64,000 bases of DNA. It comes from Acidimicrobiales bacterium. GTDB taxonomy: Bacteria > Actinomycetota > Acidimicrobiia > Acidimicrobiales > JACCXE01. Positions 1 through 64,000 of the stretch are shown here, piece after piece. The position numbers were made by a program, and so were the translations under genes. The stretch spans positions 64,291 through 128,290 of the forward strand of contig DASZWD010000040.1 of assembly GCA_035546775.1 (NCBI GenBank). Direction: 5' to 3'. Each line of letters starts with the position of its first letter. The stretch's first letter is position 1. The notes beneath the pieces are model-generated. The model ran no database searches. It was not told the DNA's origin and saw only the letters and a list, made by a program, of their open reading frames with translations.

Positions 1-852
1 AGGGATCAGCGCGGCGCCGGCGACGATGACGAGTCGGCGAACGCTCAGCGAGGAGCGCGCCTTGGCCGGCTGGGTGAGTTCGGTCATCGACGGATGCAGC
101 GCGGCGGCGCCCCATCCGACGTAGAACGCGATCCACAACGCGTCGACCGGGTTGTGCTCGTGCCACGCGCCGATCAGGTTCATGTAGCCGTACAGCGAGT
201 CGGCGGCGAGGAGGAACACGGTCGACCCCGTGAGCAGCCAGAACGCCTTGGAGCGCGTGCCGCCACCGACTGCGAGGCGCACACCGACGGCGAGCAGCGC
301 GACGTCCGCCGACGGGTAGGCGATCGAGGTGAGGCGGGCCAGTACGGTCATGTCGCCGGACAGATAGGGCGAGATCAAGATCACCCACGCCAGCAGCCCG
401 ATGGCACTGGTGATGATGGCGGCGTCGATGACCGCCGTACGCTCGCGCTTGGTGCGCGACCGGATCATCAGCGCGAGGCCGACGATCATCGTCGGGTACA
501 TGAGGAGATACACGACGTCGACGTAGGACGGGAACATGTCCATCGACTTCTGCTGGATCTGTGCCCGGAACGTGTACATGTTGTCGCCGAGGATGAACAA
601 CGCTGTACCGGCGAGAAGGAAATACCACGCGGCCCGCGACGCCGGCTTGTGCAGCCGTATCCCCAGCGCGATCGCCGCCACCGCCGACCAGCCGATGAGC
701 GGCCAGAAAATGAGCTTGGCAGGATCACGCGGGACGGCGAAATAGCAGACGCTTACGACCGCGGCGAACAGGAGGTACCAGCGCCAGGCGTAACGGCGCA
801 GCGCCGACGCCGCCTGCGGCGCACGAACCGGAGCAAGGTCCGAGAAGGGCAT
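1..852 (-). CDS. Multi-pass membrane protein, N-terminal part (possible sensor of a GGDEF-type protein)
   Basis: The gene is open at the left edge; 284 codons from the ATG are visible. The short cytoplasmic start (MPFSDLAPVRAP) is followed by about eight or nine hydrophobic helices in regular succession (for example WYLLFAAVVSVCYFAV near residue 25 and AWVILISPYL near 155), with few loops. In actinobacteria this kind of helical bundle often precedes GGDEF/EAL cyclic-di-GMP domains, but no such domain lies within the window, so the enzymatic part is only inferred. It is divergent from the lipoprotein gene to its right. Alternatives are any polytopic membrane sensor or transporter-like protein. 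Confidence 0.75.
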   Translation of the reverse strand, partial: MPFSDLAPVRAPQAASALRRYAWRWYLLFAAVVSVCYFAVPRDPAKLIFWPLIGWSAVAAIALGIRLHKPASRAAWYFLLAGTALFILGDNMYTFRAQIQQKSMDMFPSYVDVVYLLMYPTMIVGLALMIRSRTKRERTAVIDAAIITSAIGLLAWVILISPYLSGDMTVLARLTSIAYPSADVALLAVGVRLAVGGGTRSKAFWLLTGSTVFLLAADSLYGYMNLIGAWHEHNPVDALWIAFYVGWGAAALHPSMTELTQPAKARSSLSVRRLVIVAGAALIP

Positions 853-870
853 GCGAGTTCTCAATCGGTT

Positions 871-888
871 TTGGCAAGCCGTTGGCAA
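871..888. repeat. Direct repeat TTGGCAA x2 in divergent intergenic region
   Basis: TTGGCAA occurs at 871-877 and 882-888, an 11-base period (one helical turn), in the gap between two divergent genes. This could be an operator half-site pair. No regulator is identified. The second copy overlaps an alternative TTG start of the rightward gene. Confidence 0.35.
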
Positions 889-941
889 TAGGGTCGAAAG
901 TCCCAACTTCGTGTCAATTACCGGCGAGTAAGTTCGGTGGT

Positions 942-1796
942 TTGCGGACTCGGTGCCTCGCCGTCGTGTTCCTCCTGGTCGCCACCGGGTGCAGCCGCGG
1001 CACCAATGACCACCCACTCGCGTTCGCGGCGCCACAGCGGGTCGCGGTGGCGTCCGGCGTCGAGGCGATGGCCGTCGACGGCACCACGCTGTACTACGGC
1101 GTCGTCGACACCGGCGACATCTACCGCGTCGACGCCGTGCATCCCGGCGAGCCCGAGCGCATCGGCCACGTCGTCGTGCGCTCAGCCGGAACGAACGGTT
1201 TGGTCGGTTTGGCGGTGCGGGGCCACGCGCTGTTCGTGGCCTACGTGCAACCCGACCGGCACCTCGTGGTCGCCACGCTCGAGCGCGGCGTCGTCTGGAC
1301 CGGGCCGCTCACGAACTCACTGCATCACGACGGTCACATCGCCTTCGACGACGGTGGCCACCTCGTCATCTCGTTCCATAGCCAGCTGATCGAGGTCGGC
1401 GGCGGCGGGGGATCGACGGTCGTGAGCGACGGGTGGGTGAGCCCGTTCGCCTTCGACATCGACGCGCACAACCGACTCTTCGTGGCCGACCAACCGCCGC
1501 TCCACGGCCGCGCCCTCGTGGCCCACGGACGCGACGGCGCCGCGGCGCGCCGGCGGCGCGGTGCCGAGTTGTTCCGCGGCTCGAAGCCCAGCGGTCTGGT
1601 GGTCCTCGGCGACGACCTCCTCGTATGCCGCGGCGGTCAGGGCGACGTGTTCCGCGTCCACGTCGACGCCGGCGGAAGTCTCAAGCGGCGCGCCGCCCTG
1701 CCCGACGTGAAATGCCGCAGCGCCATTGTCGCCCTCAGCGACGGCTCGATCGTGACGTCCGTCGCCCACGAGATCCGCCGCTACCCGCCGGCGTAA
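942..1796 (+). CDS. Lipoprotein, beta-propeller-like
   Basis: Starting at TTG 942 gives a clean lipoprotein signal peptide with lipobox VATGC (Cys17), so this start is preferred over the in-frame TTG at 882, which would add a 20-residue polar leader. The mature part has repeating units of the kind seen in SMP-30/NHL-like propellers (LYYGVVDTGDIYRVD, LFVADQPPLHGRALV, LLVCRGGQGDVFRV). The protein is therefore probably anchored to the outside of the membrane. No catalytic residues can be assigned. The next gene follows after 41 bases and encodes an unrelated oxidoreductase, so function cannot be read from context. Confidence 0.7.
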   Translation: MRTRCLAVVFLLVATGCSRGTNDHPLAFAAPQRVAVASGVEAMAVDGTTLYYGVVDTGDIYRVDAVHPGEPERIGHVVVRSAGTNGLVGLAVRGHALFVAYVQPDRHLVVATLERGVVWTGPLTNSLHHDGHIAFDDGGHLVISFHSQLIEVGGGGGSTVVSDGWVSPFAFDIDAHNRLFVADQPPLHGRALVAHGRDGAAARRRRGAELFRGSKPSGLVVLGDDLLVCRGGQGDVFRVHVDAGGSLKRRAALPDVKCRSAIVALSDGSIVTSVAHEIRRYPPA

Positions 1797-1837
1797 CCCG
1801 TCGCCCGCTCACGTTCTGCCATGGCAGGATCAGCCGC

Positions 1838-2800
1838 ATGACCTTTCCCATCACGTTTGGCGTGTTCATGCCGCAGGGCTGGAAGATGGAACTCGCCGAG
1901 CTCGAGGGCGCCGAGGCCAAGTGGAACAAGGCCGTCGAGATCGCGGTCAAGGCCGAAGAACTCGGCTTCGACTCGCTCTGGGTCTACGACCACTTCCACA
2001 ACGTGCCGCGGCCGGCGCACGAGGCCGTGTTCGAGTGCTGGACGACGATGGCGGCGATCAGTCAGCGCACGTCGAAGATTCGGCTCGGCCAGATGGTCGG
2101 GTGCAATAGCTACCGCGAGCCGTCGGTGCTGGCGAAGATCACGAGCACCGTCGACGTGATCAGCGGGGGCCGCCTTGACTGGGGCATCGGGGCCGGCTGG
2201 TACGAGAACGAGTACAAGGGCTACGGCTTCGAGTTCAAAGCGCCGAAGGACCGCATCGGGATGCTCAAGGAGTGCGTCGAGATCGTGCGGTCGATGTGGA
2301 CGGAGCAAGAAACGTCCTACGACGGCAAGTACTACAAGCTGGAACGGGCGCACTGTGACCCGAAGCCGCTGCAGTCGCCGCGGCCGCGCATCCTGATCGG
2401 TGGCGGCGGCGAGCAGCTGACATTGCGCGTCGTGGCCCGTCTCGCCGACCGGTCGAACTTCGGCGGCACGCCCGAACAGTTCGCCGCCAAGTGCGAGATC
2501 CTCAAGAACCACTGCAAGGACGTCGGGCGCGATTACGACGAGATCGAAAAGACGATCTCGGGTGAAGTGATGATCCGCGAGTCCGAAGACGAGCTGCGCG
2601 CCCTCGGTTCCAAGTCCCTGTGGGGTCAGCCCTTCGACGAGTGGCGCGCCGGTGCACTCGTCGGCACGCCCGACGAAGTGGCCGAGAAGGTCAAGCAGTA
2701 CGTCGACCTCGGCTGCACCGGCTTCTTCCCGTGGACGAGCGACTATCCGTCAACCGAGACGATCGAGTTGTTCGCCGGGATCGCCAAGCAGTTCCGCTAG
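1838..2800 (+). CDS. LLM-class F420-dependent oxidoreductase (TIGR03560-like)
   Basis: 320 residues, the usual length for the bacterial luciferase-like TIM-barrel family that hydride-transfers with F420 or FMN. Family marks are the start ITFGVFMPQ, the AEELGFDSLWVYDHF helix near residue 47, the conserved segment ISGGRLDWGIGAGWYENEY near 107-127 and the PRPRILIGGGGEQ strand near 183. An upstream extension of the frame overlaps the preceding lipoprotein gene and is rejected; ATG 1838 fits the family N-terminus. The substrate is unknown. Abundance of this family is typical of F420-making actinobacteria. Confidence 0.9.
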   Translation: MTFPITFGVFMPQGWKMELAELEGAEAKWNKAVEIAVKAEELGFDSLWVYDHFHNVPRPAHEAVFECWTTMAAISQRTSKIRLGQMVGCNSYREPSVLAKITSTVDVISGGRLDWGIGAGWYENEYKGYGFEFKAPKDRIGMLKECVEIVRSMWTEQETSYDGKYYKLERAHCDPKPLQSPRPRILIGGGGEQLTLRVVARLADRSNFGGTPEQFAAKCEILKNHCKDVGRDYDEIEKTISGEVMIRESEDELRALGSKSLWGQPFDEWRAGALVGTPDEVAEKVKQYVDLGCTGFFPWTSDYPSTETIELFAGIAKQFR

Positions 2801-2803
2801 GTC

Positions 2804-3409
2804 GTGTCGACGGCGCGGCGTCGGACGTGGGCGACGGCACTCGTCGTCGCTGCCGGTCTGCTCGCCGGCTGCGGCGGGTCGGCCTCGCCGTCGGTCGCCG
2901 GGACGCGCCCGCACCACCTCCACGCGTCGGTCCACGTCGACGGCCTCGCCCGGCCGGTTACGGCGTCGGTCACCCTGGAGTTCCCGGCGCGCTGGGACGT
3001 CACCGCGGCCACGGCGACCCATCTGCGCTTCCGTGAGGGCACGCGCGGTTGCACGTACACGGTGGACGCACGCCTCGACGTGGTCTCGCTCGACGTGGCG
3101 ACGGCGACCGACGCAGCCCGTTCGCTGGTCCCGACGGGTACCGGTCATCTGTTGGAGTCCGGACAGCGGGGCTCGGCGGGCTGGCGAGTGGTGAAGCTGC
3201 GCGGCAACGGGACCCAGGTGCGCCTTGATGCCGTGCGGACCCAGCCGCTGCGCTCCGTCGCTAAACGCGCCGGTCGGCCGACGTGGCTGGCGACGCGCCT
3301 GACGGGCGCATCGGATGCCGGCGACGAGTGCCACTCCGGGACCTACCGCGACACCCTCGGGCCGGCCTTGGGCGACGCCCTCGCCACCATGCGAGCCCGC
3401 GCCTACTGA
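2804..3409 (+). CDS. Hypothetical lipoprotein
   Basis: 201 residues from GTG, three bases after the preceding stop, so probably co-transcribed with the LLM oxidoreductase. It begins with an Arg-rich n-region, a hydrophobic stretch and the lipobox LLAGC followed by GGSAS, so it should be a secreted, lipid-anchored protein. Two cysteines in the mature part (GCTY near 86 and DECHS near 184) could form a disulfide. No known domain is recognised. Confidence 0.7.
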   Translation: MSTARRRTWATALVVAAGLLAGCGGSASPSVAGTRPHHLHASVHVDGLARPVTASVTLEFPARWDVTAATATHLRFREGTRGCTYTVDARLDVVSLDVATATDAARSLVPTGTGHLLESGQRGSAGWRVVKLRGNGTQVRLDAVRTQPLRSVAKRAGRPTWLATRLTGASDAGDECHSGTYRDTLGPALGDALATMRARAY

Positions 3410-3423
3410 GGGAGGCCTGCGCC

Positions 3424-3816
3424 TTACTTGAACCAGAGGCGCACGTAGTTGCGCGACTGGGGATGCACGATCAGCGCGAGGAGGGCGATCTCGAAGATCC
3501 ACTCCACGAGGTCGAGGCTGAGCGGGCTTTGGTGGTAGCGCACGCAAAAGGCGAGCTTCGCCACGATTGGCAGCGCGGCGACGGCGATGCCGAGAAACCA
3601 CCCGAGTTTCTTCTCCTGCGCGATGAAGTAGGCGCCGACGGCGCCGCCCACCGCGACGAACAAGCGGCCGAGGTTCTCGGCTTGCTGTGACTGCAAGGCG
3701 GCGCCGACGCCGGTGTTCTGGCCGAGCAGGATGAACACCGCCCCGGCGTAGAGCAGGAACGTGGCGATGACGAGCGTCTGGGGCTGGCTCTGGTTGACCC
3801 ACCGGCGTGTTTGCAC
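3424..3816 (-). CDS. Small four-helix membrane protein
   Basis: 130 residues from GTG 3816. The frame stays open further upstream but that part is Arg/Pro-rich and non-hydrophobic, so the GTG just before QTRRWVNQSQPQTL is chosen. Four predicted transmembrane segments: LVIATFLLYAGAVFILLG, GRLFVAVGGAVGAYFIA, GWFLGIAVAALPIVAKL and LVEWIFEIALLALIVHP. The C-terminus is basic. No family is recognised. It is transcribed toward the convergent lipoprotein gene and lies just downstream of rlmN, whose stop is 14 bases from this start. Confidence 0.65.
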   Translation of the reverse strand: MQTRRWVNQSQPQTLVIATFLLYAGAVFILLGQNTGVGAALQSQQAENLGRLFVAVGGAVGAYFIAQEKKLGWFLGIAVAALPIVAKLAFCVRYHQSPLSLDLVEWIFEIALLALIVHPQSRNYVRLWFK

Positions 3817-3829
3817 GGGCGTCAGTATC

Positions 3830-4849
3830 TCAGGCGCGGCTGGCCAGCTGGCCGCATGCGGCGTCGATCGACTGTCCACGCGTGTGGCGCACCGTCGCAT
3901 TCACGCCGCGTTCGACCAACGCATCGGCGAACCCGCGCACCGCGGCGCGCGTCGAGCCCATGACCAGGTAGCCCGGTGTCGGGTTGAGCGGGATGAGGTT
4001 GACGTGGGCGCCGAGGGGCACCGCGATCTCGGCGAGCTCGTCGACGTCGGACGGCCGGTCGTTCACCCCGGCGATGCACGCCCACTCGAAACTGAGGCGG
4101 CGGTTGCGGTTGCCGATGTAGGCGCGGCAGGCGGCGAGCAACGACGCCAGCGGGTAGCGACGGTTGATCGGCACGAGTTCGTTGCGCAGCGTGTCGTTGG
4201 CCGCGTGCAGCGACACCGCCAGGCCGACCGGTAGCTCCTCGCGCGCCAGGCGGTGGATGCCGGGCACGACGCCGACGGTCGAGATCGTGATGTGGCGCGC
4301 CGAGAGACCGAGGTCGCCGTGGATGCGGTCGACGGCCCGCCACGTGGCGTCGTAGTTGGCCAGCGGCTCGCCCATCCCCATGAACACGACATTGGACAGG
4401 CGCCGCTGCGTCGCCTTCGCCTCGCGAGCGGCGCGCACCACCTGCTCGACGATCTCGCCCGTGGTGAGATGGCGGCGAAAGCCGCCCTGGCCCGTCGCGC
4501 AGAAGCCGCACGCCATGGCGCAGCCGGCCTGTGACGACACGCACACCGTCGAGCGTCCCGGATAGTGCATGAGGACGGTTTCGACGGCGTTGCCGTCGTC
4601 GAGGCCGAACAGCCACTTGACCGTCGTGGCCTTGTCGGCCTCCTGGCGCATCGTCTCGCGCAGCGCGGGTCGCAGCGCCGGTTCGTCGACCAGCGCGGCG
4701 CGCAGCGACTTGGGCAGCGTCGTGAGTTCGCCGACGTCGGCCAGCTGGCTGTAGAGGCCGTCCCACACCTGGCGGGCGCGGTAGGCCGGCTCGCTCGCCA
4801 GCGCGGGCAAGGAGGCCAGGTCGTCGAGGGAAAGGTCGTGTCGTGTCAT
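3830..4849 (-). CDS. rlmN: 23S rRNA (adenine(2503)-C(2))-methyltransferase RlmN
   Basis: 339-residue radical-SAM enzyme that methylates C2 of A2503 in 23S rRNA (and A37 in some tRNAs) using a cysteine-mediated double-displacement mechanism. The 4Fe-4S ligands are C110, C114 and C117 in QAGCAMACGFCATG; the family segments NVVFMGMGEPLANY, VGLAVSLHAAND and NLIPLNPTPGY follow in order, and a conserved C-terminal Cys (DAACGQLAS) is present. Start at ATG 4849 (MTRHDLSLDDL) matches family length. It diverges from the VIT1-type gene across 33 bases. Confidence 0.95.
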   Translation of the reverse strand: MTRHDLSLDDLASLPALASEPAYRARQVWDGLYSQLADVGELTTLPKSLRAALVDEPALRPALRETMRQEADKATTVKWLFGLDDGNAVETVLMHYPGRSTVCVSSQAGCAMACGFCATGQGGFRRHLTTGEIVEQVVRAAREAKATQRRLSNVVFMGMGEPLANYDATWRAVDRIHGDLGLSARHITISTVGVVPGIHRLAREELPVGLAVSLHAANDTLRNELVPINRRYPLASLLAACRAYIGNRNRRLSFEWACIAGVNDRPSDVDELAEIAVPLGAHVNLIPLNPTPGYLVMGSTRAAVRGFADALVERGVNATVRHTRGQSIDAACGQLASRA

Positions 4850-4882
4850 TTGGACAGCTACGACTCTGGCAGAGTTCAGGGC

Positions 4883-5590
4883 ATGGCGATGACGCCCGAA
4901 CACCACCACCGCGACATCACCGGCGGCTCGGCGCGGGCCGCGGTCTTCGGCGTGAGCGACGGACTCGTCTCGAACGCCTCGCTGATCCTCGGCGTCGCCG
5001 GGGGTGCCGGGCATGTTTCGGTGGTGCGCCTCGCCGGCCTCGCCGGCCTCATCGCCGGGGCGTGCTCGATGGCGGTGGGGGAGTACCTGTCGGTGAGCGC
5101 CCAGGTCGAACTCGCCCAGCGCGAGCTGCGCCTCGAGCGCCACGAGATCGTGCACAACACCGGCAAGGAGAAGGCGGAGCTGGTGCGGCTCTACGAGTCG
5201 CGAGGCGTCAAGGCCGAGACCGCCGAAGAAGTCGCAACGGCGCTGATGGCCGACACCGACCAGGCCCTCGCCGTGCACGCCCGCGAGGAACTGGGCGTCG
5301 ACCCTGACAAGCTCGGCTCGCCGGTGCGCGCCGCCGTCGCCTCGTTCGTGTCCTTCACGCTCGGTGCGATCGTGCCGCTGCTGCCGTGGCTCTTCGGCAC
5401 CGGCGCCACCACGGCGCGCGTGGTCGCCTCGATGGTGCTGGCCGCCGGTGCGGCGGTGGCCGTCGGCTGGGTGCTCGGGCGCTTCACCGGGCGCTCGCCC
5501 GCGAAGGTCGCGGCGCGCCAACTCATCCTGGCGTCGATCAGCGCGGCGATCGCCTTTGGCATCGGTCACGCCGTCGGCGCCACCGTCTAG
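4883..5590 (+). CDS. VIT1/CCC1-family Fe/Mn transporter
   Basis: 235 residues. The family signature is clear: the first helix region DITGGSARAAVFGVSDGLVSN, then SMAVGEYLSVSAQ, an acidic/amphipathic cytoplasmic middle part (residues about 70-140, with ELRLERHEI and metal-binding-type Glu/His residues), then three C-terminal helices starting at VASFVSFTLGAIVPLLPWLF. Members move Fe2+ or Mn2+ out of the cytosol. The His run MTPEHHHRD at the N-terminus is common in bacterial members. ATG 4883 is used; an ATG two codons later is equally possible. Its TAG stop overlaps the GTG start of nth, indicating translational coupling. Confidence 0.9.
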   Translation: MAMTPEHHHRDITGGSARAAVFGVSDGLVSNASLILGVAGGAGHVSVVRLAGLAGLIAGACSMAVGEYLSVSAQVELAQRELRLERHEIVHNTGKEKAELVRLYESRGVKAETAEEVATALMADTDQALAVHAREELGVDPDKLGSPVRAAVASFVSFTLGAIVPLLPWLFGTGATTARVVASMVLAAGAAVAVGWVLGRFTGRSPAKVAARQLILASISAAIAFGIGHAVGATV

Positions 5591-6249
5591 TGGCCAAGCC
5601 GCGCACGCCCAAGGGGCGCGCCCGCCTCACCAACGAGCGCCTCAAGGAGGCGTATCCCGACGCCCTGTGCGCACTCGTGCACGACAACCCGTTTCAGTTG
5701 CTCGTGGCCACGATCCTTTCCGCGCAGTCCACCGACGAGATGGTGAACAAGGTCACGCCCGGGTTGTTCGCCGTCTACCCCGACGCCGAGTCGATGGCGG
5801 CGGCGTCGCCCGCCGACATCGAACCGCTGGTGCAGAACCTGGGGCTCTTCCGCAACAAGGCGAAGAGCCTCGCCGGTATGGCGGCGGCACTCGTCGAGCG
5901 CCACAACGGCGAGGTGCCGACGACCCACGAAGAGCTGACAGCGCTGCCGGGCGTGGGCCGCAAGACGGCCAACGTCGTGCGCTCGGTGGCGTTCCGGTTG
6001 CCGGGACTCCCCGTCGACACCCACGTCGGGCGCATCTCGCGCCTGCTCGGGCTGACGGAGGAGACCGACCCGGTCAAGGTCGAGCACGCGCTCGGCGCCA
6101 TGCTGCCGCCGGGGGACTGGGGTGACTTCTCGCTGCGGATGATCCTGCACGGCCGCGCCATCTGCATCGCCAACCGCCCGCGGTGCGAGATCTGCCCGCT
6201 GAACGATTTTTGCCCGTCAGCCTTTCGAGCGTTCCGCTCGAAACCCTGA
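5590..6249 (+). CDS. nth: Endonuclease III (DNA glycosylase/AP lyase)
   Basis: 219 residues. Base-excision repair enzyme removing oxidised pyrimidines and nicking at AP sites. The helix-hairpin-helix LPGVGRKTANVV carries catalytic Lys125 and PVDTHVGR carries Asp143; the C-terminal 4Fe-4S loop is C192-x6-C199-x2-C202-x5-C208, all ligands intact. GTG 5590 shares its G with the preceding TAG stop. The last ten codons are made by a strong DNA palindrome (6215-6251), so the C-terminal tail after the cluster is probably dictated by a terminator-like hairpin. Confidence 0.95.
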   Translation: MAKPRTPKGRARLTNERLKEAYPDALCALVHDNPFQLLVATILSAQSTDEMVNKVTPGLFAVYPDAESMAAASPADIEPLVQNLGLFRNKAKSLAGMAAALVERHNGEVPTTHEELTALPGVGRKTANVVRSVAFRLPGLPVDTHVGRISRLLGLTEETDPVKVEHALGAMLPPGDWGDFSLRMILHGRAICIANRPRCEICPLNDFCPSAFRAFRSKP

Positions 6250-6251
6250 CG
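6215..6251. terminator. Palindrome at the 3' end of nth
   Basis: CGTCAG (6215-6220) pairs with CTGACG (6246-6251) and TTTCGAGCG (6223-6231) with CGCTCGAAA (6235-6243), separated by a symmetric CC/CC internal loop and a 3-base apical loop. It overlaps the nth stop codon. There is no T-tract, so a bidirectional hairpin terminator is only a likely role. Confidence 0.5.
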
Positions 6252-6295
6252 GCTGTCCCTTCGGTTCGCTCCGCCCGAGGGCTCCGCTCACGGTG

Positions 6296-6318
6296 CGGCG
6301 GGGACCCCATCCCCGCCG
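6296..6318. terminator. GC hairpin between convergent genes
   Basis: CGGCGGGG (6296-6303) and CCCCGCCG (6311-6318) form an 8-bp stem with a 7-base loop in the gap between convergent nth and the small minus-strand gene. An 11-base direct repeat CTGACGGCTGT (6246-6256 and 6342-6352) flanks the gap. Confidence 0.45.
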
Positions 6319-6338
6319 CCGCCCGTTGCGTCCTCCGA

Positions 6339-6524
6339 TCACTGACGGCTGTTTACCAACTTCGTCAGGCGGCGCACGCCGGCGTTGAGCGAGCGTTCGA
6401 CTTCGTAGAGGTCGACGGCCACGTCGGAGCGCCCGTCCTTCTCGTGGGCCGCGGCGAGCGACTCGATGCGTCGGGCCAAGTCGGCGAGCGTGGAGGTGAT
6501 CGAGGAGAGTTCGGCGTCGGCCAC
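6339..6524 (-). CDS. Small helical protein, unknown function
   Basis: 61 residues from GTG 6524. The sequence is highly helical and charged (LADLARRIESLAAAHEK, DLYEVERSLNAGVRRL) with heptad-like spacing, suggesting a short coiled coil or helical hairpin, probably cytoplasmic. A good -10 box sits six bases before the start, which supports it as a real leaderless gene. It is divergent from hisD. No family is recognised. Confidence 0.65.
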   Translation of the reverse strand: MADAELSSITSTLADLARRIESLAAAHEKDGRSDVAVDLYEVERSLNAGVRRLTKLVNSRQ

Positions 6525-6530
6525 CGGGCG

Positions 6531-6536
6531 AATCTA
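6531..6536 (-). promoter_or_regulatory. -10 box for the 61-residue gene (leaderless)
   Basis: TAGATT on the minus strand, six bases from GTG 6524, with no Shine-Dalgarno sequence in between. Confidence 0.5.
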
Positions 6537-6566
6537 TTGCCTTCGTGGATCGGCCCGGTCCGCCCG

Positions 6567-6572
6567 TAGACT
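6567..6572 (+). promoter_or_regulatory. Probable -10 box for the his cluster
   Basis: TAGACT lies ten bases before hisD ATG 6583, giving a leaderless or nearly leaderless mRNA for the whole biosynthetic block. No leader peptide or T-box-like leader fits in this short space, so attenuation of the classic kind is not visible. Confidence 0.4.
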
Positions 6573-6582
6573 GTTGGCTCTC

Positions 6583-7875
6583 ATGTTGTCTCGTATCGAC
6601 CTGCGCGGCGCGTCCCTCGACGGGTTGCGCACCCGACTGCCTCGACCCCGGGCGGCCACCGAGCCGCCGTCGGAGACGGTGGCGTCGATCCTCGCAGCCG
6701 TGCGCGACGAAGGCGACGCCGCCGTACGCCGCTTCACCAAGGAGTTCGACCACGTCGAGCTCGAGGAGCTGCGTGTCCCCGACAGCGAGCTTCAAGCGGC
6801 GCTGGCGTCGATCGTGCCGCTGCTGCGCGAGGCGCTCGAGGCGGCGCGGGCGAACATCGTGAGCTACCACCGCAGCCAGTTGCGCGAAGACACGCGCCAC
6901 GAGTCCGACGGCATCGTGCTGCGCGAGCTGTTCCGTCCCGTCGAGCGCGTCGGCGTGTACGTGCCGAGCGCGCTCGCCCCGCTCATCTCGACGGTGTTGA
7001 TGACGGCGCTGCCGGCGCGCGTCGCCGGCGTGGGCGAGGTCGTGCTGTGCACCGCACCGGGCCCCGACGGCAAGGTGGCCGAAGGCATCCTCGCCGCGGC
7101 CGCGCTGGCGAACGTCGACGAGGTCTACGCCGTCGGCGGCGCGCAGGCGATCGGGGCGCTGGCCTACGGCACCGAGTCGATCCGGCCCGTCGACGTGATC
7201 GTCGGCCCGGGCAACATCTACGTCAGCGAAGCCAAGCGGCAGGTGGCCTCCAGTGGCCTCGTCGGGGTGCCGTCGTCGTTCCCCGGTCCGTCCGAGGTCG
7301 TCGTGGTGGCCGACGAGACGACGCCGCCCGATCTCGCCGCCATCGACTTGATCGTGCAGATCGAGCACGGCCCCGACGGGTTGGCGTGGCTCATCACGTG
7401 GTCGGAGGACGCCGCCGCCGCCATTCAGTCGGCCATGGCGGGGCTGGTGGCCGACGCCCCGCGCCGCGAGGTGATCGAGGCCAACCTCGCCACCAACTGC
7501 TACCTGGCGCTGGTCGACGGACCGGAGGCGGCGATCGAAGTGGCCAACGCGGTGGCGCCCGAGCACTTGCAGCTGATGTCGGCCGACCCCGAGTCGCTGC
7601 TGCCGATGGTCAAGCACGCCGGCGCGGTGTTCTGTGGGGCCTTCGCGCCGGCGTCGGTCGGCGACTACATCGCCGGGCCGAGCCACGTGCTGCCCACGTA
7701 CGGATCGGCGCGCTTTGCCTCGGCGCTGCGCGTCGACGACTTCATCCGCGCCATCCACGTCGTGGCGCTCGACGAGGCGGCCCTGAACCGGGTGGCACCG
7801 CACGTGGCCGCGCTGGCCGAAGCCGAGGGCCTCGCCGCCCACGCGCTGTCTGTACGCATGCGGAGCAACCGATGA
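6583..7875 (+). CDS. hisD: Histidinol dehydrogenase
   Basis: 430 residues. Catalyses the last two steps of histidine synthesis, L-histidinol to L-histidine with 2 NAD+. The zinc ligands fall almost exactly on the E. coli numbering: Gln259 and His262 in IVQIEHGPDG, Asp361 in SVGDYIAGPSH, His420 near the C-terminus. Other marks are VERVGVYVPS, YAVGGAQAIGALAYGT and VDVIVGPGNIYVSEAK. ATG 6583 is chosen; the frame remains open upstream but without family similarity. First gene of the his-trp block; its TGA overlaps the hisC ATG. Confidence 0.97.
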   Translation: MLSRIDLRGASLDGLRTRLPRPRAATEPPSETVASILAAVRDEGDAAVRRFTKEFDHVELEELRVPDSELQAALASIVPLLREALEAARANIVSYHRSQLREDTRHESDGIVLRELFRPVERVGVYVPSALAPLISTVLMTALPARVAGVGEVVLCTAPGPDGKVAEGILAAAALANVDEVYAVGGAQAIGALAYGTESIRPVDVIVGPGNIYVSEAKRQVASSGLVGVPSSFPGPSEVVVVADETTPPDLAAIDLIVQIEHGPDGLAWLITWSEDAAAAIQSAMAGLVADAPRREVIEANLATNCYLALVDGPEAAIEVANAVAPEHLQLMSADPESLLPMVKHAGAVFCGAFAPASVGDYIAGPSHVLPTYGSARFASALRVDDFIRAIHVVALDEAALNRVAPHVAALAEAEGLAAHALSVRMRSNR

Positions 7876-8948
7876 CGTTGCCCAAGAAGACGGCGCAGGT
7901 CCGCGCGGAGCTGAGCCGGATGCAGGGCTACCACTCGAAGCAGGTCGACGTGGAGGTGCGGCTCAACACCAACGAGTCGCCCGAGGCGCCGCCCCGCGCC
8001 TTCGCCGAAGCGCTGGCGCAGTTCGTGCTCGACGCGCCGTTCCATCGCTATCCCGACCGCGCCGCGGCGGAGCTGCGCGCCGCCATCGCCGAGTTCCACG
8101 GCGTGCCGCGCGAGAACGTGTTCGCCGCCAACGGTTCCAACGAGGTGTTGCAGTGCCTGCTGCTCGCCTTCGGCGGTCGCGACCGCAGCGTGCTCGTGTT
8201 CGAGCCGACGTACGCGCTGCACAGCCACATCGCCCACATCACCGGCACGCCTGTTACCGAAGCGGCGCGCAATGACGACTACACCCTGAGCCCCGACGCC
8301 GTCGGCGCCGCCGTGCGCGACGCCGATCCCACGATCACGTTCCTGTGCTCGCCCAACAACCCGACGGGCCTGGTCGAGTCACCCGAGGTGCTCGACGCGG
8401 CGGTCAAGGCCTCGCACGGGCTCGTGGTGGTCGACGAGGCCTACGGTCAGTTCTCGTCCTGGTCCGCCGTCGACCGCGTGCACGACGACGGCCAGGTCGT
8501 CGTCGTCCGCACCTTCTCCAAGACGTGGGCGATGGCCGGGCTGCGCCTCGGCTACGCCATCGCGCCGGCGAACGTCGTTGCCGCCCTCGACGCCGTCGTG
8601 CTGCCGTACCACCTCGACATGATCAAGCAGGCCGCCGGCGTGCTGGCGTTCCGGTTCCACGGCGAGATGCAGGCGCGCGTGGCCTCGATCGTCGAAGAGC
8701 GCGGCCGCATCCTCGACGGGTTGGCGCAGCTGGAGGTTGACGTGTGGCCGTCGGAGGCGAACTTCATCCTCTTCCGTCCGCGCGCCGTCGACGGCGGCGA
8801 CGTGTGGGAGCGCCTCGTCGACGAATCCGTGCTCGTGCGCGACTGCTCGACGTGGCCCGGTCTCGCCGGCTGCCTGCGCGTCACAGTCGGCACCCCGCAG
8901 GAAAACGGTCGCTTCCTCGATGCGCTCGGAAAGGCGTTGATCCCATGA
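7872..8948 (+). CDS. hisC: Histidinol-phosphate aminotransferase
   Basis: 358 residues, fold-type I PLP enzyme converting imidazole-acetol phosphate and glutamate to histidinol phosphate. Visible marks: LNTNESPEAPP at the N-terminus, NGSNEVLQ for PLP-phosphate contact, SPNNPTG, VVDEAYGQF and the Schiff-base lysine Lys217 in TFSKTWAMAGLRLGY. Starts at ATG 7872 in a four-base ATGA overlap with hisD and ends in another overlap with hisB, so translation is coupled on both sides. Confidence 0.96.
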   Translation: MTLPKKTAQVRAELSRMQGYHSKQVDVEVRLNTNESPEAPPRAFAEALAQFVLDAPFHRYPDRAAAELRAAIAEFHGVPRENVFAANGSNEVLQCLLLAFGGRDRSVLVFEPTYALHSHIAHITGTPVTEAARNDDYTLSPDAVGAAVRDADPTITFLCSPNNPTGLVESPEVLDAAVKASHGLVVVDEAYGQFSSWSAVDRVHDDGQVVVVRTFSKTWAMAGLRLGYAIAPANVVAALDAVVLPYHLDMIKQAAGVLAFRFHGEMQARVASIVEERGRILDGLAQLEVDVWPSEANFILFRPRAVDGGDVWERLVDESVLVRDCSTWPGLAGCLRVTVGTPQENGRFLDALGKALIP

Positions 8949-9541
8949 GTCGTGTCGCTACGCGCACACGCGAAACCAAAGAGACCAAGATCGCGCTGTC
9001 CGTCGACATCGACGGCACCGGCGAGACGAACGTCACCACCGGCCTGCCGTTCTTCGACCACATGCTGAGCCAGCTCGGCAAGCACAGCGGCATGAACCTG
9101 GCCATCGAGTGCGTCGGCGACCTCGAGATCGACGCCCACCACACCGTCGAAGACGTCGGCATCGCGCTCGGCGAAGCGGTGAAGGAAGCGCTGGGTGACA
9201 AGGCGGGTGTGCGCCGGTTCGCGTCGAATCTCGTGCCCCTCGACGAAGCGCTGATCGAAGTCGCCCTCGACCTGTCGGGCCGGCCGTTCCTCGTCTACGA
9301 AGTCGACTTCGCCTTCGAGGACCGCAACCTCATCGGCAACCCCGGCTTCGACCCGCAACTCGCCGAAGAGTTCTGGCGCGCCTTCGCCATGGCCGCGATG
9401 GTGACGCTGCACATCCGCACCCGCAGCGGCAAGAACACCCACCACATCATCGAGGCCAGCTTCAAGGCCGTCGCCCGCGCCCTGCGCGACGCGTGGCGCG
9501 TCGAGGGCACGGGGGTGCCGTCGACCAAGGGCACGCTGTGA
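8945..9541 (+). CDS. hisB: Imidazoleglycerol-phosphate dehydratase
   Basis: 198 residues, the monofunctional dehydratase without the E. coli-type phosphatase domain. The two duplicated metal-binding motifs are present: FFDHML with DAHHTVED, and later LHIRTRSGKNTHHIIEA. Catalyses the dehydration of imidazole glycerol phosphate to imidazole acetol phosphate with Mn2+. A histidinol-phosphate phosphatase gene is not seen in the window. ATGA overlap with hisC; its TGA overlaps the GTG of hisH. Confidence 0.96.
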   Translation: MSRVATRTRETKETKIALSVDIDGTGETNVTTGLPFFDHMLSQLGKHSGMNLAIECVGDLEIDAHHTVEDVGIALGEAVKEALGDKAGVRRFASNLVPLDEALIEVALDLSGRPFLVYEVDFAFEDRNLIGNPGFDPQLAEEFWRAFAMAAMVTLHIRTRSGKNTHHIIEASFKAVARALRDAWRVEGTGVPSTKGTL

Positions 9542-10155
9542 CGCCGCGCATCGCGGTGCTCGACTACGGCATCGGCAACCTCGGCTCGGTCAACAACGCG
9601 CTGCGTCACGTGGGCGCCAACGCCGAGTTGGTGACGACGCCCGATGCGGCCGCCGGAGCGGCGGGAGTCGTGCTGCCAGGCGTCGGCGCGTTCGGCGCGT
9701 GCATGCACGCGCTGCGGGCCAGCGGGCTCGATCGTGTCGCCCTCGACGCGGTCGACAACGGCACGCCGCTGTTCGCCGTCTGCGTGGGCCTGCAGTTGCT
9801 CTACGACGCGTCGGAGGAGTCGCCCGAAGTCGGCGGCCTCGGCGTGCTTCCCGGCACGCTGTCGCGCTTGCCCGCCGGCGTGAAGCATCCGCAGATGCAG
9901 TGGAACAAGGTCGTGGCTCCCGCGGGCCGCAACACCAGCTCGGCGCTCATGGACGCGCTCGGTCCGGATCCGTGGGTGTACTTCGTGCACTCGTTCGCCG
10001 CGCCCATGAGCGACGCCGTCGTGGGTGTGTGCGACTACGGGGGTGAGGTGGTCGCCGCCGTCGAGCACGGAGCCGTGTGGGCCGCCCAGTTCCACCCCGA
10101 GAAGTCGAGCACCGCCGGCTTGGCGCTGCTGCGGGCGTTCGCGGAGTCGCTGTAG
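9538..10155 (+). CDS. hisH: Imidazole glycerol phosphate synthase, glutaminase subunit
   Basis: 205 residues, class I glutamine amidotransferase that feeds ammonia to HisF. Catalytic triad: Cys82 in FAVCVGLQLLY, His186 and Glu188 in AQFHPEKSS. The start DYGIGNLGSVNNAL and PGVGAFGACM are typical. GTG 9538 overlaps hisB's stop, and its own TAG shares a base with the GTG of hisA. Confidence 0.96.
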   Translation: MTPRIAVLDYGIGNLGSVNNALRHVGANAELVTTPDAAAGAAGVVLPGVGAFGACMHALRASGLDRVALDAVDNGTPLFAVCVGLQLLYDASEESPEVGGLGVLPGTLSRLPAGVKHPQMQWNKVVAPAGRNTSSALMDALGPDPWVYFVHSFAAPMSDAVVGVCDYGGEVVAAVEHGAVWAAQFHPEKSSTAGLALLRAFAESL

Positions 10156-10871
10156 TGGACCTGTATCCCGCTATCGACTTGCGCGGCGGTCGCGTGGTGC
10201 GCCTGACCGAAGGCGACTTCGACCAGGAGACGCACTATCCCGGCGAGCCGGTCGCGCTGGCCAAGCACTTCGCGTCGCAGGGCGCGCCGTGGATCCACGT
10301 CGTCGACCTCGACGCCGCCAAGGGCGACGGGCCGGTCAACGCGGACACGATCAAGGCCATCGCGGCGGCCGTCGACGTCCCGGTGCAGGCTGGCGGCGGC
10401 CAGACCGACGACACGTCACTCAAGGCGGGCGTGAAGCGCATCGTCCTCGGCTCGCTCGCCATCAGCGACCCCGACGCCGCCAAGGCACTGGTGCGCGCCT
10501 ATCCCGGGCGCGTCGCCATCGGCCTCGACCACCGCGAGGGGCGCATCGCCGTGCGCGGCTGGCAGGAGGAGAGCGACCGCACCGTTGACGACGTGATCGC
10601 CGACTACGCCGATGTCGACGTGGCCGCGTTCGTCGTCACCAACATCGCGACCGACGGCAAGCTCACCGGCCCTGACCTCGCCGGCCTCGAGCGGGTGCTG
10701 CTGCTCACCCGCGTCCCGGTGATCGCGTCGGGAGGTGTGGCGACGCTCGACGACATCCGCGCCCTGCGCACCCTCGACGTCAACGGGCGCGGCGTCGCCG
10801 GCGTCATCACCGGGCGCGCCGTGTACGAGAACAACTTCAGCGTGGCCGAGGCGGTGGCGGCGTGCGGGTAG
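10155..10871 (+). CDS. hisA: Phosphoribosyl-ProFAR isomerase (HisA)
   Basis: 238-residue TIM barrel. Amadori rearrangement of ProFAR to PRFAR. Catalytic Asp8 lies in [15 protein letters not shown]; the two phosphate-binding half-barrel repeats are seen as VQAGGGQTD and [11 protein letters not shown]. In Streptomyces and Mycobacterium this gene is the bifunctional priA, but here a separate trpF lies 6 kb downstream, so a monofunctional enzyme is the simpler reading. The GTG start shares its first base with the hisH TAG. Confidence 0.92.
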
Positions 10872-11620
10872 TGCGCGTCATCCCGTGCCTCGACGTCGAC
10901 GCCGGCCGCGTCGTCAAGGGCGTGAACTTCGTGGGTCTGCGCGACGCCGGTGACCCGGTCGAGTTGGCGGCGCGCTACGACGCCGAAGGCGCCGATGAGG
11001 TCACGTTTCTCGACATCACGGCATCGTCGGATGACCGCGCCACGATGGTCGACGTCGTGGCCCGCACCGCCGAGCAGGTGTTCATCCCCCTCACCGTCGG
11101 CGGCGGTGTGCGTTCGGTCGACGACGCCCGCAAGCTGCTGCGCGCCGGCGCCGACAAGGTCGGCGTCAACACCGCGGCGGTCAACCGTCCCGAACTCGTC
11201 ACCGAAATCGCCGAGGAGTTCGGGGCGCAGTGCGTCGTCGTGGCCATCGACGCCCGGGCGCGCGCCGGCGGCTTCGAAGTTTTCACCCACGGCGGGCGCA
11301 CGCCCACCGATATCGACGCCATCGCCTGGGCCGAGCAGGTCGCCAAGAACGGCGCCGGTGAGATCCTGCTCACGAGCATGGATCGCGACGGCACCCGCGA
11401 CGGCTTTGACCTCTCCCTCACCCGCGCCGTGGTCGACGCCGTCGACATCCCCGTCGTGGCCAGCGGCGGCGTGGGCAACGTCGGCCACCTCGTCGAGGGC
11501 GCCCTCGAGGGCGGCGCCGACGCCGTGTTGGCCGCCAGCATCTTCCACTTCGGCGAAATCACCGTGCGCGAGGCCAAGCGGGCGATGGCCGAAGCAGGGG
11601 TTGTCGTCCGACCCTCGTAA
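10862..11620 (+). CDS. hisF: Imidazole glycerol phosphate synthase, cyclase subunit
   Basis: 252-residue TIM barrel that uses HisH-derived ammonia to form imidazole glycerol phosphate and AICAR. Catalytic Asp11 ([15 protein letters not shown]) and Asp130 ([10 protein letters not shown]) are at the canonical positions. Overlaps hisA by ten bases from GTG 10862; an in-frame GTG three codons later is an alternative. Its TAA stop is part of a good -10 box for the next gene. Confidence 0.96.
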
Positions 11621-11623
11621 GAT
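11618..11623 (+). promoter_or_regulatory. Internal -10 box upstream of the GroES-like gene
   Basis: TAAGAT, built on the hisF stop codon, lies six bases before GTG 11630. No Shine-Dalgarno fits between, so the GroES-like gene can be expressed from its own leaderless transcript inside the his block. Confidence 0.5.
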
Positions 11624-11629
11624 TTCGCT

Positions 11630-11947
11630 GTGGCAGACAAGCAAGCGATCACGATGCTCGCTGATCGCGTGCTCGTGCAGATCCCGGTGGCCGAGGGGGA
11701 GCGGCGCAGCCGCGCCGGCATCCTGATCCCCGCGACCGCGCAGGTGTCGAAGCGGTTGGTCTGGGCCGAGGTCGTCGCCGTGGGCCCGCACGTGCGCACC
11801 ATCAAGGCGGGCGACCAGGTGCTGTTCAGTCCCGAGGACCGCTACGAAGTCGAAGTGCAGGGCGAGGACTACCTCCTGCTGCGCGAGCGCGACATCCACG
11901 CCGTCGCCGCCGACCGTTATGACGGTGCGACCGGCCTTTACCTATAG
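11630..11947 (+). CDS. GroES-like co-chaperonin paralogue
   Basis: 105 residues with the GroES barrel pattern: MLADRVLVQIP, a mobile-loop-like segment (about residues 22-38, ERRSRAGILIPATAQ), WAEVVAVGPHVRTIKAGDQVLFSPED and a C-terminal YLLLRERDIHAV strand. The usual GroES has Gly-rich GGIVLP in the mobile loop; here AGILIP is a close variant. No groEL is nearby. The position between hisF and hisI is odd and could be coincidental or a dedicated helper for one of these enzymes. Function as a true GroEL cap is uncertain. Confidence 0.8.
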   Translation: MADKQAITMLADRVLVQIPVAEGERRSRAGILIPATAQVSKRLVWAEVVAVGPHVRTIKAGDQVLFSPEDRYEVEVQGEDYLLLRERDIHAVAADRYDGATGLYL

Positions 11948-11959
11948 AAAGATTCCCCG

Positions 11960-12340
11960 ATGCCCGAGGCGACGCCGATCCCCTTCACCGAGGCCGACCT
12001 GGCCAATGTCACCTTCAACGCCGACGGCCTCGTGCCGGCGATCGTGCAGGAGCACGGGACGGGCCAGGTGCTGATGCTGGCGTGGATGAACGACGCGTCG
12101 CTGCGCAAGACGCTCGAGACCGGCCGCACGTGGTTCTGGAGCCGCAGCCGGCAGGAGTACTGGTGCAAGGGCGAGACGTCGGGCGACCGCCAGTACGTCC
12201 GCGCCGCGAGCTACGACTGCGACGGCGACACGCTGCTGTTCAGCGTCGAGCAGGAAGGTAACGGCGCGTGCCACACCGGCAACTACTCGTGCTTCTTCCG
12301 CAACTTTGCGAGCTCTGACGAAGACAGTGCAACCGACTAG
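11960..12340 (+). CDS. hisI: Phosphoribosyl-AMP cyclohydrolase
   Basis: 126 residues; opens the adenine ring of PR-AMP. The metal-site motifs are complete: [26 protein letters not shown] and [13 protein letters not shown]. The HisE pyrophosphohydrolase domain is absent, as is usual in actinobacteria, and hisE and hisG are not in this window. The 3' end overlaps the likely start of trpE by 14 bases. Confidence 0.95.
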
Positions 12341-13835
12341 GGACGAGTTCCACGCGCTGGCGGCGCGTCACTCCGTCGTCCCCGTTTGGCGAGAGGTGCT
12401 CGCCGACCAGATCACGCCGGTCGCCGGGTTCGCCCGCCTCGTGGGCGACGACGCCGGGTTCCTGTTCGAGTCGGTCGACCGCGAGCGCTGGGGGCGCTGG
12501 AGCTTCCTCGGCCGCGACGCGCGCGCCACGCTGGTGGCGCGCAACGGGACGATCGAGGTCAGCGGTGAGCTTCCCGACGGCGTCCCGCTCGACCGCGGCA
12601 TCCTCGCCGCCATCGAGGCCATCGTGGCCAAGTACGAGTCGCCGCAGCTCGACGACCTGCCGCCGCTGCACGGCGGCGTCGTCGGCTACCTCGGCTACGA
12701 GGTCGTGCGCGAGGTCGAGCGCCTGCCCGACGCCCCGGCCGACGACCGTCATCTGCCCGACGCCGTCATGTCGATCATCGGTTCGGTCGCCGCGTTCGAC
12801 CACTGGCGCCAGCGCGTCGTGCTGCTGGCCAACGCCTTCGTCACGCCCGGGGCCGATCTCGACGCGCTGTACGACGAAGCCGTGGCCAAGGTCGAGCGCA
12901 TGCTGGCCGACGGCGCCAAGGCGCTCGACGAGCCCGTCTTCGACCCGCCGCTCGAAACCGAGACGCTGCCCGAGGTCACGCGCACGGTGAGCAAGGAGCG
13001 CTTCGCCGACATGGTGGCCGTCGCCCGCGAGTACATCCTCGCCGGCGACATCTTCCAGGTGGTGTTGTCGCAGCGCTTCGACCTGCAACTCGACGCCGAC
13101 CCCTTCGACATGTACCGCTCGCTGCGCCAGGTCAACCCGTCGCCGTACATGTACTTCATCCGCCATCCCGAGGTGACCGTGGTCGGCAGTTCGCCCGAAC
13201 CGATGGTGCAGCTCCTCGACGGGCGCGTTATCAGCCGGCCGATCGCCGGCACCCGTCGGCGCGGCCGCACCGAAGCCGACGAGCGGCGCATGGCGGCGGA
13301 GTTGCAGGAGGACCCGAAGGAGCGCGCCGAGCACATCATGCTGGTCGACCTGGCGCGCAACGACGTCGGGCGCGTCGGCGTGTTCGGCACCGAGCGCGTC
13401 GACGAACTGCTCACGCTCGAGCGCTACAGCCACGTGATGCACCTGACGTCGCAGGTGTCGGCCGACCTGCGCGCCGGTCTCGGTCCAATCGACGTGCTGC
13501 GGGCGACGCTGCCGGCGGGCACCGTGTCGGGCGCGCCCAAGGTGCGCGCCATGCAGATCATCGACGAACTCGAGTCGACGCGGCGCGGTCCCTACGCCGG
13601 CGTCGTCGGGTATATCGACTTCACGGGACAGCTCGACACCGCTATCGCCATCCGCACCATGTTCGTCGACCCCAACGGCACCGCGTACGTACAGGCAGGC
13701 GCCGGCATCGTGGTCGACAGCGACGCCGCGTCCGAAGACCTCGAATGCGCCAACAAAGCTGCGGCGCTGCTGGCGGCCGTGCCGGCGGCGCGGCGCATGA
13801 CGGCGCAGCGGAAGATGGAACCGCGTCGTGGGTGA
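12327..13835 (+). CDS. trpE: Anthranilate synthase component I
   Basis: 502 residues from GTG 12327 (a TTG at 12306 is also in frame). Chorismate-binding enzyme making anthranilate with ammonia from TrpG. Visible marks: [22 protein letters not shown], the [10 protein letters not shown] segment, [16 protein letters not shown] and [15 protein letters not shown]. An N-terminal feedback domain is present ([15 protein letters not shown]). trpG and trpD are not seen here. Following hisI directly is the arrangement known from other actinobacteria. Confidence 0.95.
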
Positions 13836-14442
13836 CGTCGTGCGCGTCGAGGGACCCGACGCCGCCACCTTCCTGCAGGGCCAACTGAGCCAAGACGTCG
13901 ACGGCGGGGCCGAGTGGACCTTCGTCCTCGAGCCGACGGGCCACATCGTCGCCTTGGCGCACCTGCGCCGCGACGGCGATGCGTTCGCGCTTGAAGTCGA
14001 CGCCGGCCTCGGTGCGGCCGTCGAGGCGCGGCTGCGCAAGTTCCTGCTGCGTACCAAGGCGACGATCACGCTCGAGCCCGGCAGCAGCGACGACGCGGCG
14101 CGTATTGCGGACGGTCGGCCCGGGGCGCCCGAGTTCGACGAGCGTGCGGTGCCGGCCGAGACGGGTTGGACCGATCGCGCCGTGTCGTTCACCAAGGGCT
14201 GCTACACCGGCCAGGAGTTGGTGGCGCGCATGGACAGTCGCGTCGCCGAACCGCCGCGCCGGCTCGTGCGTGTCCCCGCCGACGTCCCGGCGGGGACGCC
14301 GATCGAAGTCGACGGCGTCAACGCCGGGACGGTCACCAGTTCCGCCGGCGGATCGGCGCTCGGCTACGTCAAACGCGGCACGACCATCGGCGACGCGGTC
14401 GTCGGCGGCGAGCGTGTGCGCCTTGAGGTGGTCGGTGCGTAA
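13828..14442 (+). CDS. Compact YgfZ/GcvT-like folate-binding protein
   Basis: 204 residues; ordinary YgfZ proteins are around 300 or more. The N-terminal GcvT-like start (VRVEGPDAATFLQGQLSQDV) and the diagnostic YgfZ motif KGCYTGQE (Lys123-Glu130, Cys125) are intact, as is the C-terminal beta-barrel part (LGYVKRGTTIGDAV). About 90 residues of the middle domain, between KFLLRTKATI and RIADGRPGAPEF, appear to be missing. YgfZ homologues use tetrahydrofolate to support certain Fe-S enzymes. It overlaps the trpE end by eight bases, so it is co-translated. It is not frameshifted; a natural miniature form is likely. Confidence 0.85.
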   Translation: MGDVVRVEGPDAATFLQGQLSQDVDGGAEWTFVLEPTGHIVALAHLRRDGDAFALEVDAGLGAAVEARLRKFLLRTKATITLEPGSSDDAARIADGRPGAPEFDERAVPAETGWTDRAVSFTKGCYTGQELVARMDSRVAEPPRRLVRVPADVPAGTPIEVDGVNAGTVTSSAGGSALGYVKRGTTIGDAVVGGERVRLEVVGA

Positions 14443-15250
14443 GGCGCTGGCCGTCATAGGTCTCGGACTGCTGGCCGCGGCGTGCTCGAGCGGTCCGGGC
14501 GCGCTGCCGAAGGTGCCCGACTTCACACCGGCGCCGACCACGACGACCGAGTTCGACTACTCCAACGTGCCGCTCAAGGGCGTCACCGGGCACGCGGCGC
14601 CTACGACCATCGCGCTCGGGCCCGGGCAGGCGACGGTGTCGGGCACGGTCACGGGCGACGAGGGCCCCGTCGCCGGCGCCACCGTCGAGGTCGACCGCAT
14701 TGCGAACGGCGCCCAGGCGAGCACCACCGTGCTGACCGCGGACGACGGCACGTGGAGCGTGCCCCAGATCCTGGGCGGCCACTACCGCGCCCGGGCGTGG
14801 CGCACGCCCGACCTGGCGCAGACGACGTGGACGGCCATGTTCGTCGGCGCCACGGAGTCGAAGGTCGTCGACCTGCGCGTCCGTACCGTCGGCGGTCTCA
14901 ACGTCGACGCGTCGATCGCTCCCGACCCGCCGGTGGTCGGCCAGCCGGCCAACCTGGTCGCCCTCGTCACGGTGAAAGAAGTCGACGCGCAGGGCGTCGT
15001 GCGGGCCACGCCGCAGACCAACGTCGAGGTGCAACTGCTGGCCAGCGGTGGCTGGCGCATCCTGTCGACCAACCCAACGGTGACCGACTTCAACGGCGAG
15101 GCGCAATGGTCGCTGCGCTGCCGCGTCGCCGGACGCCAAACGCTGGCGGTCACCGTCGGCAACCAGACGGTGCCGCTCACGGTGAACAACTGCGCCGAAC
15201 CGGAGCAGAACACGACGACCTCGACCTCAGAAGTCGGTTCGAGCCAATAG
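14435..15250 (+). CDS. Lipoprotein with carboxypeptidase-regulatory-like beta domain
   Basis: 271 residues from GTG 14435, overlapping the YgfZ stop by eight bases. Lipobox LLAAAC gives lipid attachment at Cys17. A Pro/Thr linker (PAPTTTTEF) is followed by a CarboxypepD_reg-like beta sandwich (ATVSGTVTGDEGPVAGATVEV, DGTWSVPQILGGHYRARAW) and a second beta domain with two cysteines (LRCRVAG, NNCAEPE); the tail is Thr/Ser-rich. In Streptomyces and Mycobacterium the slot between trpE and trpC holds a Trp-associated membrane protein; this lipoprotein occupies the same slot but is not visibly related. Confidence 0.8.
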   Translation: MRKALAVIGLGLLAAACSSGPGALPKVPDFTPAPTTTTEFDYSNVPLKGVTGHAAPTTIALGPGQATVSGTVTGDEGPVAGATVEVDRIANGAQASTTVLTADDGTWSVPQILGGHYRARAWRTPDLAQTTWTAMFVGATESKVVDLRVRTVGGLNVDASIAPDPPVVGQPANLVALVTVKEVDAQGVVRATPQTNVEVQLLASGGWRILSTNPTVTDFNGEAQWSLRCRVAGRQTLAVTVGNQTVPLTVNNCAEPEQNTTTSTSEVGSSQ

Positions 15251-15257
15251 CGGCCTC

Positions 15258-15263
15258 TACGAT
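15258..15263 (+). promoter_or_regulatory. -10 box upstream of trpC
   Basis: TACGAT ends seven bases before ATG 15271 with no Shine-Dalgarno. This suggests a second, leaderless promoter for trpCFBA inside the long block. Confidence 0.5.
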
Positions 15264-15270
15264 TTCTCCG

Positions 15271-16029
15271 ATGGCCACGTATCTCGACTCCATCGTGGCC
15301 GCGCACCGGGGCTACCCCGAGCCGGTCGTGAGCGACGCGGCGCTCGCGGCGGCGCCCGCGCCGCGCGGGTTCGCGGCGGCGTTGCGGCGCGACGATCTGG
15401 CCGTGATCGCGGAGATCAAGCGGCGCTCCCCGTCGATGGGCGACCTCAATCCCGCACTCGACCCCGCGCTGATGGCCAAGGCGTACGCCGACGGCGGCGC
15501 GGCCGCGCTGTCCGTGCTCACCGACGCCGACTATTTCGGCGGCAGCAGCGACGACCTCCAGGTGGCGCGCGCCGCCGTCGACGTGCCGGTGTTGCGCAAG
15601 GACTTCACCGTGTGTGCCGCCGACGTGCGCGCCGCCCGCGCCATGGGCGCCGACGCGGTGCTGCTGATCGTCGCTGCCCTCGACGACGCCGAACTCGGCG
15701 GCCTGCACGCCGACGCCGTCGGCCTCGGGCTCGACGTGCTCGTCGAAGTGCACGACGACGACGAATTGGCGCGGGCGCTCGCCGCCGACGCCCGCATCGT
15801 GGGCGTCAACCAGCGCGACCTCAAGACCTTCGAGGTCGACCACGAGCGCGCCGTGCGCATGGCGGCGTCCATCCCGTCCGACGTGGTGCGCGTCGCCGAG
15901 TCCGGTGTGCGCGACGCCAACGACGCCCGGCGGCTGCGTGACGCCGGCTACGACGCCGTGCTCGTCGGCCAGACCGTGGTGACCGCCGGTGACCCGGCCG
16001 AGACGGTGCGGAGCCTTCGGTGTTCGTGA
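15271..16029 (+). CDS. trpC: Indole-3-glycerol phosphate synthase
   Basis: 252-residue TIM barrel closing the indole ring from CdRP. Family motifs: VIAEIKRRSPSMGDL with the catalytic lysine, LSVLTDADYFGGS, VLRKDFTVCAADV, VGVNQRDLKTFEVD and VAESGVRDANDA. Start ATG 15271 fits the family and the -10 box just upstream. Its end overlaps trpF by ten bases. Confidence 0.96.
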   Translation: MATYLDSIVAAHRGYPEPVVSDAALAAAPAPRGFAAALRRDDLAVIAEIKRRSPSMGDLNPALDPALMAKAYADGGAAALSVLTDADYFGGSSDDLQVARAAVDVPVLRKDFTVCAADVRAARAMGADAVLLIVAALDDAELGGLHADAVGLGLDVLVEVHDDDELARALAADARIVGVNQRDLKTFEVDHERAVRMAASIPSDVVRVAESGVRDANDARRLRDAGYDAVLVGQTVVTAGDPAETVRSLRCS

Positions 16030-16685
16030 AGATCTGCGGCATCACCAACGAAGACGACGCGCTGCTGGCCGTCGCCATGGGCGCCGACGCCATCGGCTTC
16101 GTGTTCGCGCCGTCGAAAAGGCAGGTGACGGTGACCACCGCCGCCGACATCGTGAAGCGGCTGCCCAACGACGTGTTGAGCGTCGGCGTGTTCCGCGACG
16201 AGACGCCGGAGAAGGTCGTCGAGACCGTGCACCGCGCCGGGCTGCGCGGCGCGCAGCTGCACGGTCACGAATCGCGTGAGGACACGTGGTGGGTGGGCGA
16301 GCGCATCCCGTTCGTGATCAAGGCCTTCGTCGCCGGCAACCGCGGCGTGGCCGACGCCGCGGGCTACCGCGCGTCGGCGATCCTGCTCGACGCCCCGTCT
16401 CCGGGATCGGGTCAGGTCTTCGACTGGCGCCTCGCCGAAGGCGTGCCCGACAAGAGCCGGCTGATCGTGGCCGGTGGCCTCGATGCCGACAACGTCGCCG
16501 CGGCCATCGAAGCCACGAGGCCGTGGGGTGTCGACGTTTCCGGCGGCGTCGAGGCGTCGCCCGGCCGCAAGGACCCGCGCAAGGTCCGCTCGTTCGTGGC
16601 CAACGCCCGCCGCGCCTTCGATCGTTTCGCGCCCGGCGATGGTGACTCGCTCTACGACTGGGCGCACGAGGATGCCGATGAGTGA
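16020..16685 (+). CDS. trpF: Phosphoribosylanthranilate isomerase
   Basis: 221 residues. [14 protein letters not shown] gives catalytic Cys6, [15 protein letters not shown] is the second signature, and [13 protein letters not shown] binds phosphate. Its presence makes the upstream hisA product unlikely to need the second (PriA) activity. GTG 16020 overlaps trpC and its end overlaps trpB. The C-terminal 25 residues are acidic and longer than usual. Confidence 0.95.
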
Positions 16686-17862
16686 GCCCACCCCCAACCT
16701 GATGCGCGAGCCGACCAGCGGCGGCCGCTTCGGCCAGTTCGGCGGGCGCTACGTCCCCGAGTCGCTGATGCCGGCCTGCCTCGAACTCGAAGCGGCGTTC
16801 CGCGAGGCGTGGGCCGATCCGGTCTTCGTCGACGAGTACCGCACGCTGCTGCGCGACTACGGCGGGCGCCCGACGCCCGTCACCGAATGCAAGCGGCTGT
16901 CGGCCGAACTCGGCGTGCGCGTGCTGCTCAAGCGCGAGGACCTGGCGCACACCGGCAGCCACAAGATCAACAACGTCGTCGGCCAGGCGCTGCTGACGCG
17001 GCGCATGGGCAAGACGCGCATGGTCGCCGAGACGGGCGCCGGCCAGCACGGCGTGGCCAGCGCGACCGCCGCCGCGCTGTTCGGCCTCGAGTGCGTCGTG
17101 TACATGGGCGAGGTCGACGTCGAGCGCCAGGCGCTCAACGTGTTCCGCATGCAACTGCTCGGCGCTGAGGTGCGACCGGTTGGTTCGGGCAGCCGCACGC
17201 TCAAAGACGCCATCAACGAAGCAATGCGCGACTGGGTGGCCAACGTCGAGTCGAGTCACTACTGCCTCGGCTCGGTCATGGGCCCGCATCCGTACCCGTG
17301 GATGGTGCGCGAGTTCCAGCGCATTGTCGGCGACGAAGCGCGCCCGCAGGCCCACGCCATCCTCGACGCCGATCCTGACGTCGTCGTCGCCTGCGTCGGT
17401 GGTGGCTCGAACGCCGCGGGGACGTTCGCGGGCTTCGTCGACACCGAGGCGCGCCTCGTGGGCGTGGAGCCGGCGGGTGGCGCGGCGATCGGTCGCGGCG
17501 TGCCGGGCGTCGTGCACGGCAGCGAGTCGATGCTGCTCCAGGACGAGTACGGCCAGATCGCCGAAGCGCATTCGATCAGCGCCGGGCTCGACTATCCCGG
17601 CGTCGGTCCCGAGCACGCGTTCCTGGCCTCGATCGGGCGTGCTACCTACGTCGCCGCCAACGACGACGAGGTCCTCGCCGCGCTCCAGCTGCTGGCGCGC
17701 ACTGAAGGGATCATTCCGGCGCTCGAGTCGGCGCACGCGGTGGCGTGGGTGATCGGGGCGGCCCGCCGCGGCGAACTGGCGCCCAACACGACGGTGTTGA
17801 TCACGCTGTCGGGCCGCGGCGACAAGGACGCCGAAACCGTGATGGGGATTCTGGCGCCGTGA
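16678..17862 (+). CDS. trpB: Tryptophan synthase beta chain
   Basis: 394 residues, PLP-dependent condensation of indole and serine. Lys96 in [13 protein letters not shown] forms the Schiff base; [12 protein letters not shown]-type segment, [27 protein letters not shown] (phosphate cradle) and [13 protein letters not shown] are all present. This is the TrpB1 type that pairs with TrpA. Overlaps trpF (eight bases) and trpA (GTGA). Confidence 0.97.
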
Positions 17863-18641
17863 ACGTGGAAGCGACCCTGCGGGCCAAGCGCGACGCCGGG
17901 CAGAAACTGCTCGTGCCCTACATGACGGGCGGCCTGGGCGGTCCGGATTGGGTCGAGTGCGTGCTCGCCATGGCCGCGGCCGGCGCCGACGCCATCGAGA
18001 TCGGCATCCCGTTCTCCGACCCGGTGATGGACGGCCCCACGATCCAGGAGGCGTCGCAGGCGGCGCTCGACGGAGGAGCGACGCCACCGAAGATCCTCGA
18101 CTCGCTGCGCGGCGTCGACGTCGGCGTCCCGCTGATCGCCATGACCTATTACAACCTGTGCTTCCACGCCGGCCACGAACGCTTCGCGTCGTCGCTCGTC
18201 GAGGCCGGCATCACCGGTGCGATCCTGCCGGACCTGCCGCTCGAAGAGTCCGTCGAGTGGGAGGCCACCGCCGCGCGACACGGCGTCGCCACCACGCTGC
18301 TGGCGGCGCCGATCACGCCCGACGATCGCCTCGTGCAGATCGCGGCGCGGTCGCGGGGTTTCGTCTACGCGGTGTCGCTTATGGGGACGACGGGCGAGCG
18401 CGGTACGCTGGCGGCGTCGGCCGCGCAGCTCGGAGCGCGTCTCAAAGCGGTGACCGACACCCCGGTGCTCATCGGTTTCGGTGTTTCGACTCCTGAGCAC
18501 GCCGTCGAAGCGTCAAAGCATTCCGACGGCGCGGTGGTCGCCTCGGCGCTGATGAGGATGTTGCTCGACGGCCGGGGACCAGACGCCGTGGCTGACGCGG
18601 TTGCCGCCATGCGGGCGGCGCTTGATGAGGAGTTCAAATGA
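17859..18641 (+). CDS. trpA: Tryptophan synthase alpha chain
   Basis: 260-residue TIM barrel splitting indole-3-glycerol phosphate. Catalytic Glu and Asp are in [40 protein letters not shown] and [11 protein letters not shown] are further family segments. GTG 17859 overlaps the trpB stop, and its TGA overlaps the helicase ATG, making the helicase part of the same operon. Confidence 0.96.
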
Positions 18642-19816
18642 GTGACGTGACGTTCGCCAGCCTCGGCGTGGACGAGGCACTGGTCGACGCGCTGTCGCAG
18701 TCGGGCGTGATCAAGCCCTTTGCCATCCAGGGGTTGACCATCGCCGATGCCCTCGCCGGCCGCGACGTGTGCGGTCAGGCCAAGACCGGTTCGGGCAAGA
18801 CGCTGGCCTTCGGTCTGCCGCTGTTGCAGCGCACCGCCCCCGGATCGCGACCCGGTTACCCCCGCGCCCTTGTGCTCGTGCCGACGCGCGAGCTCGCGGT
18901 GCAGGTGGCCGACGTGCTTACGCCGCTGGCGGAGTCGGTCGGCCTCACGCTGCGCGCGGTGTACGGCGGCACCGACCTCGACGCCGACATCCGCGCCTTC
19001 CGCAAGACCGTCGACGTCGTCATCGCCACGCCCGGTCGGCTCATCGACCTCGGCAACCGCGGCGAGATCCACGTGACCGACGTGGGGACGATCGTGCTCG
19101 ACGAGGCCGACCGCATGGCCGACATGGGCTTCCTGCCCCAGGTCGAGTGGTTCCTGCGTCGCATGACGCACGACCACCAGACGTTCCTGTTCTCGGCGAC
19201 GCTCGACAACGACGTCGACCACCTCATGAAGGCGTACATGAAGGACCCGGTGGTGCACACCGTGGAGAGCAAGACCGTCACCGTCGACGAGATGACGCAC
19301 CGCTTCTTGTTCGTGCACGAGATGGACAAGGCCCGCGTCGCCGCCACGATCAGCAAGAACGCCTACCGCACGCTCATCTTCACCCGCACCAAGCGCGGCG
19401 CCGACCGCCTCGTGGCCGACCTCAAGCAGGTCGGCGTCAAGGCGTCGCCGCTGCACGGCGACCTGCGCCAGAACGCGCGCGAGCGCGCCCTGTCGGAGTT
19501 CTCCGAAGGCAAGCTGCCGGTGCTCGTCGCCACCGACGTCGCCGCGCGCGGCATCCACGTCGACGGCATCGACGTCGTCATCCACTACGACCCGCCCGAA
19601 GACCACAAGACCTACCTCCACCGCTCGGGCCGCACCGCCCGCGCCGGCGAGAGCGGTCTCGTGGTCACGCTCGTGCTGTGGAATCAGCAGCTCGAAGTCG
19701 AGAAGCTCCAGAAGCGCATCGGCGTGAAGATGCCCATCCCCGAGGTGTTCTCGAATGACCCGCGCCTGACCGACCTGGCGGCGTGGGACCCGGTCAACGC
19801 AACCGAAAACGCCTGA
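18638..19816 (+). CDS. DEAD-box RNA helicase
   Basis: 392 residues with the two RecA-like domains and little else. Motifs in order: Q motif (FAIQGLTI), Walker A AKTGSGKT, PTRELAVQ, TPGRLID, DEAD, SAT, then TRTKRGAD, HGDLRQNARERAL, ATDVAARGIHVDG and HRSGRTARAG. There is no long basic C-terminal tail. ATGA overlap with trpA suggests co-expression with tryptophan biosynthesis, an unusual neighbour. Which RNA it unwinds is unknown. Confidence 0.95.
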   Translation: MSDVTFASLGVDEALVDALSQSGVIKPFAIQGLTIADALAGRDVCGQAKTGSGKTLAFGLPLLQRTAPGSRPGYPRALVLVPTRELAVQVADVLTPLAESVGLTLRAVYGGTDLDADIRAFRKTVDVVIATPGRLIDLGNRGEIHVTDVGTIVLDEADRMADMGFLPQVEWFLRRMTHDHQTFLFSATLDNDVDHLMKAYMKDPVVHTVESKTVTVDEMTHRFLFVHEMDKARVAATISKNAYRTLIFTRTKRGADRLVADLKQVGVKASPLHGDLRQNARERALSEFSEGKLPVLVATDVAARGIHVDGIDVVIHYDPPEDHKTYLHRSGRTARAGESGLVVTLVLWNQQLEVEKLQKRIGVKMPIPEVFSNDPRLTDLAAWDPVNATENA

Positions 19817-20090
19817 AGTACCAGTCCTTGTCGCGGGCGTGCGCGTGGAAGTGGTCGGGGATCTGGCGCATGTTGCGGTCGATCGACCATTCCTCGTAGA
19901 GGCCGTTGGCCACGCGCGTGAGTTCGCGCAACATGTGCTCGACGTGGTCCTCGGGTGGTTCGGTGCCGTGCTGGCGCCACACGACCATGGGTACGTCGCA
20001 GACTTCGCAGTCGGCGATCCAGCACACGTCGTCTTCGTAGTGCCACTGCGTCATGCGAGCGGCCTCGCATAAGTCGCAGTGCGGCGTCAC
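19794..20090 (-). CDS. Hypothetical protein with paired Cys motifs
   Basis: 98 residues from ATG 20090, overlapping the start-proximal end of the UbiB-like gene (four bases) and the 3' end of the convergent helicase (23 bases). HCDLCEAAR at the N-terminus and DCEVCDVPMVVWRQHG around residue 27 look like a CxxC...CxxC zinc site; the rest is rich in Trp, His and acidic residues (WSIDRNMRQIPDHFHAH). It is probably a small cytoplasmic zinc protein. No family is recognised with confidence. Confidence 0.75.
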   Translation of the reverse strand: MTPHCDLCEAARMTQWHYEDDVCWIADCEVCDVPMVVWRQHGTEPPEDHVEHMLRELTRVANGLYEEWSIDRNMRQIPDHFHAHARDKDWYFRRFRLR

Positions 20091-21688
20091 TTCTTCTTGC
20101 GCTTCTGCTCTTGCTGGTGCGCCTGCATGCGCTTCTGCATCAGCTGACGACGCTCCTGCAGTTCGCGGTGGGTGATCGACTGCACGCCTTCGCCCACGCC
20201 GAAGCTCGCCTTGACGCCTTCGAGGTCGATCTCGAAGGCCGCTCCGGGCTCCATGCCGATCTGGCGGGCGATCTCTTCGCCGTGGCGCGTCGCCATGTGC
20301 TCGGCGACATGGGTGATCTCGCCGAAGATGTCGACGTCGGGTGCGAGCGTCGCCAACGCGCCGTCGAGGAACAGCATGTCCTTGATGAACAGCATCAGTT
20401 CCTTCGGGAACCGGGCGCCGTAGCCGAGCAGCTTCTTCACGACGTCGCGCATCTCTTCGAGCAGCTGGTCAGGCGTCATCGCCAGCGGGTCGATCGGCGG
20501 GCGGTCGAGGCCGAGGTCCTTGATCAGCTCGGGGATGTCGGTGCCTTCGGGCAGCGCGCCGAGATCGATGAGCGCGCTCAGCTGGCCGTTGAGGTCGTTC
20601 ATGGTGGCGCCGACGATCATGCGCAGGAACGCCAGGCGCCGCTTCTCGTCGAGGCGGCCGGTGATGCCGTAGTCGAGCAGGGCGACGCGCCCGTCGCGCT
20701 GCACGAGCAGGTTGCCGCCGTGGAGGTCGCCGTGGAAGACGCCGTAGAGCATGGCGCCTTCGAGGAAGCTGACCATGCCGGCGCGCACGACGGCTTCGGT
20801 GTCGACGCCCGCCGCCTTCATGCCCTCGACGTCGTCGAAGCTGAAGCCGTCGAGGCGCTCCATCACCAGCATGCGCTTGGTGACGAGCACGGGGTGGGGC
20901 CGGGGCACGACCATCGAGCGCTGCCCGGTGGCCGCGAGCACGCGCGCCACGTCGAGCATGTTCTGGGCTTCGAGGCGGAAGTCGAGTTCCTCGGCGATGG
21001 TTTCGGCGAACAGGTCGACCAGCGCCGGGGGATTGGCCAGCGCCGCGATCGGGATGCGGCCGATGAGCACGGGCGAGATCCACGACATCGCGGCGAGGTC
21101 CTTGCGCACCAGGTCGCTCACCGTGGGGCGCTGGACTTTGACCACGACGTCTTCGCCCGTCTTCAACCGCGCGGTGTGCACCTGCGCGATCGACGCCGCG
21201 GCCAGCGGCTCGCGCGAGAAGTCGACGAACACCGCTTCGAGCGGCTTGCCGAGTTCGGCTTCCACGACGCGGCGCACGGTGTCGAAACCCTCAGCGGGCA
21301 CGCGGTCACGCAGGAGGATGAACTCCTTCACCAACTCCTCGGGGAAGATCCCCTCGCCCGACGAGAGGATCTGGCCGAGCTTGATGTAGGTCGGGCCGAG
21401 CTTCGAGAACGACACCCGCAGCCGCCGCGACAGCCCGGCGCGGGCCGTGTCGGGCGTGCGGCGCTGGTCGATCAGCTTCCAGCCGAGCAGTGCGCCGCCG
21501 AGGTGCCAGCCGGTGACGAGCGCCCGGGCCACGGGCGGCACCTTGCGCCGGCGCACGAGGTCGGGCACTTGTGCGGCGGTTCTCGCCCGTAGTTCGCCGA
21601 TGCCGTGTTGCCACGCCATGGCCTCGTCCGGGACCACCCAAGGTCCCGAGTCCGAGAACGCCCCCCGCTCCAGGTCGGTTGCCTGCAT
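20087..21688 (-). CDS. ABC1/UbiB-family atypical kinase
   Basis: 533 residues. Marks of the family: the N-terminal KxGQ motif in LGPTYIKLGQILSS, the Ala-rich loop AAASIAQVH replacing the Gly-rich loop, VVVKVQRP (ATP-site Lys), FHGDLHGGNLLV catalytic loop and LLDYGITGRL (Asp of DFG type). Family members are linked to isoprenoid-quinone and lipid homeostasis and behave as ATPases more than kinases. The C-terminus is an amphipathic, Gln/Lys-rich helix (QKRMQAHQQEQKRKKK). The -10 box lies six bases upstream; the 98-residue gene follows in an ATGA overlap. Confidence 0.92.
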   Translation of the reverse strand: MQATDLERGAFSDSGPWVVPDEAMAWQHGIGELRARTAAQVPDLVRRRKVPPVARALVTGWHLGGALLGWKLIDQRRTPDTARAGLSRRLRVSFSKLGPTYIKLGQILSSGEGIFPEELVKEFILLRDRVPAEGFDTVRRVVEAELGKPLEAVFVDFSREPLAAASIAQVHTARLKTGEDVVVKVQRPTVSDLVRKDLAAMSWISPVLIGRIPIAALANPPALVDLFAETIAEELDFRLEAQNMLDVARVLAATGQRSMVVPRPHPVLVTKRMLVMERLDGFSFDDVEGMKAAGVDTEAVVRAGMVSFLEGAMLYGVFHGDLHGGNLLVQRDGRVALLDYGITGRLDEKRRLAFLRMIVGATMNDLNGQLSALIDLGALPEGTDIPELIKDLGLDRPPIDPLAMTPDQLLEEMRDVVKKLLGYGARFPKELMLFIKDMLFLDGALATLAPDVDIFGEITHVAEHMATRHGEEIARQIGMEPGAAFEIDLEGVKASFGVGEGVQSITHRELQERRQLMQKRMQAHQQEQKRKKK

Positions 21689-21694
21689 GGAGAA

Positions 21695-21700
21695 AAGCTA
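21695..21700 (-). promoter_or_regulatory. -10 box for the UbiB-like gene (leaderless)
   Basis: TAGCTT on the minus strand, six bases from ATG 21688, with no Shine-Dalgarno. Confidence 0.5.
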
Positions 21701-21774
21701 CGCGTCGTAGGTACTTGCGGGAAATCGGTCCGTCCCTGGGGTGAATGCCTCATGTCGCCGGCGGCGCCGATCCG

Positions 21775-21780
21775 TACGTT
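21775..21780 (+). promoter_or_regulatory. -10 box for the NTF2-like gene (leaderless)
   Basis: TACGTT, seven bases before ATG 21788. It supports this ATG over an in-frame ATG at 21752. Confidence 0.5.
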
Positions 21781-21787
21781 CGGTTCT

Positions 21788-22201
21788 ATGAGTTCGTCGG
21801 CCATCGCCTTCCGTGACGCCCTGTGTGACCGTGACTTCGACGCCGTGCGCGCCCTGCTCGCCGACCACGTCGAGATGCGGGGCCTGCTCCCGTCGCGCAC
21901 CATCGAGGCGGCGGGCCCCGACGACATTCTCGGCTGGTTCACGAAGTGGTTCGCGACCGGCCCGGGCTTCGAAGTGCTCGGCCGCGGCGCCGGCACCACC
22001 GCCGGGCGCAACCGGGTGACGTGGCGCTTCCGCTTCAGCGCGCACCCGGTCATGGCGGAGCCTGGCGTGCACGAGATCGAGCAGACGGCCTACGTCGACG
22101 AGTCCGGCGGCCGCATTACCCGCATCGACCTGCTGTGTTCGGGCTTCCGGCCCGTGAGCGCCATCGACGCGCCGCAGTTCTGTTCGGTGCCCGTTCGCTA
22201 G
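21788..22201 (+). CDS. NTF2/SnoaL-like domain protein
   Basis: 137 residues with the cone-shaped NTF2 pattern: an N-terminal helix pair (AIAFRDALCDRDFDAVRALLADHVEMRG), a second helix (GPDDILGWFTKWFATG) and four to five beta strands (RVTWRFRFSAHP, HEIEQTAYVDESGGRITRIDLLCSGF). The family includes small-molecule isomerases, hydrolases and non-enzymatic binders; no catalytic residue can be named. It stands alone, divergent from the UbiB-like gene. Confidence 0.75.
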   Translation: MSSSAIAFRDALCDRDFDAVRALLADHVEMRGLLPSRTIEAAGPDDILGWFTKWFATGPGFEVLGRGAGTTAGRNRVTWRFRFSAHPVMAEPGVHEIEQTAYVDESGGRITRIDLLCSGFRPVSAIDAPQFCSVPVR

Positions 22202-22256
22202 CGACCGCCGTCCGGCTGCGCTAGGCATGCAGCACACGACCAACCAAGGAGTTGCC

Positions 22257-22649
22257 ATGGCTGAGTTCCCGGCAGTTGCCCACGTTGCGGTCACCGTGAA
22301 CGACTTGAGCAAGAGTCGTCCGTGGTATCAGGCGCTCTTCGGCGCCCCGCCGGTGCTCGACGAGGACACCGGGCCGTTCCATCACGTCGTGTGGCTCCTC
22401 GGTGGCACGCTGTTCGGCATCCATCAGCACCAGTCGCCGTCGAGTTCGGAAGCCTTCGACGAGTTGCGCCCCGGCCTCGACCACGTCGCCTTCGGTTGTG
22501 CCAATCGCGGCGAGCTCGAGGCGTGGGAAGCAAAGCTCGGTGAACTCGGCATTGCCAACGGCGGCATCGTCGACGCGCCCTACGGGTCGGGCCTGTCGTT
22601 CCGCGATCCTGACAACATCGCGTTGGAGTTCTTCGCGCCGCCGTCGTAG
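22257..22649 (+). CDS. VOC-family (glyoxalase/dioxygenase-like) protein
   Basis: 130 residues from ATG 22257, chosen because AAGGAG sits six bases upstream. Two beta-alpha-beta-beta-beta modules: VAHVAVTVNDLSKSRPWYQALFG and LDHVAFGCANRGELEAWEAKL, ending in the typical FRDPDNIALEFF. Metal-ligand candidates are His8 or so in the first strand, the His of GLDHVAF and the Glu of ALEFF. The substrate is unknown; family members include lyases, extradiol dioxygenases and resistance proteins. Confidence 0.85.
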   Translation: MAEFPAVAHVAVTVNDLSKSRPWYQALFGAPPVLDEDTGPFHHVVWLLGGTLFGIHQHQSPSSSEAFDELRPGLDHVAFGCANRGELEAWEAKLGELGIANGGIVDAPYGSGLSFRDPDNIALEFFAPPS

Positions 22650-22862
22650 GCCAATCACTCCGGATACCGCGGTGCTACCCGGCGGGCCAGGCGAAAAGTG
22701 CCGCGCTCATAGCGACAAGCGACACGGGTCCCGCTGAGGGCGCGCACGGGGATCCGGCGCTGGCGTTGATCGGCCGCCGCGGCGTGCCGCACCGTCTGGT
22801 CGAGGCGGGTTCAGGGTCGCGCACCCCGACTTCGAGGGCGCCCGGCGCGACTTGGTCTGGTG

Positions 22863-24065
22863 CTAGCCCGGCTGGCCGTTGGCGCCCGGTGCGCCTGTGC
22901 CGCCAACGGTTCCCGGAGCGCCACTCGAGCCGCTGATGGGGCCGACACCGCCCGGGCCGGCAATGCCCGGTGCGCCACCGGCACCACCGGCACCGCCGTG
23001 ACCGGCGGCGCCCGCGAGCCCAGACCCGAGGAGACCAACGCCGGGCGCGCCGCCGTTGCCTCCGGCGCCGCCCTTGCCTCCCGCGCCGCCGTTGCCGGCG
23101 TTGCCGCCGTTGCCGCCGGCGCCGTGGTTGCCCGCCTGCGTGCTGTCGATACCGCCGAGGCCTCCCGCGCCGCCGTTGCCACCCGCTGCGCCGTTGCCGG
23201 CGTTGCCGCCGTTGCCGCCGGCCCCGCCCGCACCGCCTGTGCCGAGCCGGGCCGAGCCGCCACGGCCGCCATTGCCTCCCGCGAACCCGGCACCGCCGGT
23301 CGCCCCCGCCGCGCCGTTGCCGCCTTGACCGCCGTTGCCACCGCTCCCGGCTCCGGGCTCGCCCGAGTAGCTCCCGCCGTTGCCGCCGTTGCCCCCGTTG
23401 CCGCCGCCGAACAACGCGTTGCCACCGTTGCCGCCATGGGCTCCGCTCACCTCGGCCGAGCCGGCGCCGGCGCCGCCCGGACCGCCGTTCCCGCCGGATG
23501 GGCCACCGTTGCCGCCGTCGCCGCCGATTCCCGTCCCGCTGGCGCCAGGACCGCCGTTCTGGAGGCCGACGCCATTGATGCCGTTGCCGTCCACTCCCGT
23601 GCCGGCGGTGTTGCCGGTCGTCGCGTTGACGCCGGTGTGCCCGGGAGCGCCGTTTCCGCCGTGGCCGCCCGCTCCGCCGTTGCCGACGAGGAGCCCGCCG
23701 TTGCCGCCGTAGCCGCCGTTGCCGCCGACGCCTGTCGTCCCATCCGATCCGTTTCCGCCGTTCCCGCCGTTGCCGAAGAGCCCGGCGCTGCCGCCATTGC
23801 CACCGTTCTCGCCGTCGCCGGTGGGGCTATAGCCGTTGCCGCCGTTGCCGAACAGGAGGCCGCCGTTGCCGCCGTTGGGGTGGTCGGCGGTGCCGTTGGC
23901 GCCGTTGCCGACGAGCATCGGCGCGCCGGGAATGTCGGGGAAGCCGGGAAAAATCGACGCGGCTTCGGCGGCGTCCGGCGTACCAAGGAGGATCGCTGCG
24001 GGCGTGCCCAGCATGAGACCGGCACCGATCGCAACCGCGAGTGCACGGTGTGACTTCCTGAACAC
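22863..24065 (-). CDS. Secreted glycine-rich PGRS-like protein
   Basis: 400 residues. A signal peptide (hydrophobic core LAVAIGAGLMLG, likely cut near DAAEA-A) is followed by about 360 residues made almost wholly of GGN/GGA/GNG triplets. The first units, LVGNGANG, GGNGGLLFGNGGNG and AGLFGNGGNGGNG, match the opening of the PGRS domain of mycobacterial PE_PGRS proteins strikingly, yet there is no PE domain. No cell-wall sorting signal or C-terminal helix is seen. A near-perfect AAGGAGG lies four bases before the ATG, so translation should be strong. The antisense frame is open too, a by-product of the repeat composition. A polyglycine-II-like helical bundle on the surface is inferred. Confidence 0.85.
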   Translation of the reverse strand: MFRKSHRALAVAIGAGLMLGTPAAILLGTPDAAEAASIFPGFPDIPGAPMLVGNGANGTADHPNGGNGGLLFGNGGNGYSPTGDGENGGNGGSAGLFGNGGNGGNGSDGTTGVGGNGGYGGNGGLLVGNGGAGGHGGNGAPGHTGVNATTGNTAGTGVDGNGINGVGLQNGGPGASGTGIGGDGGNGGPSGGNGGPGGAGAGSAEVSGAHGGNGGNALFGGGNGGNGGNGGSYSGEPGAGSGGNGGQGGNGAAGATGGAGFAGGNGGRGGSARLGTGGAGGAGGNGGNAGNGAAGGNGGAGGLGGIDSTQAGNHGAGGNGGNAGNGGAGGKGGAGGNGGAPGVGLLGSGLAGAAGHGGAGGAGGAPGIAGPGGVGPISGSSGAPGTVGGTGAPGANGQPG

Positions 24066-24069
24066 TGGA

Positions 24070-24076
24070 CCTCCTT
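24070..24076 (-). promoter_or_regulatory. Strong ribosome binding site of the PGRS-like gene
   Basis: AAGGAGG on the minus strand, four bases from the ATG at 24065. It contrasts with the leaderless divergent neighbour. A minus-strand TACTTT about 40 bases upstream (24105-24110) is a candidate -10. Confidence 0.6.
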
Positions 24077-24117
24077 GTATCCGCCGCGCCCGGGGACGAG
24101 CGACAAAGTACTGCGAC

Positions 24118-24123
24118 TACGTT
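24118..24123 (+). promoter_or_regulatory. -10 box for bcp (leaderless)
   Basis: TACGTT, six bases before ATG 24130, with no Shine-Dalgarno. Confidence 0.5.
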
Positions 24124-24129
24124 CGGAGC

Positions 24130-24585
24130 ATGCCTCTGAAGCCCGGTGACAAAGCGCCCGCCATTTCGTTGACCGACCAGCACGGCAACACGGTGAAGCT
24201 CTCGCAATTCAAGGGCCGCAAGGTGCTCGTGTACTTCTATCCGAAGGCCGACACACCCGGTTGCACGCAGCAGTCGTGCGGCATGCGCGACATCCTGCCG
24301 AAGATCGGCGACACCGCCGTGGTCGGCATTTCACCCGACAAGCCGGCCAAGCAGCTCAAGTTCGACGAGAAGTACGGCCTCGGGTTCCCGCTGCTCGCCG
24401 ACGAGGACCACGCCGTCGCCGAGGCCTACGACGTGTGGACCGAGAAGTCGATGTATGGCCGCAAGTACATGGGCATCCTGCGGTCGGCCTTCCTGGTCGA
24501 CGAGAAGGGCAAGATCGCGGAGGCCTGGTACAAGGTCTCGCCGAAGGACACGCCGGCGAACCTGCTGAAGGCGCTCGGTTCCTAG
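24130..24585 (+). CDS. bcp: Thioredoxin-dependent peroxiredoxin (Bcp/PrxQ)
   Basis: 151 residues. Reduces H2O2 and organic peroxides using thioredoxin. The peroxidatic Cys45 and resolving Cys50 are in the PrxQ arrangement DTPGCTQQSCGMRD; VLVYFYPKADTPGC and FLVDEKGKIAEAWYKV are further family marks. The start MPLKPGDKAPAISLTDQ is standard. The stop codon lies in a CTAG tetramer that also supplies the stop of the convergent propeller gene. Confidence 0.95.
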   Translation: MPLKPGDKAPAISLTDQHGNTVKLSQFKGRKVLVYFYPKADTPGCTQQSCGMRDILPKIGDTAVVGISPDKPAKQLKFDEKYGLGFPLLADEDHAVAEAYDVWTEKSMYGRKYMGILRSAFLVDEKGKIAEAWYKVSPKDTPANLLKALGS

Positions 24586-25829
24586 GCGTCGGCGATGCCG
24601 ATTCGCCCGATCGAGTATCCGAGGTCGTTCGTGAACCAGATGTTGCCGTCGGGACCGATGGTGATGCCGCACGGCCGCTCGACGTCGTAGGTGGTGAAGT
24701 CGCCGGCCGGCGTCATGCGGACGATCTTGGTGTCCTCGGTGGTGAACCACAGGTCACCGTTCGGGCTGAACACCATCTGCCAGACGCCGACGTTCGCCGG
24801 CAGGGCGACGTGGCCGAAGTCACCGGTAGGTGTGAGGTAGCCGAGTTCCTGGCTCCCGCCGGGCACGCCGTAGCCAAACCACAGGCGACCGTCAGGGCCC
24901 TTGGCGATCCCGGACGAGACGGTGAAACCGCGGTCGGCGAGGAAGCGTGTGGCTACGCCCGCGGGCGTAATGCGCCAGAGCCCGCCCGTCGTTTCGGTGC
25001 CCCAGATGTTGCCGTCGGCGCCGACGACAAGATCGTGGATCGCGTAGTCACCGACCGCGAACGCGGTGACGTTGCCTGCCGGAGTGAGCCGGATGACGTG
25101 CGAGGCGGTACTCGGATTTGCCACTGACGCACTGGTGCTGAACCACAGCGCGCCATCGGGTCCGACCACCATCGGCGAATAGCTCTCCCATCCGGTGGGA
25201 TACGCCGTCACGTGGCCGTCGGTAGTGATGCGGCCGACCGATGTGCCGTTGGCGTCGGTGAACCACAGCGCGTTGTCCGGCCCCACGACGATGTCGACGG
25301 GAGTCTGGAACGGCGCGGTGAGTTGGAATTCCTTGATGTCACCCGTCGTGGTGATGCGCCCGATTGCGTTCGTGTTCGATTCGGTGAACCAGAGCGCGCC
25401 GTCGGGCCCGGCCACGATGTGCTGCGGGTAGCTGTTCTTGCGGGCCAGCGCGTACTGGACGATCTTCGGGTCGGGCGTGATCGGTGGCCCGTCGTCCAGT
25501 AGGTCGGTCTGCGACGGGTCGTCGACGGAGTCGGTCGTCGTCACCCGCGCGGTGGTCGTCGTGTGCTCGACCCCCGTCGTCGTGGTGGGTAGGTCCGTCG
25601 TGACGGGACCGCCCGAGTCCGGGGCGTCGGTCGAGGGCGTGTCGAGAGCCGCCGGCGTCCGGTGCTTTGGGTGGCGGCTGGCGACGTGGGTGGCGGGGTT
25701 CGCCGCACCGACGATCGTTACGGCGACGAGCCCAGCCAGCACGAGCGTGCCTGCAGCCATTCCTGTCCACCAGCGGGCGCGGCGGAGGGGCGCGACCGTT
25801 CGAAGTTCGTCTACCGGCGCGGACTCCAC
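24582..25829 (-). CDS. Membrane-anchored Vgb-like beta-propeller protein
   Basis: 415 residues. One transmembrane anchor near residue 25-45 (MAAGTLVLAGLVAVTIVGAA), a Thr-rich linker (TDLPTTTTGVEHTTTTARVTT) and then seven repeats of the virginiamycin-B-lyase-like type: AGPDGALWFTESNTNAIGRIT, VGPDNALWFTDANGTSVGRIT, VGPDGALWFSTSA and so on to IGPDGNIWFTNDLGYSIGRI. The domain faces outside. The lyase activity of true Vgb needs specific His residues that cannot be verified here, so this is more likely a binding or structural propeller. Start is GTG 25829. Confidence 0.8.
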   Translation of the reverse strand: MESAPVDELRTVAPLRRARWWTGMAAGTLVLAGLVAVTIVGAANPATHVASRHPKHRTPAALDTPSTDAPDSGGPVTTDLPTTTTGVEHTTTTARVTTTDSVDDPSQTDLLDDGPPITPDPKIVQYALARKNSYPQHIVAGPDGALWFTESNTNAIGRITTTGDIKEFQLTAPFQTPVDIVVGPDNALWFTDANGTSVGRITTDGHVTAYPTGWESYSPMVVGPDGALWFSTSASVANPSTASHVIRLTPAGNVTAFAVGDYAIHDLVVGADGNIWGTETTGGLWRITPAGVATRFLADRGFTVSSGIAKGPDGRLWFGYGVPGGSQELGYLTPTGDFGHVALPANVGVWQMVFSPNGDLWFTTEDTKIVRMTPAGDFTTYDVERPCGITIGPDGNIWFTNDLGYSIGRIGIADA

Positions 25830-25884
25830 GCATCCCTATCGGCAGCAAAACCCAACGAGTTGAGTATTCGGCGGCCCTGGTCGG

Positions 25885-26565
25885 CTAGCTCGGCGGGACG
25901 CCGCCACGGATGCGGCGGATGATGAGCGCGACTGCGGTGCCGACCGCGCCGAGGCCGACGATGAGCGCCGCCACCAGCCCGGCACTGGTGCCGCTGTCGC
26001 CGCCCTGACCGAGCGCCCGCGTCGTCTCCGTGGTGAAGACGGTTGTCGTCGGTTCCGAAGACGTCGTCGACCCGTCGAAAAAGCCGCCGAGGTTGTCGGT
26101 GGTGGTCGTGGTGGCGACGGTCGTGGTGGTCGTCGTCGGCTGCTTGGTGGTCGTCGTCGCCGGAACGGTCGTGGTCGTGGTCGACGCTGTCGTGGTCGTG
26201 GCGGGACCCGCCGTCACGGTGATCGTGCCCTTCATCTGCGGGCCGTGGATCTTGCAGTGGTACGGGTACACGCCCGGTGTGTTGAAGGTGATGATGAGGT
26301 CGGAGCCGTTGGCGTCGAGCACCTCGTCGAAGCTCGTGCCGTCGTCGGACGTGACGGTGTGGTTCACCGTGTCGCAGTTGTGCCACGTGACGGAGTCACC
26401 GGCGTGGATGCTCGTGTCCTCACCCGGACTCGTCGAGCAGCCGCCGCCGTCGTTGAACGTCTTGCCGGCCGCGTGCACGTCGGCGTTCGCCGCCCGCGCG
26501 GGCGCGGCGAACGTGAACAGCCCCGCCGCGGCGAACAGCGTCGCCGCCAGAATCAGTCGCTTCAT
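25885..26565 (-). CDS. Membrane-anchored cupredoxin (plastocyanin-like)
   Basis: 226 residues from ATG 26565; the open frame upstream is Arg-rich and not used. Signal peptide (APARA-A, cut near 25), then a blue-copper domain with all four ligands: His69 (VNHTVTS), Cys104, His107 and Met111 (YPYHCKIHGPQMKG). Cys43 and Cys64 may pair. A long Thr-rich linker (residues about 120-190) leads to a C-terminal helix (GLVAALIVGLGAVGTAVAL) and a basic tail, so the copper domain is tethered outside. It is translationally coupled (ATGA) to the small gene upstream. Confidence 0.88.
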   Translation of the reverse strand: MKRLILAATLFAAAGLFTFAAPARAANADVHAAGKTFNDGGGCSTSPGEDTSIHAGDSVTWHNCDTVNHTVTSDDGTSFDEVLDANGSDLIITFNTPGVYPYHCKIHGPQMKGTITVTAGPATTTTASTTTTTVPATTTTKQPTTTTTTVATTTTTDNLGGFFDGSTTSSEPTTTVFTTETTRALGQGGDSGTSAGLVAALIVGLGAVGTAVALIIRRIRGGVPPS

Positions 26566-26723
26566 ACCGCCGGCGGTTTGTTCGCCTCGTTCTGATCCGT
26601 CATCACTTTGCGCACGGCGCCGGCGATGGCCGCGACCATCGAGATGCGCCGCACCCACTTGAACAGCGTGCGGAGCTTCGACTTCTGCTTCGGCTCAGCG
26701 TCCTTGTTCTTGTCCTTGGCCAC
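26562..26723 (-). CDS. Small basic protein coupled to the cupredoxin gene
   Basis: 53 residues: a Lys/Asp/Glu-rich start (MAKDKNKDAEPKQKSK), a basic amphipathic segment (LFKWVRRISMVAAIAGAV) and a polar tail. Its TGA overlaps the cupredoxin ATG. GTG 26723 is favoured over GTG 26732 because a TATTGT box is seven bases before it. It may be a peripheral or single-helix membrane peptide. No family is recognised. Confidence 0.6.
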   Translation of the reverse strand: MAKDKNKDAEPKQKSKLRTLFKWVRRISMVAAIAGAVRKVMTDQNEANKPPAV

Positions 26724-26730
26724 GCCGCGC

Positions 26731-26736
26731 ACAATA
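26731..26736 (-). promoter_or_regulatory. -10 box for the small gene-cupredoxin operon
   Basis: TATTGT on the minus strand, seven bases from GTG 26723, with no Shine-Dalgarno. Confidence 0.5.
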
Positions 26737-26752
26737 CGCCGCTCGGCGACGC

Positions 26753-27517
26753 CTAGGACTTCGGACCGATGAACGTGTCGAGCATGGCGACTGAATCACG
26801 CTTGGCCACCGACAGGCAGTTCCAGTTGTTCTGCCGCCACTCGACCCCGAGCAGGTCGAAACCCCAGGCACACAGCATGAGGATGTCGGTCGACACGTTG
26901 TTGAAGAAGTAGCGCGGATATGAGTAGCGCTTCCCTCGAACGACGACGTTGTTGATCGCTCGGCAGCCATCGCTGTGGATCAGGGCAGCGACAAATTCAC
27001 GTGGGTGCGCCTCGACCAATTCTCGTTGCCAGCTCGTTAGTTCGATCACCCGTTCATGTTTTCTGCCCGGTCCGTATTGCGGGAACAGGCACGGAAGATG
27101 CTTCGAATGAACGATGACCTCGCCACACCCGATCGATTGAACGAAACCAACCTTCTTGCCTGGCAGCACCGATTGGATCGATTCGACGCACCGCTGCCTA
27201 ATGCCGGGATACGCGTCCGCGGTGGCGATCCGAAGCTTGAAGACCCCGCGGGGTCCGATGGGGTGGATGTAGCCGTCTCCAAGGTATTGCCCGAGGAGGT
27301 ACACATATTCCGCTGGCGGCGCTCCGCGCACGAGTTGACACTGGTCGGCGTCGTGGGGCGCATGCGCTGCGCGCGTCGCGAAGGCGTCGAGAGGTTGCAC
27401 AAACCAGCTGCGGATCGCCATCCGGCTGACGCCCAATACGCCAGAGATCTGCGAAACGTTGAGACCCTCGTCATGGAGGCGAAATGCTTCCTGCACCGTT
27501 TCGAACGACTTGGTCAT
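26753..27517 (-). CDS. HTH plus LAGLIDADG-like protein (domesticated homing endonuclease or regulator)
   Basis: 254 residues. The N-terminus has a resolvase/AsnC-like HTH (FRLHDEGLNVSQISGVLGVSRMAIRSWF, residues about 12-39). Two LAGLIDADG-type helices follow at a one-hundred-residue interval: YLLGQYLGDGYI with Asp81 and EFVAALIHSDGC with Asp183, both acidic residues intact. This architecture is known from free-standing actinobacterial proteins often labelled transcriptional regulators; nuclease activity is not established. By eye the gene is less GC-rich than its neighbours, and it stands next to tRNA-Leu, both signs of acquisition. A LexA-like box abuts its -10 element. Confidence 0.8.
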   Translation of the reverse strand: MTKSFETVQEAFRLHDEGLNVSQISGVLGVSRMAIRSWFVQPLDAFATRAAHAPHDADQCQLVRGAPPAEYVYLLGQYLGDGYIHPIGPRGVFKLRIATADAYPGIRQRCVESIQSVLPGKKVGFVQSIGCGEVIVHSKHLPCLFPQYGPGRKHERVIELTSWQRELVEAHPREFVAALIHSDGCRAINNVVVRGKRYSYPRYFFNNVSTDILMLCAWGFDLLGVEWRQNNWNCLSVAKRDSVAMLDTFIGPKS

Positions 27518-27524
27518 GTTTCCG

Positions 27525-27530
27525 ACCCTA
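27525..27530 (-). promoter_or_regulatory. -10 box for the HTH-LAGLIDADG gene (leaderless)
   Basis: TAGGGT on the minus strand, seven bases from ATG 27517, directly adjoining the LexA-like operator. Confidence 0.5.
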
Positions 27531-27546
27531 TCGAACGTGTGTTCGT
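27531..27546 (-). promoter_or_regulatory. LexA-like SOS box
   Basis: TCGAACGTGTGTTCGT on the + strand matches 11 of the 12 fixed positions of the actinobacterial/Gram-positive LexA operator TCGAAC-N4-GTTCGA. It touches the -10 box of the HTH-LAGLIDADG gene, where a bound repressor would block transcription. Binding is inferred from the match only. Confidence 0.55.
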
Positions 27547-27564
27547 CTGCCTAGAGGCAAAATC

Positions 27565-27652
27565 TGGTGCCCGAGGCGGGGATCGAACCCGCACGCCCTT
27601 ACGGACCAATGGGTTTGAGCCATTGACGTCTGCCTAGTTCCGTCACTCGGGC
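27565..27652 (-). tRNA. tRNA-Leu (anticodon CAA)
   Basis: 88 bases including an encoded CCA. The acceptor arms GCCCGAG/CTCGGGC pair fully, the anticodon stem AATGG/CCATT encloses loop CTCAAAC with anticodon CAA (reads UUG), a long variable arm (around GGTCCGTAAGGGC) marks a class II tRNA, and the T arm is GCGGGTTCGATCCCCGC. It is transcribed toward the HTH-LAGLIDADG gene. Confidence 0.95.
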
Positions 27653-27712
27653 TGAGTGCGTTGCGACGTTACTCCGACAGGCGCTCTCGGTTGAGCCGGA
27701 AAAGCCGGGCCG

Positions 27713-28195
27713 TCAGTCGTTCTTGTGCTTGGCGCCGTGCAGGATGACGAAGTCTTGCAGCGCGTGGGTGTCGACGCCGTCGCAGCGTTGCATGTAGAGC
27801 CACGCAGTGGCGACCACCTTCGACGGCAGGTCACGTCCGGGCGCCACCGTCACGTGGTCGTACTGGCGTGCCAGCGACCGCAGCGACGCGCGCTGCGACG
27901 ACGAGATGGCGCCGTACTGGATGAGCACCTGGCCGCCTTCGAGCGCGGCGACCTGCACCGGCTTGTCGAGCGGCGTGGTGAGGACCGCGTCCGGCAGCGG
28001 GCTCGGACGATGCGCGCCCGAGGTCGGCGGGTTGGTGTTGTACACCGGCTCGGGCGCGCCGGGCAGGAGGTGCTGCGACGACAGCGGGTCGATCGGTTCG
28101 GCCACGGCGGTGTCGCAGGTGGACGCGCCGCGGTGGCACGCCGGCAGCGCCAGCACGCCCAGCGCCGCGACTGTTACGAGGAGAAACCACCGCAT
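27713..28195 (-). CDS. DUF3105 lipoprotein
   Basis: 160 residues from ATG 28195. Signal peptide with lipobox LALPAC, then the DUF3105 signature YNTNPPTSGAHRPSPLPDAV and the conserved downstream parts EGGQVLIQYG and VATAWLYMQRCDGVD. The family is extracellular and uncharacterised. Two Cys in the mature region (STCDT, QRCDG) could pair. A -10 box six bases upstream indicates a leaderless transcript. Confidence 0.85.
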   Translation of the reverse strand: MRWFLLVTVAALGVLALPACHRGASTCDTAVAEPIDPLSSQHLLPGAPEPVYNTNPPTSGAHRPSPLPDAVLTTPLDKPVQVAALEGGQVLIQYGAISSSQRASLRSLARQYDHVTVAPGRDLPSKVVATAWLYMQRCDGVDTHALQDFVILHGAKHKND

Positions 28196-28201
28196 CGGGC
28201 C

Positions 28202-28211
28202 ACCGTAGACT
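28202..28211. promoter_or_regulatory. Back-to-back -10 boxes sharing one TA
   Basis: ACCGTAGACT holds minus-strand TACGGT (28202-28207, six bases from ATG 28195) and plus-strand TAGACT (28206-28211, nine bases from ATG 28221), sharing the TA at 28206-28207. The whole divergent gap is 25 bases, so both messages should be leaderless. Confidence 0.5.
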
Positions 28212-28220
28212 TGTCCGGCC

Positions 28221-28499
28221 ATGTCGCGGTCACTCGTCGAGCGTCGTCTTTCCGACGTCACCAGGCGCTTGCGCAAGGCGCGCGAGGAGCTCACCGTCAT
28301 CGAGGAACAGCGCGCCCACTTCGCCGAAACCGCCGACGACCTCCGCATTCGCGCCCTCGTGGCCGAGACGCCGGGGGCCGAAAAGGAGTACCGCGAGGCC
28401 CAGAAACACGTCGACGCGATGGACCGCAGCCGGAACGAACTCGCAAAGCACATCGCCGATTTGCAACGATCTCAAGACGAGCTGCTCTCGCGGCTCTAA
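28221..28499 (+). CDS. Coiled-coil protein, unknown function
   Basis: 92 residues, nearly all helix with heptad repeats: VERRLSDVTRRLRKAREELTVIEEQRAHFAE, a short break at VAETPGAEK and EYREAQKHVDAMDRSRNELAKHIADLQRSQDELLSRL. It has the look of an antiparallel coiled coil, cytoplasmic. It lies 17 bases upstream of the ANTAR regulator, which has its own Shine-Dalgarno, so the two are likely co-transcribed. This pairing suggests a partner role, which is inference. Confidence 0.75.
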   Translation: MSRSLVERRLSDVTRRLRKAREELTVIEEQRAHFAETADDLRIRALVAETPGAEKEYREAQKHVDAMDRSRNELAKHIADLQRSQDELLSRL

Positions 28500-28516
28500 C
28501 GAATCAAGGAGCCCGG

Positions 28517-29101
28517 TTGCCCATTCGCGTGGTTGTCGCCGAAGACGAAGCCATCATCCGCCTCGATCTCAAGGAAACCCTCGAAGAAGAGGGGTACGAA
28601 GTCGTGGGCGAAACGGGGCGCGGCGACGAAGCCGTTCAGCTTGTCCGGGAGCTCAAGCCCGACCTCGCCATCCTCGACGTGCGTATGCCGGGGCTCGACG
28701 GTCTATCGGCCGCGCGCGAGATCACCGGCGAGCGTCTCGCGGCGGTGCTCGTGCTCACGGCCTACAGCCAGCGCAACCTGATCGAGGAGGCGCGCGACGC
28801 CGGCGCGCTGGCCTACGTCGTCAAGCCCTTCCAGCGCAGCGAACTCATTCCGGCCATCGAAGTGGCGCTCGGTCGTCACCGCGAGATGCGCGCCATCGAA
28901 GACGAAGTGTCGAGCCTCGAAGAGCAGCTCGAGACGCGCAAGATCACCGACCGCGCCAAGGGCAAGCTGATGGACGACTTCGGCCTGCGCGAGATGGACG
29001 CCTGGAACTTCATCCAGAAGACGGCCATGCAGACGCGGCGCAAGAAGCGCGACGTCGCCCAGGACATCCTCGACGGCGCGCTAGTCCCGCCGGCGGAGTA
29101 G
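28517..29101 (+). CDS. pdtaR: ANTAR-domain response regulator (PdtaR-like)
   Basis: 194 residues from TTG 28517, supported by CAAGGAG five bases upstream. Receiver domain with the acidic pair in VVVAEDEA, phosphoacceptor Asp54 (LAILDVRMPG), LTAYS and VVKPF; then a linker coiled coil and a C-terminal ANTAR domain (RAKGKLMDDFGLREMDAWNFIQKTAMQTRRK) that binds paired RNA hairpins to prevent termination. The actinobacterial PdtaS/PdtaR system is the closest known parallel. No histidine kinase is adjacent. Its 3' end overlaps the convergent SpoU gene by 21 bases. Confidence 0.93.
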   Translation: MPIRVVVAEDEAIIRLDLKETLEEEGYEVVGETGRGDEAVQLVRELKPDLAILDVRMPGLDGLSAAREITGERLAAVLVLTAYSQRNLIEEARDAGALAYVVKPFQRSELIPAIEVALGRHREMRAIEDEVSSLEEQLETRKITDRAKGKLMDDFGLREMDAWNFIQKTAMQTRRKKRDVAQDILDGALVPPAE

Positions 29102-29782
29102 CGCCAGGGCGACGGCCGCCGCCGTCGCGACGTTGAGCGAGTCGACGCCCTTGGCCATCGGTATGGCAGCGCGCACGTCGGCGGCGTGCAGCAACGCGTC
29201 GGACAACCCGTTGCCTTCGTTGCCGACGAACAGCGCGACGCGGGAGGCGCGCACGTCGGCGACGTCGACATCGGCGTCGGGCGTGAGGGCGACCGTGGTG
29301 AAGCCGTCGAGCGGCGGGATCGGTCCGCGGGCGAAGGGCACGCGCAGCGCGTGGCCCATCGAGACGCGGATGACGCGGCGGCTCAACGCGTCGCACGTCG
29401 TCGGGTCGAGGATGACGCCGTCGACGCCGAACGCCGCCGCGTTGCGGAACAGCGCGCCGAGGTTCTCCGGATCGTTGACGCACTCGACGACCAGCAGCGT
29501 GCGCGCCTCGCGGGTGACGTCGTCGATCGTGCGCGGCTCGCCCCGGCGGGCGCACGCGGCCATGCCGCGATGCATGTTGAAGCCGACGGTGTCGTCGATG
29601 ACCGCTTGCGACGCGACGATCACGTCTCCGGGGAAGACGGCCACGAGCGGGTCCTGCGCCAGTCGTTCCGCCACGAGCAACGACACGGGCTCGTAGGGCG
29701 AGTCGAGCAACACCTCGATGCTCAGCCGCCCCTCGACGATGCACAGGCCGTCGGTGCGCGCGTCGCTGGCGTACATGCCCAC
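29081..29782 (-). CDS. SpoU/TrmH-family RNA 2'-O-methyltransferase
   Basis: 233 residues from GTG 29782. The three SPOUT-knot motifs are present: ECVNDPENLGALFRNAAAFGVDGV, FVGNEGNGLSD and SLNVATAAAVALAL. Target rRNA or tRNA is unknown. Codons just upstream of the GTG would read DPRLAPYVG, a family-like N-terminus, but the only possible initiation codon there is a CTG (29812), so the true start may be non-canonical. It follows mntR by 19 bases in one operon. Confidence 0.88.
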   Translation of the reverse strand: MGMYASDARTDGLCIVEGRLSIEVLLDSPYEPVSLLVAERLAQDPLVAVFPGDVIVASQAVIDDTVGFNMHRGMAACARRGEPRTIDDVTREARTLLVVECVNDPENLGALFRNAAAFGVDGVILDPTTCDALSRRVIRVSMGHALRVPFARGPIPPLDGFTTVALTPDADVDVADVRASRVALFVGNEGNGLSDALLHAADVRAAIPMAKGVDSLNVATAAAVALALLRRRD

Positions 29783-29801
29783 GTAGGGCGCCAGGCGGGG
29801 G

Positions 29802-30461
29802 TCAGTCGGCAGAGACGTAGATCTGCGACGTCAGCGCCGCGCCCAACGACACCGGCGCGCCTTCGACTTCGATGGTGAGCGTCCCGTCGGGCGCCCGCGC
29901 CGTGATGGTGGCATCCGCACCGGGCCGCAGGTTGGCGGCGTCGAGGTAGGCGAGTGCCTCGCTGTCGATCTCGATGCGCTCGGTCACTCGCGTCAAACGC
30001 GCCGTGGTGCCGACGTCGCACGTCGACAGCGGCCGCTGGGCGGCCCCGTTCGGCTTGGTGCCGGGGATCGGGTTGCCGTGCGGGCACGTGGTGGGATCGC
30101 CGAGCAGCACGACGAGGCGTTCTTCGACTTCGTCGGAGATGACGTGTTCCCAGCGGCACGCTTCGAGGTGGCTGCGCGACCACGGCAGGCCGATGATGTC
30201 GGTGAGCAGTCGTTCGGCGAGCCGGTGCTTGCGCACGACGCTCTCGGCGCGCTCGCGGCCCGACGCCGTCAACGCGATGCTGCGGCCGCTGATGGTGATG
30301 AAGCCCTCGTCGCGCAGGCGATGGATCATCTCCGACACCGACGCCGCGGTGTGCTCGAGGCGTTCGGCCAGGCGCGCCTGGATGACCGGAATGCCTTCTT
30401 CCTCGAGTTCGCAGATCGCTTCGAGGTACTCCTCGATCGGCGGGTGAAAGCCGTCGGACAC
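29802..30461 (-). CDS. DtxR/MntR-family metal-dependent regulator
   Basis: 219 residues with the full three-part layout: winged helix (PPIEEYLEAICELEEEGIPVIQARLAERLEHTAASVSEMIHRL), dimerisation/metal region (LLTDIIGLPWSRSHLEACRWEHVISDEVEERL, then CPHGNPIPG) and a C-terminal SH3-like FeoA domain. WEHVISDEVE and CPHGNPIP carry the usual metal ligands (His, Glu, Cys). It could sense Mn or Fe; the length and the SH3 domain favour the IdeR/DtxR side. GTG start. Regulated genes are not evident here. Confidence 0.9.
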   Translation of the reverse strand: MSDGFHPPIEEYLEAICELEEEGIPVIQARLAERLEHTAASVSEMIHRLRDEGFITISGRSIALTASGRERAESVVRKHRLAERLLTDIIGLPWSRSHLEACRWEHVISDEVEERLVVLLGDPTTCPHGNPIPGTKPNGAAQRPLSTCDVGTTARLTRVTERIEIDSEALAYLDAANLRPGADATITARAPDGTLTIEVEGAPVSLGAALTSQIYVSAD

Positions 30462-30470
30462 GCAGCCAGG

Positions 30471-31226
30471 CTACCCGTAGGCGGCGACGGCCTTGAGCGT
30501 GGCTTCCGCCAACTCGGGGCGCACGATGAGCAGGTCGGGCAGCCAGGTCGACTCGCGTCCGTATTGCAGGGGCGAGCCGTCGACGCGCGAACAGTGCAGG
30601 CCCGCCGCCAGCGCGACGGCGACGGGCGCGGCCGAGTCCCACTCGTACTGCCCGCCGGTGTGCACGTACACGTCGGCCTCGCCGCGCACGACGGCCATCG
30701 CCTTGGCACCGGCGGAACCCATGGCCAGCAACTCACCGCCGAGGGCATCGGCCACCGCCTGGGCGGCGGCGGGCGGACGTGTCCGGCTCACGACGACGAT
30801 CGGGGCGCGCCCGCCGTTGTCGGGTACGACGGGCGGCTCGGCGGTGTGCAGCGTCAAATCCATGCCGGGCAGCGCCACGGCCCCGGCGACCGCCTCGCCG
30901 CCGACGACGAGCGCCACGTGCACCGCCCAGTCGGTGCGACCGGCTTCGCCGAACTCGCGGGTGCCATCGAGCGGGTCGATGATCCACAGCCGCTCGGCGT
31001 TGACCCGGTCGGGATCGGCGGCCGCCTCCTCGGACAGCACGGCGTCGTTGGGGCGGCGCTGCGCCAGTTGACCCGTCAGCCACAGGTGCGACGCGGCGTC
31101 GCCCGCGTCCTTCACCTCGGCGGGGGAGTCGCCCTCGGCGAGGCGTTGCCGCAGGTCGAGGAGGATGCGGCCGGCGCCGGTGGCGAGCTCAGCGGCGAGG
31201 AGATGGTCGGTGGCGTCTACGAGCAT
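30471..31226 (-). CDS. cysQ: CysQ-like 3'(2'),5'-bisphosphate nucleotidase / inositol-phosphatase family
   Basis: 251 residues, Mg2+-dependent phosphatase fold. Motifs: VLSEEAAADPDR (metal Glu), WIIDPLDGTREF (the DPxDGT metal motif), and GGQYEWDSAAPVAVALAAG (WD motif). Members hydrolyse PAP or inositol monophosphate. The first gene of a three-gene operon with mntR and the SpoU methylase. Start ATG 31226 is nine bases from a minus-strand TACGCT, so the message is probably leaderless. Confidence 0.88.
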   Translation of the reverse strand: MLVDATDHLLAAELATGAGRILLDLRQRLAEGDSPAEVKDAGDAASHLWLTGQLAQRRPNDAVLSEEAAADPDRVNAERLWIIDPLDGTREFGEAGRTDWAVHVALVVGGEAVAGAVALPGMDLTLHTAEPPVVPDNGGRAPIVVVSRTRPPAAAQAVADALGGELLAMGSAGAKAMAVVRGEADVYVHTGGQYEWDSAAPVAVALAAGLHCSRVDGSPLQYGRESTWLPDLLIVRPELAEATLKAVAAYG

Positions 31227-31235
31227 GACACTCGC

Positions 31236-31245
31236 AGCGTAATTT
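31236..31245. promoter_or_regulatory. Back-to-back -10 boxes between cysQ and polA, sharing one TA
   Basis: AGCGTAATTT holds minus-strand TACGCT (31236-31241, nine bases from ATG 31226) and plus-strand TAATTT (31240-31245, seven bases from ATG 31253), sharing TA at 31240-31241. The divergent gap is only 26 bases. Confidence 0.55.
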
Positions 31246-31252
31246 GGGACCG

Positions 31253-33943
31253 ATGGCGCGCCTCATGTTGGTCGACGGCAATTCGCTCGCGTACAGGGCG
31301 TTCTTCGCGCTGCCGACCGACCTGGCGACCGCGGCGGGGCAGGTTACCAACGCGGTGCTCGGCTTCACCCAGATGCTCACCTATGTGGTCAAGGAGCAGC
31401 GCCCCGACGGCGTGATCGTCGCCTTCGATCGGCCCGAGCCGACGTTCCGTCACGGCATGGTGCAGGACTACAAGGCCGGCCGCGAGGCGGCCCCCGACAT
31501 CCTCAAGCAACAGATGGGTCTGGTACGCCAGGTGCTCGAAAGCCTGCGCGTGCCGATCGTCGAGATCGCGGGGTTCGAAGCCGACGACGTGATCGCCACC
31601 CTGGCCACCCAAGCGCGCGATCGCGGCGACGAGGTGATCATCGTCACCGGCGACCGCGACTCGTACCAGCTCGTCGAGGATCCCTACATCCGCGTGCTCT
31701 ACAACAAGCGCGGCGTGTCGGACTACGCGCTCTACGACGAGGCGGGCATCAAGGAGCGCACCGGCGTGACGCCCGAGCTGTACCCGCAGTACGCCGCGTT
31801 GCGCGGTGACCCGTCGGACAACCTGCCGGGCGTGCCGGGCGTCGGCGAGAAGACCGCGGCCAAGCTCATCAACGAGTACGGCGGGCTCGACGGCATCTTC
31901 GCCAACCTCGACAAGCTCACACCGAAGCTGCGCGAGAACCTGGCGGCGCACGAGGACTCGGTGCGGGCCAACGCCGAGGTGATCCCGCTCATCCGCGACG
32001 TCGAGCTGCCCGCGCTCGACCCCGACGCCGTGCAGTGGGGCGGCTGGGACGAGCAGGAGGTGCGCGACCTGTTCGCCTTCCTCGAGTTCCGCGGCCCGAT
32101 CGAGCGGCTGATCGAAGCCTTTGGTGCCGACGGCCGCGGTGGCGCGGCGGCCGCGGGCGCACCGGCGGCGCCGACGGTCACGAGTTCGTTCACCGTCACC
32201 GTCACCACCGCCACCGGCGCCGACGAGGTGCGGGCCTTCACCAACGGCGTCGCCGTCGTCGGGGCGTGGGAGGGCCGCGCCGGTCGCAGCCCGCTGCGGG
32301 GCCTCGCCCTCGCCGCGCCCGACGCCAGCGACGCCGCCACGTGGGTACCCGGCGAACTGCTCGCCGACGCCGCGGTGGTGGCCGCACTCAACGAGCTCAT
32401 GAACGGCGCTGCGGGCACCGTCACCGCGGCCGACGCCAAGACGCTGCTGCGCTCGCTCATGCCGCTGGGCGTCGACCTGCGCGGCCTCGCTCTCGACGTC
32501 GAGATCGCCGCGTACCTGATCGACCCGGCGCAGTCGGCCTACGACCTCAACGAGCTGGCGGTGCGCTATCTCGGCCTCACCCTCGACGCGGCGGCGGCGG
32601 CGTCACAGCAGGGCCAACTGCTGCTCGACGACTCCACGCCGACCGAGAGCGACGTGCAGGGCAAGCGCGCCGTCGCGCTCGCTCGACTCATCGAGCCGTT
32701 GTCAGTCGCGCTCGAAGCGCGTGGCCTCTCCAAGCTGTACGACGAGATCGAGCGACCGCTGGTGCGGGTGCTGGCGCGGATGGAAGTCGCCGGCATCGCC
32801 GTGGACCGCGAGTGGCTGCACGACTTGTCGGTGTCGTTGACGAAGGAAGTCGGCGAACTCGAAGCCGAGATCCACGAACTCGCCGGTGGCCCGTTCAAGG
32901 TCAACTCCACGCCGCAGCTGCGCGAAGTGCTCTTCGACAAGCTCGGCCTCGTGCCCTCGAAGCGCACCAAGACGGGTTTCTCCACCGACGCCCAGTCGCT
33001 CGAGAAACTCGTCGACCAGCACCCGATCATTCCGAAGCTGCTGCGCTGGCGTGAGGTCGAGAAGCTGCGCAACACCTACGGCGAAACCCTCGCGGCCGAG
33101 ATCGCGGAGGACGGGCGCATCCACGCGTCGTTCAACCAGACCGTCGCGCGCACCGGCCGCCTCTCGAGCGAGTCGCCGAACCTGCACAACATCCCGGTGC
33201 GCAGCGACGAGGGCCGCCAGTTCCGCCGCGCCTTCGTCGCCCCCAAGGGCTGCCGCCTGCTCGTCGCCGACTACAACCAGATCGAGTTGCGGGTGATCGC
33301 CCACCTGTCGGGCGACCCGGGCCTGACGACGGCGTTCAAGAACGGTGACGACATTCACGCCACCACCGCGGCGCGCATCTACGGCGTCGACCCCAAAGAC
33401 GTGACGGTGGCGCAACGGTCGAAGGCCAAGATGGTTTCGTACGGCCTCGCCTACGGCATGGAGTCCTACGGATTGGCGCAACGCCTCGCCATCCCGGTTG
33501 AGGAAGCGACCGTCATCCTCAACGCCTACTTCAAGGCATTCCCGGCGGTGAAGGCGTACATGGACAACTCGGTGAAGGAAGCGCGCGACCGCGGCTACAC
33601 CGAGACGCTGTTCGGCCGGCGCCGTCCGATACCCGAGTTGTCGTCGCCCAACTTCCGCATCCGGCAGGCGGGGGAGCGCCAGGCGATGAACGCCGGCATC
33701 CAGGGGTTGGCGGCCGACATCTTCAAGGTCGCGCTCGTCGCGCTCGACCAGCGGCTCGAAGCCGACGGGTTGGCGTCGCGCATCGTGTTGCAGGTGCACG
33801 ACGAGATCATCCTCGAGGTGCCCAAAGCCGAAGAACAGGCGGCCGAGGCGGCGACGCTCGACGCGATGCGCGGCGCCGCCCAGCTCGACGTGCCGCTCGA
33901 GGTCAACGTCGGCTGGGGTGCGACGTGGGCCGACGCGAAGTGA
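31253..33943 (+). CDS. polA: DNA polymerase I
   Basis: 896 residues. N-terminal 5' nuclease (MLVDGNSLAYRAFFALP, AGFEADDVIATLA, VTGDRDSYQLV, LRGDPSDNLPGVPGVGEKTA), a middle 3'-5' exonuclease-like domain, and the polymerase domain with motif A at Asp673 (LLVADYNQIELRVIAHLSGD), the finger helix and motif C QVHDE (847-851). The middle domain lacks the DxE and other acidic residues of active proofreading domains, so no editing activity is expected, as in Taq and mycobacterial Pol I. ATG 31253 fits the -10 box; a TTG three codons upstream is rejected. The stop overlaps the next GTG. Confidence 0.97.
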   Translation: MARLMLVDGNSLAYRAFFALPTDLATAAGQVTNAVLGFTQMLTYVVKEQRPDGVIVAFDRPEPTFRHGMVQDYKAGREAAPDILKQQMGLVRQVLESLRVPIVEIAGFEADDVIATLATQARDRGDEVIIVTGDRDSYQLVEDPYIRVLYNKRGVSDYALYDEAGIKERTGVTPELYPQYAALRGDPSDNLPGVPGVGEKTAAKLINEYGGLDGIFANLDKLTPKLRENLAAHEDSVRANAEVIPLIRDVELPALDPDAVQWGGWDEQEVRDLFAFLEFRGPIERLIEAFGADGRGGAAAAGAPAAPTVTSSFTVTVTTATGADEVRAFTNGVAVVGAWEGRAGRSPLRGLALAAPDASDAATWVPGELLADAAVVAALNELMNGAAGTVTAADAKTLLRSLMPLGVDLRGLALDVEIAAYLIDPAQSAYDLNELAVRYLGLTLDAAAAASQQGQLLLDDSTPTESDVQGKRAVALARLIEPLSVALEARGLSKLYDEIERPLVRVLARMEVAGIAVDREWLHDLSVSLTKEVGELEAEIHELAGGPFKVNSTPQLREVLFDKLGLVPSKRTKTGFSTDAQSLEKLVDQHPIIPKLLRWREVEKLRNTYGETLAAEIAEDGRIHASFNQTVARTGRLSSESPNLHNIPVRSDEGRQFRRAFVAPKGCRLLVADYNQIELRVIAHLSGDPGLTTAFKNGDDIHATTAARIYGVDPKDVTVAQRSKAKMVSYGLAYGMESYGLAQRLAIPVEEATVILNAYFKAFPAVKAYMDNSVKEARDRGYTETLFGRRRPIPELSSPNFRIRQAGERQAMNAGIQGLAADIFKVALVALDQRLEADGLASRIVLQVHDEIILEVPKAEEQAAEAATLDAMRGAAQLDVPLEVNVGWGATWADAK

Positions 33944-34737
33944 CCGACTGGTCGAAGGTCGACGCTCGTTACGAGTCCCTTTACGCGCGCGCCACTCAGG
34001 TGTTTGGTGCGGATCCACGGGTTGTTCGTGTCGAGCTGAGCGGGTCGATTGCTGACGGCACCGCGGACGCGTGGAGCGACCTTGATCTGAAAGTGATCGT
34101 GCGTGACGAAGATGTCGGCGCGGTTCTCGACGAGTGGGAGCAGTGGCTGGCGAAGATCACCCCCACGGTGCTGGCCGACCGGACGATTGCGCCCTTCATC
34201 ATCAACACGGTTACCGACGACGGGCTGACGTTCGACCTATCGGTGTGGGCCGAATCGGCGCCGGATTGGACGCCGCCACCGGGCTTCACCGTCGGGTTCA
34301 TGTCCGGGCGCCGATTCGACAGCTACGGCCCCGCCCTCGCGTACGCGGTGCAGGAGCGACTGCGCGGGCTCGCGGGACCGGGGATTCGCCTGCTCAAGCG
34401 CGGCGACTTCGTGTGGGGCATGACCGGACTCGGCCACACGCTCGGCTTGTTGATGACCGTGCTGCTGGCCGAGACCGGGGTCGTCCCCACCGACGCTCGG
34501 CATCCCGAGCGCTACCTGACCGACGAGCAGCGCACCGTGTTCGCGTCGCTCCCACCCGTCGCCGCCAACTACGACGCCATGCTGCGCTACGAGCTGGCGC
34601 TGGCTGAAGCAACGATCACGCGCGCCCGCGCCCTCTTCGAGCGGTACGAACTCGAATGGCCCCGCGCCCTCGAAGCGGTGGCGGCGCGCAACGTGCGCGA
34701 CCACCTCGGGATCACCCTCGACTGGCTGCACGCATGA
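33940..34737 (+). CDS. Nucleotidyltransferase-fold protein
   Basis: 265 residues. The minimal nucleotidyltransferase signature GSIADGTADAWSDLDLKV (around residues 35-52) has the G-S and D-x-D metal motif; a third acid candidate is in LTFDLSVW. A helical C-terminal part follows. It resembles free-standing aminoglycoside- or streptomycin-type adenylyltransferase folds and MNT-type proteins, but the target is unknown. The GTG overlaps the polA stop and the end overlaps the methyltransferase ATG, so the three are co-translated. Confidence 0.8.
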   Translation: MTDWSKVDARYESLYARATQVFGADPRVVRVELSGSIADGTADAWSDLDLKVIVRDEDVGAVLDEWEQWLAKITPTVLADRTIAPFIINTVTDDGLTFDLSVWAESAPDWTPPPGFTVGFMSGRRFDSYGPALAYAVQERLRGLAGPGIRLLKRGDFVWGMTGLGHTLGLLMTVLLAETGVVPTDARHPERYLTDEQRTVFASLPPVAANYDAMLRYELALAEATITRARALFERYELEWPRALEAVAARNVRDHLGITLDWLHA

Positions 34738-35441
34738 GTGACCACTGGTTCGAGCCGCTGGCCGAGCACATGAGTGAGGCGTACCTGCGCTACTCGTTCA
34801 CCAAGGGCACCGACAACGAGGTCGACTTCATCGTCGAGCAACTCGGCCTCGCGCCGGGGGCGCGTGTGCTCGACGTCGGTTGTGGGCCGGGGCGCCACGC
34901 GCACGCGCTGGCGCGCCGCGGGATCGAAGTCGTCGGCGTCGACATCTCGCAGCGCTTCGTCGACCTCGCCAACGAGCACGCGCCCCCCGGCGCCACCTTC
35001 GTGCGCGGTGACGCCCGTGCCCTGGGCTTCGACGCCCAGTTCGACGCCGTCATCTCGCTGTGCCAGGGCGGCTTCGGACTCGTGGGCGACGACGACGGCG
35101 CGGTGCTCGCCGGCATGGCTCGCGGGGCGAAGGGCGGCGGCGCCGTCGCCTTCAGCGCGTTTTCGGCGTACTTCCTGCTCCAGCACCTCGAGACAAGCGA
35201 CACGTTCGACGCTGCCCGCGGCGTCAACACCGAGATCACCGAAGTCCGCGACGCCGCCGGCAAACCGCTGGCCGCCGAACTCCACACCAGCGTGTTCACG
35301 CCCCGCGAGCTGCGTCTCCTGTGCGCCGCCGCCGGCCTGCACGTGCGCGATCTGTGGGCGGTGACGCCCGGCGGCTACGCCGCCAACCCGCCGGATATCA
35401 CGCATCCGGAGTGGCTGGTCGTCGCAACAAAACCCACCTAG
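34734..35441 (+). CDS. SAM-dependent methyltransferase, class I
   Basis: 235 residues. Motif I ARVLDVGCGPGRHAHALARRG (about residues 41-61), motif II VVGVDISQRFVDLA and a post-I acidic FVRGDARALGF. The lid region LCQGGFGLVGDDDGAVL and a C-terminal strand (EWLVVATKP) are as in small-molecule methyltransferases of the UbiE/Methyltransf_25 type. The substrate is unknown. ATGA overlap with the nucleotidyltransferase gene. Confidence 0.88.
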   Translation: MSDHWFEPLAEHMSEAYLRYSFTKGTDNEVDFIVEQLGLAPGARVLDVGCGPGRHAHALARRGIEVVGVDISQRFVDLANEHAPPGATFVRGDARALGFDAQFDAVISLCQGGFGLVGDDDGAVLAGMARGAKGGGAVAFSAFSAYFLLQHLETSDTFDAARGVNTEITEVRDAAGKPLAAELHTSVFTPRELRLLCAAAGLHVRDLWAVTPGGYAANPPDITHPEWLVVATKPT

Positions 35442-35444
35442 CAG

Positions 35445-35450
35445 TACCCT
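35445..35450 (+). promoter_or_regulatory. Possible -10 box for the thrombospondin-C-like gene
   Basis: TACCCT, eight bases before ATG 35459, just after the methyltransferase stop. Confidence 0.35.
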
Positions 35451-35458
35451 TTGTCCCC

Positions 35459-36475
35459 ATGGCGGGGAAGATGCGCTCGCGAGCAGCGGTGATCTGTGTA
35501 CTGGCGGGCATCGCCCTGTTGGGGCTCGCCGCCTTCGGACCGGCGGCCACGGCGGTCAACAACCCGCTGGCCGGTTGGACCCTGCAAGGTGGCGCGGCGG
35601 CCTGGCAGGTGAAGCCGGCCGGCAACAGCGTCTACGTCAACGCGCCGGCGTCGGACTTCCCGCACAGCAACGGGTCGCCGTCGATGTTCGTCAGCCCGGC
35701 GAACGTGGGCGGGACGTTCAACGTCAGCATCACGCCCAACACCGAAGCCGACGACGACTACGTCGGCTTCGCCCTCGGCTACGCCGCGCCGATCAACGAC
35801 GCGAGCTGCCAGACCACCACGTCGTGCGCCACCGACTTCTACCTCTTCGACTGGAAGAAGGCGCAGGAGATGGAGGGCGGCGCCGCTACGACCGACGGCC
35901 ACGAGGGCTTCAGCCTCATGCGCGTGCAGAGCCAGCACGACATGAGCAACAACAACACGCCCGACCACATCAACTGCTTCTGGACCCACCAGACCGTCGC
36001 CGGTGCGTGCGCCGTGCTCGGCACCGACTACGGCACCGGCAAGGGCTACGCCTTCGGCATCACCTACACGTTCCGGGTGACCTACACGGCGAGCCAGATC
36101 AAGATCGTGCTCCTTGGCACCGGCGGCAACCCCGACACGACGATCTTCGACGTCGTACCCGGAAGCGCCTTCCAGACCGGCCGGCTCGCCTTCTACAACT
36201 ACTCCCAGCCCAACGTCGAGTACGCCTTCGACGACGGCACGATCACCACGACGACCACCACCAGCACCACGCTGGCGACCACGTCGACCACCGCGGCGAC
36301 GAGCACGACGACCAAGCCGACGGTCGGCCCCGCGGTGAGCAGCAGCATCGTGCGCACCGGTCCGAACTCGCTGGCGACCACCGTCGAGCTCACCCTCGGC
36401 GTGCTGCTCGTGCTCGCCGGTGCTGCCATGACCGCCGCCCGCGGCAAGCGCCCCGACGGCCGCTTCTACGCCTAG
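35459..36475 (+). CDS. Surface protein with thrombospondin-C-like domain and C-terminal anchor
   Basis: 338 residues. Signal peptide (VICVLAGIALLGLAAFGPAA), then a jelly-roll domain with the thrombospondin C-terminal / lectin-like pattern: DDDYVGFALGYAAP, TDFYLFDWKKAQ, EGFSLMRVQSQ, YTFRVTYTASQIKIVLLG and FQTGRLAFYNYSQPNVEYAFDD. A Thr-rich stretch (about residues 260-285) leads to IVRTGPNSLATTVEL, a hydrophobic helix (LGVLLVLAGAAMTAA) and a basic end. The last part resembles a sortase signal with an RTG core in place of LPxTG, or a plain tail anchor. Ligand unknown. Confidence 0.75.
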   Translation: MAGKMRSRAAVICVLAGIALLGLAAFGPAATAVNNPLAGWTLQGGAAAWQVKPAGNSVYVNAPASDFPHSNGSPSMFVSPANVGGTFNVSITPNTEADDDYVGFALGYAAPINDASCQTTTSCATDFYLFDWKKAQEMEGGAATTDGHEGFSLMRVQSQHDMSNNNTPDHINCFWTHQTVAGACAVLGTDYGTGKGYAFGITYTFRVTYTASQIKIVLLGTGGNPDTTIFDVVPGSAFQTGRLAFYNYSQPNVEYAFDDGTITTTTTTSTTLATTSTTAATSTTTKPTVGPAVSSSIVRTGPNSLATTVELTLGVLLVLAGAAMTAARGKRPDGRFYA

Positions 36476-36490
36476 TCCGGGACACAGGTA

Positions 36491-36505
36491 GCCCGGCTTT
36501 CGGGC
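36491..36505 (+). terminator. Small GC hairpin between surface protein gene and rpsA
   Basis: GCCCG-GCTTT-CGGGC, 16 bases after the surface-protein stop. The nonamer GCTTTCGGG recurs at 36496-36504 and 36515-36523. A TACGCT at 36512-36517 could be the -10 of rpsA with a leader of about 55 bases. Weak evidence in all cases. Confidence 0.35.
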
Positions 36506-36574
36506 GTCTAGTACGCTTTCGGGGCCGCATTTGGAGATCCCGCGGCCTGTCCTGAAAGCCACCGCTACCTACCT

Positions 36575-37870
36575 ATGTCTGATACCACCCTCACCGACGA
36601 TTACGTCCCCAAACAGATCGTCGAGAACGATCTCGGCGGCCAGGACCTCCTGGCGGCAATGGACGCCACGATCGTCGAATTCGAAGACGGCGACCTGGTC
36701 ACCGGCACCGTCGTCAAGGTCGACAAGGACGAAGTCCTCCTCGACATCGGCTTCAAGTCTGAGGGTGTGATCCCCAGCCGCGAGCTGTCCATCCGTCACG
36801 ACGTCAACCCGTCGGAGATCGTGAGCCTCGGCCAGCAAGTCGAGGCGCTCGTGCTGCAAAAGGAAGACAAGGAAGGTCGCCTCGTCCTGTCCAAGAAGCG
36901 CGCCCAGTACGAGCGCGCGTGGGGCGACATCGAGAAGGTCAAGGAAGCCGACGGCGTCGTCGAAGGTCCGGTCATCGAGGTCGTCAAGGGTGGTCTCATC
37001 CTCGACATCGGCCTGCGTGGCTTCCTGCCGGCGAGCCTCGTCGAGTTGCGCCGCGTGCGCGACCTCCAGCCCTACGTCGGCAAGACGCTCCAGGCCAAGA
37101 TCATCGAGCTGGACAAGAACCGCAACAACGTCGTGCTGTCGCGCCGGGCGTGGCTCGAGGAGACGCAGAAGGAACAGCGCGAGGAGTTCCTGTTCAATCT
37201 CAAGCCGGGCGAGATCCGCACCGGTGTGGTGTCGAGCGTCGTGAACTTCGGCGCCTTCGTCGACCTCGGCGGCATGGACGGCCTCGTGCACGTGTCCGAG
37301 CTGTCCTGGAAGCACGTCGACCATCCCGGCTCGGTCGTGCAGGTGGGCGACGAGATCACCGTGCAGGTCCTCGAGGTCGACCTCGACCGCGAGCGCATCA
37401 GCCTCTCGCTCAAGGCCACGCAGCAGGATCCGTGGCAGGAGTTCGCGTCGGCGCACAAGGTCGGCGAGCTCGTCTACGGCCGCGTCACGAAGCTCGTCCC
37501 GTTCGGCGGCTTCGTCCAGGTGGGCGAGGGCATCGAAGGCCTGGTGCACATCTCCGAGATGGCGATTCACCACGTCGACCTGCCCGATCAGGTCGTCACG
37601 CCCGGCGACGAGCTGTGGGTCAAGATCATCGACATCGACCTCCAGCGCCGCCGCATCAGCCTGTCGATCAAGCAGGCGGCCGAAGGCGGCGAGGTGGCGG
37701 CTGAGTACCGCGAGCACTTCGGCGAGCACGCCTACGACGACGCCGGCAACTACATCGGCACCGACTATTCGAACTTCGAGCCGGAGACCGAGGCGCAGGC
37801 GGCGTGGGCCGACCTGGCGGCGACGACGCCGCCCGCAGGCGAGTCGACCGCACCCGAAGCCTCCGAGTAA
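36575..37870 (+). CDS. rpsA: 30S ribosomal protein S1
   Basis: 431 residues with four S1 (OB-fold) repeats at roughly residues 38-105, 122-190, 206-275 and 292-361; typical lines are GTVVKVDKDEVLLDIGFKSEGVIP and GVVSSVVNFGAFVDLGGMDGLVHVSELSWKHV. Four domains is the Gram-positive/actinobacterial form (E. coli has six). The C-terminus is acidic and unstructured. It binds mRNA near the ribosomal decoding site; many leaderless messages in this genome may bypass it. A 47-base perfect hairpin follows 14 bases after the stop. Confidence 0.97.
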   Translation: MSDTTLTDDYVPKQIVENDLGGQDLLAAMDATIVEFEDGDLVTGTVVKVDKDEVLLDIGFKSEGVIPSRELSIRHDVNPSEIVSLGQQVEALVLQKEDKEGRLVLSKKRAQYERAWGDIEKVKEADGVVEGPVIEVVKGGLILDIGLRGFLPASLVELRRVRDLQPYVGKTLQAKIIELDKNRNNVVLSRRAWLEETQKEQREEFLFNLKPGEIRTGVVSSVVNFGAFVDLGGMDGLVHVSELSWKHVDHPGSVVQVGDEITVQVLEVDLDRERISLSLKATQQDPWQEFASAHKVGELVYGRVTKLVPFGGFVQVGEGIEGLVHISEMAIHHVDLPDQVVTPGDELWVKIIDIDLQRRRISLSIKQAAEGGEVAAEYREHFGEHAYDDAGNYIGTDYSNFEPETEAQAAWADLAATTPPAGESTAPEASE

Positions 37871-37884
37871 CTCTCCTTACGCGC

Positions 37885-37931
37885 AACTGGGCGCGTCAGG
37901 TCTCGCACGACGAGACCTGACGCGCCCAGTT
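37885..37931. repeat. 21-5-21 perfect hairpin, copy 1
   Basis: Two fully complementary 21-base arms (37885-37905 and 37911-37931) around loop CACGA. The outer six pairs (AACTGG/CCAGTT) and the flanks (ACGCGC on the left, CG on the right) are shared with the hairpin at 52098-52144, while the inner 15 pairs differ. It lies downstream of rpsA and lacks a T-tract. It may act as a terminator or RNA stability element. Confidence 0.75.
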
Positions 37932-37962
37932 CGCGTTATTTGGACGTTCCCGCGCGAACTAG

Positions 37963-37986
37963 CGACTACGCCGACCGGCGTAGTCG
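37963..37986. promoter_or_regulatory. 10-bp palindrome upstream of Tad locus 1
   Basis: CGACTACGCC (37963-37972) and GGCGTAGTCG (37977-37986) around a four-base centre, 74 bases before the TadE start. It could be a second terminator of rpsA or an operator of the Tad operon. Confidence 0.4.
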
Positions 37987-38059
37987 GCGGAGCGCCGAAA
38001 GTCCCGATTCCTTTCTGATTCACTCACGTGCGGCGTACGGGGGGCCGATAGATACCGGT

Positions 38060-38641
38060 ATGAATCGGACGAGACGCGCTCGCGGGGCCCGCGGCGCCGC
38101 GCTCGTGGAAGCGGCGATTATCACGCCGTTGTTCATCTTGCTGCTGTTCGGCGTCATCGAGTACGGCTACGGCTTCCTCGATCGCCTTACCGCCAAGAAC
38201 GCCAGCCTCGTCGGTGCCCGCGCCGGCGCCAGCGAGGGCACCAACGGCGACGCCGACTACGACATCCTCCAGGCCGTAAAGAAGGCCTCGCAGGCCTCGA
38301 AGGCCGCCAGCGTCAAGTACGTCATTATCTATAAGGCGTCGAGTTACAGCGCATCGGTTCCGGCGGCGTGTCTTACCGCCAGCCAGACAGGCGTCTGCAA
38401 TCGCTATACCGGTGCCGACTTCTCGCTCGCCGAGACCAACTTCGGCTGCACCACCGGCGACCGCGACATCGCGTGGTGCCCGTCGACCCGGAAAACGGCC
38501 CTGGGCGGGGCCAACGGGCCTCCCGACTACCTCGGCGTCTACGTCCAGATCCGCCACGACAACATCACCGGACTGTTCGGTTCGGGCTACGACTTCAAGT
38601 CCGACTCGGTGGTGCGCATGGAACCGACGAGGCTCGCATGA
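38060..38641 (+). CDS. TadE-like pseudopilin (locus 1, first copy)
   Basis: 193 residues from ATG 38060. The class III-type N-terminus RGAALVEAAIITPLFILLLFGVIEYGYGF has the Gly-Ala junction and Glu of prepilin-like proteins. The extracytoplasmic part has four cysteines (VPAAC, TGVC, FGCTTGD, IAWCPS) that align with those in the next gene. TadE-type proteins are minor pseudopilins of the Flp/Tad system. The frame extends upstream into unlikely sequence. ATGA overlap with the next gene. Confidence 0.85.
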   Translation: MNRTRRARGARGAALVEAAIITPLFILLLFGVIEYGYGFLDRLTAKNASLVGARAGASEGTNGDADYDILQAVKKASQASKAASVKYVIIYKASSYSASVPAACLTASQTGVCNRYTGADFSLAETNFGCTTGDRDIAWCPSTRKTALGGANGPPDYLGVYVQIRHDNITGLFGSGYDFKSDSVVRMEPTRLA

Positions 38642-39210
38642 CAGCCCCCCGGCGCTCGGAGCGAGGCGCGGTGCTCGTCGAGTTCGCGCTTTCGCTGGTT
38701 CTCCTGATCACGCTGCTGTTCGGCATCGTCGAGTTCGGTCTGGCGTGGCAAGACCGCCTGACGCTGCAGACCGCCACGCGCGCCGGCGTCCGGGTCGGGA
38801 GCAACCTGACCACGAACAGCCAGGCCGACTACAACATCTTGCAGGCGGTCAAGTCGGCGATCAACGACGTGGGTCTTGGCAACGTCGACGCCGTCGTCAT
38901 CTACAAGTCGACGACCGCCGACGGGTCGGTGCCATCGACGTGCGTGTCGCCCTCGGTCCACAGCGTGGTCGCAACGTGCAACGCGTACACGGGGGCCCAG
39001 CTCACTTCGATCGTGTCCTCGCAGTTTGGCTGCGGCGTCGGAGACCTCGACCTGTCGTGGTGCCCGACCGTGCGCCAGAACCTGCAAGCCGTCGGCCCCG
39101 ACTACCTCGGCGTGTGGATCCGTGTCACCCATCACAACCTCACGAGCCTGTTCGGTAGTTCGTTCAAGATGACCGACTCCGCAGTAATGCGTCTGGAGCC
39201 CTTGACATGA
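38638..39210 (+). CDS. TadE-like pseudopilin (locus 1, second copy)
   Basis: 190 residues, a tandem paralogue of the preceding gene along its whole length: RGAVLVEFALSLVLLITLLFGIVEFGLAW, ADYNILQAVKSAI, VIYKSTTADGSVPSTC, CNAYTGAQL, FGCGVGDLDLSWCP, GPDYLGVW, LTSLFGSSFKMTDSAVMRLEP. The four cysteines are conserved. The pair is coupled by ATGA overlaps and precedes TadG, the usual TadE-TadE(F)-TadG order. Confidence 0.87.
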   Translation: MTAPRRSERGAVLVEFALSLVLLITLLFGIVEFGLAWQDRLTLQTATRAGVRVGSNLTTNSQADYNILQAVKSAINDVGLGNVDAVVIYKSTTADGSVPSTCVSPSVHSVVATCNAYTGAQLTSIVSSQFGCGVGDLDLSWCPTVRQNLQAVGPDYLGVWIRVTHHNLTSLFGSSFKMTDSAVMRLEPLT

Positions 39211-40682
39211 GATTGGCCGCGTCCCGTCGTAGTGAACGGGGGTTCGTCATCCCGCTGTTGGCGCTGTCCATGGTGGTATTGCTGATCTTCTGCGGCTTCG
39301 CCGTCGACGTTGGCGGCTGGTACGCGCGCGCGGCGAAGATCCAGCGTGCGGCCGATGCGGCTGCGCTGGCCGGCGTCGTCTGGATGCCCGACTTCACCTC
39401 GGCGACCGCGGCCGCCACGACCGCCGCCACCCGCAATGGGTTCACCACCGGCGGCAACATCACAGTGACGGTGAGCGCCGTGCCGGGCAACAGCCATCAG
39501 TTGCGGGTCAGCATCACCGACTCGAAGGTCGACCAGTACTTCTCGAAGCTGGCGATCAACAACGAGTCGATCACCCGCACTTCGGTGGCCGAATACGTGC
39601 TCCCGGTGCCGCTCGGCAGCCCCGACAACACGCTCGGGAACCAGAGCAACTCGGACTCGAAGAATCTCTGGGCGTCGATATCAGGGCCCTACACGGACAA
39701 GAGCAACGGCGACCCGTACTCCACCAAGTGCACCAACGGATCCTCAGGATCGAACTGCTCGCAGACGAACAACGAAGATCGCGACACGGGCTACCTGTAT
39801 TCGATCGACGTGCCCGCTGCCGGAGTCGGACAGAACCTCACGGTCCAGGTATGGGACGCCGGCAACTACGCCCGCGCCAACTACGCCAACGTCGAAGACG
39901 CCGACAACGGCAGCGTCAACACGGAGTTCGAACTGTTCAAGCCGTCGGGCACGCCGCTCGACTCGTCGACCTACACGGACTCGGGTTACAGCCTGAACGG
40001 CAAGTGCACGTCGGGTGCCGGGCGCTGGATCATCGCCGACGGGGCGAGCGAATCCACCTATGAGAACAAGTTCGCCACGCTGTGCACGGTCAACGTGCCG
40101 GTCGCAGGGATCTACCACTTGCAGGTGAAGAGCCGGTCGATTCCCGGCATCAGCGACAGCGGAAACGGCTGGAACCAGTTCTCGCTCAAGGCGACGCTCA
40201 CGGGTACGACGCAGCCCGCCCTCTACGGCTACGGCGACCTGTCGCTGTTCAACAACCTGCAGGGCCAGTCGGGCAACCTGACGGCGACGTTCTATCTCGC
40301 CCGGATCGACCCGCAGTACGCCGGCAAGACGCTGTCGGTGAGCCTCTACGACCCAGGCGACGGCGCCTCGGGCACGTACTACGTGAACATCCTCAAGCCC
40401 GGTGGCGCCACCGTGGGATGCAGTTACGGAATCCGCGGCGCCACGCCGGTTGCCGCCAGCCCGTGCCGCATCCTGACGCGTACGTCGAGCGGCACCAACA
40501 CCTACAACGGCAAGTGGCTCGACATCACGATCGCCGTTCCCACGACCTACACCTGCACGACTGACTGCTGGTGGAAGGTTCTCTACGAGTTCAACGGCGT
40601 CACGCGCGGCAGCTCGCCGAACGACCGCACCGTCTGGACCGCGACCATCACCGGTGACCCGGTGCACCTCGTCAATGCGTAA
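39207..40682 (+). CDS. TadG-like pilus-assembly protein (locus 1)
   Basis: 491 residues. N-terminal helix of TadG type (RRSERGFVIPLLALSMVVLLIFCGFAVDVGGWYARAAKIQRAADAAALAGV), then a long extracytoplasmic region rich in Ser, Thr, Asn and aromatic residues with at least two repeated beta-sandwich-like units (YLYSIDVPAAGVGQNLTVQVWDAG; ATFYLARIDPQYAGKTLSVSLYDPG, each followed by a FELFKPSGT / VNILKPGGA strand). Several paired cysteines suggest disulfides. No VWA MIDAS motif is present here. It overlaps the second TadE by four bases. Confidence 0.85.
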   Translation: MRLAASRRSERGFVIPLLALSMVVLLIFCGFAVDVGGWYARAAKIQRAADAAALAGVVWMPDFTSATAAATTAATRNGFTTGGNITVTVSAVPGNSHQLRVSITDSKVDQYFSKLAINNESITRTSVAEYVLPVPLGSPDNTLGNQSNSDSKNLWASISGPYTDKSNGDPYSTKCTNGSSGSNCSQTNNEDRDTGYLYSIDVPAAGVGQNLTVQVWDAGNYARANYANVEDADNGSVNTEFELFKPSGTPLDSSTYTDSGYSLNGKCTSGAGRWIIADGASESTYENKFATLCTVNVPVAGIYHLQVKSRSIPGISDSGNGWNQFSLKATLTGTTQPALYGYGDLSLFNNLQGQSGNLTATFYLARIDPQYAGKTLSVSLYDPGDGASGTYYVNILKPGGATVGCSYGIRGATPVAASPCRILTRTSSGTNTYNGKWLDITIAVPTTYTCTTDCWWKVLYEFNGVTRGSSPNDRTVWTATITGDPVHLVNA

Positions 40683-40716
40683 TACCCCCGCCGCCGCCGC
40701 CGTTGTGTTGGACATT

Positions 40717-40746
40717 GTTGAGGGTTCTTTTGCCCGAATCCTCAAC
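40717..40746 (+). promoter_or_regulatory. 11-bp hairpin between tadG and cpaB
   Basis: GTTGAGGGTTC (40717-40727) pairs with GAATCCTCAAC (40736-40746), including one G-T wobble, around an eight-base loop. It lies in the only sizable gap (108 bases) of the operon, so partial termination or a processing site that sets lower cpaB-tadC expression is possible. Confidence 0.45.
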
Positions 40747-40790
40747 GCTGTGCGCTTCGTGCCGATGGTGACTTTGGAAGGAGCCTACTA

Positions 40791-41534
40791 ATGCGCCCGA
40801 GTCGAACTGTCATTGTTATTGCTGCTGTTGTCGCTGCGGTCCTCACCGCGGTCGGCGCGAACGCCTTCTTGTCCGGGTCTGACGCCCGGGCGTACAAGGG
40901 CGCCACGCTGGTCAAGGTCTACAAGGTCGCGAAGGACATCCCGAAGGGGTATTCCGGCGACGACGCCATTCACGCCGAGAGCGTGAAGGCCGACACCATC
41001 CCGCAGGAGTACCGTCCCGGCACCGCACTGACGGACATCAATGCCCTGCGCGGCAAGGTCGCCCTGACCAACCTGTCGGCCAACCAGGTGCTCGTCGACG
41101 GCATGTTCGTCGACCCGCGCGTGGCCCAGGTGACCGCCGCTCAGCGCGTCCCGAGCGGCCAGGTGGCCGTGACCGTGAGCATGGACCAGGTCCACGAAGT
41201 CGCAGGACTGCTCGTCCCCGGCGACAAGGTGAACATCATGGTCAACGTCGACGGCGCCGAGCACACGCTCTTCCAGAACGTGTCCATCCTCTACATCGGC
41301 ACCACGGCTGCGCCGCAGGCCGGTGACACCACGGCCGTCACCGCCCCAGCGGCCGGTGGCAACCTGATCACCTTCGCCGTGCCTCAAGAAGCCGCCCAGC
41401 GCATCGCCTTTGCTGCGGAGCAGGCCGGCGGCCTTTACCTCACTCTCGTACCGCCTGACTACAAGTCCGGCGACATCCCGGCGGTCAACACCGGCAACCT
41501 GTTCAACACAACGCAGACGCCGTACGGACCGTAA
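40791..41534 (+). CDS. cpaB: CpaB/RcpC-like Flp pilus protein (locus 1)
   Basis: 247 residues. One N-terminal transmembrane helix (VIVIAAVVAAVLTAVGANAFL), a SAF-like domain (LVKVYKVAKDIPKGYSGDDAIHA, LRGKVALTNLSANQVLVDGMF) and the RcpC domain (VAVTVSMDQVHEVAGLLVPGDKVNIMVNV). In Gram-negatives CpaB works with the outer-membrane secretin; no secretin is present here, as expected in monoderms. GGAAGGAG precedes the ATG. Confidence 0.9.
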   Translation: MRPSRTVIVIAAVVAAVLTAVGANAFLSGSDARAYKGATLVKVYKVAKDIPKGYSGDDAIHAESVKADTIPQEYRPGTALTDINALRGKVALTNLSANQVLVDGMFVDPRVAQVTAAQRVPSGQVAVTVSMDQVHEVAGLLVPGDKVNIMVNVDGAEHTLFQNVSILYIGTTAAPQAGDTTAVTAPAAGGNLITFAVPQEAAQRIAFAAEQAGGLYLTLVPPDYKSGDIPAVNTGNLFNTTQTPYGP

Positions 41535-41536
41535 CC

Positions 41537-42712
41537 ATGTTCGGACGACGTGAACGTTCGGGTGCAGCGGGAACGCTGGACTCGAACGCGACCCAAGTTG
41601 TGGTTGTCGAGGAGGAGCCCCTCGTCGTCGAACGCGTTGCCCGGCTGTTTCCCCAGTTGGATGTCAAGCGAGTCGGCCATGTCGACGACGCCATCAAGAC
41701 CGCCAAGCAGCCCACGGTTGTGGTCGTCGGTCCCGACAGTGCCAGTGCTGAAACGCTCGAGCGCATCGACACACTGCGTACCGCCGAGGTGTCCGGTCTC
41801 GTCACGGTTCTGCTCGTGGTCGAGTCGATGTCGACGACGATCCTGCGCCAGGCCATGCGCGCCGGCGTCAGCGACGTGCTGCCGGCGTCGTGCAAGGACC
41901 CGGAACTCGCCGACCTCGTCCGGTCCGGCATGGAGCGCGTCGAGCACGTGGCCATGGGCGAGGGGAGCCACCGCGGCCGTGTCGTGGCCGTGTTCTCGCC
42001 CAAGGGCGGCGCTGGTACGACCACCATCGCGGTGAACTTCGCGATTGCGGCCTCCCACGGCGGGGCGTCGACGCCGATCCTCGTCGATGCCGACCTGCCC
42101 TTTGGCGACGTGGCGATCACCCTCGGGCTCGACCCGAGCCACAGCCTGGCCGACGCCACCGGCGCTGACATCGACCAACCGCGTCTCAAGGGCCTGCTCA
42201 CGACCGAGAGCGTGAGCGGACTGCGGACGCTGCTGGCGCCCGCGGATCCCGCCCGCGCCGAAGTGATCACTTCGGCCGACGTCATCCGCACGCTCGAGTT
42301 GTGCCGCCAGATCGCCCCGCTCGTCGTGGTCGACACGTCCTCGGCGTTTGACGAAGTGACGCTGTCGATCCTCGACCAGGCCGACGACGTCGTCGTCGTC
42401 GCCGCGCCCGACGTCACCACCGTCAAGAACGCCAAAGTCGCCCTCGACACGTTGCACCGGCTCGGTGTCGGCCAAGCGCACACGTACCTCGTCCTCAACC
42501 GGGTGCAGCCCAAGCCGTTGATTCCCGTAGCCGACGTCGAGCGCGTGCTCGGCCTCAAAGCCCACGTGATCCCCGAGGACGATGCCGTCCCCGAAGCGGC
42601 CCACGCCGGCCGTCCGCTTGTGCGCGACCCCAAGTCGAAGGCCGCCAAGGCGATCGCCGCCTTGGCGGCGCAGTTCGAAGATCTCTCAACACCCGTGCCT
42701 TCCTCGCGTTAA
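41537..42712 (+). CDS. cpaE: CpaE/TadZ-like pilus localisation ATPase (locus 1)
   Basis: 391 residues. An N-terminal degenerate receiver-like domain (VVVVEEEPLVVERVARLFPQ) is followed by a ParA/MinD-type P-loop with the deviant Walker A SPKGGAGTTT, switch I LVDADLPFGDVAITLGL and VVVDTSSAFDE. In Tad systems TadZ/CpaE places the machinery at a cell site. Two bases separate it from cpaB. Confidence 0.92.
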   Translation: MFGRRERSGAAGTLDSNATQVVVVEEEPLVVERVARLFPQLDVKRVGHVDDAIKTAKQPTVVVVGPDSASAETLERIDTLRTAEVSGLVTVLLVVESMSTTILRQAMRAGVSDVLPASCKDPELADLVRSGMERVEHVAMGEGSHRGRVVAVFSPKGGAGTTTIAVNFAIAASHGGASTPILVDADLPFGDVAITLGLDPSHSLADATGADIDQPRLKGLLTTESVSGLRTLLAPADPARAEVITSADVIRTLELCRQIAPLVVVDTSSAFDEVTLSILDQADDVVVVAAPDVTTVKNAKVALDTLHRLGVGQAHTYLVLNRVQPKPLIPVADVERVLGLKAHVIPEDDAVPEAAHAGRPLVRDPKSKAAKAIAALAAQFEDLSTPVPSSR

Positions 42713-42731
42713 GGACAGATAGGAGCCCACC

Positions 42732-44114
42732 ATGTCCCTCGCCCAACGTCTTCAAGTCGTCACCAACCCGGGTGACAAAGCGCGTGACCCCGCGCTGGAG
42801 AATCTGCGTCAGCGCATCCACCGCCAGCTCATCGAAGAGCTCGGTCCCGTGTTGTCGGACCGCGACGTCGAAGCCGCCGATCTGCGCAAGCGGGTGCTCG
42901 ACTCGCTGTCGACAGCCATCGACGCCGAGAAGGCGGCCATTTCCGCTGCCGATCGCGCCTCTCTCATCACCGAGGTCGCCGACGACATCATCGGCTACGG
43001 CCCCATCACCAAGTTCCTCGAGGACGAGACGGTGACTGAAGTCATGGTCAACGGCCCCGACCAGGTGTACATCGAACAGCACGGCAAACTCACGCGAGTC
43101 GCGTCCGGCTTCAGCGACGAAGGCCACGTTCGGCGCGTGATCGACAAGATCGTGGTGCAGGTTGGCCGTCGCGTCGACGAGTCGACCCCCATGGTCGACG
43201 CCCGTCTCCCCGACGGCTCCCGCGTCAACGCCGTCATCCACCCGCTGGCGATCGAGGGGCCGTTCCTCACCATTCGTAAGTTCGCCAAGGACCCGTTCCA
43301 GGTCGAGGATCTCATCAACTTCGGCACACTGTGCCCCGAAGTCGTTCCGCTCCTCGAAGCGTGTGTGAAGGGCAAGCTCAACATCGTCGTTTCCGGCGGT
43401 ACCGGTACCGGTAAGACGACGCTGTTGAACGTGTTGTCGGGCTTCATTCCCGGCAACGAGCGCGTGGTGACGATCGAAGACGCCAAAGAACTCCAGATGC
43501 ATCAGGACCACGTCCTGTCGATGGAAGCCCGCCCGCAGAACATCGAAGGCCGCGGTGAGGTCACGATCCGGGATCTCGTCAAGAACTCACTGCGTATGCG
43601 CCCCGACCGCATCGTCGTCGGTGAGTGCCGGTCGGGCGAAGCCCTCGACATGCTCCAGGCGATGAACACTGGTCACGACGGATCGTTGACGACGGTCCAC
43701 TCCAACTCGCCCCGAGACACCCTCAGCCGCATCGAGACGATGGTGATGATGGCCGGCTTCGACCTGCCGATCAAGGCGATCCGCGAGCAGATGGCGTCGG
43801 CCCTCGACCTCATCGTGCACGCCACCCGCCTGCGCGACGGTTCACGTCGCGTCACCCACATCACGGAAGTGCAGGGCATGGAGGGAGACCTCATCACGCT
43901 CCAAGACGTGTTCCTCTTCGACTACAACGCCGGCGTCGACGAGAGCGGCCGCTTCCTCGGCACGCTCCAGTCGACGGGCAACCGGCCGAAGTTCATGGAG
44001 AAGTTGGCCCACTACGGCATCAAGGTCCCGACGTCCGTCTTCCTCGGAGACGGTGCGCACGGGGCAGCACATTCCGAAGCCGCCCGCACGCGCACCACGC
44101 TGAGGCGTCGGTGA
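42732..44114 (+). CDS. cpaF: CpaF/TadA secretion ATPase (locus 1)
   Basis: 460 residues, hexameric motor for pilus extension and perhaps retraction. Walker [15 protein letters not shown] (Lys228), Asp box [10 protein letters not shown], Walker [31 protein letters not shown] and the His box [13 protein letters not shown]-terminal domain helical. An AGGAG site precedes ATG 42732. Its end is basic and its TGA overlaps the next GTG. Confidence 0.95.
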
Positions 44115-46036
44115 CGGCGGCGCGGCGGTCCGCGCGGGCCGTACTTGGACTGGGCCTCGGGCTCCTGGTCCTGTTCAGTGCCGCGCCCGCGCGGGCCGCC
44201 AATACTTCCAGCCTTGCCGTGCGTCAGCTCGACACAACGGGCTGGCCCAACGTCCGGATGACTGTCCAATACGCCGGCACCGAGAAGCCGGCGCTCACCG
44301 ACTTCACCGTGCGCAACAACGGCGCCATCGTCAACGGCGTGCGCGTACGCCCGCTGTCGGAGACGCAGACGCCGATCGGCGTCGTCCTCGTGATCGACAC
44401 GTCCGGATCCATGCGCCAGCAGGGCCGCATCGAGGCCGCCAAGGCGGCGGCGGACACGTTCGTTGCCGGACGCGGTCCGACCGAGAAGATCGCCGTCGTG
44501 GCCTTCTCCGACCAGCCGCTGGTCGTACATCCATTCTCCGCTGACAACGGCGCGGCTGCCGCGGTCGACGGCCTCCAGCCGTCCGGCGGGACCGCTCTGT
44601 GGGACGCGGTGCGCCTCGCGTCAGGCCTGTTCAGTGCGGAGCCAGATGTCCAACCGAACATCGTGGTTCTGTCCGACGGCGCCGACTCGGCCTCCACTGC
44701 CACCGAAGCCGACGCCGCCAGCGCGGCCCTCGGTGCTCACGCCGTCGTCCACACCATCGCCTTCGGCACGGCGGGGCTCGACACGGCGGGCCTCGAGTCG
44801 CTGGCGCACGCCACCGGCGGCCAGTCAATGGTCACGACGACGAGCGCCGGGGTCTCCGACCTGTTCGCCGCCGTTCGCCGCAGCCTCGACGAGCAGTTCG
44901 AACTGTCCTGGAAGGCGACCGACAACGCCCCGCTGAATCTCGACGTGTCGGTGCGCGACGCCGCCACGACCGCTCGGGGCAACCCTGGTGCGGTCAGCCA
45001 AGCCGACAACACGGCGCCGCAGATCGTGAAGGCACCGAGCGGGTTCAAGCACTTCGCCCAGACAACGGGCCGGCCGCTGGCCATCCTATTCGCCGCGGCC
45101 TTTGGGGCCATGGCCGTCATCGGCATTGCCCTCTACGGCAAGAGCAATGGTGCGCTTGGTTCCCGCCTCCGGGCCTACGAGTCCGACGCGCGCCCCGAGA
45201 AGTCCGCGGACGAGGAGTCGGGCGTCAACCTCGCAACCTCTGCGTTCGCCCGCAACGCCATCGACGCGGCCACCGCCGCGATGGAGGGCCGCGGGATCCT
45301 CGAGTGGGTCGAGAAGAAGCTCGACGCCGCTCGGCTCCCGATCCGCGCCGCGGAAGCGTCCTTCTTCACCCTCGCCTTCGCCTGTCTCCTCAGCGTGCTC
45401 GCATTCGTGCTCGGTGGGTTCTTTTCCGCGCTGCTCGCTTTCGCCGCTGGCATCGGCGTCCCGATCGCCGTCGTGACCCTTCTGGGGTGGAACCGCAAGC
45501 GCAAGTTCCTCAAGCAGATGCCGGCAATGCTTCAGCTGTTGGCGAGCTCGCTGCGCGCCGGTTACGCCCTGTTGCAGGGGTGCGAGGCTGTCGCCCGGGA
45601 GATGGAGGATCCGATGGGCGCCGAGTTGCGCCGGGTGCTTGCCGAAGCCCGTCTCGGCCGCTCGCTCGACGACGCCCTCGACGAGATGGCGGTGCGGATG
45701 GACAGCGAGGACTTCTCGTGGGTCGTCATGGCGATTTCGATCCAGCGCAACGTCGGCGGCAACCTCGCGGAGCTGCTGGACACGGTGGCCGACACCATGC
45801 AGGCCCGCACCCGGCTGCGCCGCGAGGTGAAGGCGCTGACGGCTGAAGGCCGCATGTCGGCGATCATCCTCGTCATCATGCCGCCGGCCCTCATGCTCGC
45901 CATGAGGGTGCTATCGCCCGGCTACCTCGACCCGTTGTTCGGCGAAACCGTCGGCAAGATCATGCTCGGCATCGGTGCGTCGCTCATGGTCGCCGGGTGG
46001 TTCTGGATGCAGAAGATGATCAAGGTGGACGTCTGA
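44111..46036 (+). CDS. VWA-TadB fusion protein (locus 1)
   Basis: 641 residues, about twice a normal TadB. From GTG 44111: signal peptide (VLGLGLGLLVLFSAAPARA), a beta domain, a von Willebrand A domain with a complete MIDAS (DTSGS at 96-100, GGTALWDAV, VLSDGAD; residues about 88-270), a beta linker, a transmembrane helix (LAILFAAAFGAMAVIGIALYG), then the T2SSF/TadB part (two further helix groups, LQLLASSLRAGYALLQGCEAVA, NVGGNLAELLDTVADTM, LTAEGRMSAIILVIMPP). So an extracytoplasmic metal-dependent adhesion fold is covalently joined to the pilus platform. TadB of locus 2 lacks it. Confidence 0.92.
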   Translation: MTAARRSARAVLGLGLGLLVLFSAAPARAANTSSLAVRQLDTTGWPNVRMTVQYAGTEKPALTDFTVRNNGAIVNGVRVRPLSETQTPIGVVLVIDTSGSMRQQGRIEAAKAAADTFVAGRGPTEKIAVVAFSDQPLVVHPFSADNGAAAAVDGLQPSGGTALWDAVRLASGLFSAEPDVQPNIVVLSDGADSASTATEADAASAALGAHAVVHTIAFGTAGLDTAGLESLAHATGGQSMVTTTSAGVSDLFAAVRRSLDEQFELSWKATDNAPLNLDVSVRDAATTARGNPGAVSQADNTAPQIVKAPSGFKHFAQTTGRPLAILFAAAFGAMAVIGIALYGKSNGALGSRLRAYESDARPEKSADEESGVNLATSAFARNAIDAATAAMEGRGILEWVEKKLDAARLPIRAAEASFFTLAFACLLSVLAFVLGGFFSALLAFAAGIGVPIAVVTLLGWNRKRKFLKQMPAMLQLLASSLRAGYALLQGCEAVAREMEDPMGAELRRVLAEARLGRSLDDALDEMAVRMDSEDFSWVVMAISIQRNVGGNLAELLDTVADTMQARTRLRREVKALTAEGRMSAIILVIMPPALMLAMRVLSPGYLDPLFGETVGKIMLGIGASLMVAGWFWMQKMIKVDV

Positions 46037-46953
46037 TGACCGCATTCGTCATTTCTCTCATGTTCGCCGGCGTTGCCGGCGTTCTTGCCTGGCAGGTGCT
46101 CACGGCCCTGTCGGAGCATCAGGCGCGGGAAGATGCGCTGCTGCGAGCCGTCGGCGGAGAGGAAATCGTCGACGAGCGCCAGATCACCCTGGCCGAAAGC
46201 CGGACGAACCGCCTTCTCGTACCGATTCTCAGCGGTCTCACGGAGGCCGGCCGCAAGATCACGCCCGTCGGATTCCGTGAGAAGGCGGCCAAGCAGTTGC
46301 GCGCCGCTGGACGCGGCTCCGACGACGACCTCGACCGCTACCTCGCCATGCGCACCCTCGGCCTGTGCGCCATCCCGGTCACGACGTTGCTGGCGTTCAA
46401 GTTCCTCGGGTTCAACCCCAAGGGCCTGGCGATCGCCGTCTTGCTCGGCGTCGTGCTCGGCGTCCTGCCCGCCACCCGGGTCAGTCAGGCTGCGGCCAAG
46501 CGCCAGAAGGCGATCGGCCGGCAGCTGCCCGACGTGCTCGACCTCCTCGTCATCTCCATCGAGGCCGGCCTCGGCTTCGAGCAGGCGCTCGAGCGCACCA
46601 TCGACGCCGTTCCCGGCCCGCTGAGTGACGAGTTCTCGCTCATGCTCGGCGAGGTGCGCGCCGGTGCCACGCGTGCCGACGCTCTGCGTGAGCTGTCCGA
46701 GCGCGTGGACGAGGAGGACCTTCGCCGATTCGTTCTCGCGGTGCTCCAGGCGGACAAGTTCGGCGTGTCGATCGGTCGCATGCTGCGCAACCAGGCTGAC
46801 GAGGTGCGCACCGCCCGTCGTCAGAAGGCGCAGGAGCAGGCGCAGAAGGCCCCGGTGAAAATGCTGATTCCCATGGTCTTCTGCATTTTCCCGTCTATCT
46901 TCATCGTCATTATCGGTCCCGCAATCCTGAACGTCGCGCACAACTTCAAATGA
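46036..46953 (+). CDS. tadC: TadC-like pilus platform protein (locus 1)
   Basis: 305 residues, T2SSF family. One N-terminal helix, two in the middle (LGLCAIPVTTLLAFKFLGF, GLAIAVLLGVVLGVLPATRV) and one at the end (MLIPMVFCIFPSIFIVIIGPAIL) flank the cytoplasmic T2SSF helical region (QLPDVLDLLVISIEAGLGFEQALERT, FVLAVLQADKFGVSIGRMLRNQA). It pairs with TadB in the inner-membrane platform. ATGA overlaps on both sides. Confidence 0.93.
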   Translation: MTAFVISLMFAGVAGVLAWQVLTALSEHQAREDALLRAVGGEEIVDERQITLAESRTNRLLVPILSGLTEAGRKITPVGFREKAAKQLRAAGRGSDDDLDRYLAMRTLGLCAIPVTTLLAFKFLGFNPKGLAIAVLLGVVLGVLPATRVSQAAAKRQKAIGRQLPDVLDLLVISIEAGLGFEQALERTIDAVPGPLSDEFSLMLGEVRAGATRADALRELSERVDEEDLRRFVLAVLQADKFGVSIGRMLRNQADEVRTARRQKAQEQAQKAPVKMLIPMVFCIFPSIFIVIIGPAILNVAHNFK

Positions 46954-48365
46954 GCGAGCGGGGGCGCGCCCGCTTCTCGATCTCGGCTGACGCTCTTGTC
47001 GTCGCGATCTTTGCGCTGCTCGGCCTGCGCGTCGGGCTGAACCAGCTGAGCGACAACTCGGGTTTCACGCATCTGGCGACTGGCATCGCCATGACCAAGC
47101 ACGGCCTGCTGCCGGCCATCCCGCGGGTCGACCCGTACACGTTCACGGCGCACGGCAAGGCGTGGGTGGTGCAGAGCTGGCTGGCGGAGGCGGGCGTCGG
47201 CTGGGCGTACCGGCTCGGCGGCCAGCACGCCGTCACGCTGCTCAGCGGCGTGACGATGGCTGCGTGCGGGGCGTTGCTGGCGGTGCTGGCGCGCACGCCT
47301 CGCCCACTGCGCACTGCGGCGGCCGTCGCTCCGGCGGTCCTCATCACGGTGGGGCAGTGGACGGGGCGGCCGCTGTTGGTCGGGCTGCTGGCGTTCGGCT
47401 TCACCATTCTCGTCGTCGAGCGGCGCTGGTCGCCGTGGTGGCTCGTGCCGACCGCGTGGATCTGGGTCAACAGCCACGGTTCGTTCCCGTTGGGTGCGGC
47501 CTGGCTTGGCCTGGTCGTAATCGGCGCCTGGATCGACCGCCGGCCGGCGCCGCTGCGCTACGCCGTGACGTTCGCCGGCGCGCTCGCGCTCAGCGCCGTC
47601 AACCCGCTCGGGCCGCGTCTGCTGGTGTTCCCGCTGACGGCGATCACCAAGCGCGAGGCGTTTTCGCACGTGATCGAGTGGCGGAGTCCCGACTTCCACA
47701 CCGGCGCCGGGGTGCTGGCGCTCGTCGGCATCGTCGCGTCGCTGGCGATCATCGGTGGACGCGGGCGGTTGACGTGGCGCGACGCGTTGCCGGTGGCGGC
47801 GTTCATCGGCCTGTCGCTGACCGCGTCGCGCAATCTGGCGCCGCTGGGCTACGTCGTGGCCCCGGTGCTCGGCCGCGCGCTCGACGTGGGGGAGTCCGAC
47901 GCCGAGCGCGCGCCACTATCGCCGTCGTTCGTGCGCCTAGCGACGGTGTTCGTCGTGCTCGTGGGTCTCATATTTGCCCTCGGGTCGCTCCAGCGCCCGC
48001 TCGTCGACGCCTCGACGTATCCCGTCGCCCAGGTCCGCTGGCTCGAGCGGCATCACCGGTTCGCGGCCCCGCACCGCGTGGCGGAGGAGGACACCGTCGG
48101 CAACTACATCGAACTGCGCCACGGTGCGAGGGGAGACGTGTTCGTCGACGACCGCGTCGACCTCTTTCCGCTGTCGCTGGTGCGCGACGAACTCGGCATG
48201 GTCGACGGCACCGATCGTGGCCTGCGGGCAATCGACCGTTGGGACATCGACACCGTTCTTTGGCGAAGTGACTCGGTGTTCGTGCAGCGGCTTACGTCGA
48301 CCGGCCGATGGGATACGGCCGTTCGGCGAGGGGGCTTCGTGGTGCTCACCCGCCGAACTGACTAG
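46950..48365 (+). CDS. GT-C-like polytopic membrane protein in Tad operon
   Basis: 471 residues. About ten transmembrane segments and a C-terminal soluble part (from about residue 360). The first extracytoplasmic loop has the pattern of GT-C lipid-linked glycosyltransferases: SGFTHLATGIAMTKHGLLPAIPRVDPYTFTAHGKAWVVQSWLAEAG, in which the loop His and Asp of such enzymes are present. It is translationally coupled (ATGA) to tadC and stands directly before the pilin genes, so pilin or surface glycosylation is an attractive inference. No activity is proven. Confidence 0.75.
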   Translation: MSERGRARFSISADALVVAIFALLGLRVGLNQLSDNSGFTHLATGIAMTKHGLLPAIPRVDPYTFTAHGKAWVVQSWLAEAGVGWAYRLGGQHAVTLLSGVTMAACGALLAVLARTPRPLRTAAAVAPAVLITVGQWTGRPLLVGLLAFGFTILVVERRWSPWWLVPTAWIWVNSHGSFPLGAAWLGLVVIGAWIDRRPAPLRYAVTFAGALALSAVNPLGPRLLVFPLTAITKREAFSHVIEWRSPDFHTGAGVLALVGIVASLAIIGGRGRLTWRDALPVAAFIGLSLTASRNLAPLGYVVAPVLGRALDVGESDAERAPLSPSFVRLATVFVVLVGLIFALGSLQRPLVDASTYPVAQVRWLERHHRFAAPHRVAEEDTVGNYIELRHGARGDVFVDDRVDLFPLSLVRDELGMVDGTDRGLRAIDRWDIDTVLWRSDSVFVQRLTSTGRWDTAVRRGGFVVLTRRTD

Positions 48366-48480
48366 TCCCGGTCTGCCGCAGATGACGCGATCGGGCCATG
48401 GAATCCCAATGGGGCAACTCCGATAGGTCAACAGCCGCACCCAATCGAGCGGCCGATCGAATAAGGAGCGACCCCTTCAA

Positions 48481-48678
48481 ATGGAACTCATCAACTACTT
48501 CAACACGTGGATTGCCAGCTTCGTGCGTGCCCGCTTCGGTAAGACCGAGCGCGGTGCGTCGTTGGTGGAATACGTCCTGCTTGTCTCGCTGATCGCGGTT
48601 GTCTGCATCGCAGCCATCTCGTTCCTCGGCAGCAACGCCAAGAGCAAGTTCTCGAGCGTTGGCTCGAGCCTCGGCTAA
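48481..48678 (+). CDS. flp: Flp-family pilin 1
   Basis: 65 residues. Class III leader of 25 residues ending RGAS, then Glu at mature position 5 and Tyr at 6 (ASLVEYVLLVSLIAVVCIAAISFLG), so cleavage is expected between Gly25 and Ala26, leaving a 40-residue pilin. A Shine-Dalgarno AAGGAG is 14 bases before the ATG. A single Cys sits in the hydrophobic helix. The prepilin peptidase (TadV/CpaA) is not in the window. Confidence 0.95.
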   Translation: MELINYFNTWIASFVRARFGKTERGASLVEYVLLVSLIAVVCIAAISFLGSNAKSKFSSVGSSLG

Positions 48679-48696
48679 CTCAGGACCACAAAGAAC

Positions 48697-48894
48697 GTGG
48701 AACTGATCAGCTACTTCAACACGTGGGTCGCCAGCTTCGTGCGTGCCCGTTTCGGCCGCACGGAGCGAGGCGCCTCGCTCGTGGAGTACGTGCTGCTCGT
48801 CTCGCTTATCGGCGTGGTGTGCATCGCGGCGATCAGCTTCCTAGGGAGCAACGCCAAGAACAAGTTCTCCAGCGTCGGCTCTTCCCTCGGCTAA
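48697..48894 (+). CDS. flp: Flp-family pilin 2
   Basis: 65 residues from GTG; differs from pilin 1 at only a handful of sites (for example Ala to Gly in the mid-helix and AKSK to AKNK near the end). Leader and cleavage motif RGASLVEY identical. The gap from pilin 1 is 18 bases. Confidence 0.95.
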   Translation: MELISYFNTWVASFVRARFGRTERGASLVEYVLLVSLIGVVCIAAISFLGSNAKNKFSSVGSSLG

Positions 48895-48944
48895 CGCCGA
48901 AAACACCTCCATCCAGCTAACCAACATATGAGGAGCATCAACCT

Positions 48945-49142
48945 GTGGAACTGCTCACCTACTTCAACACGTGGATTGCCACGTTCCTACGAGCCCGATT
49001 CGGGCGCACGGAGCGAGGTGCTTCACTCGTGGAGTACGTCCTGCTCGTGTCACTGATCGCAGTCGTCTGCATCGCAGCGATCTCGTTCCTTGGCAGTAGC
49101 GCGAAGGACAAGTTCAGCTCGGTCGGTTCCTCGATCGGTTAG
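48945..49142 (+). CDS. flp: Flp-family pilin 3
   Basis: 65 residues from GTG with a GAGGAG-type ribosome site upstream. More diverged leader (LLTYFNTWIATFLRARF) and AKDK near the C-terminus, so a negative charge is introduced in the mature protein. Same cleavage motif. A strong bidirectional terminator follows 47 bases later. Confidence 0.95.
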   Translation: MELLTYFNTWIATFLRARFGRTERGASLVEYVLLVSLIAVVCIAAISFLGSSAKDKFSSVGSSIG

Positions 49143-49187
49143 CTGGTAACACCCTTAGCTCAAGCCCCCTCTCCCCCAAGGGCAAGC

Positions 49188-49781
49188 TCAGAAACCCCTC
49201 CGGCTCCGGCCGGAGGGGTTTCTGCGTTCCCGGACCAGTTCAGGGGGTGCGGGGGCGACGGGCCGCAAGACGTGGTTCGTGAGTCTCGCGGAGCGCGCGT
49301 TGTCGAGTGCTCGCTCACACCGCTTGGGCCTCGTGTTCGGCAGGGCAATCATGTCGGCGAGGGCGCGGGTGGGCGTAGTCGTGATGAGCCCATTGATCTC
49401 GATCAGATGCTCGGGCCGAAGGTTGCGAGGGTGATGCCAGACGATGCCCGCCGAGGGAAGGCGGCCGTCCCGTCGTGGCCGGCTGACATGAATCGGCTCG
49501 AGCGCGAAGCCGGACAATCCGACCCAGGCGAGCGTCGAAAAGACGGACAATGCCGCGTCAGGCCCGCCGTCAAGGATCGCGATGCTGGCACGCTGCTCGA
49601 ACGAGTCGGGGGGACTGTTCGACACCAGAACGCGCGAGGTTGCCGAGCGGAAGATGCCACGAAGGATGCGGCGGTCGAGAGCATCGGCGCGGATTCCGCG
49701 GCCGTAGGCCTGTGCCCGGCTCACCGCTCCGAATTGGCCGACGGCGAGAGCGTTGAGCGTTTCGTCGATGTCGGTGTTCAC
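49188..49781 (-). pseudogene. Truncated AbiEi-antitoxin/DUF559-type protein
   Basis: 197 codons from GTG 49781; the family is usually near 280-310 residues. The N-terminal winged-helix part (ALAVGQFGAVSRAQAYGRGIRADALDRRI) and the middle AbiEi-like part (IHVSRPRRDGRLPSAGIVWHH, LIEINGLITTTPTRALADMIAL, RALDNARSARLTNHV) are recognisable, but the C-terminal nuclease-like (DUF559) region is gone: the frame runs into the pilin terminator and ends RRNPSGRSRRGF. It is probably a remnant; its upstream extension to 50144 overlaps a real gene and is rejected. Confidence 0.65.
49189..49224. terminator. Strong hairpin terminator after the Flp pilins
   Basis: CAGAAACCCCTCCGG (49189-49203) pairs fully with CCGGAGGGGTTTCTG (49210-49224), loop six bases. 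It can serve the Tad locus from the left. It also forms the last codons of the minus-strand AbiEi-like fragment. Confidence 0.85.
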
Positions 49782-49852
49782 GCGCGTCCCGATCTTCAAG
49801 GCGTTGAAGGAGGGGAGGCGCGCTAGGGAACGTACCGCGCGGGTGTAACGGG

Positions 49853-51310
49853 TTAGCCGGGCAGCCAGTAGGAGTGGGTGCCGCTCGAGATGCGTTCGGG
49901 GAGGCGGATGCGGGCGATGGGCCCTGCAGCGATGTCGGCGGCGTCGAGCACGAGACACTCGGAGCAGTCGTTGTTCACGTCGGTGGTGAAGGTGACGAGG
50001 TACCCGTCGTCCTCGGCGGACGCCGTGGCGCCGGAACGGGGTGCGAACGGGGTCTCGCTGCCGAAGACGCCGTCGCCGAACGCGTAGCGGGTTTCGGCGC
50101 CGGTGACGACGTCGTGCTTGACGATCCCGTCGAACAGGAACCAACCCTCGACACCGGTCATGTTGTACGTGTAGCGGTACGGCCGGCCGCCGTGGCGACC
50201 GTTGATCATGCCGAACTCCATCGTGGTGTCGCTGAGCTCCTCTTCCTTCGTCTCACCGGTGGCGAGGTTGAACCGCCAGCGGTGGGCCTTGGTCCGCAAC
50301 TGGTGCAGGTCGAGGTAGCGGTAGATGCTGGCGAACTTGGGCGCGTCGGCTCGCTTGGGCGGCTCGGGCTGATGCTGGCGGAACCCGTCGAGCACGATCT
50401 CGTCGCCGTCTTCGTAGGCGTTGATCCAGTGCAACACGTAGGTCGGCTCGGCCTCGAACCACACGATGTCGTCGACCGTGCCCCGCCGCGGAATGACGGC
50501 GAAGCGGCTCGGGATGTCGCGGAAGAAGCGTGGGACGTGCGCACCCTGCGTCAGGAGCTGCGGGTCCCAGAACAACGGCAGGTCGTTGAGGACGGCGTAG
50601 TGCTCGGTGAACGCCATGTCGTGGGGGAGTCGCGGCCCCGGAAGAGGGACTGGCGTGTAGTGCACGAGCTCGCCGGCGGCGTCGACGACGCCGTAGTGCA
50701 TGAACGGGGCATCCTTGCCGTAGTTGAAAACGAGCAGCTCGCCAGTGTGCTCGTCGACCTTGGTGTGCGCACTGATGCCGCCGGCGGGCACCCAGGTCTC
50801 CTTGCCGAGCGGCTCGAGCGTGTAGGGATCGTGGGCGTACACGTCGCCGCATTGGTAGAACGACGTGAGGGCGCGCCCGCGGTGTACCACGACGTCGGTC
50901 GACGACGCGTCCTTCATCCGGCCCCGCGCACCCCAGCCGTCGGCGCGCTTGGCGTCGGTCGGCGCCGCGAGCAGCCCGGCCCACAGCGACTCGGCCTCCG
51001 CCTGCTCGGCCACGAAGCCGTCAGTGCGCACGAAGCGGTTGCGGTACGTGGCCTCGCCGTTGCCGAAGGCGATCATGTGCAGCATGCCGTCGCCGTCGAA
51101 GGGGTGATACAGCCCGATCGCGTCGTGGACCGGGTTCTCCGTGTTACGTAAGTAGACGCCACACAGGTCGTCGGGGATCGCACCCGCGACCACGTCGAGC
51201 TCGGTGGCGTCGTACTCGACGACGTTGGGGCGCCACGCGCCGGTGCGGTAGGGATGAACGTCGTCTACCGGCAGGGTCGATGCCACGCGGTCGACGATGT
51301 GCAGCTTCAT
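49853..51310 (-). CDS. Carotenoid oxygenase (retinal pigment epithelium RPE65-like)
   Basis: 485-residue seven-bladed propeller that oxidatively cleaves carotenoids or stilbenes with Fe2+. The four His ligands are visible in GGISAHTKVDE, RLPHDMAFTEHY, YVLHWINAYEDGDE and the C-terminal SSGTHSYWLPG; NTENPVHDAIGLYHPFDGDGMLH is the usual N-terminal signature. Members in actinobacteria form retinal or cleave apocarotenoids. ATG 51310 overlaps the stop of the DUF1295-type gene, so these two form an operon. Confidence 0.92.
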   Translation of the reverse strand: MKLHIVDRVASTLPVDDVHPYRTGAWRPNVVEYDATELDVVAGAIPDDLCGVYLRNTENPVHDAIGLYHPFDGDGMLHMIAFGNGEATYRNRFVRTDGFVAEQAEAESLWAGLLAAPTDAKRADGWGARGRMKDASSTDVVVHRGRALTSFYQCGDVYAHDPYTLEPLGKETWVPAGGISAHTKVDEHTGELLVFNYGKDAPFMHYGVVDAAGELVHYTPVPLPGPRLPHDMAFTEHYAVLNDLPLFWDPQLLTQGAHVPRFFRDIPSRFAVIPRRGTVDDIVWFEAEPTYVLHWINAYEDGDEIVLDGFRQHQPEPPKRADAPKFASIYRYLDLHQLRTKAHRWRFNLATGETKEEELSDTTMEFGMINGRHGGRPYRYTYNMTGVEGWFLFDGIVKHDVVTGAETRYAFGDGVFGSETPFAPRSGATASAEDDGYLVTFTTDVNNDCSECLVLDAADIAAGPIARIRLPERISSGTHSYWLPG

Positions 51311-52080
51311 CGCGCCGTCTCGACCGCTTTCGGCGGCCGCGGGAAGAACGCGCTCGTGCGGCGCACATAGTCGGCGTACTGGGGCTTGCTGCGGTGGAGT
51401 TGCTTCTCGAGCGGACCGACGCCGCTGTAGCGCATCAGCAACACCGACATCACCAGCGGACCGATCACACCGATCACGCTAACGAGGTTGCCGACGCTCA
51501 GGATGAACAGACCCCACCACACGCAGAAGTCGCCGAAGTAGTTCGGGTGCCGGGTGTAGCGCCACAGCCCGCGATCCATCACGTGGCCCGTGTTCGCCGG
51601 GTCGGCCTTGAACCGCGTGAGCTGGGCGTCGCCCGTCGACTCGAAAATGATCCCGGCGAGCGCGATGAAGAGGCCGACGGTGTTGCCGACCGTGAACGGC
51701 TCGTGGCGTAGCTGGCCGAGCTGGAGCGGAAGCGAGACGATCAGCAGCAGCGTCGCCTGCAACAAGAAGATGTGGGTGAGCATGTAGCTCGACGGGTTGG
51801 GCGCCCGCTTCAGCATGGCGACGTAGCGGGCGTCGGGGCCCTGCCGACGCCACCGCCAGAACAGGTAGCCGGCGAGGCGCAGACCCCACACCGCGACCAC
51901 CAGCGCCAGCAGCGGCCGGTGGGGCGACAGCGCGTAGGAGACGAGGGCGACGACCACGAACCCGGCCCCCCAGCACACGTCGATGAACGACGGATCGTTG
52001 ATGCGCACCGCCAGGCGCCACAGCAGCAACGCCAGGGCGTAGATGACGGCGACGTTCACGAGCATGAACACGAACGACAT
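51307..52080 (-). CDS. DUF1295/isoprenylcysteine methyltransferase-like membrane enzyme
   Basis: 257 residues with seven to eight helices and the steroid-reductase-like signature: NDPSFIDVCWGAGFVVVALV, RVRL-like region RWRRQGPDARYVAML, GVIFESTGDAQLTRFKAD-type (here GIIFESTGDAQLTRF), GLWRYTRHPNYFGDFCVWWGLF. The family reduces or methylates hydrophobic, often isoprenoid, substrates. Its operon partner cleaves carotenoids, so an (apo)carotenoid substrate is plausible. ATG 52080 has AGGAGG four bases upstream; a hairpin repeat lies just before that. Confidence 0.88.
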   Translation of the reverse strand: MSFVFMLVNVAVIYALALLLWRLAVRINDPSFIDVCWGAGFVVVALVSYALSPHRPLLALVVAVWGLRLAGYLFWRWRRQGPDARYVAMLKRAPNPSSYMLTHIFLLQATLLLIVSLPLQLGQLRHEPFTVGNTVGLFIALAGIIFESTGDAQLTRFKADPANTGHVMDRGLWRYTRHPNYFGDFCVWWGLFILSVGNLVSVIGVIGPLVMSVLLMRYSGVGPLEKQLHRSKPQYADYVRRTSAFFPRPPKAVETAR

Positions 52081-52097
52081 CCTGCCTCCTGACGCGC

Positions 52098-52144
52098 AAC
52101 TGGTCCTGTCCAGCACCGTGAAGCGGTGCTGGACAGGACCAGTT
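52098..52144. repeat. 21-5-21 perfect hairpin, copy 2
   Basis: Two fully complementary 21-base arms (52098-52118 and 52124-52144) around loop TGAAG. Shares outer AACTGG/CCAGTT, left flank ACGCGC and right flank CG with copy 1 at 37885-37931; inner 15 pairs unrelated. It lies 35 bases past the tadC stop of locus 2 and 18 bases before the methyltransferase ATG, in the opposite orientation relative to transcription compared with copy 1. Confidence 0.75.
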
Positions 52145-52178
52145 CGGAGCCGAGTCGGCTTCCGGATGGCTGCTGGGC

Positions 52179-53105
52179 TTAGGAGCCGGCGAAGCCCTTG
52201 ATGATGGCGGCGGCGGCCGGACCGAGGATGACCACGAGAATGGCGGGGAAGATGAACAGCACGAGCGGGAAGAGGATCTTCACCGGCAGCTTGGCCGCCT
52301 TCTCTCGCGCCCACTGGCGGCGCCGGTTGCGCAGCTCGACGGCCTGGGTGTGCAGCACGCGGCCAATCGGCATGCCGAGCGCGTCCGCCTGGATGAGTGC
52401 CGTCACGAAGTTCGACAGCTCGGGCACCTCGTTGCGGGCCCGCAGGCTGGCGAGCGCCTCACGCCTCGAAACGCCAAGCTCCATTTCCTTGAGCGTGCGG
52501 CGGAACTCGAGGGCGAGTTGCGAGTCGAAGTTCTTGCACACCACGTCGAGCGCCGCTTCGAAGCCGACGCCCGCCTCGACGGAGATCGCCATGAGGTCGA
52601 GGCAGTCGGGGAGATCCTTGAAGATCGCCTCCGAGCGCTCCTTCGCCTTGCGCTTGACCACCACCATCGGCGTCAGGGCGCCGGCGACGGGCAGGATCAG
52701 CATCACGAGCAGCGCCTGGCCGGGCGACGGGTGCGTCATGAGGAACCCGATGCCGAGGAGCACGCCGATGCCGCCGAGGACGGCCTGGAGGCTGACGAGT
52801 TCCTCGGGCGCCACGTCGTTCATGCCGGCGAGCACGAGGTCGCGCTGGGCCTTGGCGACGACACCCTTGGGCGTCACCCGCTGCAGGAACGGCAGCACCG
52901 ACGTCTCGAGGGCGCCGCGCACACGGTGCAGCAGCGGCTGGCGCAGGCGCGCCGCGAACTCGTCCTCGGCGATGTCGTCGTCGTCGAGTGACGCCAGGTA
53001 GCGCGCCGCCGCGTTGCCGGCGAAGAGCCGGTCGTAAGCGCCGGCGGCGACGAGCACGGCGCCGACGGTCGCGAGGACGATGGAAGCAATGATCACGGTG
53101 TTCAT
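52179..53105 (-). CDS. tadC: TadC-like pilus platform protein (locus 2)
   Basis: 308 residues, T2SSF family. Start at ATG 53105 (MNTVIIASIVLATVGAVLVAAGAYDRL). Middle helices GGIGVLLGIGFLMTH and ALLVMLILPVAGALTPMVV, T2SSF helices LPDCLDLMAISVEAGVGFEAALDVVC and FVTALIQADALGMPIGRVL, C-terminal helix LFPLVLFIFPAILVVILGPAAA. The last gene of locus 2. It is more distant from locus-1 TadC than a recent duplication would be. Confidence 0.93.
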   Translation of the reverse strand: MNTVIIASIVLATVGAVLVAAGAYDRLFAGNAAARYLASLDDDDIAEDEFAARLRQPLLHRVRGALETSVLPFLQRVTPKGVVAKAQRDLVLAGMNDVAPEELVSLQAVLGGIGVLLGIGFLMTHPSPGQALLVMLILPVAGALTPMVVVKRKAKERSEAIFKDLPDCLDLMAISVEAGVGFEAALDVVCKNFDSQLALEFRRTLKEMELGVSRREALASLRARNEVPELSNFVTALIQADALGMPIGRVLHTQAVELRNRRRQWAREKAAKLPVKILFPLVLFIFPAILVVILGPAAAAIIKGFAGS

Positions 53106-53113
53106 CTCTGACC

Positions 53114-54097
53114 TCAGATGTCGATGCGGACCATGCGGCGAATGACGCCGACGCCCATGACGATGGACACGCCGCTGAAGGCGAGGGCGGCGAGGCCCCA
53201 ACCCTTGAACAGCGCGTTGGCATAACCGGGGCTCATCACCTGCACGGCGACGAGCAGGAGGACGGGCATGGCGCCGAGGATCCACGCCGAGACGCGGCCT
53301 TCGGCGGTGAGCACGTCGACCTCCCGGCGGACTTCCTCACGCGCCCGCATGAAATCGGCGAGCGTGTGCAGCAGATCGGCGAGCTTGCCGCCGACCGTCT
53401 GCTGGATGCGGATGGCCTGGACCACCCACACCATGTCCTCGAGGCCCGAACGCTCGGCCATCCGATCGAGGGCGTCGACGAGCGGCGCGCCCAGGCGCAC
53501 CTCGAACACCACGCGCCCGAACTCGTCCGACAGGGGCGGATCGGCTTCCTCGCACATCATCTGAATCGCCCGCAGGAAGGTGTGGCCGGCGGCCAGCGAC
53601 GACGCGATGAGGCTCAGGGCGTCGGGCAGCTGGCGGCCGAGCGCCTTGCGGCGCCGGGCGATGCGGAATGCCGGGAACTTGGCGGCGACGAACACGCCGA
53701 CTACGAACGTCACGACGCCGAGGATCCAGCGGGTGGTCACGGCGCCGAGCAGCAGGCCGCCGACGACCGAACCGCAGGCCGACACGATGGCGTACTCGCC
53801 GGCGCGCAACGGAATGCGGGCGCGCTCGAGGGAAGCGGCGAGCGCGCCTTGAGCGTCGAGCTGCGACACGAGCCGGCCGGCGAGGGAGACCGCGGCGTTG
53901 CCGAAACCCGACAACTCGAAAGTGGGATCCTCGAGGCCGTCGAGCGTCTCGTCGTCGTCGAGTTCGCCTTCGCCGTACCGGGCCAGCGCCATCAGCTCGT
54001 GCATCGCCGCCGAGCGTTCGCGGGCCCGCAGCAGGAAGCCGACGACCACCATCGTGAGGCCGGCACCGACGGCGGCGGGAACGATGATCTCGATCAT
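53114..54097 (-). CDS. tadB: TadB-like pilus platform protein (locus 2)
   Basis: 327 residues of ordinary length, T2SSF family, without the VWA domain found in the locus-1 counterpart. Four helices; cytoplasmic part has LPDALSLIASSLAAGHTFLRAIQMM and IRIQQTVGGKLADLLHTLADFMRARE, then LTAEGRVSAWILGAMPVLLLV. Overlaps cpaF by four bases and is followed by tadC after nine bases. Confidence 0.93.
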   Translation of the reverse strand: MIEIIVPAAVGAGLTMVVVGFLLRARERSAAMHELMALARYGEGELDDDETLDGLEDPTFELSGFGNAAVSLAGRLVSQLDAQGALAASLERARIPLRAGEYAIVSACGSVVGGLLLGAVTTRWILGVVTFVVGVFVAAKFPAFRIARRRKALGRQLPDALSLIASSLAAGHTFLRAIQMMCEEADPPLSDEFGRVVFEVRLGAPLVDALDRMAERSGLEDMVWVVQAIRIQQTVGGKLADLLHTLADFMRAREEVRREVDVLTAEGRVSAWILGAMPVLLLVAVQVMSPGYANALFKGWGLAALAFSGVSIVMGVGVIRRMVRIDI

Positions 54098-55563
54098 CGG
54101 TTCACCTCCATCAGCCCGTCCTTCTCACCGGGCAGCGTCGGGCCGTTGAGGCGAGCCGGCTTCTTCTCGGCGGCTTCCTTGTCGGCGGCGCGCGCCGCGC
54201 GGGGCGCGCCGGTCGACGAGCGCCCGACGCGGAAGACCTCCGCCGGCATTGCGACGCCGCGCTCGGCGAGCTTCGACGCGATGCGCGGCCGCAGACCCGT
54301 GGGCAACAGGTTGCCGCTGCCGCCCTGGCCGCGGTAGGCGAAGATGTCCTGGAGCAGGATCGTGTCGCCCTCCATGCCCTGCACTTCGGTGACGGCGGTG
54401 ACCATGCGCTGGCCGTTGCCGAAGCGCTCGAGCTGCACGATGACGTCGATGGCGGCGTTCACCTGCTCGCGGATGGCCCGCACCGGCAGGTCGAAGCCGG
54501 CCATGAGGACCATCGTCTCGAGACGGGCGAGTGCGTCGCGCGGCGAGTTGGCGTGCACCGTCGTCATCGAGCCTTCGTGACCGGTGTTCATCGCCTGGAG
54601 CATGTCGAGGGCCTCGGCGCCGCGGCACTCGCCGACCACGATGCGGTCGGGTCGCATGCGCAGCGCGTTCTTGACGAGGTCGCGGATCTTCACCTCGCCC
54701 GCGCCCTCGGCGTTCGACGGCCGGGATTCGAGGGTGACGACGTGGGGCTTCTGCAGCTGGAGTTCGGCGGAGTCCTCGATCGTGATGATGCGTTCGCCTT
54801 CGGGGATGAAGGACGACAACACGTTGAGGATCGTCGTCTTACCGGTGCCGGTACCGCCGGAGACGAGCACGTTGAGCTTGCCCCGCACCGCCGCTTCGAG
54901 GACGACGGCGACGTCCATCGTGAGGGTGCCGAAGCCGATGAGGTCCTTCACCTGGAAGGGGTCGGCGGCGAACTTGCGAATGGTGAGGACCGAGCCGTGC
55001 ACCGCCAGCGGCGGAATGATGGCGTTGACGCGGGAGCCGTCGGGGAGGCGGGCGTCGACCATGGGCGAGCCTTCGTCGACGCGCCGCCCGACGCCGCCGA
55101 CGATGCGGTCGATCACCTGGCGGTAGGCGACCTCGTCGGCGAAGGCCATCTTGGTGTGCTCCAGCTGACCGCCCCGCTCCACCCAGATGTCGTCGTGGGC
55201 GTTGCACATGATTTCGGTGACGGTGGGATCGGCGAGGAGCGGTTCGAGGGCGCCGTAGCCGAGCGTGTCTTGCACGACTTCGTCGACGAAGCGGCGACGC
55301 TCGGCGGGGCTCACCTTTACGTCTTCGCGGGTGAGGAACTTGTCGATGCTGGCCTTGACTTCGTTGCGCAGGGCCTCGCCGTCGAGGCCGGCCATGCGCG
55401 AGGTGAGGTCGGCGAGCACGAGGTCGCGGACCTTGCGCTTCGACACTTCCCACGTGGAGGGTGCGGCGTGGGTTTTGGCCGTGCGGCGAGTGGTGGTGGT
55501 GGCGGCGGGCGCCTCTTCGACGTCGTCGTCTTCGAGGGCCGCGAGCTTTTCGGAAAGTTTCAT
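54094..55563 (-). CDS. cpaF: CpaF/TadA secretion ATPase (locus 2)
   Basis: 489 residues. Walker [15 protein letters not shown] (Lys242), [41 protein letters not shown] and TTVHANSPRDA. The N-terminal 40 residues are acidic and Thr-rich (AALEDDDVEEAP). Longer basic C-terminus than in locus 1 (ARAADKEAAEKKPARL). Overlaps tadB. Confidence 0.95.
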   Translation of the reverse strand: MKLSEKLAALEDDDVEEAPAATTTTRRTAKTHAAPSTWEVSKRKVRDLVLADLTSRMAGLDGEALRNEVKASIDKFLTREDVKVSPAERRRFVDEVVQDTLGYGALEPLLADPTVTEIMCNAHDDIWVERGGQLEHTKMAFADEVAYRQVIDRIVGGVGRRVDEGSPMVDARLPDGSRVNAIIPPLAVHGSVLTIRKFAADPFQVKDLIGFGTLTMDVAVVLEAAVRGKLNVLVSGGTGTGKTTILNVLSSFIPEGERIITIEDSAELQLQKPHVVTLESRPSNAEGAGEVKIRDLVKNALRMRPDRIVVGECRGAEALDMLQAMNTGHEGSMTTVHANSPRDALARLETMVLMAGFDLPVRAIREQVNAAIDVIVQLERFGNGQRMVTAVTEVQGMEGDTILLQDIFAYRGQGGSGNLLPTGLRPRIASKLAERGVAMPAEVFRVGRSSTGAPRAARAADKEAAEKKPARLNGPTLPGEKDGLMEVNR

Positions 55564-55574
55564 CGTTCAGGCTC

Positions 55575-56837
55575 CTAGGAAACGGCGGGGTTGGCCCGGT
55601 GGAGGAGGCGGCGCCAGCCCGAGGGCGAGGCCGCGGCGGCGACGTCGGGATCGTCGCCACCGGTGAGTTCGCGGAAGCCCTGGGTGATGCGCCGGCTGAT
55701 CTCCGACGCCGGCGACGCGGCGACCACGGGCAGGCCGAGGTTGATCGACTTGCTGACTTCCTTGGCGTAGGGCAGCACCGCCGAGAAGCCCTGCGGGAAC
55801 AGCTTCTTCACCTGGTCGACGTCGATGCCGACGTCGCGCTCGGCCTTGTTGAGGATGAGACGCACGTTGTCGGCGGGGATCTTCAGTCGCTCGAGCGTCG
55901 ACAGGAACACGCCCATGTTGCGCACCGACGGCAGGTCGAGCGTCGCCACCGCGTAGAGCGACGACGACTGGTCGAAGGCGGCGAGCACGACTTCGGACAG
56001 GTACGGCGGGGTGTCGACGATGACGGTGTCGAAGTTCTCGCGCACGGCGGTGAGGACCTTGGTCACGTCCGGTGGCTCGATGCGATCGGCCTCGGAGGGG
56101 TCACGCGGCGCGGCCAGGACGGCGACGCCGGACTCGTGACGCACTACGTAGTCCTCGATGCAATCCTTGAGGTCGCCGGTGTCGGCCTCGCGCGCCAGGG
56201 CATCGCAGATCGTGTACTTCGGCCGCAGGTGCAGCGCGGTGGAGACTTCGCCGAACTGGAGGTCGAGGTCGACGATGCACACGCGGTGCCCCGGTACCCG
56301 CGAGAGCAGGTAGCCGAGGTTGGTGGCGAGGAAGGTCTTGCCGCAGCCACCCGTGGCCGACGCCAGCGTGACCACGGTGCCGAGCCGGCGCGCCGGCGCG
56401 TCGGCGGTCGCCGGTGCGGGCTCGGCCGTCGCCTTCGCCGCCATGGCGACGTTGCGCTCGGCGAGCTCGATGGCGCGGTTGACCGACGCCACGATCAGCG
56501 AGTCGTCCGACGGCAGCTGGAGCATGTCGACGGCGCCGGCGCGCACGATGTCGCGCATGGCGGCCGACGGCCGGCGGGTGAAGGCCAGCACGATCACGAG
56601 GTTGGTGCAGTTGTCGTGCAACATCTCGAGGCGGGCGAGGCCGGAGCGGGTGACGATGGCGGGGCCGGCGACGACGACGGTGGGCGTGGGGTCGTCCTCG
56701 ACCATCTCCACGACGTCGCTCACTCGCAGGCAGGCGAACACCTCGGCCGGCTTGTCGAGCTGGTCGACGACTTCACGGAAACGGTCGGCCAGCTCGGTGG
56801 TGCGGTCGACGACGATGATGCGCGGGTTGTTAGGCAT
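55575..56837 (-). CDS. cpaE: CpaE/TadZ-like ATPase (locus 2)
   Basis: 420 residues. A receiver-like N-terminus (IIVVDRTTELADRFREVVDQL, VDMLQLPSDD) without clear phosphorylation triad, then a MinD/ParA-type domain with Walker A SATGGCGKTFLATN, VCIVDLDLQFGEVSTALHL and TVIVDTPPYLSEV. The Walker A has Cys in place of the usual Val/Ile/Ala, and lacks the N-terminal deviant Lys seen in locus 1 (SPKGG). Overlaps cpaB by eight bases. Confidence 0.9.
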   Translation of the reverse strand: MPNNPRIIVVDRTTELADRFREVVDQLDKPAEVFACLRVSDVVEMVEDDPTPTVVVAGPAIVTRSGLARLEMLHDNCTNLVIVLAFTRRPSAAMRDIVRAGAVDMLQLPSDDSLIVASVNRAIELAERNVAMAAKATAEPAPATADAPARRLGTVVTLASATGGCGKTFLATNLGYLLSRVPGHRVCIVDLDLQFGEVSTALHLRPKYTICDALAREADTGDLKDCIEDYVVRHESGVAVLAAPRDPSEADRIEPPDVTKVLTAVRENFDTVIVDTPPYLSEVVLAAFDQSSSLYAVATLDLPSVRNMGVFLSTLERLKIPADNVRLILNKAERDVGIDVDQVKKLFPQGFSAVLPYAKEVSKSINLGLPVVAASPASEISRRITQGFRELTGGDDPDVAAAASPSGWRRLLHRANPAVS

Positions 56838-57366
56838 TGTGCGAGCTGAAGCCCTTCGGGATCAGGGTGCCCTGGTCGTCGCGAGCGAGCGTCAGCCACA
56901 CCTTCTGGAACGTCGACAGGTACTCGATGGCCTCGGCGTCCGAGGTGCTGACCGACAGCACGTAGGTGGCGTTGCCGCCGTCGGCGCCGGGGTTGATCGC
57001 GAGCACCTTGACCTTCTGGAGCACCAGCTTGGCGACGGGCTCAGCGGTACCGGGCAGCGACGAGAACGTGCCGTAGACGTTGACGACGTCGCCCGTCTTG
57101 GCGTAGCCGGCGAGGCCCTGCACGAACGGGACGCTGACGGCGATCGCCTGATGGTCGACGGGCACGACGAAGCTCGCCGTGCCGGCGGCCGACGTGGCCG
57201 CCGCGTTGGCCGCGGCCGGCGCCGTGACCGGTGTGTCACTGCGGGCGTTGTGCGGGCTGCCGCCGTCGCGGTGGACGAGCATGCCGGCGAAGCCGACGCC
57301 AACGACGAACGTGCTGGCGCCGACGGCCATGAGGATGGTGGAGCGCTTCTTCGGGGTGGCAGGCAT
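56830..57366 (-). CDS. cpaB: Short CpaB/RcpC-like protein (locus 2)
   Basis: 178 residues against about 250 in locus 1. One N-terminal helix (TILMAVGASTFVVGVGFAGML), an Ala/Thr linker, then the RcpC region only (AIAVSVPFVQGLAGYAKTGDVVNVYGTF, VLSVSTSDAEAIEYLSTFQKVWLTLA). The SAF-like first domain is absent. Reading frame and codon use look healthy, so it is a natural short form rather than a broken gene. Confidence 0.82.
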   Translation of the reverse strand: MPATPKKRSTILMAVGASTFVVGVGFAGMLVHRDGGSPHNARSDTPVTAPAAANAAATSAAGTASFVVPVDHQAIAVSVPFVQGLAGYAKTGDVVNVYGTFSSLPGTAEPVAKLVLQKVKVLAINPGADGGNATYVLSVSTSDAEAIEYLSTFQKVWLTLARDDQGTLIPKGFSSHNA

Positions 57367-57399
57367 TGGGATGCAGTTCCTTTGGGGTTGTGGGGTCGG

Positions 57400-58953
57400 T
57401 TACTGGACGATGCGGGGATGGCCCCCGCAGGAGGTCGCACTGGGGTAGATGCCGAGGGCGGAGATGTCGGCCTGGCCGACGGAGACGCCGAGGCCTTCGA
57501 GGAGGGGCTTGATCGCCGGCGTCAGCGCGGTGTCGAGCGTGCTGAGCACCGTCGGCAGGGCGAGCTGGAGGACGGGAGCGAGCGCCGCGGTGGCGCCGCT
57601 GCCGGTCACGTTCACCGAGGCGAGTGAGACACCCGCACCGCTCGATCCGACGTGCTTGGTGACCGTCGGGGCGAATTCCGTCGGATACGAGAAGGTGAGC
57701 GTGGACGGGGACGCGCTGGCCACCGACGACGAGATCGTCATGTTGCCGAGCAACGTCGTGGCGGTGCCGCTGACCGTGATCGCCGCCGCCTGCCCCGAGA
57801 TGCCCATGGTGGGGGAGGCGCCGCACACGATCGAGGTGAGCGTGCCCGAGGCCTGCGCCGTCGTGTAGTCGAGGGTCACGTGGGCCAAAGGCAGCAACCC
57901 GCCGAGGGGTACGTCGAGGTTGACCCGCAGCTTCACCTGGGCGTTGTCGGCGGTCGTGCCGACCGGACCGATGGCCGTCTTGGCCGGCTCGATCACGTAG
58001 GCCGACAGGCTTACTCCGGCGAGGCCGAGCAGGTTGACCCCCGTCAGCGGGATCGACACGAAGTTGGTGCCGTTCATGAGCTGCGCCGTGCCGGTGACGA
58101 GCTGGTAGGCGTTGAACTCAGCTGAGAGAACCGCGCTGTCGCTCGGCGTCGCCACGTTCAGCAGGTCGCCCAGGGTCACGGTCGTGGACGACGTGATGCT
58201 GGTGTTGATGAGGTCCTGCACCTCGGCCGCCGCCGTGCTGTCACCGTCAGCGGTGAGGGCGCTGGCGGTCGCGGCGAGCAGCTGGGCGGCGGTCAGGTGC
58301 GCACTCAACAGGTCCGACACCGTGCCGACGTTGAAGCCCGACGCGAGCAGCGCCGTCTGGAGTCGCTGGAGCGACACGTTGCCGGTGGCGAGCCCGTCGT
58401 AGCTGACGAGACTGAGGCTGCCGCTGGCACCGAGCATCGTCTTGAGCATCGGATCGAGGCGACTCTTCGACGTGTCGAGGCTGGCGAGCGTCGAGCCCAC
58501 CGAGAAGGCGCCGATGGGCGAGCCGACGAGGGCGACGGCGCGGGCGGTGAGGTCCTTGCCTCCGGGCAGGAACGAGTTGGCGACGTGCGACGTGGTCGTC
58601 ACCAGCACGGCGCTGGCGCCGCCCGCCGAGAAGGCGTTGGTGGTGCCGTCGACGGTGCCGACGGTCGCGGTGATCGTGTGGCTGTTGACGCCCACGACGA
58701 AGCCGTTGCGGGCCGCCGAGGCCACCGCCGCGGTCTGGGCGGCCGAGTCGTAGCCCGCCTGGTTCGTGGTGTTGAGAATGTCGCCGACGGCGCGAGCGGC
58801 GTCGAGAGCCGCCATGTCGGCCACGCTCTGGTCGCTGCGCTTGTCGATGGCGATGCGGCCGATGTCGATGCCCAGCGCGGCGGCGGCGATGCACAGCACC
58901 AGCGCGGGGACGGCCATGACGAGGATCGCGCCTCGCTCGGAACGACGCTTCAT
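57400..58953 (-). CDS. TadG-like protein (locus 2)
   Basis: 517 residues. N-terminal helix RGAILVMAVPALVLCIAAAALGIDIGRIAIDKRSDQSVADMAALDAARAV is of TadG/TadE_N (Flp, DUF-type putative) kind. The rest is a Ser/Thr/Ala/Val-rich extracytoplasmic region with beta-rich low-complexity stretches and almost no charge. It shares only the N-terminal pattern with the locus-1 TadG. A candidate minor component or adhesin-like part of the pilus. Confidence 0.82.
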   Translation of the reverse strand: MKRRSERGAILVMAVPALVLCIAAAALGIDIGRIAIDKRSDQSVADMAALDAARAVGDILNTTNQAGYDSAAQTAAVASAARNGFVVGVNSHTITATVGTVDGTTNAFSAGGASAVLVTTTSHVANSFLPGGKDLTARAVALVGSPIGAFSVGSTLASLDTSKSRLDPMLKTMLGASGSLSLVSYDGLATGNVSLQRLQTALLASGFNVGTVSDLLSAHLTAAQLLAATASALTADGDSTAAAEVQDLINTSITSSTTVTLGDLLNVATPSDSAVLSAEFNAYQLVTGTAQLMNGTNFVSIPLTGVNLLGLAGVSLSAYVIEPAKTAIGPVGTTADNAQVKLRVNLDVPLGGLLPLAHVTLDYTTAQASGTLTSIVCGASPTMGISGQAAAITVSGTATTLLGNMTISSSVASASPSTLTFSYPTEFAPTVTKHVGSSGAGVSLASVNVTGSGATAALAPVLQLALPTVLSTLDTALTPAIKPLLEGLGVSVGQADISALGIYPSATSCGGHPRIVQ

Positions 58954-58962
58954 CGCAGCCTC

Positions 58963-59436
58963 CTAATCCAGCCGCACGACGGCGGTGGCGCGGATGTTGG
59001 TCGGGGTGGCGAGACCCATCCCGGGGGCGAGCGGGACGATGGGGTCCGACTGCCAGGGGTAGGTGATCGTCACCGTGATGCACTTGTGGGTGTCGGCCAC
59101 GCTGTCGCAGCCGGCGATCGAAGCGCTGACGTCCGACGGGTGGTAGTGCGAGCCGAGCGAGCCGGTCAGGCTGTTGCCGGCCGTCGTCGTCGCCTGCGTG
59201 ATGCGGCGCGAGTCGAGGGTGGCGGCCGGGAGGTCGGCGACACTCAGCGCGCTGCGAGCCCCTTCGGTCGCGGCGTGCGTGATGCTGTTCTTGGTCGAGA
59301 GCATCACGCCGAACACGGCGACGGCGTAGATGAAGAGCACGAACAGCAAGCTGACGAGTGCGAACTCCACGAGAGCCGCACCGCGATCGCTCCGGCGCCG
59401 AACTTGGGACCTTTGGCGTTCGGGAAAGTGACTCAC
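58963..59436 (-). CDS. TadE-like pseudopilin (locus 2)
   Basis: 157 residues from GTG. DRGAALVEFALVSLLFVLFIYAVAVFGVML gives the pseudopilin N-terminus; mature part short with two cysteines (AGCDSV, HKCITV) likely to pair. Only one TadE is seen in this locus and no Flp major pilin, so locus 2 may assemble pilins encoded elsewhere, or share those of locus 1. First gene of the locus. Confidence 0.87.
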   Translation of the reverse strand: MSHFPERQRSQVRRRSDRGAALVEFALVSLLFVLFIYAVAVFGVMLSTKNSITHAATEGARSALSVADLPAATLDSRRITQATTTAGNSLTGSLGSHYHPSDVSASIAGCDSVADTHKCITVTITYPWQSDPIVPLAPGMGLATPTNIRATAVVRLD

Positions 59437-59447
59437 GGACTATTCAT

Positions 59448-59481
59448 CGTCTGGTCACCACTGATCCCTAGGGACCAGACG
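59448..59481. promoter_or_regulatory. Palindrome between Tad locus 2 and coaE
   Basis: CGTCTGGTC (59448-59456) and GACCAGACG (59473-59481) with a 16-base spacer, 12 bases upstream of the locus-2 TadE start. It may be an operator or hairpin in the divergent promoter region. Confidence 0.4.
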
Positions 59482-59528
59482 AGTCATTGCGAGTGATGGC
59501 CAGGACTAGTTAGTTGTGTCGTCGTTGG

Positions 59529-59534
59529 TACTTT
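59529..59534 (+). promoter_or_regulatory. -10 box for coaE (leaderless)
   Basis: TACTTT, seven bases before GTG 59542, no Shine-Dalgarno. Confidence 0.5.
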
Positions 59535-59541
59535 TTGGCCC

Positions 59542-60144
59542 GTGTTGCTCATCGCATTGACTGGTGGGATCGGGGCAGGCAAGTCCTCAGCGTCGGCCTT
59601 ACTGGTCGAAAAGGGCGCGGTCCTCGTGGACGCCGATGCGGTGGCGCGCGACCTCCAAAAAGCCGGAGGAAAGGCCTTTGGTCCCATGGTCGAACTCTTC
59701 GGTGAGGGGGTGGTCGGTGCCGATGGGGAGCTCAACCGCGCGGCGATCGCGGCCATCGTCTTCCCGGACAAGGAGAAGCTGGCGGCCCTGAACGCGCTGA
59801 TGCTGCCGATGATCGGCGCCGAGATCGCGGCGCGTATCGAAGCCGAGCGCGCCAGCGACAACGTCGTGCTCCTCGACTTGCCGCTACTGGGCATGGGCAC
59901 GACGAACAACTACGGCACTCAGGCGATGATCGTGGTCGATTGTCCCGTGGAGATCGCCCTGGACCGGGTGGTCAACGGGCCACGGGCGATGAAGCGCGAG
60001 GATGCCGAGGCGCGTATCGCCGCCCAGATCACGCGGGAGGAGCGGCTGAAGCTCGCCGACTTCGTGATCGACAACTCCGGCTCTCCCGCCGATCTCGCCC
60101 TCGCCGTCGACGAGTGCTGGAAGTGGATCCTGTCGCTGGCGTGA
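59542..60144 (+). CDS. coaE: Dephospho-CoA kinase
   Basis: 200 residues; last step of coenzyme A synthesis. P-loop TGGIGAGKSS (Lys14), VDADAVARDLQK, and the LID/CoA parts VLLDLPLL and REERLKLADFVIDNSGSPADL. Many actinobacterial CoaE proteins carry an extra C-terminal GrpB-like domain; this one does not. GTG start agrees with the -10 box. Confidence 0.95.
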   Translation: MLLIALTGGIGAGKSSASALLVEKGAVLVDADAVARDLQKAGGKAFGPMVELFGEGVVGADGELNRAAIAAIVFPDKEKLAALNALMLPMIGAEIAARIEAERASDNVVLLDLPLLGMGTTNNYGTQAMIVVDCPVEIALDRVVNGPRAMKREDAEARIAAQITREERLKLADFVIDNSGSPADLALAVDECWKWILSLA

Positions 60145-60219
60145 CAGCGTTTGGTTGCTGTTGGGCGTCACGTGGGTTCGGCGGCCGATCTGGTCTCCAC
60201 TGACACCAGGAGACCGACC

Positions 60220-60642
60220 TTGTCCATCACCGCAGAGAACCGGCCGTCACGGCTCAAAGGCAAGGTGCTCGTAGTCGACGACGACGCCGTCACCCGGCGG
60301 ATCGCCAAAGAGATGCTGGCTCGACTCGGATACGACACCGAGGAGGTGGGCGACGGCGAAGCTGCCCTCGACGCTCTCGGTCACGGCGAATACGCGGCGG
60401 TGCTGATGGACTGCTTCATGCCCCGGATGAACGGCTTCGACGCCACCGCCGCCTTGCGCAAGCGCGAGGGGCGCACTCGGCACACACCTGTGATCGCCAT
60501 GACGGTTTCGGGCGCCAGCGAGACGGCGCACCGCTGCGGCGCCGTCGGAGCCGACGGCTTTCTGGTCAAGCCCGTCGGCCAAGGCGATCTCGAAGAACTG
60601 CTCGACTATTGGACGGTGCGCCGGCGGGCGCAGACGCGCTGA
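60220..60642 (+). CDS. Single-domain CheY-like response regulator
   Basis: 140 residues from TTG 60220, chosen because AGGAG lies seven bases upstream. Receiver fold with acidic pocket VVDDDAV, phosphoacceptor Asp64 (VLMDCFMPRMNG), Thr95 (AMTVSG) and Lys117 (FLVKPVG). Resembles the receiver domains of hybrid kinases more than CheY proper. No output domain and no kinase nearby, so it is probably an orphan phosphorelay piece. Confidence 0.88.
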   Translation: MSITAENRPSRLKGKVLVVDDDAVTRRIAKEMLARLGYDTEEVGDGEAALDALGHGEYAAVLMDCFMPRMNGFDATAALRKREGRTRHTPVIAMTVSGASETAHRCGAVGADGFLVKPVGQGDLEELLDYWTVRRRAQTR

Positions 60643-60643
60643 C

Positions 60644-61321
60644 TCAGGCGACGGTGACGTCGATGGGCGCGGCCTCGATCCGCTGATCGCTGGCGCCGCG
60701 GCAAGTCCAGTCGGGCGCGAGGTTCAGGCAGATGGTCACGCCGGCGACGAGGCGGGCGCGCCCCGACGGCGCCGTGCACCCAGTGGTCGGAGTACCGGGG
60801 TGGGTGGGGTAGTAGTCGTCGATCGCCACGTGGTCGCCCGGCGTGATCTCGAGGAAGCCGGTGGGGACGGTGGTGTAGACGTCGGCCGATCGGCATGTCT
60901 GGTCCGACCACAGCGGGCGGTCGGACGAGTCGAGGAGGGCGAAGTGGGACTCGCGGTTGGTCAAGTAGCCGATGCTGCGGCCGGTGCGGTTGGTGATCGA
61001 CAACACCAGGTGGACCGCCGTGCCCCCGCGGAATGTCGCCGTCTCGTTCGTCTGTAGCACGAGGTCGACACCGGCCACGACGCGGTGCGACACGCCCGGT
61101 GGATAGGCGGCAGTGAGGGCCGTCGTGGTCGGGGCGCGGCCAGTGACCGGGACGGTGGTCGTCGAGGTGCGGTCGAGCACGGCGGCGTCGCCGATCTCGG
61201 TCTTGGGTTGGGTGCGGGGGAGTTTGTGCGCCGATGCGTCCTTGGCGGTAAACGTCGGCATCCCGCAGGCGGCCGTCAAGGCGGCCAGCACGACACACGC
61301 AACCCCGAGGCGCCCCCGCAT
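60644..61321 (-). CDS. Lipoprotein, unknown function
   Basis: 225 residues. Signal peptide with lipobox LTAAC, a Thr/Pro linker ([17 protein letters not shown]), then a beta-rich domain ([52 protein letters not shown]) of the intracellular-proteinase-inhibitor-like / DUF4232-like sort; four cysteines (QTCRS, TGCTA, ICLNL, WTCRG) may form two disulfides. Leaderless start predicted. Divergent from uvrB and nearly touching the receiver gene at its end. Confidence 0.75.
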
Positions 61322-61327
61322 CGTCTA

Positions 61328-61333
61328 AAGCTA
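61328..61333 (-). promoter_or_regulatory. -10 box for the lipoprotein gene (leaderless)
   Basis: TAGCTT on the minus strand, six bases from ATG 61321. Confidence 0.5.
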
Positions 61334-61394
61334 CGGCACCGGCCGCCCAGATCCCTGCTGGGGCCGGCGGGAATTCGGTGTTACACCCCTTCTA

Positions 61395-61400
61395 TACGCT
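61395..61400 (+). promoter_or_regulatory. -10 box for uvrB (leaderless)
   Basis: TACGCT, seven bases before ATG 61408. This favours ATG over the GTG at 61378. No LexA-like operator is seen here. Confidence 0.5.
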
Positions 61401-61407
61401 GAGCCGG

Positions 61408-63432
61408 ATGCCTCAGTTTGAAATGGTGGCCGACTATCAACCGGCGGGCGATCAGCCGCAGGCGATCGCGCAGTTGACGGAGGGCATCGAGGCCGGCGAG
61501 AAGATGCAGACGCTGCTCGGCATCACTGGGTCGGGCAAGTCGGCCACGATCGGCTGGACGATCGAGCAGGTGCAGAAGCCCACGCTGGTGATCGCGCCCA
61601 ACAAGTCGCTGGCGGCGCAGCTGGCCTCGGAGTTCAAGGAGTTCTTCCCCAAGAACCGGGTCGAGTACTTCGTGTCGTATTACGACTATTACCAGCCCGA
61701 GGCGTACATCCCGTCGAGCGACACCTTCATCGAGAAGGACAGCTCGATCAACGACGAGATCGACCGGCTGCGCCACTCCACCACCTCGGCGCTGCTGGCG
61801 CGGCGCGACGTGATCGTGGTGGCGTCCGTCTCCTGCATCTACGGCCTCGGTGCGCCCGAGGAGTACATGCGCAACCTGCTGCTGCTCAAGCCGGGCGACA
61901 CCGTCGACCAGCGCGAGGTGCTGCGCAAGCTCGTCGACATCGGCTACGACCGCAACGACGCCAACCTCGTGCGCGGCAAGTTCCGCGTCCGCGGCGACAT
62001 CATCGAAGTGCACCCAGCCTACGAAGAGGCGTCGGTGCGCATCGAGCTGTTCGGCGACGACGTCGAGCGCATCACCCGCATCGACCCGGTCACCGGCGAG
62101 ATCATCGCCGTGCTCGACGACCTCGCCGTGTGGCCCGCCACCCACTACGTCACCGGCAACGAGCGGTTGCGCGAGGCGATCGTGCGCATCGAAGACGAGT
62201 TGCAGCAGCGACTGGCCTTCTTCGAAAAGGAGAACAAGCTGCTCGAGGCGCAGCGGCTGCGCATGCGCACGTCCTACGACCTCGAGATGATGGCCGAGGT
62301 CGGCTACTGCAACGGCATCGAGAACTACTCACGCCACCTCGACGGTCGCGCCGCCGGCGAACCACCCTCGACGCTGCTCGACTTCTTCCCCGACGACTAT
62401 CTGCTCGTGATCGACGAGAGTCACGTCACGGTGCCCCAGCTGCACGGTCAGTACGAGGGTGACCGGTCGCGCAAGGAGACCCTCGTCGACCACGGCTTCC
62501 GTCTCCCGTCGGCGGCCGACAACCGCCCGCTGCGCTACGACGAGTTCGCCGAGCGGATCAACCAGGTCATCTTCGTGTCGGCCACGCCGTCGCCCTACGA
62601 GCTCAAGCACTCGGCGCGCGTCGTCGAGCAGATCGTGCGCCCGACCGGCCTGATCGACCCCGACGTGATCGTGCGCCCCACCAAGGGCCAGATCGACGAC
62701 CTCATCAACGAGATCAACGGACGGGTCGACCGCGGCGACCGCGTCCTCGTCACCACCCTGACCAAGAAGATGGCCGAAGACCTCACCGAGTACTTGCTCG
62801 AGCAGGGCCTGAAGGTGCGGTACCTGCACTCGAACATCGACACCGTCGAGCGCATCGAGATCCTGCGCGACCTGCGCCTCGGCGAGTTCGACGTACTCGT
62901 GGGCATCAACCTGCTGCGCGAGGGCCTCGACCTGCCCGAGGTGTCGCTCGTCGCCATCCTCGACGCCGACAAGGAGGGCTTCCTGCGCTCCGAGACCTCG
63001 CTCATCCAGACGATCGGGCGGGCGGCGCGCAACGTCGACGGTCAGGTCGTGATGTACGCCGACACGATGACCGACTCGATGAAGCGCGCCATCTCGGAGA
63101 CGACGCGCCGGCGCGGGGTGCAGCAGCAGTACAACGAGGAGCACGGCATCAACCCGCAGACGATCCGCAAGGCGGTCAACGACCTGCTGTCGATGTTGCG
63201 CCCGTCCGGTACGGCGCCCGTCCCCAACAAGGGGGCGCGCAACCGCATGCGCGACAGCAACGTGCTCGCCGGCCTGGGCGAGCTCGAACACGACCAGCTG
63301 GAGCGCCTCATCCGCACGCTGGAAGAGGAGATGCACGAAGCGGCGGGCGACCTGCGCTTCGAATACGCCGCTCGCCTACGCGACGAGATCGGCGACCTCA
63401 AGAAGAAACTGCACGAGATGGTCGAGGCCTAG
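61408..63432 (+). CDS. uvrB: Excinuclease ABC subunit B
   Basis: 674 residues, DNA-damage verification helicase of nucleotide-excision repair. Walker A GITGSGKS (38-45), the beta-hairpin [12 protein letters not shown] region, Walker B LVIDESHV, motif [33 protein letters not shown], and a C-terminal UVR domain ([31 protein letters not shown]) that contacts UvrC. The 3' end overlaps the convergent membrane gene by 35 bases. Confidence 0.98.
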
Positions 63433-64000
63433 CGAGCCCGATCCGCCAGGGCGCGTTGGCCATCGCCACCACGCCTTCGGCGGCGAAGCACGCCACGGCG
63501 GGTCCCATGGTGAGCGCCCAGTAGTTGCGACCCACGAAGACGGCGAGGGGCACCATCACCGCGGCGTGGAGGAGCAGGGTTCGGGCGCCGCGGTCGTAGC
63601 CCCAACGGCGTACCAGCCCCGCGGCGCCGAGCGCGCCGCCGGCGAGGCCCACGAACCAGCCAAGGGGATGGTCGAACGGGCTCAGCGCGTTGCAGACGTA
63701 CTGCCAGGTGAGGTGATCGGTACCGAAGGGCGTCTGGGTGCCGGTGGGCGACAGGATCGCGGACGCGAGACCGGCGTGCACCACGGCGAACCCGGCGCCG
63801 AGCGCGCCCACCGGCCACCACCACTTCCGGTCTTGGGTGACGACGAAGCCAACCACGAACGCGACGGCGTACAACTCGCGGACGGCCGCCGCCGAGGCGA
63901 GGAGGACGGCCGCAGCCGCCCATCGCTCGTTGCGGAGCGCGAGCACCCCGCCGAGCAGCAAGGGCAGTCCCCACAACTCGGCGTGCAGGTACAGGAACGC
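63398..64000 (-). CDS. Polytopic membrane protein, C-terminal part (possible GT-C glycosyltransferase)
   Basis: Open at the right edge; 200 codons visible. Five or six transmembrane segments ([71 protein letters not shown]). [19 protein letters not shown] followed by VRELYAV is reminiscent of bacterial mannosyltransferase-like GT-C proteins; the catalytic first loop would lie outside the window. Its tail overlaps uvrB. Confidence 0.7.

Follow-up and report, generated by a model that had tools for sequence, protein, structure and literature searches.

To our knowledge, PE_PGRS proteins have been described as confined to mycobacteria, where they have been studied as virulence and mycomembrane proteins. 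Their PGRS domains have been proposed to form polyglycine-II (PGII) sandwiches equipped with a hydrophobic foot (PMC9436101; PMC10216338), and in this family the domain is preceded by a GRPLI motif (PMC10216338). According to a 2025 review, which names two PGRS genes of M. smegmatis mc2 155, the PGRS proteins known from M. smegmatis and Mycolicibacterium have "questionable" N-termini in which PE needs to be confirmed, and the review leaves open whether these proteins possess a PE domain at all (PMC11939664).

The protein analyzed in the current work is encoded in the window, i.e. the whole 64,000-nucleotide stretch of Acidimicrobiales DNA that was examined, and shares with the PE_PGRS proteins of Mycobacterium (Pfam PF00934 plus PF21526) the order of the units that begin the PGRS domain, a Gly-Gly-X body and hydrophobic turn pairs near the start of that domain. 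It differs from them in having no PE domain, in carrying an ordinary signal peptide, in the absence of the GRPLI motif before the PGRS domain (the corresponding sequence being IPGAPMLVGNG, with GAPMLVGNG in place of the motif), and in belonging to a host from another class of Actinomycetota.

The gene and its PGRS domain

The sequence-only reading had described a secreted protein of 400 residues, composed of GGN, GGA and GNG triplets, at positions 22863-24065, and exactly this open reading frame was found on the minus strand (22863..24065; 400 aa, GTG start, PF21526 match), as a single copy in the genome. The Shine-Dalgarno sequence recognized upstream, AAGGAGGT (24069..24076, minus strand), can pair with the 16S tail along its full length, but the 4 nt between AGGAGG and GTG are slightly short of the ideal spacing.

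A rule-based check identifies the N-terminus as a signal peptide of the Sec type, MFRKSHRALAVAIGAGLMLGTPAAILLGTPDAAEA-A, which occupies residues 1-36 (23958..24065, minus strand) and includes RKSHR, a hydrophobic core and AEA before A37, at the putative cleavage site. It is followed by the linker SIFPGFPDIPGAP, in which IPGA-P is all that is kept of the mycobacterial linker segment, and then by the PGRS start at residues 52-121 (VGNGANGTADHPNGGNGGLLFGNGGNGYSPT..AGLFGNGG..; 23703..23912, minus strand), supported by PF21526, by a custom profile with shuffled controls and by AlphaFold. The units LVGNGANG, GGLLFGNGGNG and AGLFGNGGNGGNG, on which the earlier reading had relied, are located within residues 51-106, and the PGRS start contains most of the hydrophobic LV/LLF/LF/LLV pairs of the protein. 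The remaining sequence (residues 122-400; 22866..23702, minus strand) consists of GGN/GGA/GNG triplet repeats and includes a GHTGVNAT loop at residues 142-149 (23619..23642, minus strand), matching the G..GVNP loop of several mycobacterial PGRS proteins, as well as a GVGLQNGG block at residues 165-172 (23550..23573, minus strand); no C-terminal domain, LPXTG motif or second transmembrane segment was found in these residues. Residues 50-400 contain 47-48% Gly and 8-17% Asn, with neither Cys nor Trp, while hydrophobic residues represent 16% of residues 50-139 versus 8% of the protein thereafter.

Considering that uncorrected scores are high from composition alone (up to 81 bits for shuffled sequences, with 114.5 bits for the window protein), it could be argued that any secreted GGN-repeat protein would resemble PGRS through convergent low complexity. 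A custom profile of the PGRS start was built from 89 mycobacterial starts, with the window left out, and gave the window protein a corrected score of 59.3 bits. The highest scores among the controls were 14.5 bits for shuffles of its triplet order (n = 1000), -1.1 for residue shuffles (n = 1000) and 5.4 for its own later stretches. The score being far above that of the triplet shuffles, the order of the units is shared beyond what composition would produce. In the alignment, the order LVGNGANGTA-HPNGG-GGLLFGNGGNGYS-T---GGNGGSAGLFGNGGNGG is that of the mycobacterial proteins (52-70% identity), with positions such as HPNGG, LLFGNGG, NGYS, SAGLFGNGG, GVN and GVGLQNGG shared in the same succession, and PF21526 matches residues 52-121 along model positions 1-71 of 73 with 38.4 bits (gathering cut-off 27); NCBIfam gave no match to the protein. 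At the level of sequence, these comparisons confirm a real PGRS domain with canonical unit order and make convergence highly improbable. The canonical PGRS beginning seen by the sequence-only reading is thereby borne out, and the lack of shared unit order that it had named as the sign of convergence was not what was found.

Predicted export without PE and the nearest mycobacterial relatives

No PE domain (PF00934) was detected in the window protein or elsewhere in its genome, even with a search loose enough for its control to match in E. coli. The ESX part was likewise not found, the marker EccB (PF05108) giving no match in the window genome; however, the positive controls of this search were silent as well, and therefore the absence of ESX does not follow from it.

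The mycobacterial PGRS proteins used for comparison numbered 90 after two with doubtful N-termini had been left out, and since they were gathered with the window as bait they represent a biased sample and not a census. As judged by profile, PE was present in 34 of the 90 and absent from 56. A signal-peptide rule (a positive n-region, an uncharged hydrophobic core of 14 residues, then A-x-A) was passed by 50 of the 56 proteins without PE versus none of the 34 with PE, and the window protein passes the same rule, being organized as signal peptide, short linker and PGRS start. The earlier proposal that a plain signal peptide takes the place of PE in the window protein thus stands, whereas its premise that mycobacterial PGRS proteins are exported through PE does not hold for the 56 proteins without PE, of which 50 carry a signal peptide. 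Signal peptides of the Sec kind are a likely answer to the "questionable" N-termini of the M. smegmatis and Mycolicibacterium proteins (PMC11939664).

In Mycolicibacterium sp. S2-37 (locus L060), two Sec-PGRS starts of the same subfamily form a tandem pair, the second (4776-4991) being situated immediately after the first. In L105, L109 and L129 a mycobacterial Sec-type PGRS start precedes an apparent glycoside-hydrolase domain (TWITD.DGRV...HG.NEV), such that the PGRS piece seems to present an enzyme, and in another mycobacterium (L111, genome G863) a long YVTN-type beta-propeller precedes the PGRS start within one open frame of 3162 codons.

Among the Sec-exported PGRS proteins of Mycolicibacterium and Mycobacterium, L070, L060, L117 and L121 share with the window protein the signal-peptide sequence, a short linker, the PGRS start, the GVN loop and the lack of a C-terminal domain. 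Differences are the shorter linker of the window protein, which lacks the DIAG.IP.LN segment found in L060, L117, L121 and L010, its host outside the family and its single copy. When the window signal peptide (residues 1-36), which resembles those of the Mycolicibacterium Sec-PGRS proteins, was compared alone with all mycobacterial N-termini, the five best were L070, L117, L121, L060 and L010, with scores from 69 to 47 (z-values of 7.5 for L070, 6.2 for L117, 5.2 for L060, 4.9 for L121 and 3.5 for L010). In the tree of PGRS starts, L070 (Mycobacterium sp. AZCC_0083) is nearest to the window protein, the two being 78% identical over 54 columns, and L060, L117 and L121 are among those that come next; this tree is based on 60 columns, and no well-supported small clade in it contains the window protein. 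GVGLQNGG is common to the window protein and L070, in register and in the corresponding place, LQNGG being absent from all the other mycobacterial PGRS proteins searched; the GVN loop preceding it also occurs in several others. With the start alone in pairwise comparison, PE-type starts (113 bits) score slightly above L070 (104 bits), and consequently the kinship between the window protein and L070 rests on the combination of features.

The gene product would accordingly belong, judging from these likenesses, to a Sec-exported kind of PGRS protein that is also present in non-tuberculous mycobacteria, chiefly Mycolicibacterium and Mycolicibacter. Its signal peptide would lead it through the Sec route across the cytoplasmic membrane independently of PE, EspG and any ESX machine, to yield a mature protein of approximately 363 residues without an anchor.

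Distribution, gene neighborhood and origin

A contig scan of 84,980 species genomes retrieved at least 44 confirmed loci, and all 44 of those listed are from Mycobacteriaceae. Within the class of Mycobacterium a match was obtained in 18 of 346 genomes, corresponding to two of 126 genera, both from one family. In the window's order, two of 397 genomes were above the family cut-off, and a broader profile matched two of 223. A query with the full-length protein against 118 relatives returned the window itself as sole match, and the one other species of the genus that was searched (G296, 77% complete) gave no match. No related locus was detected in plasmids (tblastn with the BLAST low-complexity filter on), no confirmed relative in the viral contig scan, and no paper naming Acidimicrobiia together with PE_PGRS in the literature search. 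Four candidates were rejected as family members: those in G551, G671 and G682 are below the cut-off and their translations are not glycine-triplet proteins, and the match in G1037 is below the family cut-off.

Divergent PGRS-like proteins that are secreted also occur in two further families of the window's order: G071 (locus L131), encoded on the minus strand in an open frame of 2001 codons, and G220 (locus L139, 979-3144), a glycine-triplet protein with a lipobox (VVSAC). Both resemble the window protein in possessing a signal peptide, a glycine-triplet body and a PGRS-like start, yet that start (NGTAT.P.AG..FGTGFS) carries two Cys and is 43-52% like that of the window, and the lipobox of G220 is a further difference. 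The start common to the two proteins, [VL]V.NGTAT.P.AG..FGTGFS..C..GG.GG.L.GDGGDG, is 57% alike between them and also resembles that of the mycobacterial Sec type L028/L126 (ISNGTAAHPDAGLLIGNGFD).

The PGRS gene stands alone in its neighborhood, with a divergent gene for a Bcp-type peroxiredoxin (AhpC/TSA) at 64 bases from its start and a glyoxalase-family gene converging on it. Simple scans recognized no promoter or terminator near it, and no marks of a mobile element were found at the gene. In relatives, the genes that precede the Bcp orthologues are different ones, with no PGRS gene among them, and no neighborhood genes are common to the window and the mycobacterial PGRS loci. Three further open reading frames nearby on the minus strand were noted: a probably exported propeller of the virginiamycin-B-lyase type behind a Thr-rich linker (24582-25829), a probably exported cupredoxin whose tail is rich in Thr and which has a hydrophobic segment at the C-terminus (25885-26658), and, beside tRNA-Leu (27565-27652), a frame with an N-terminal HTH-like part (26753-27517) in a stretch of lower GC content (0.58-0.61), which may represent a homing endonuclease or the remnant of a mobile element.

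Considering that the nearest relatives of the gene are mycobacterial, an assembly error, or contaminating DNA of a mycobacterial genome, would also account for its presence. The gene is, however, situated inside a contig of 132,741 bases whose trpA, Bcp and other genes are closest to those of the window's order (65-84% identity to order relatives for Bcp), the contamination of the genome is given as 1.4%, and the gene product is far from identical to L070, all of which renders this explanation extremely improbable. Gene kinship places the host probably in the class Acidimicrobiia.

The sequence-only reading had left the choice between transfer and an older Sec-exported PGRS lineage. In the latter account, a Sec-exported PGRS protein predates the split of the classes and survived in mycobacteria and in a small part of the window's order but was lost elsewhere, PE being joined later to some of the mycobacterial copies. 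The families of G071 and G220 possess PGRS-like secreted proteins whose start is of a distinct type and resembles L028/L126, which is consistent with such a history, and a clade of the window protein, G071 and G220 was not rejected by the tree test (p-AU 0.29; 60 columns). On the other hand, very many losses would be needed, given the two of 397 and two of 223 genomes in the order and the absence of matches from the other 124 genera of Mycobacterium's class. Moreover, the window start reaches 104-113 bits and 65-70% identity to mycobacterial starts, versus 61 bits and 43% for G220 and 52 bits for G071, and its signal peptide and GVGLQNGG block match one mycobacterial subfamily. An old lineage is the less probable history, and transfer, the other half of the earlier proposal, is favored because of the distribution and of the specific match to a single mycobacterial subfamily. 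Codon usage made no distinction between host and donor. In the simplest account, the gene was acquired from a mycobacterium by horizontal transfer: it would most likely have entered the lineage as a single gene, and it lies between the divergent Bcp-type peroxiredoxin gene and the convergent glyoxalase-family gene. To the joint reading of the locus, i.e. a Sec-exported PGRS protein of the mycobacterial kind that acts as a PGII surface scaffold and was acquired as a single gene from a mycobacterium, we assign a probability of roughly 0.6.

Predicted fold and significance

AlphaFold, supplied with eight sequences, modeled residues 51-80 with a mean pLDDT of 91-92 and residues 81-110 with 77-87, confidence being low elsewhere; the mean for the whole model is 54, and a single-sequence run gave 34. 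The only PDB matches of the model are two antifreeze proteins, 7jjv of a springtail and 2pne of the snow flea, both of them polyproline/polyglycine-II bundles, the VIA-align match to 7jjv (Z 16.9, rmsd 1.6 over 125 residues) being located in a low-confidence part of the model, as is the whole antifreeze-matching stretch at residues 208-368. The structure prediction suggested earlier, for a PGII bundle, thus returned matches to PGII bundles only, at low confidence in the matching stretch and in most of the model.

As its fold matches are confined to arthropod antifreeze proteins, the window protein might be a PGII protein that binds ice or plays another role at the surface, functionally unrelated to mycobacterial PGRS. 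Nevertheless, the antifreeze match reflects the PGII stack common to these proteins, and the start of the window protein is homologous to mycobacterial PGRS, which makes such a role quite unlikely. The two antifreeze proteins share with the window protein the predicted polyglycine/polyproline-II helix bundle, but they are animal proteins for which no kinship is shown, and they contain disulfides, whereas the window protein is devoid of Cys.

The mature protein is predicted, partly at low confidence, to form a stack in which polyglycine-II helices run antiparallel, with the glycines directed inward. Given the enrichment of hydrophobic residues between residues 50 and 139, a foot would be present at the N-terminal part only, where hydrophobic turn residues are predicted to line one edge in the manner of the "sail foot" of PE_PGRS models. 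With regard to location and role, we infer that the protein would be released to the cell surface, or remain on it, and would serve there or in the matrix as a flat scaffold or an adhesive-matrix protein, making it a likely candidate for an extracellular polyglycine-II surface scaffold.

The sequence comparisons confirm a PGRS protein, with a signal peptide for putative export by Sec, in a bacterium outside Mycobacterium and from a different class, the mycobacterial Sec-PGRS counterpart of which has been little studied. PGRS without PE in another class, together with the many mycobacterial PGRS proteins that carry a signal peptide, would separate PGRS from PE, from ESX and from the mycomembrane, the last of these not being known from the window's class. 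It is conceivable, albeit rather doubtful, that PGRS is an older actinobacterial surface module exported by Sec to which PE was joined later in mycobacteria, rather than a novelty of mycobacteria bound to PE and ESX; if this were true, the basic role of PGRS would require neither a mycomembrane nor a host. The window protein may serve as a potential, harmless model for the function of the PGRS domain by itself, apart from PE and ESX.
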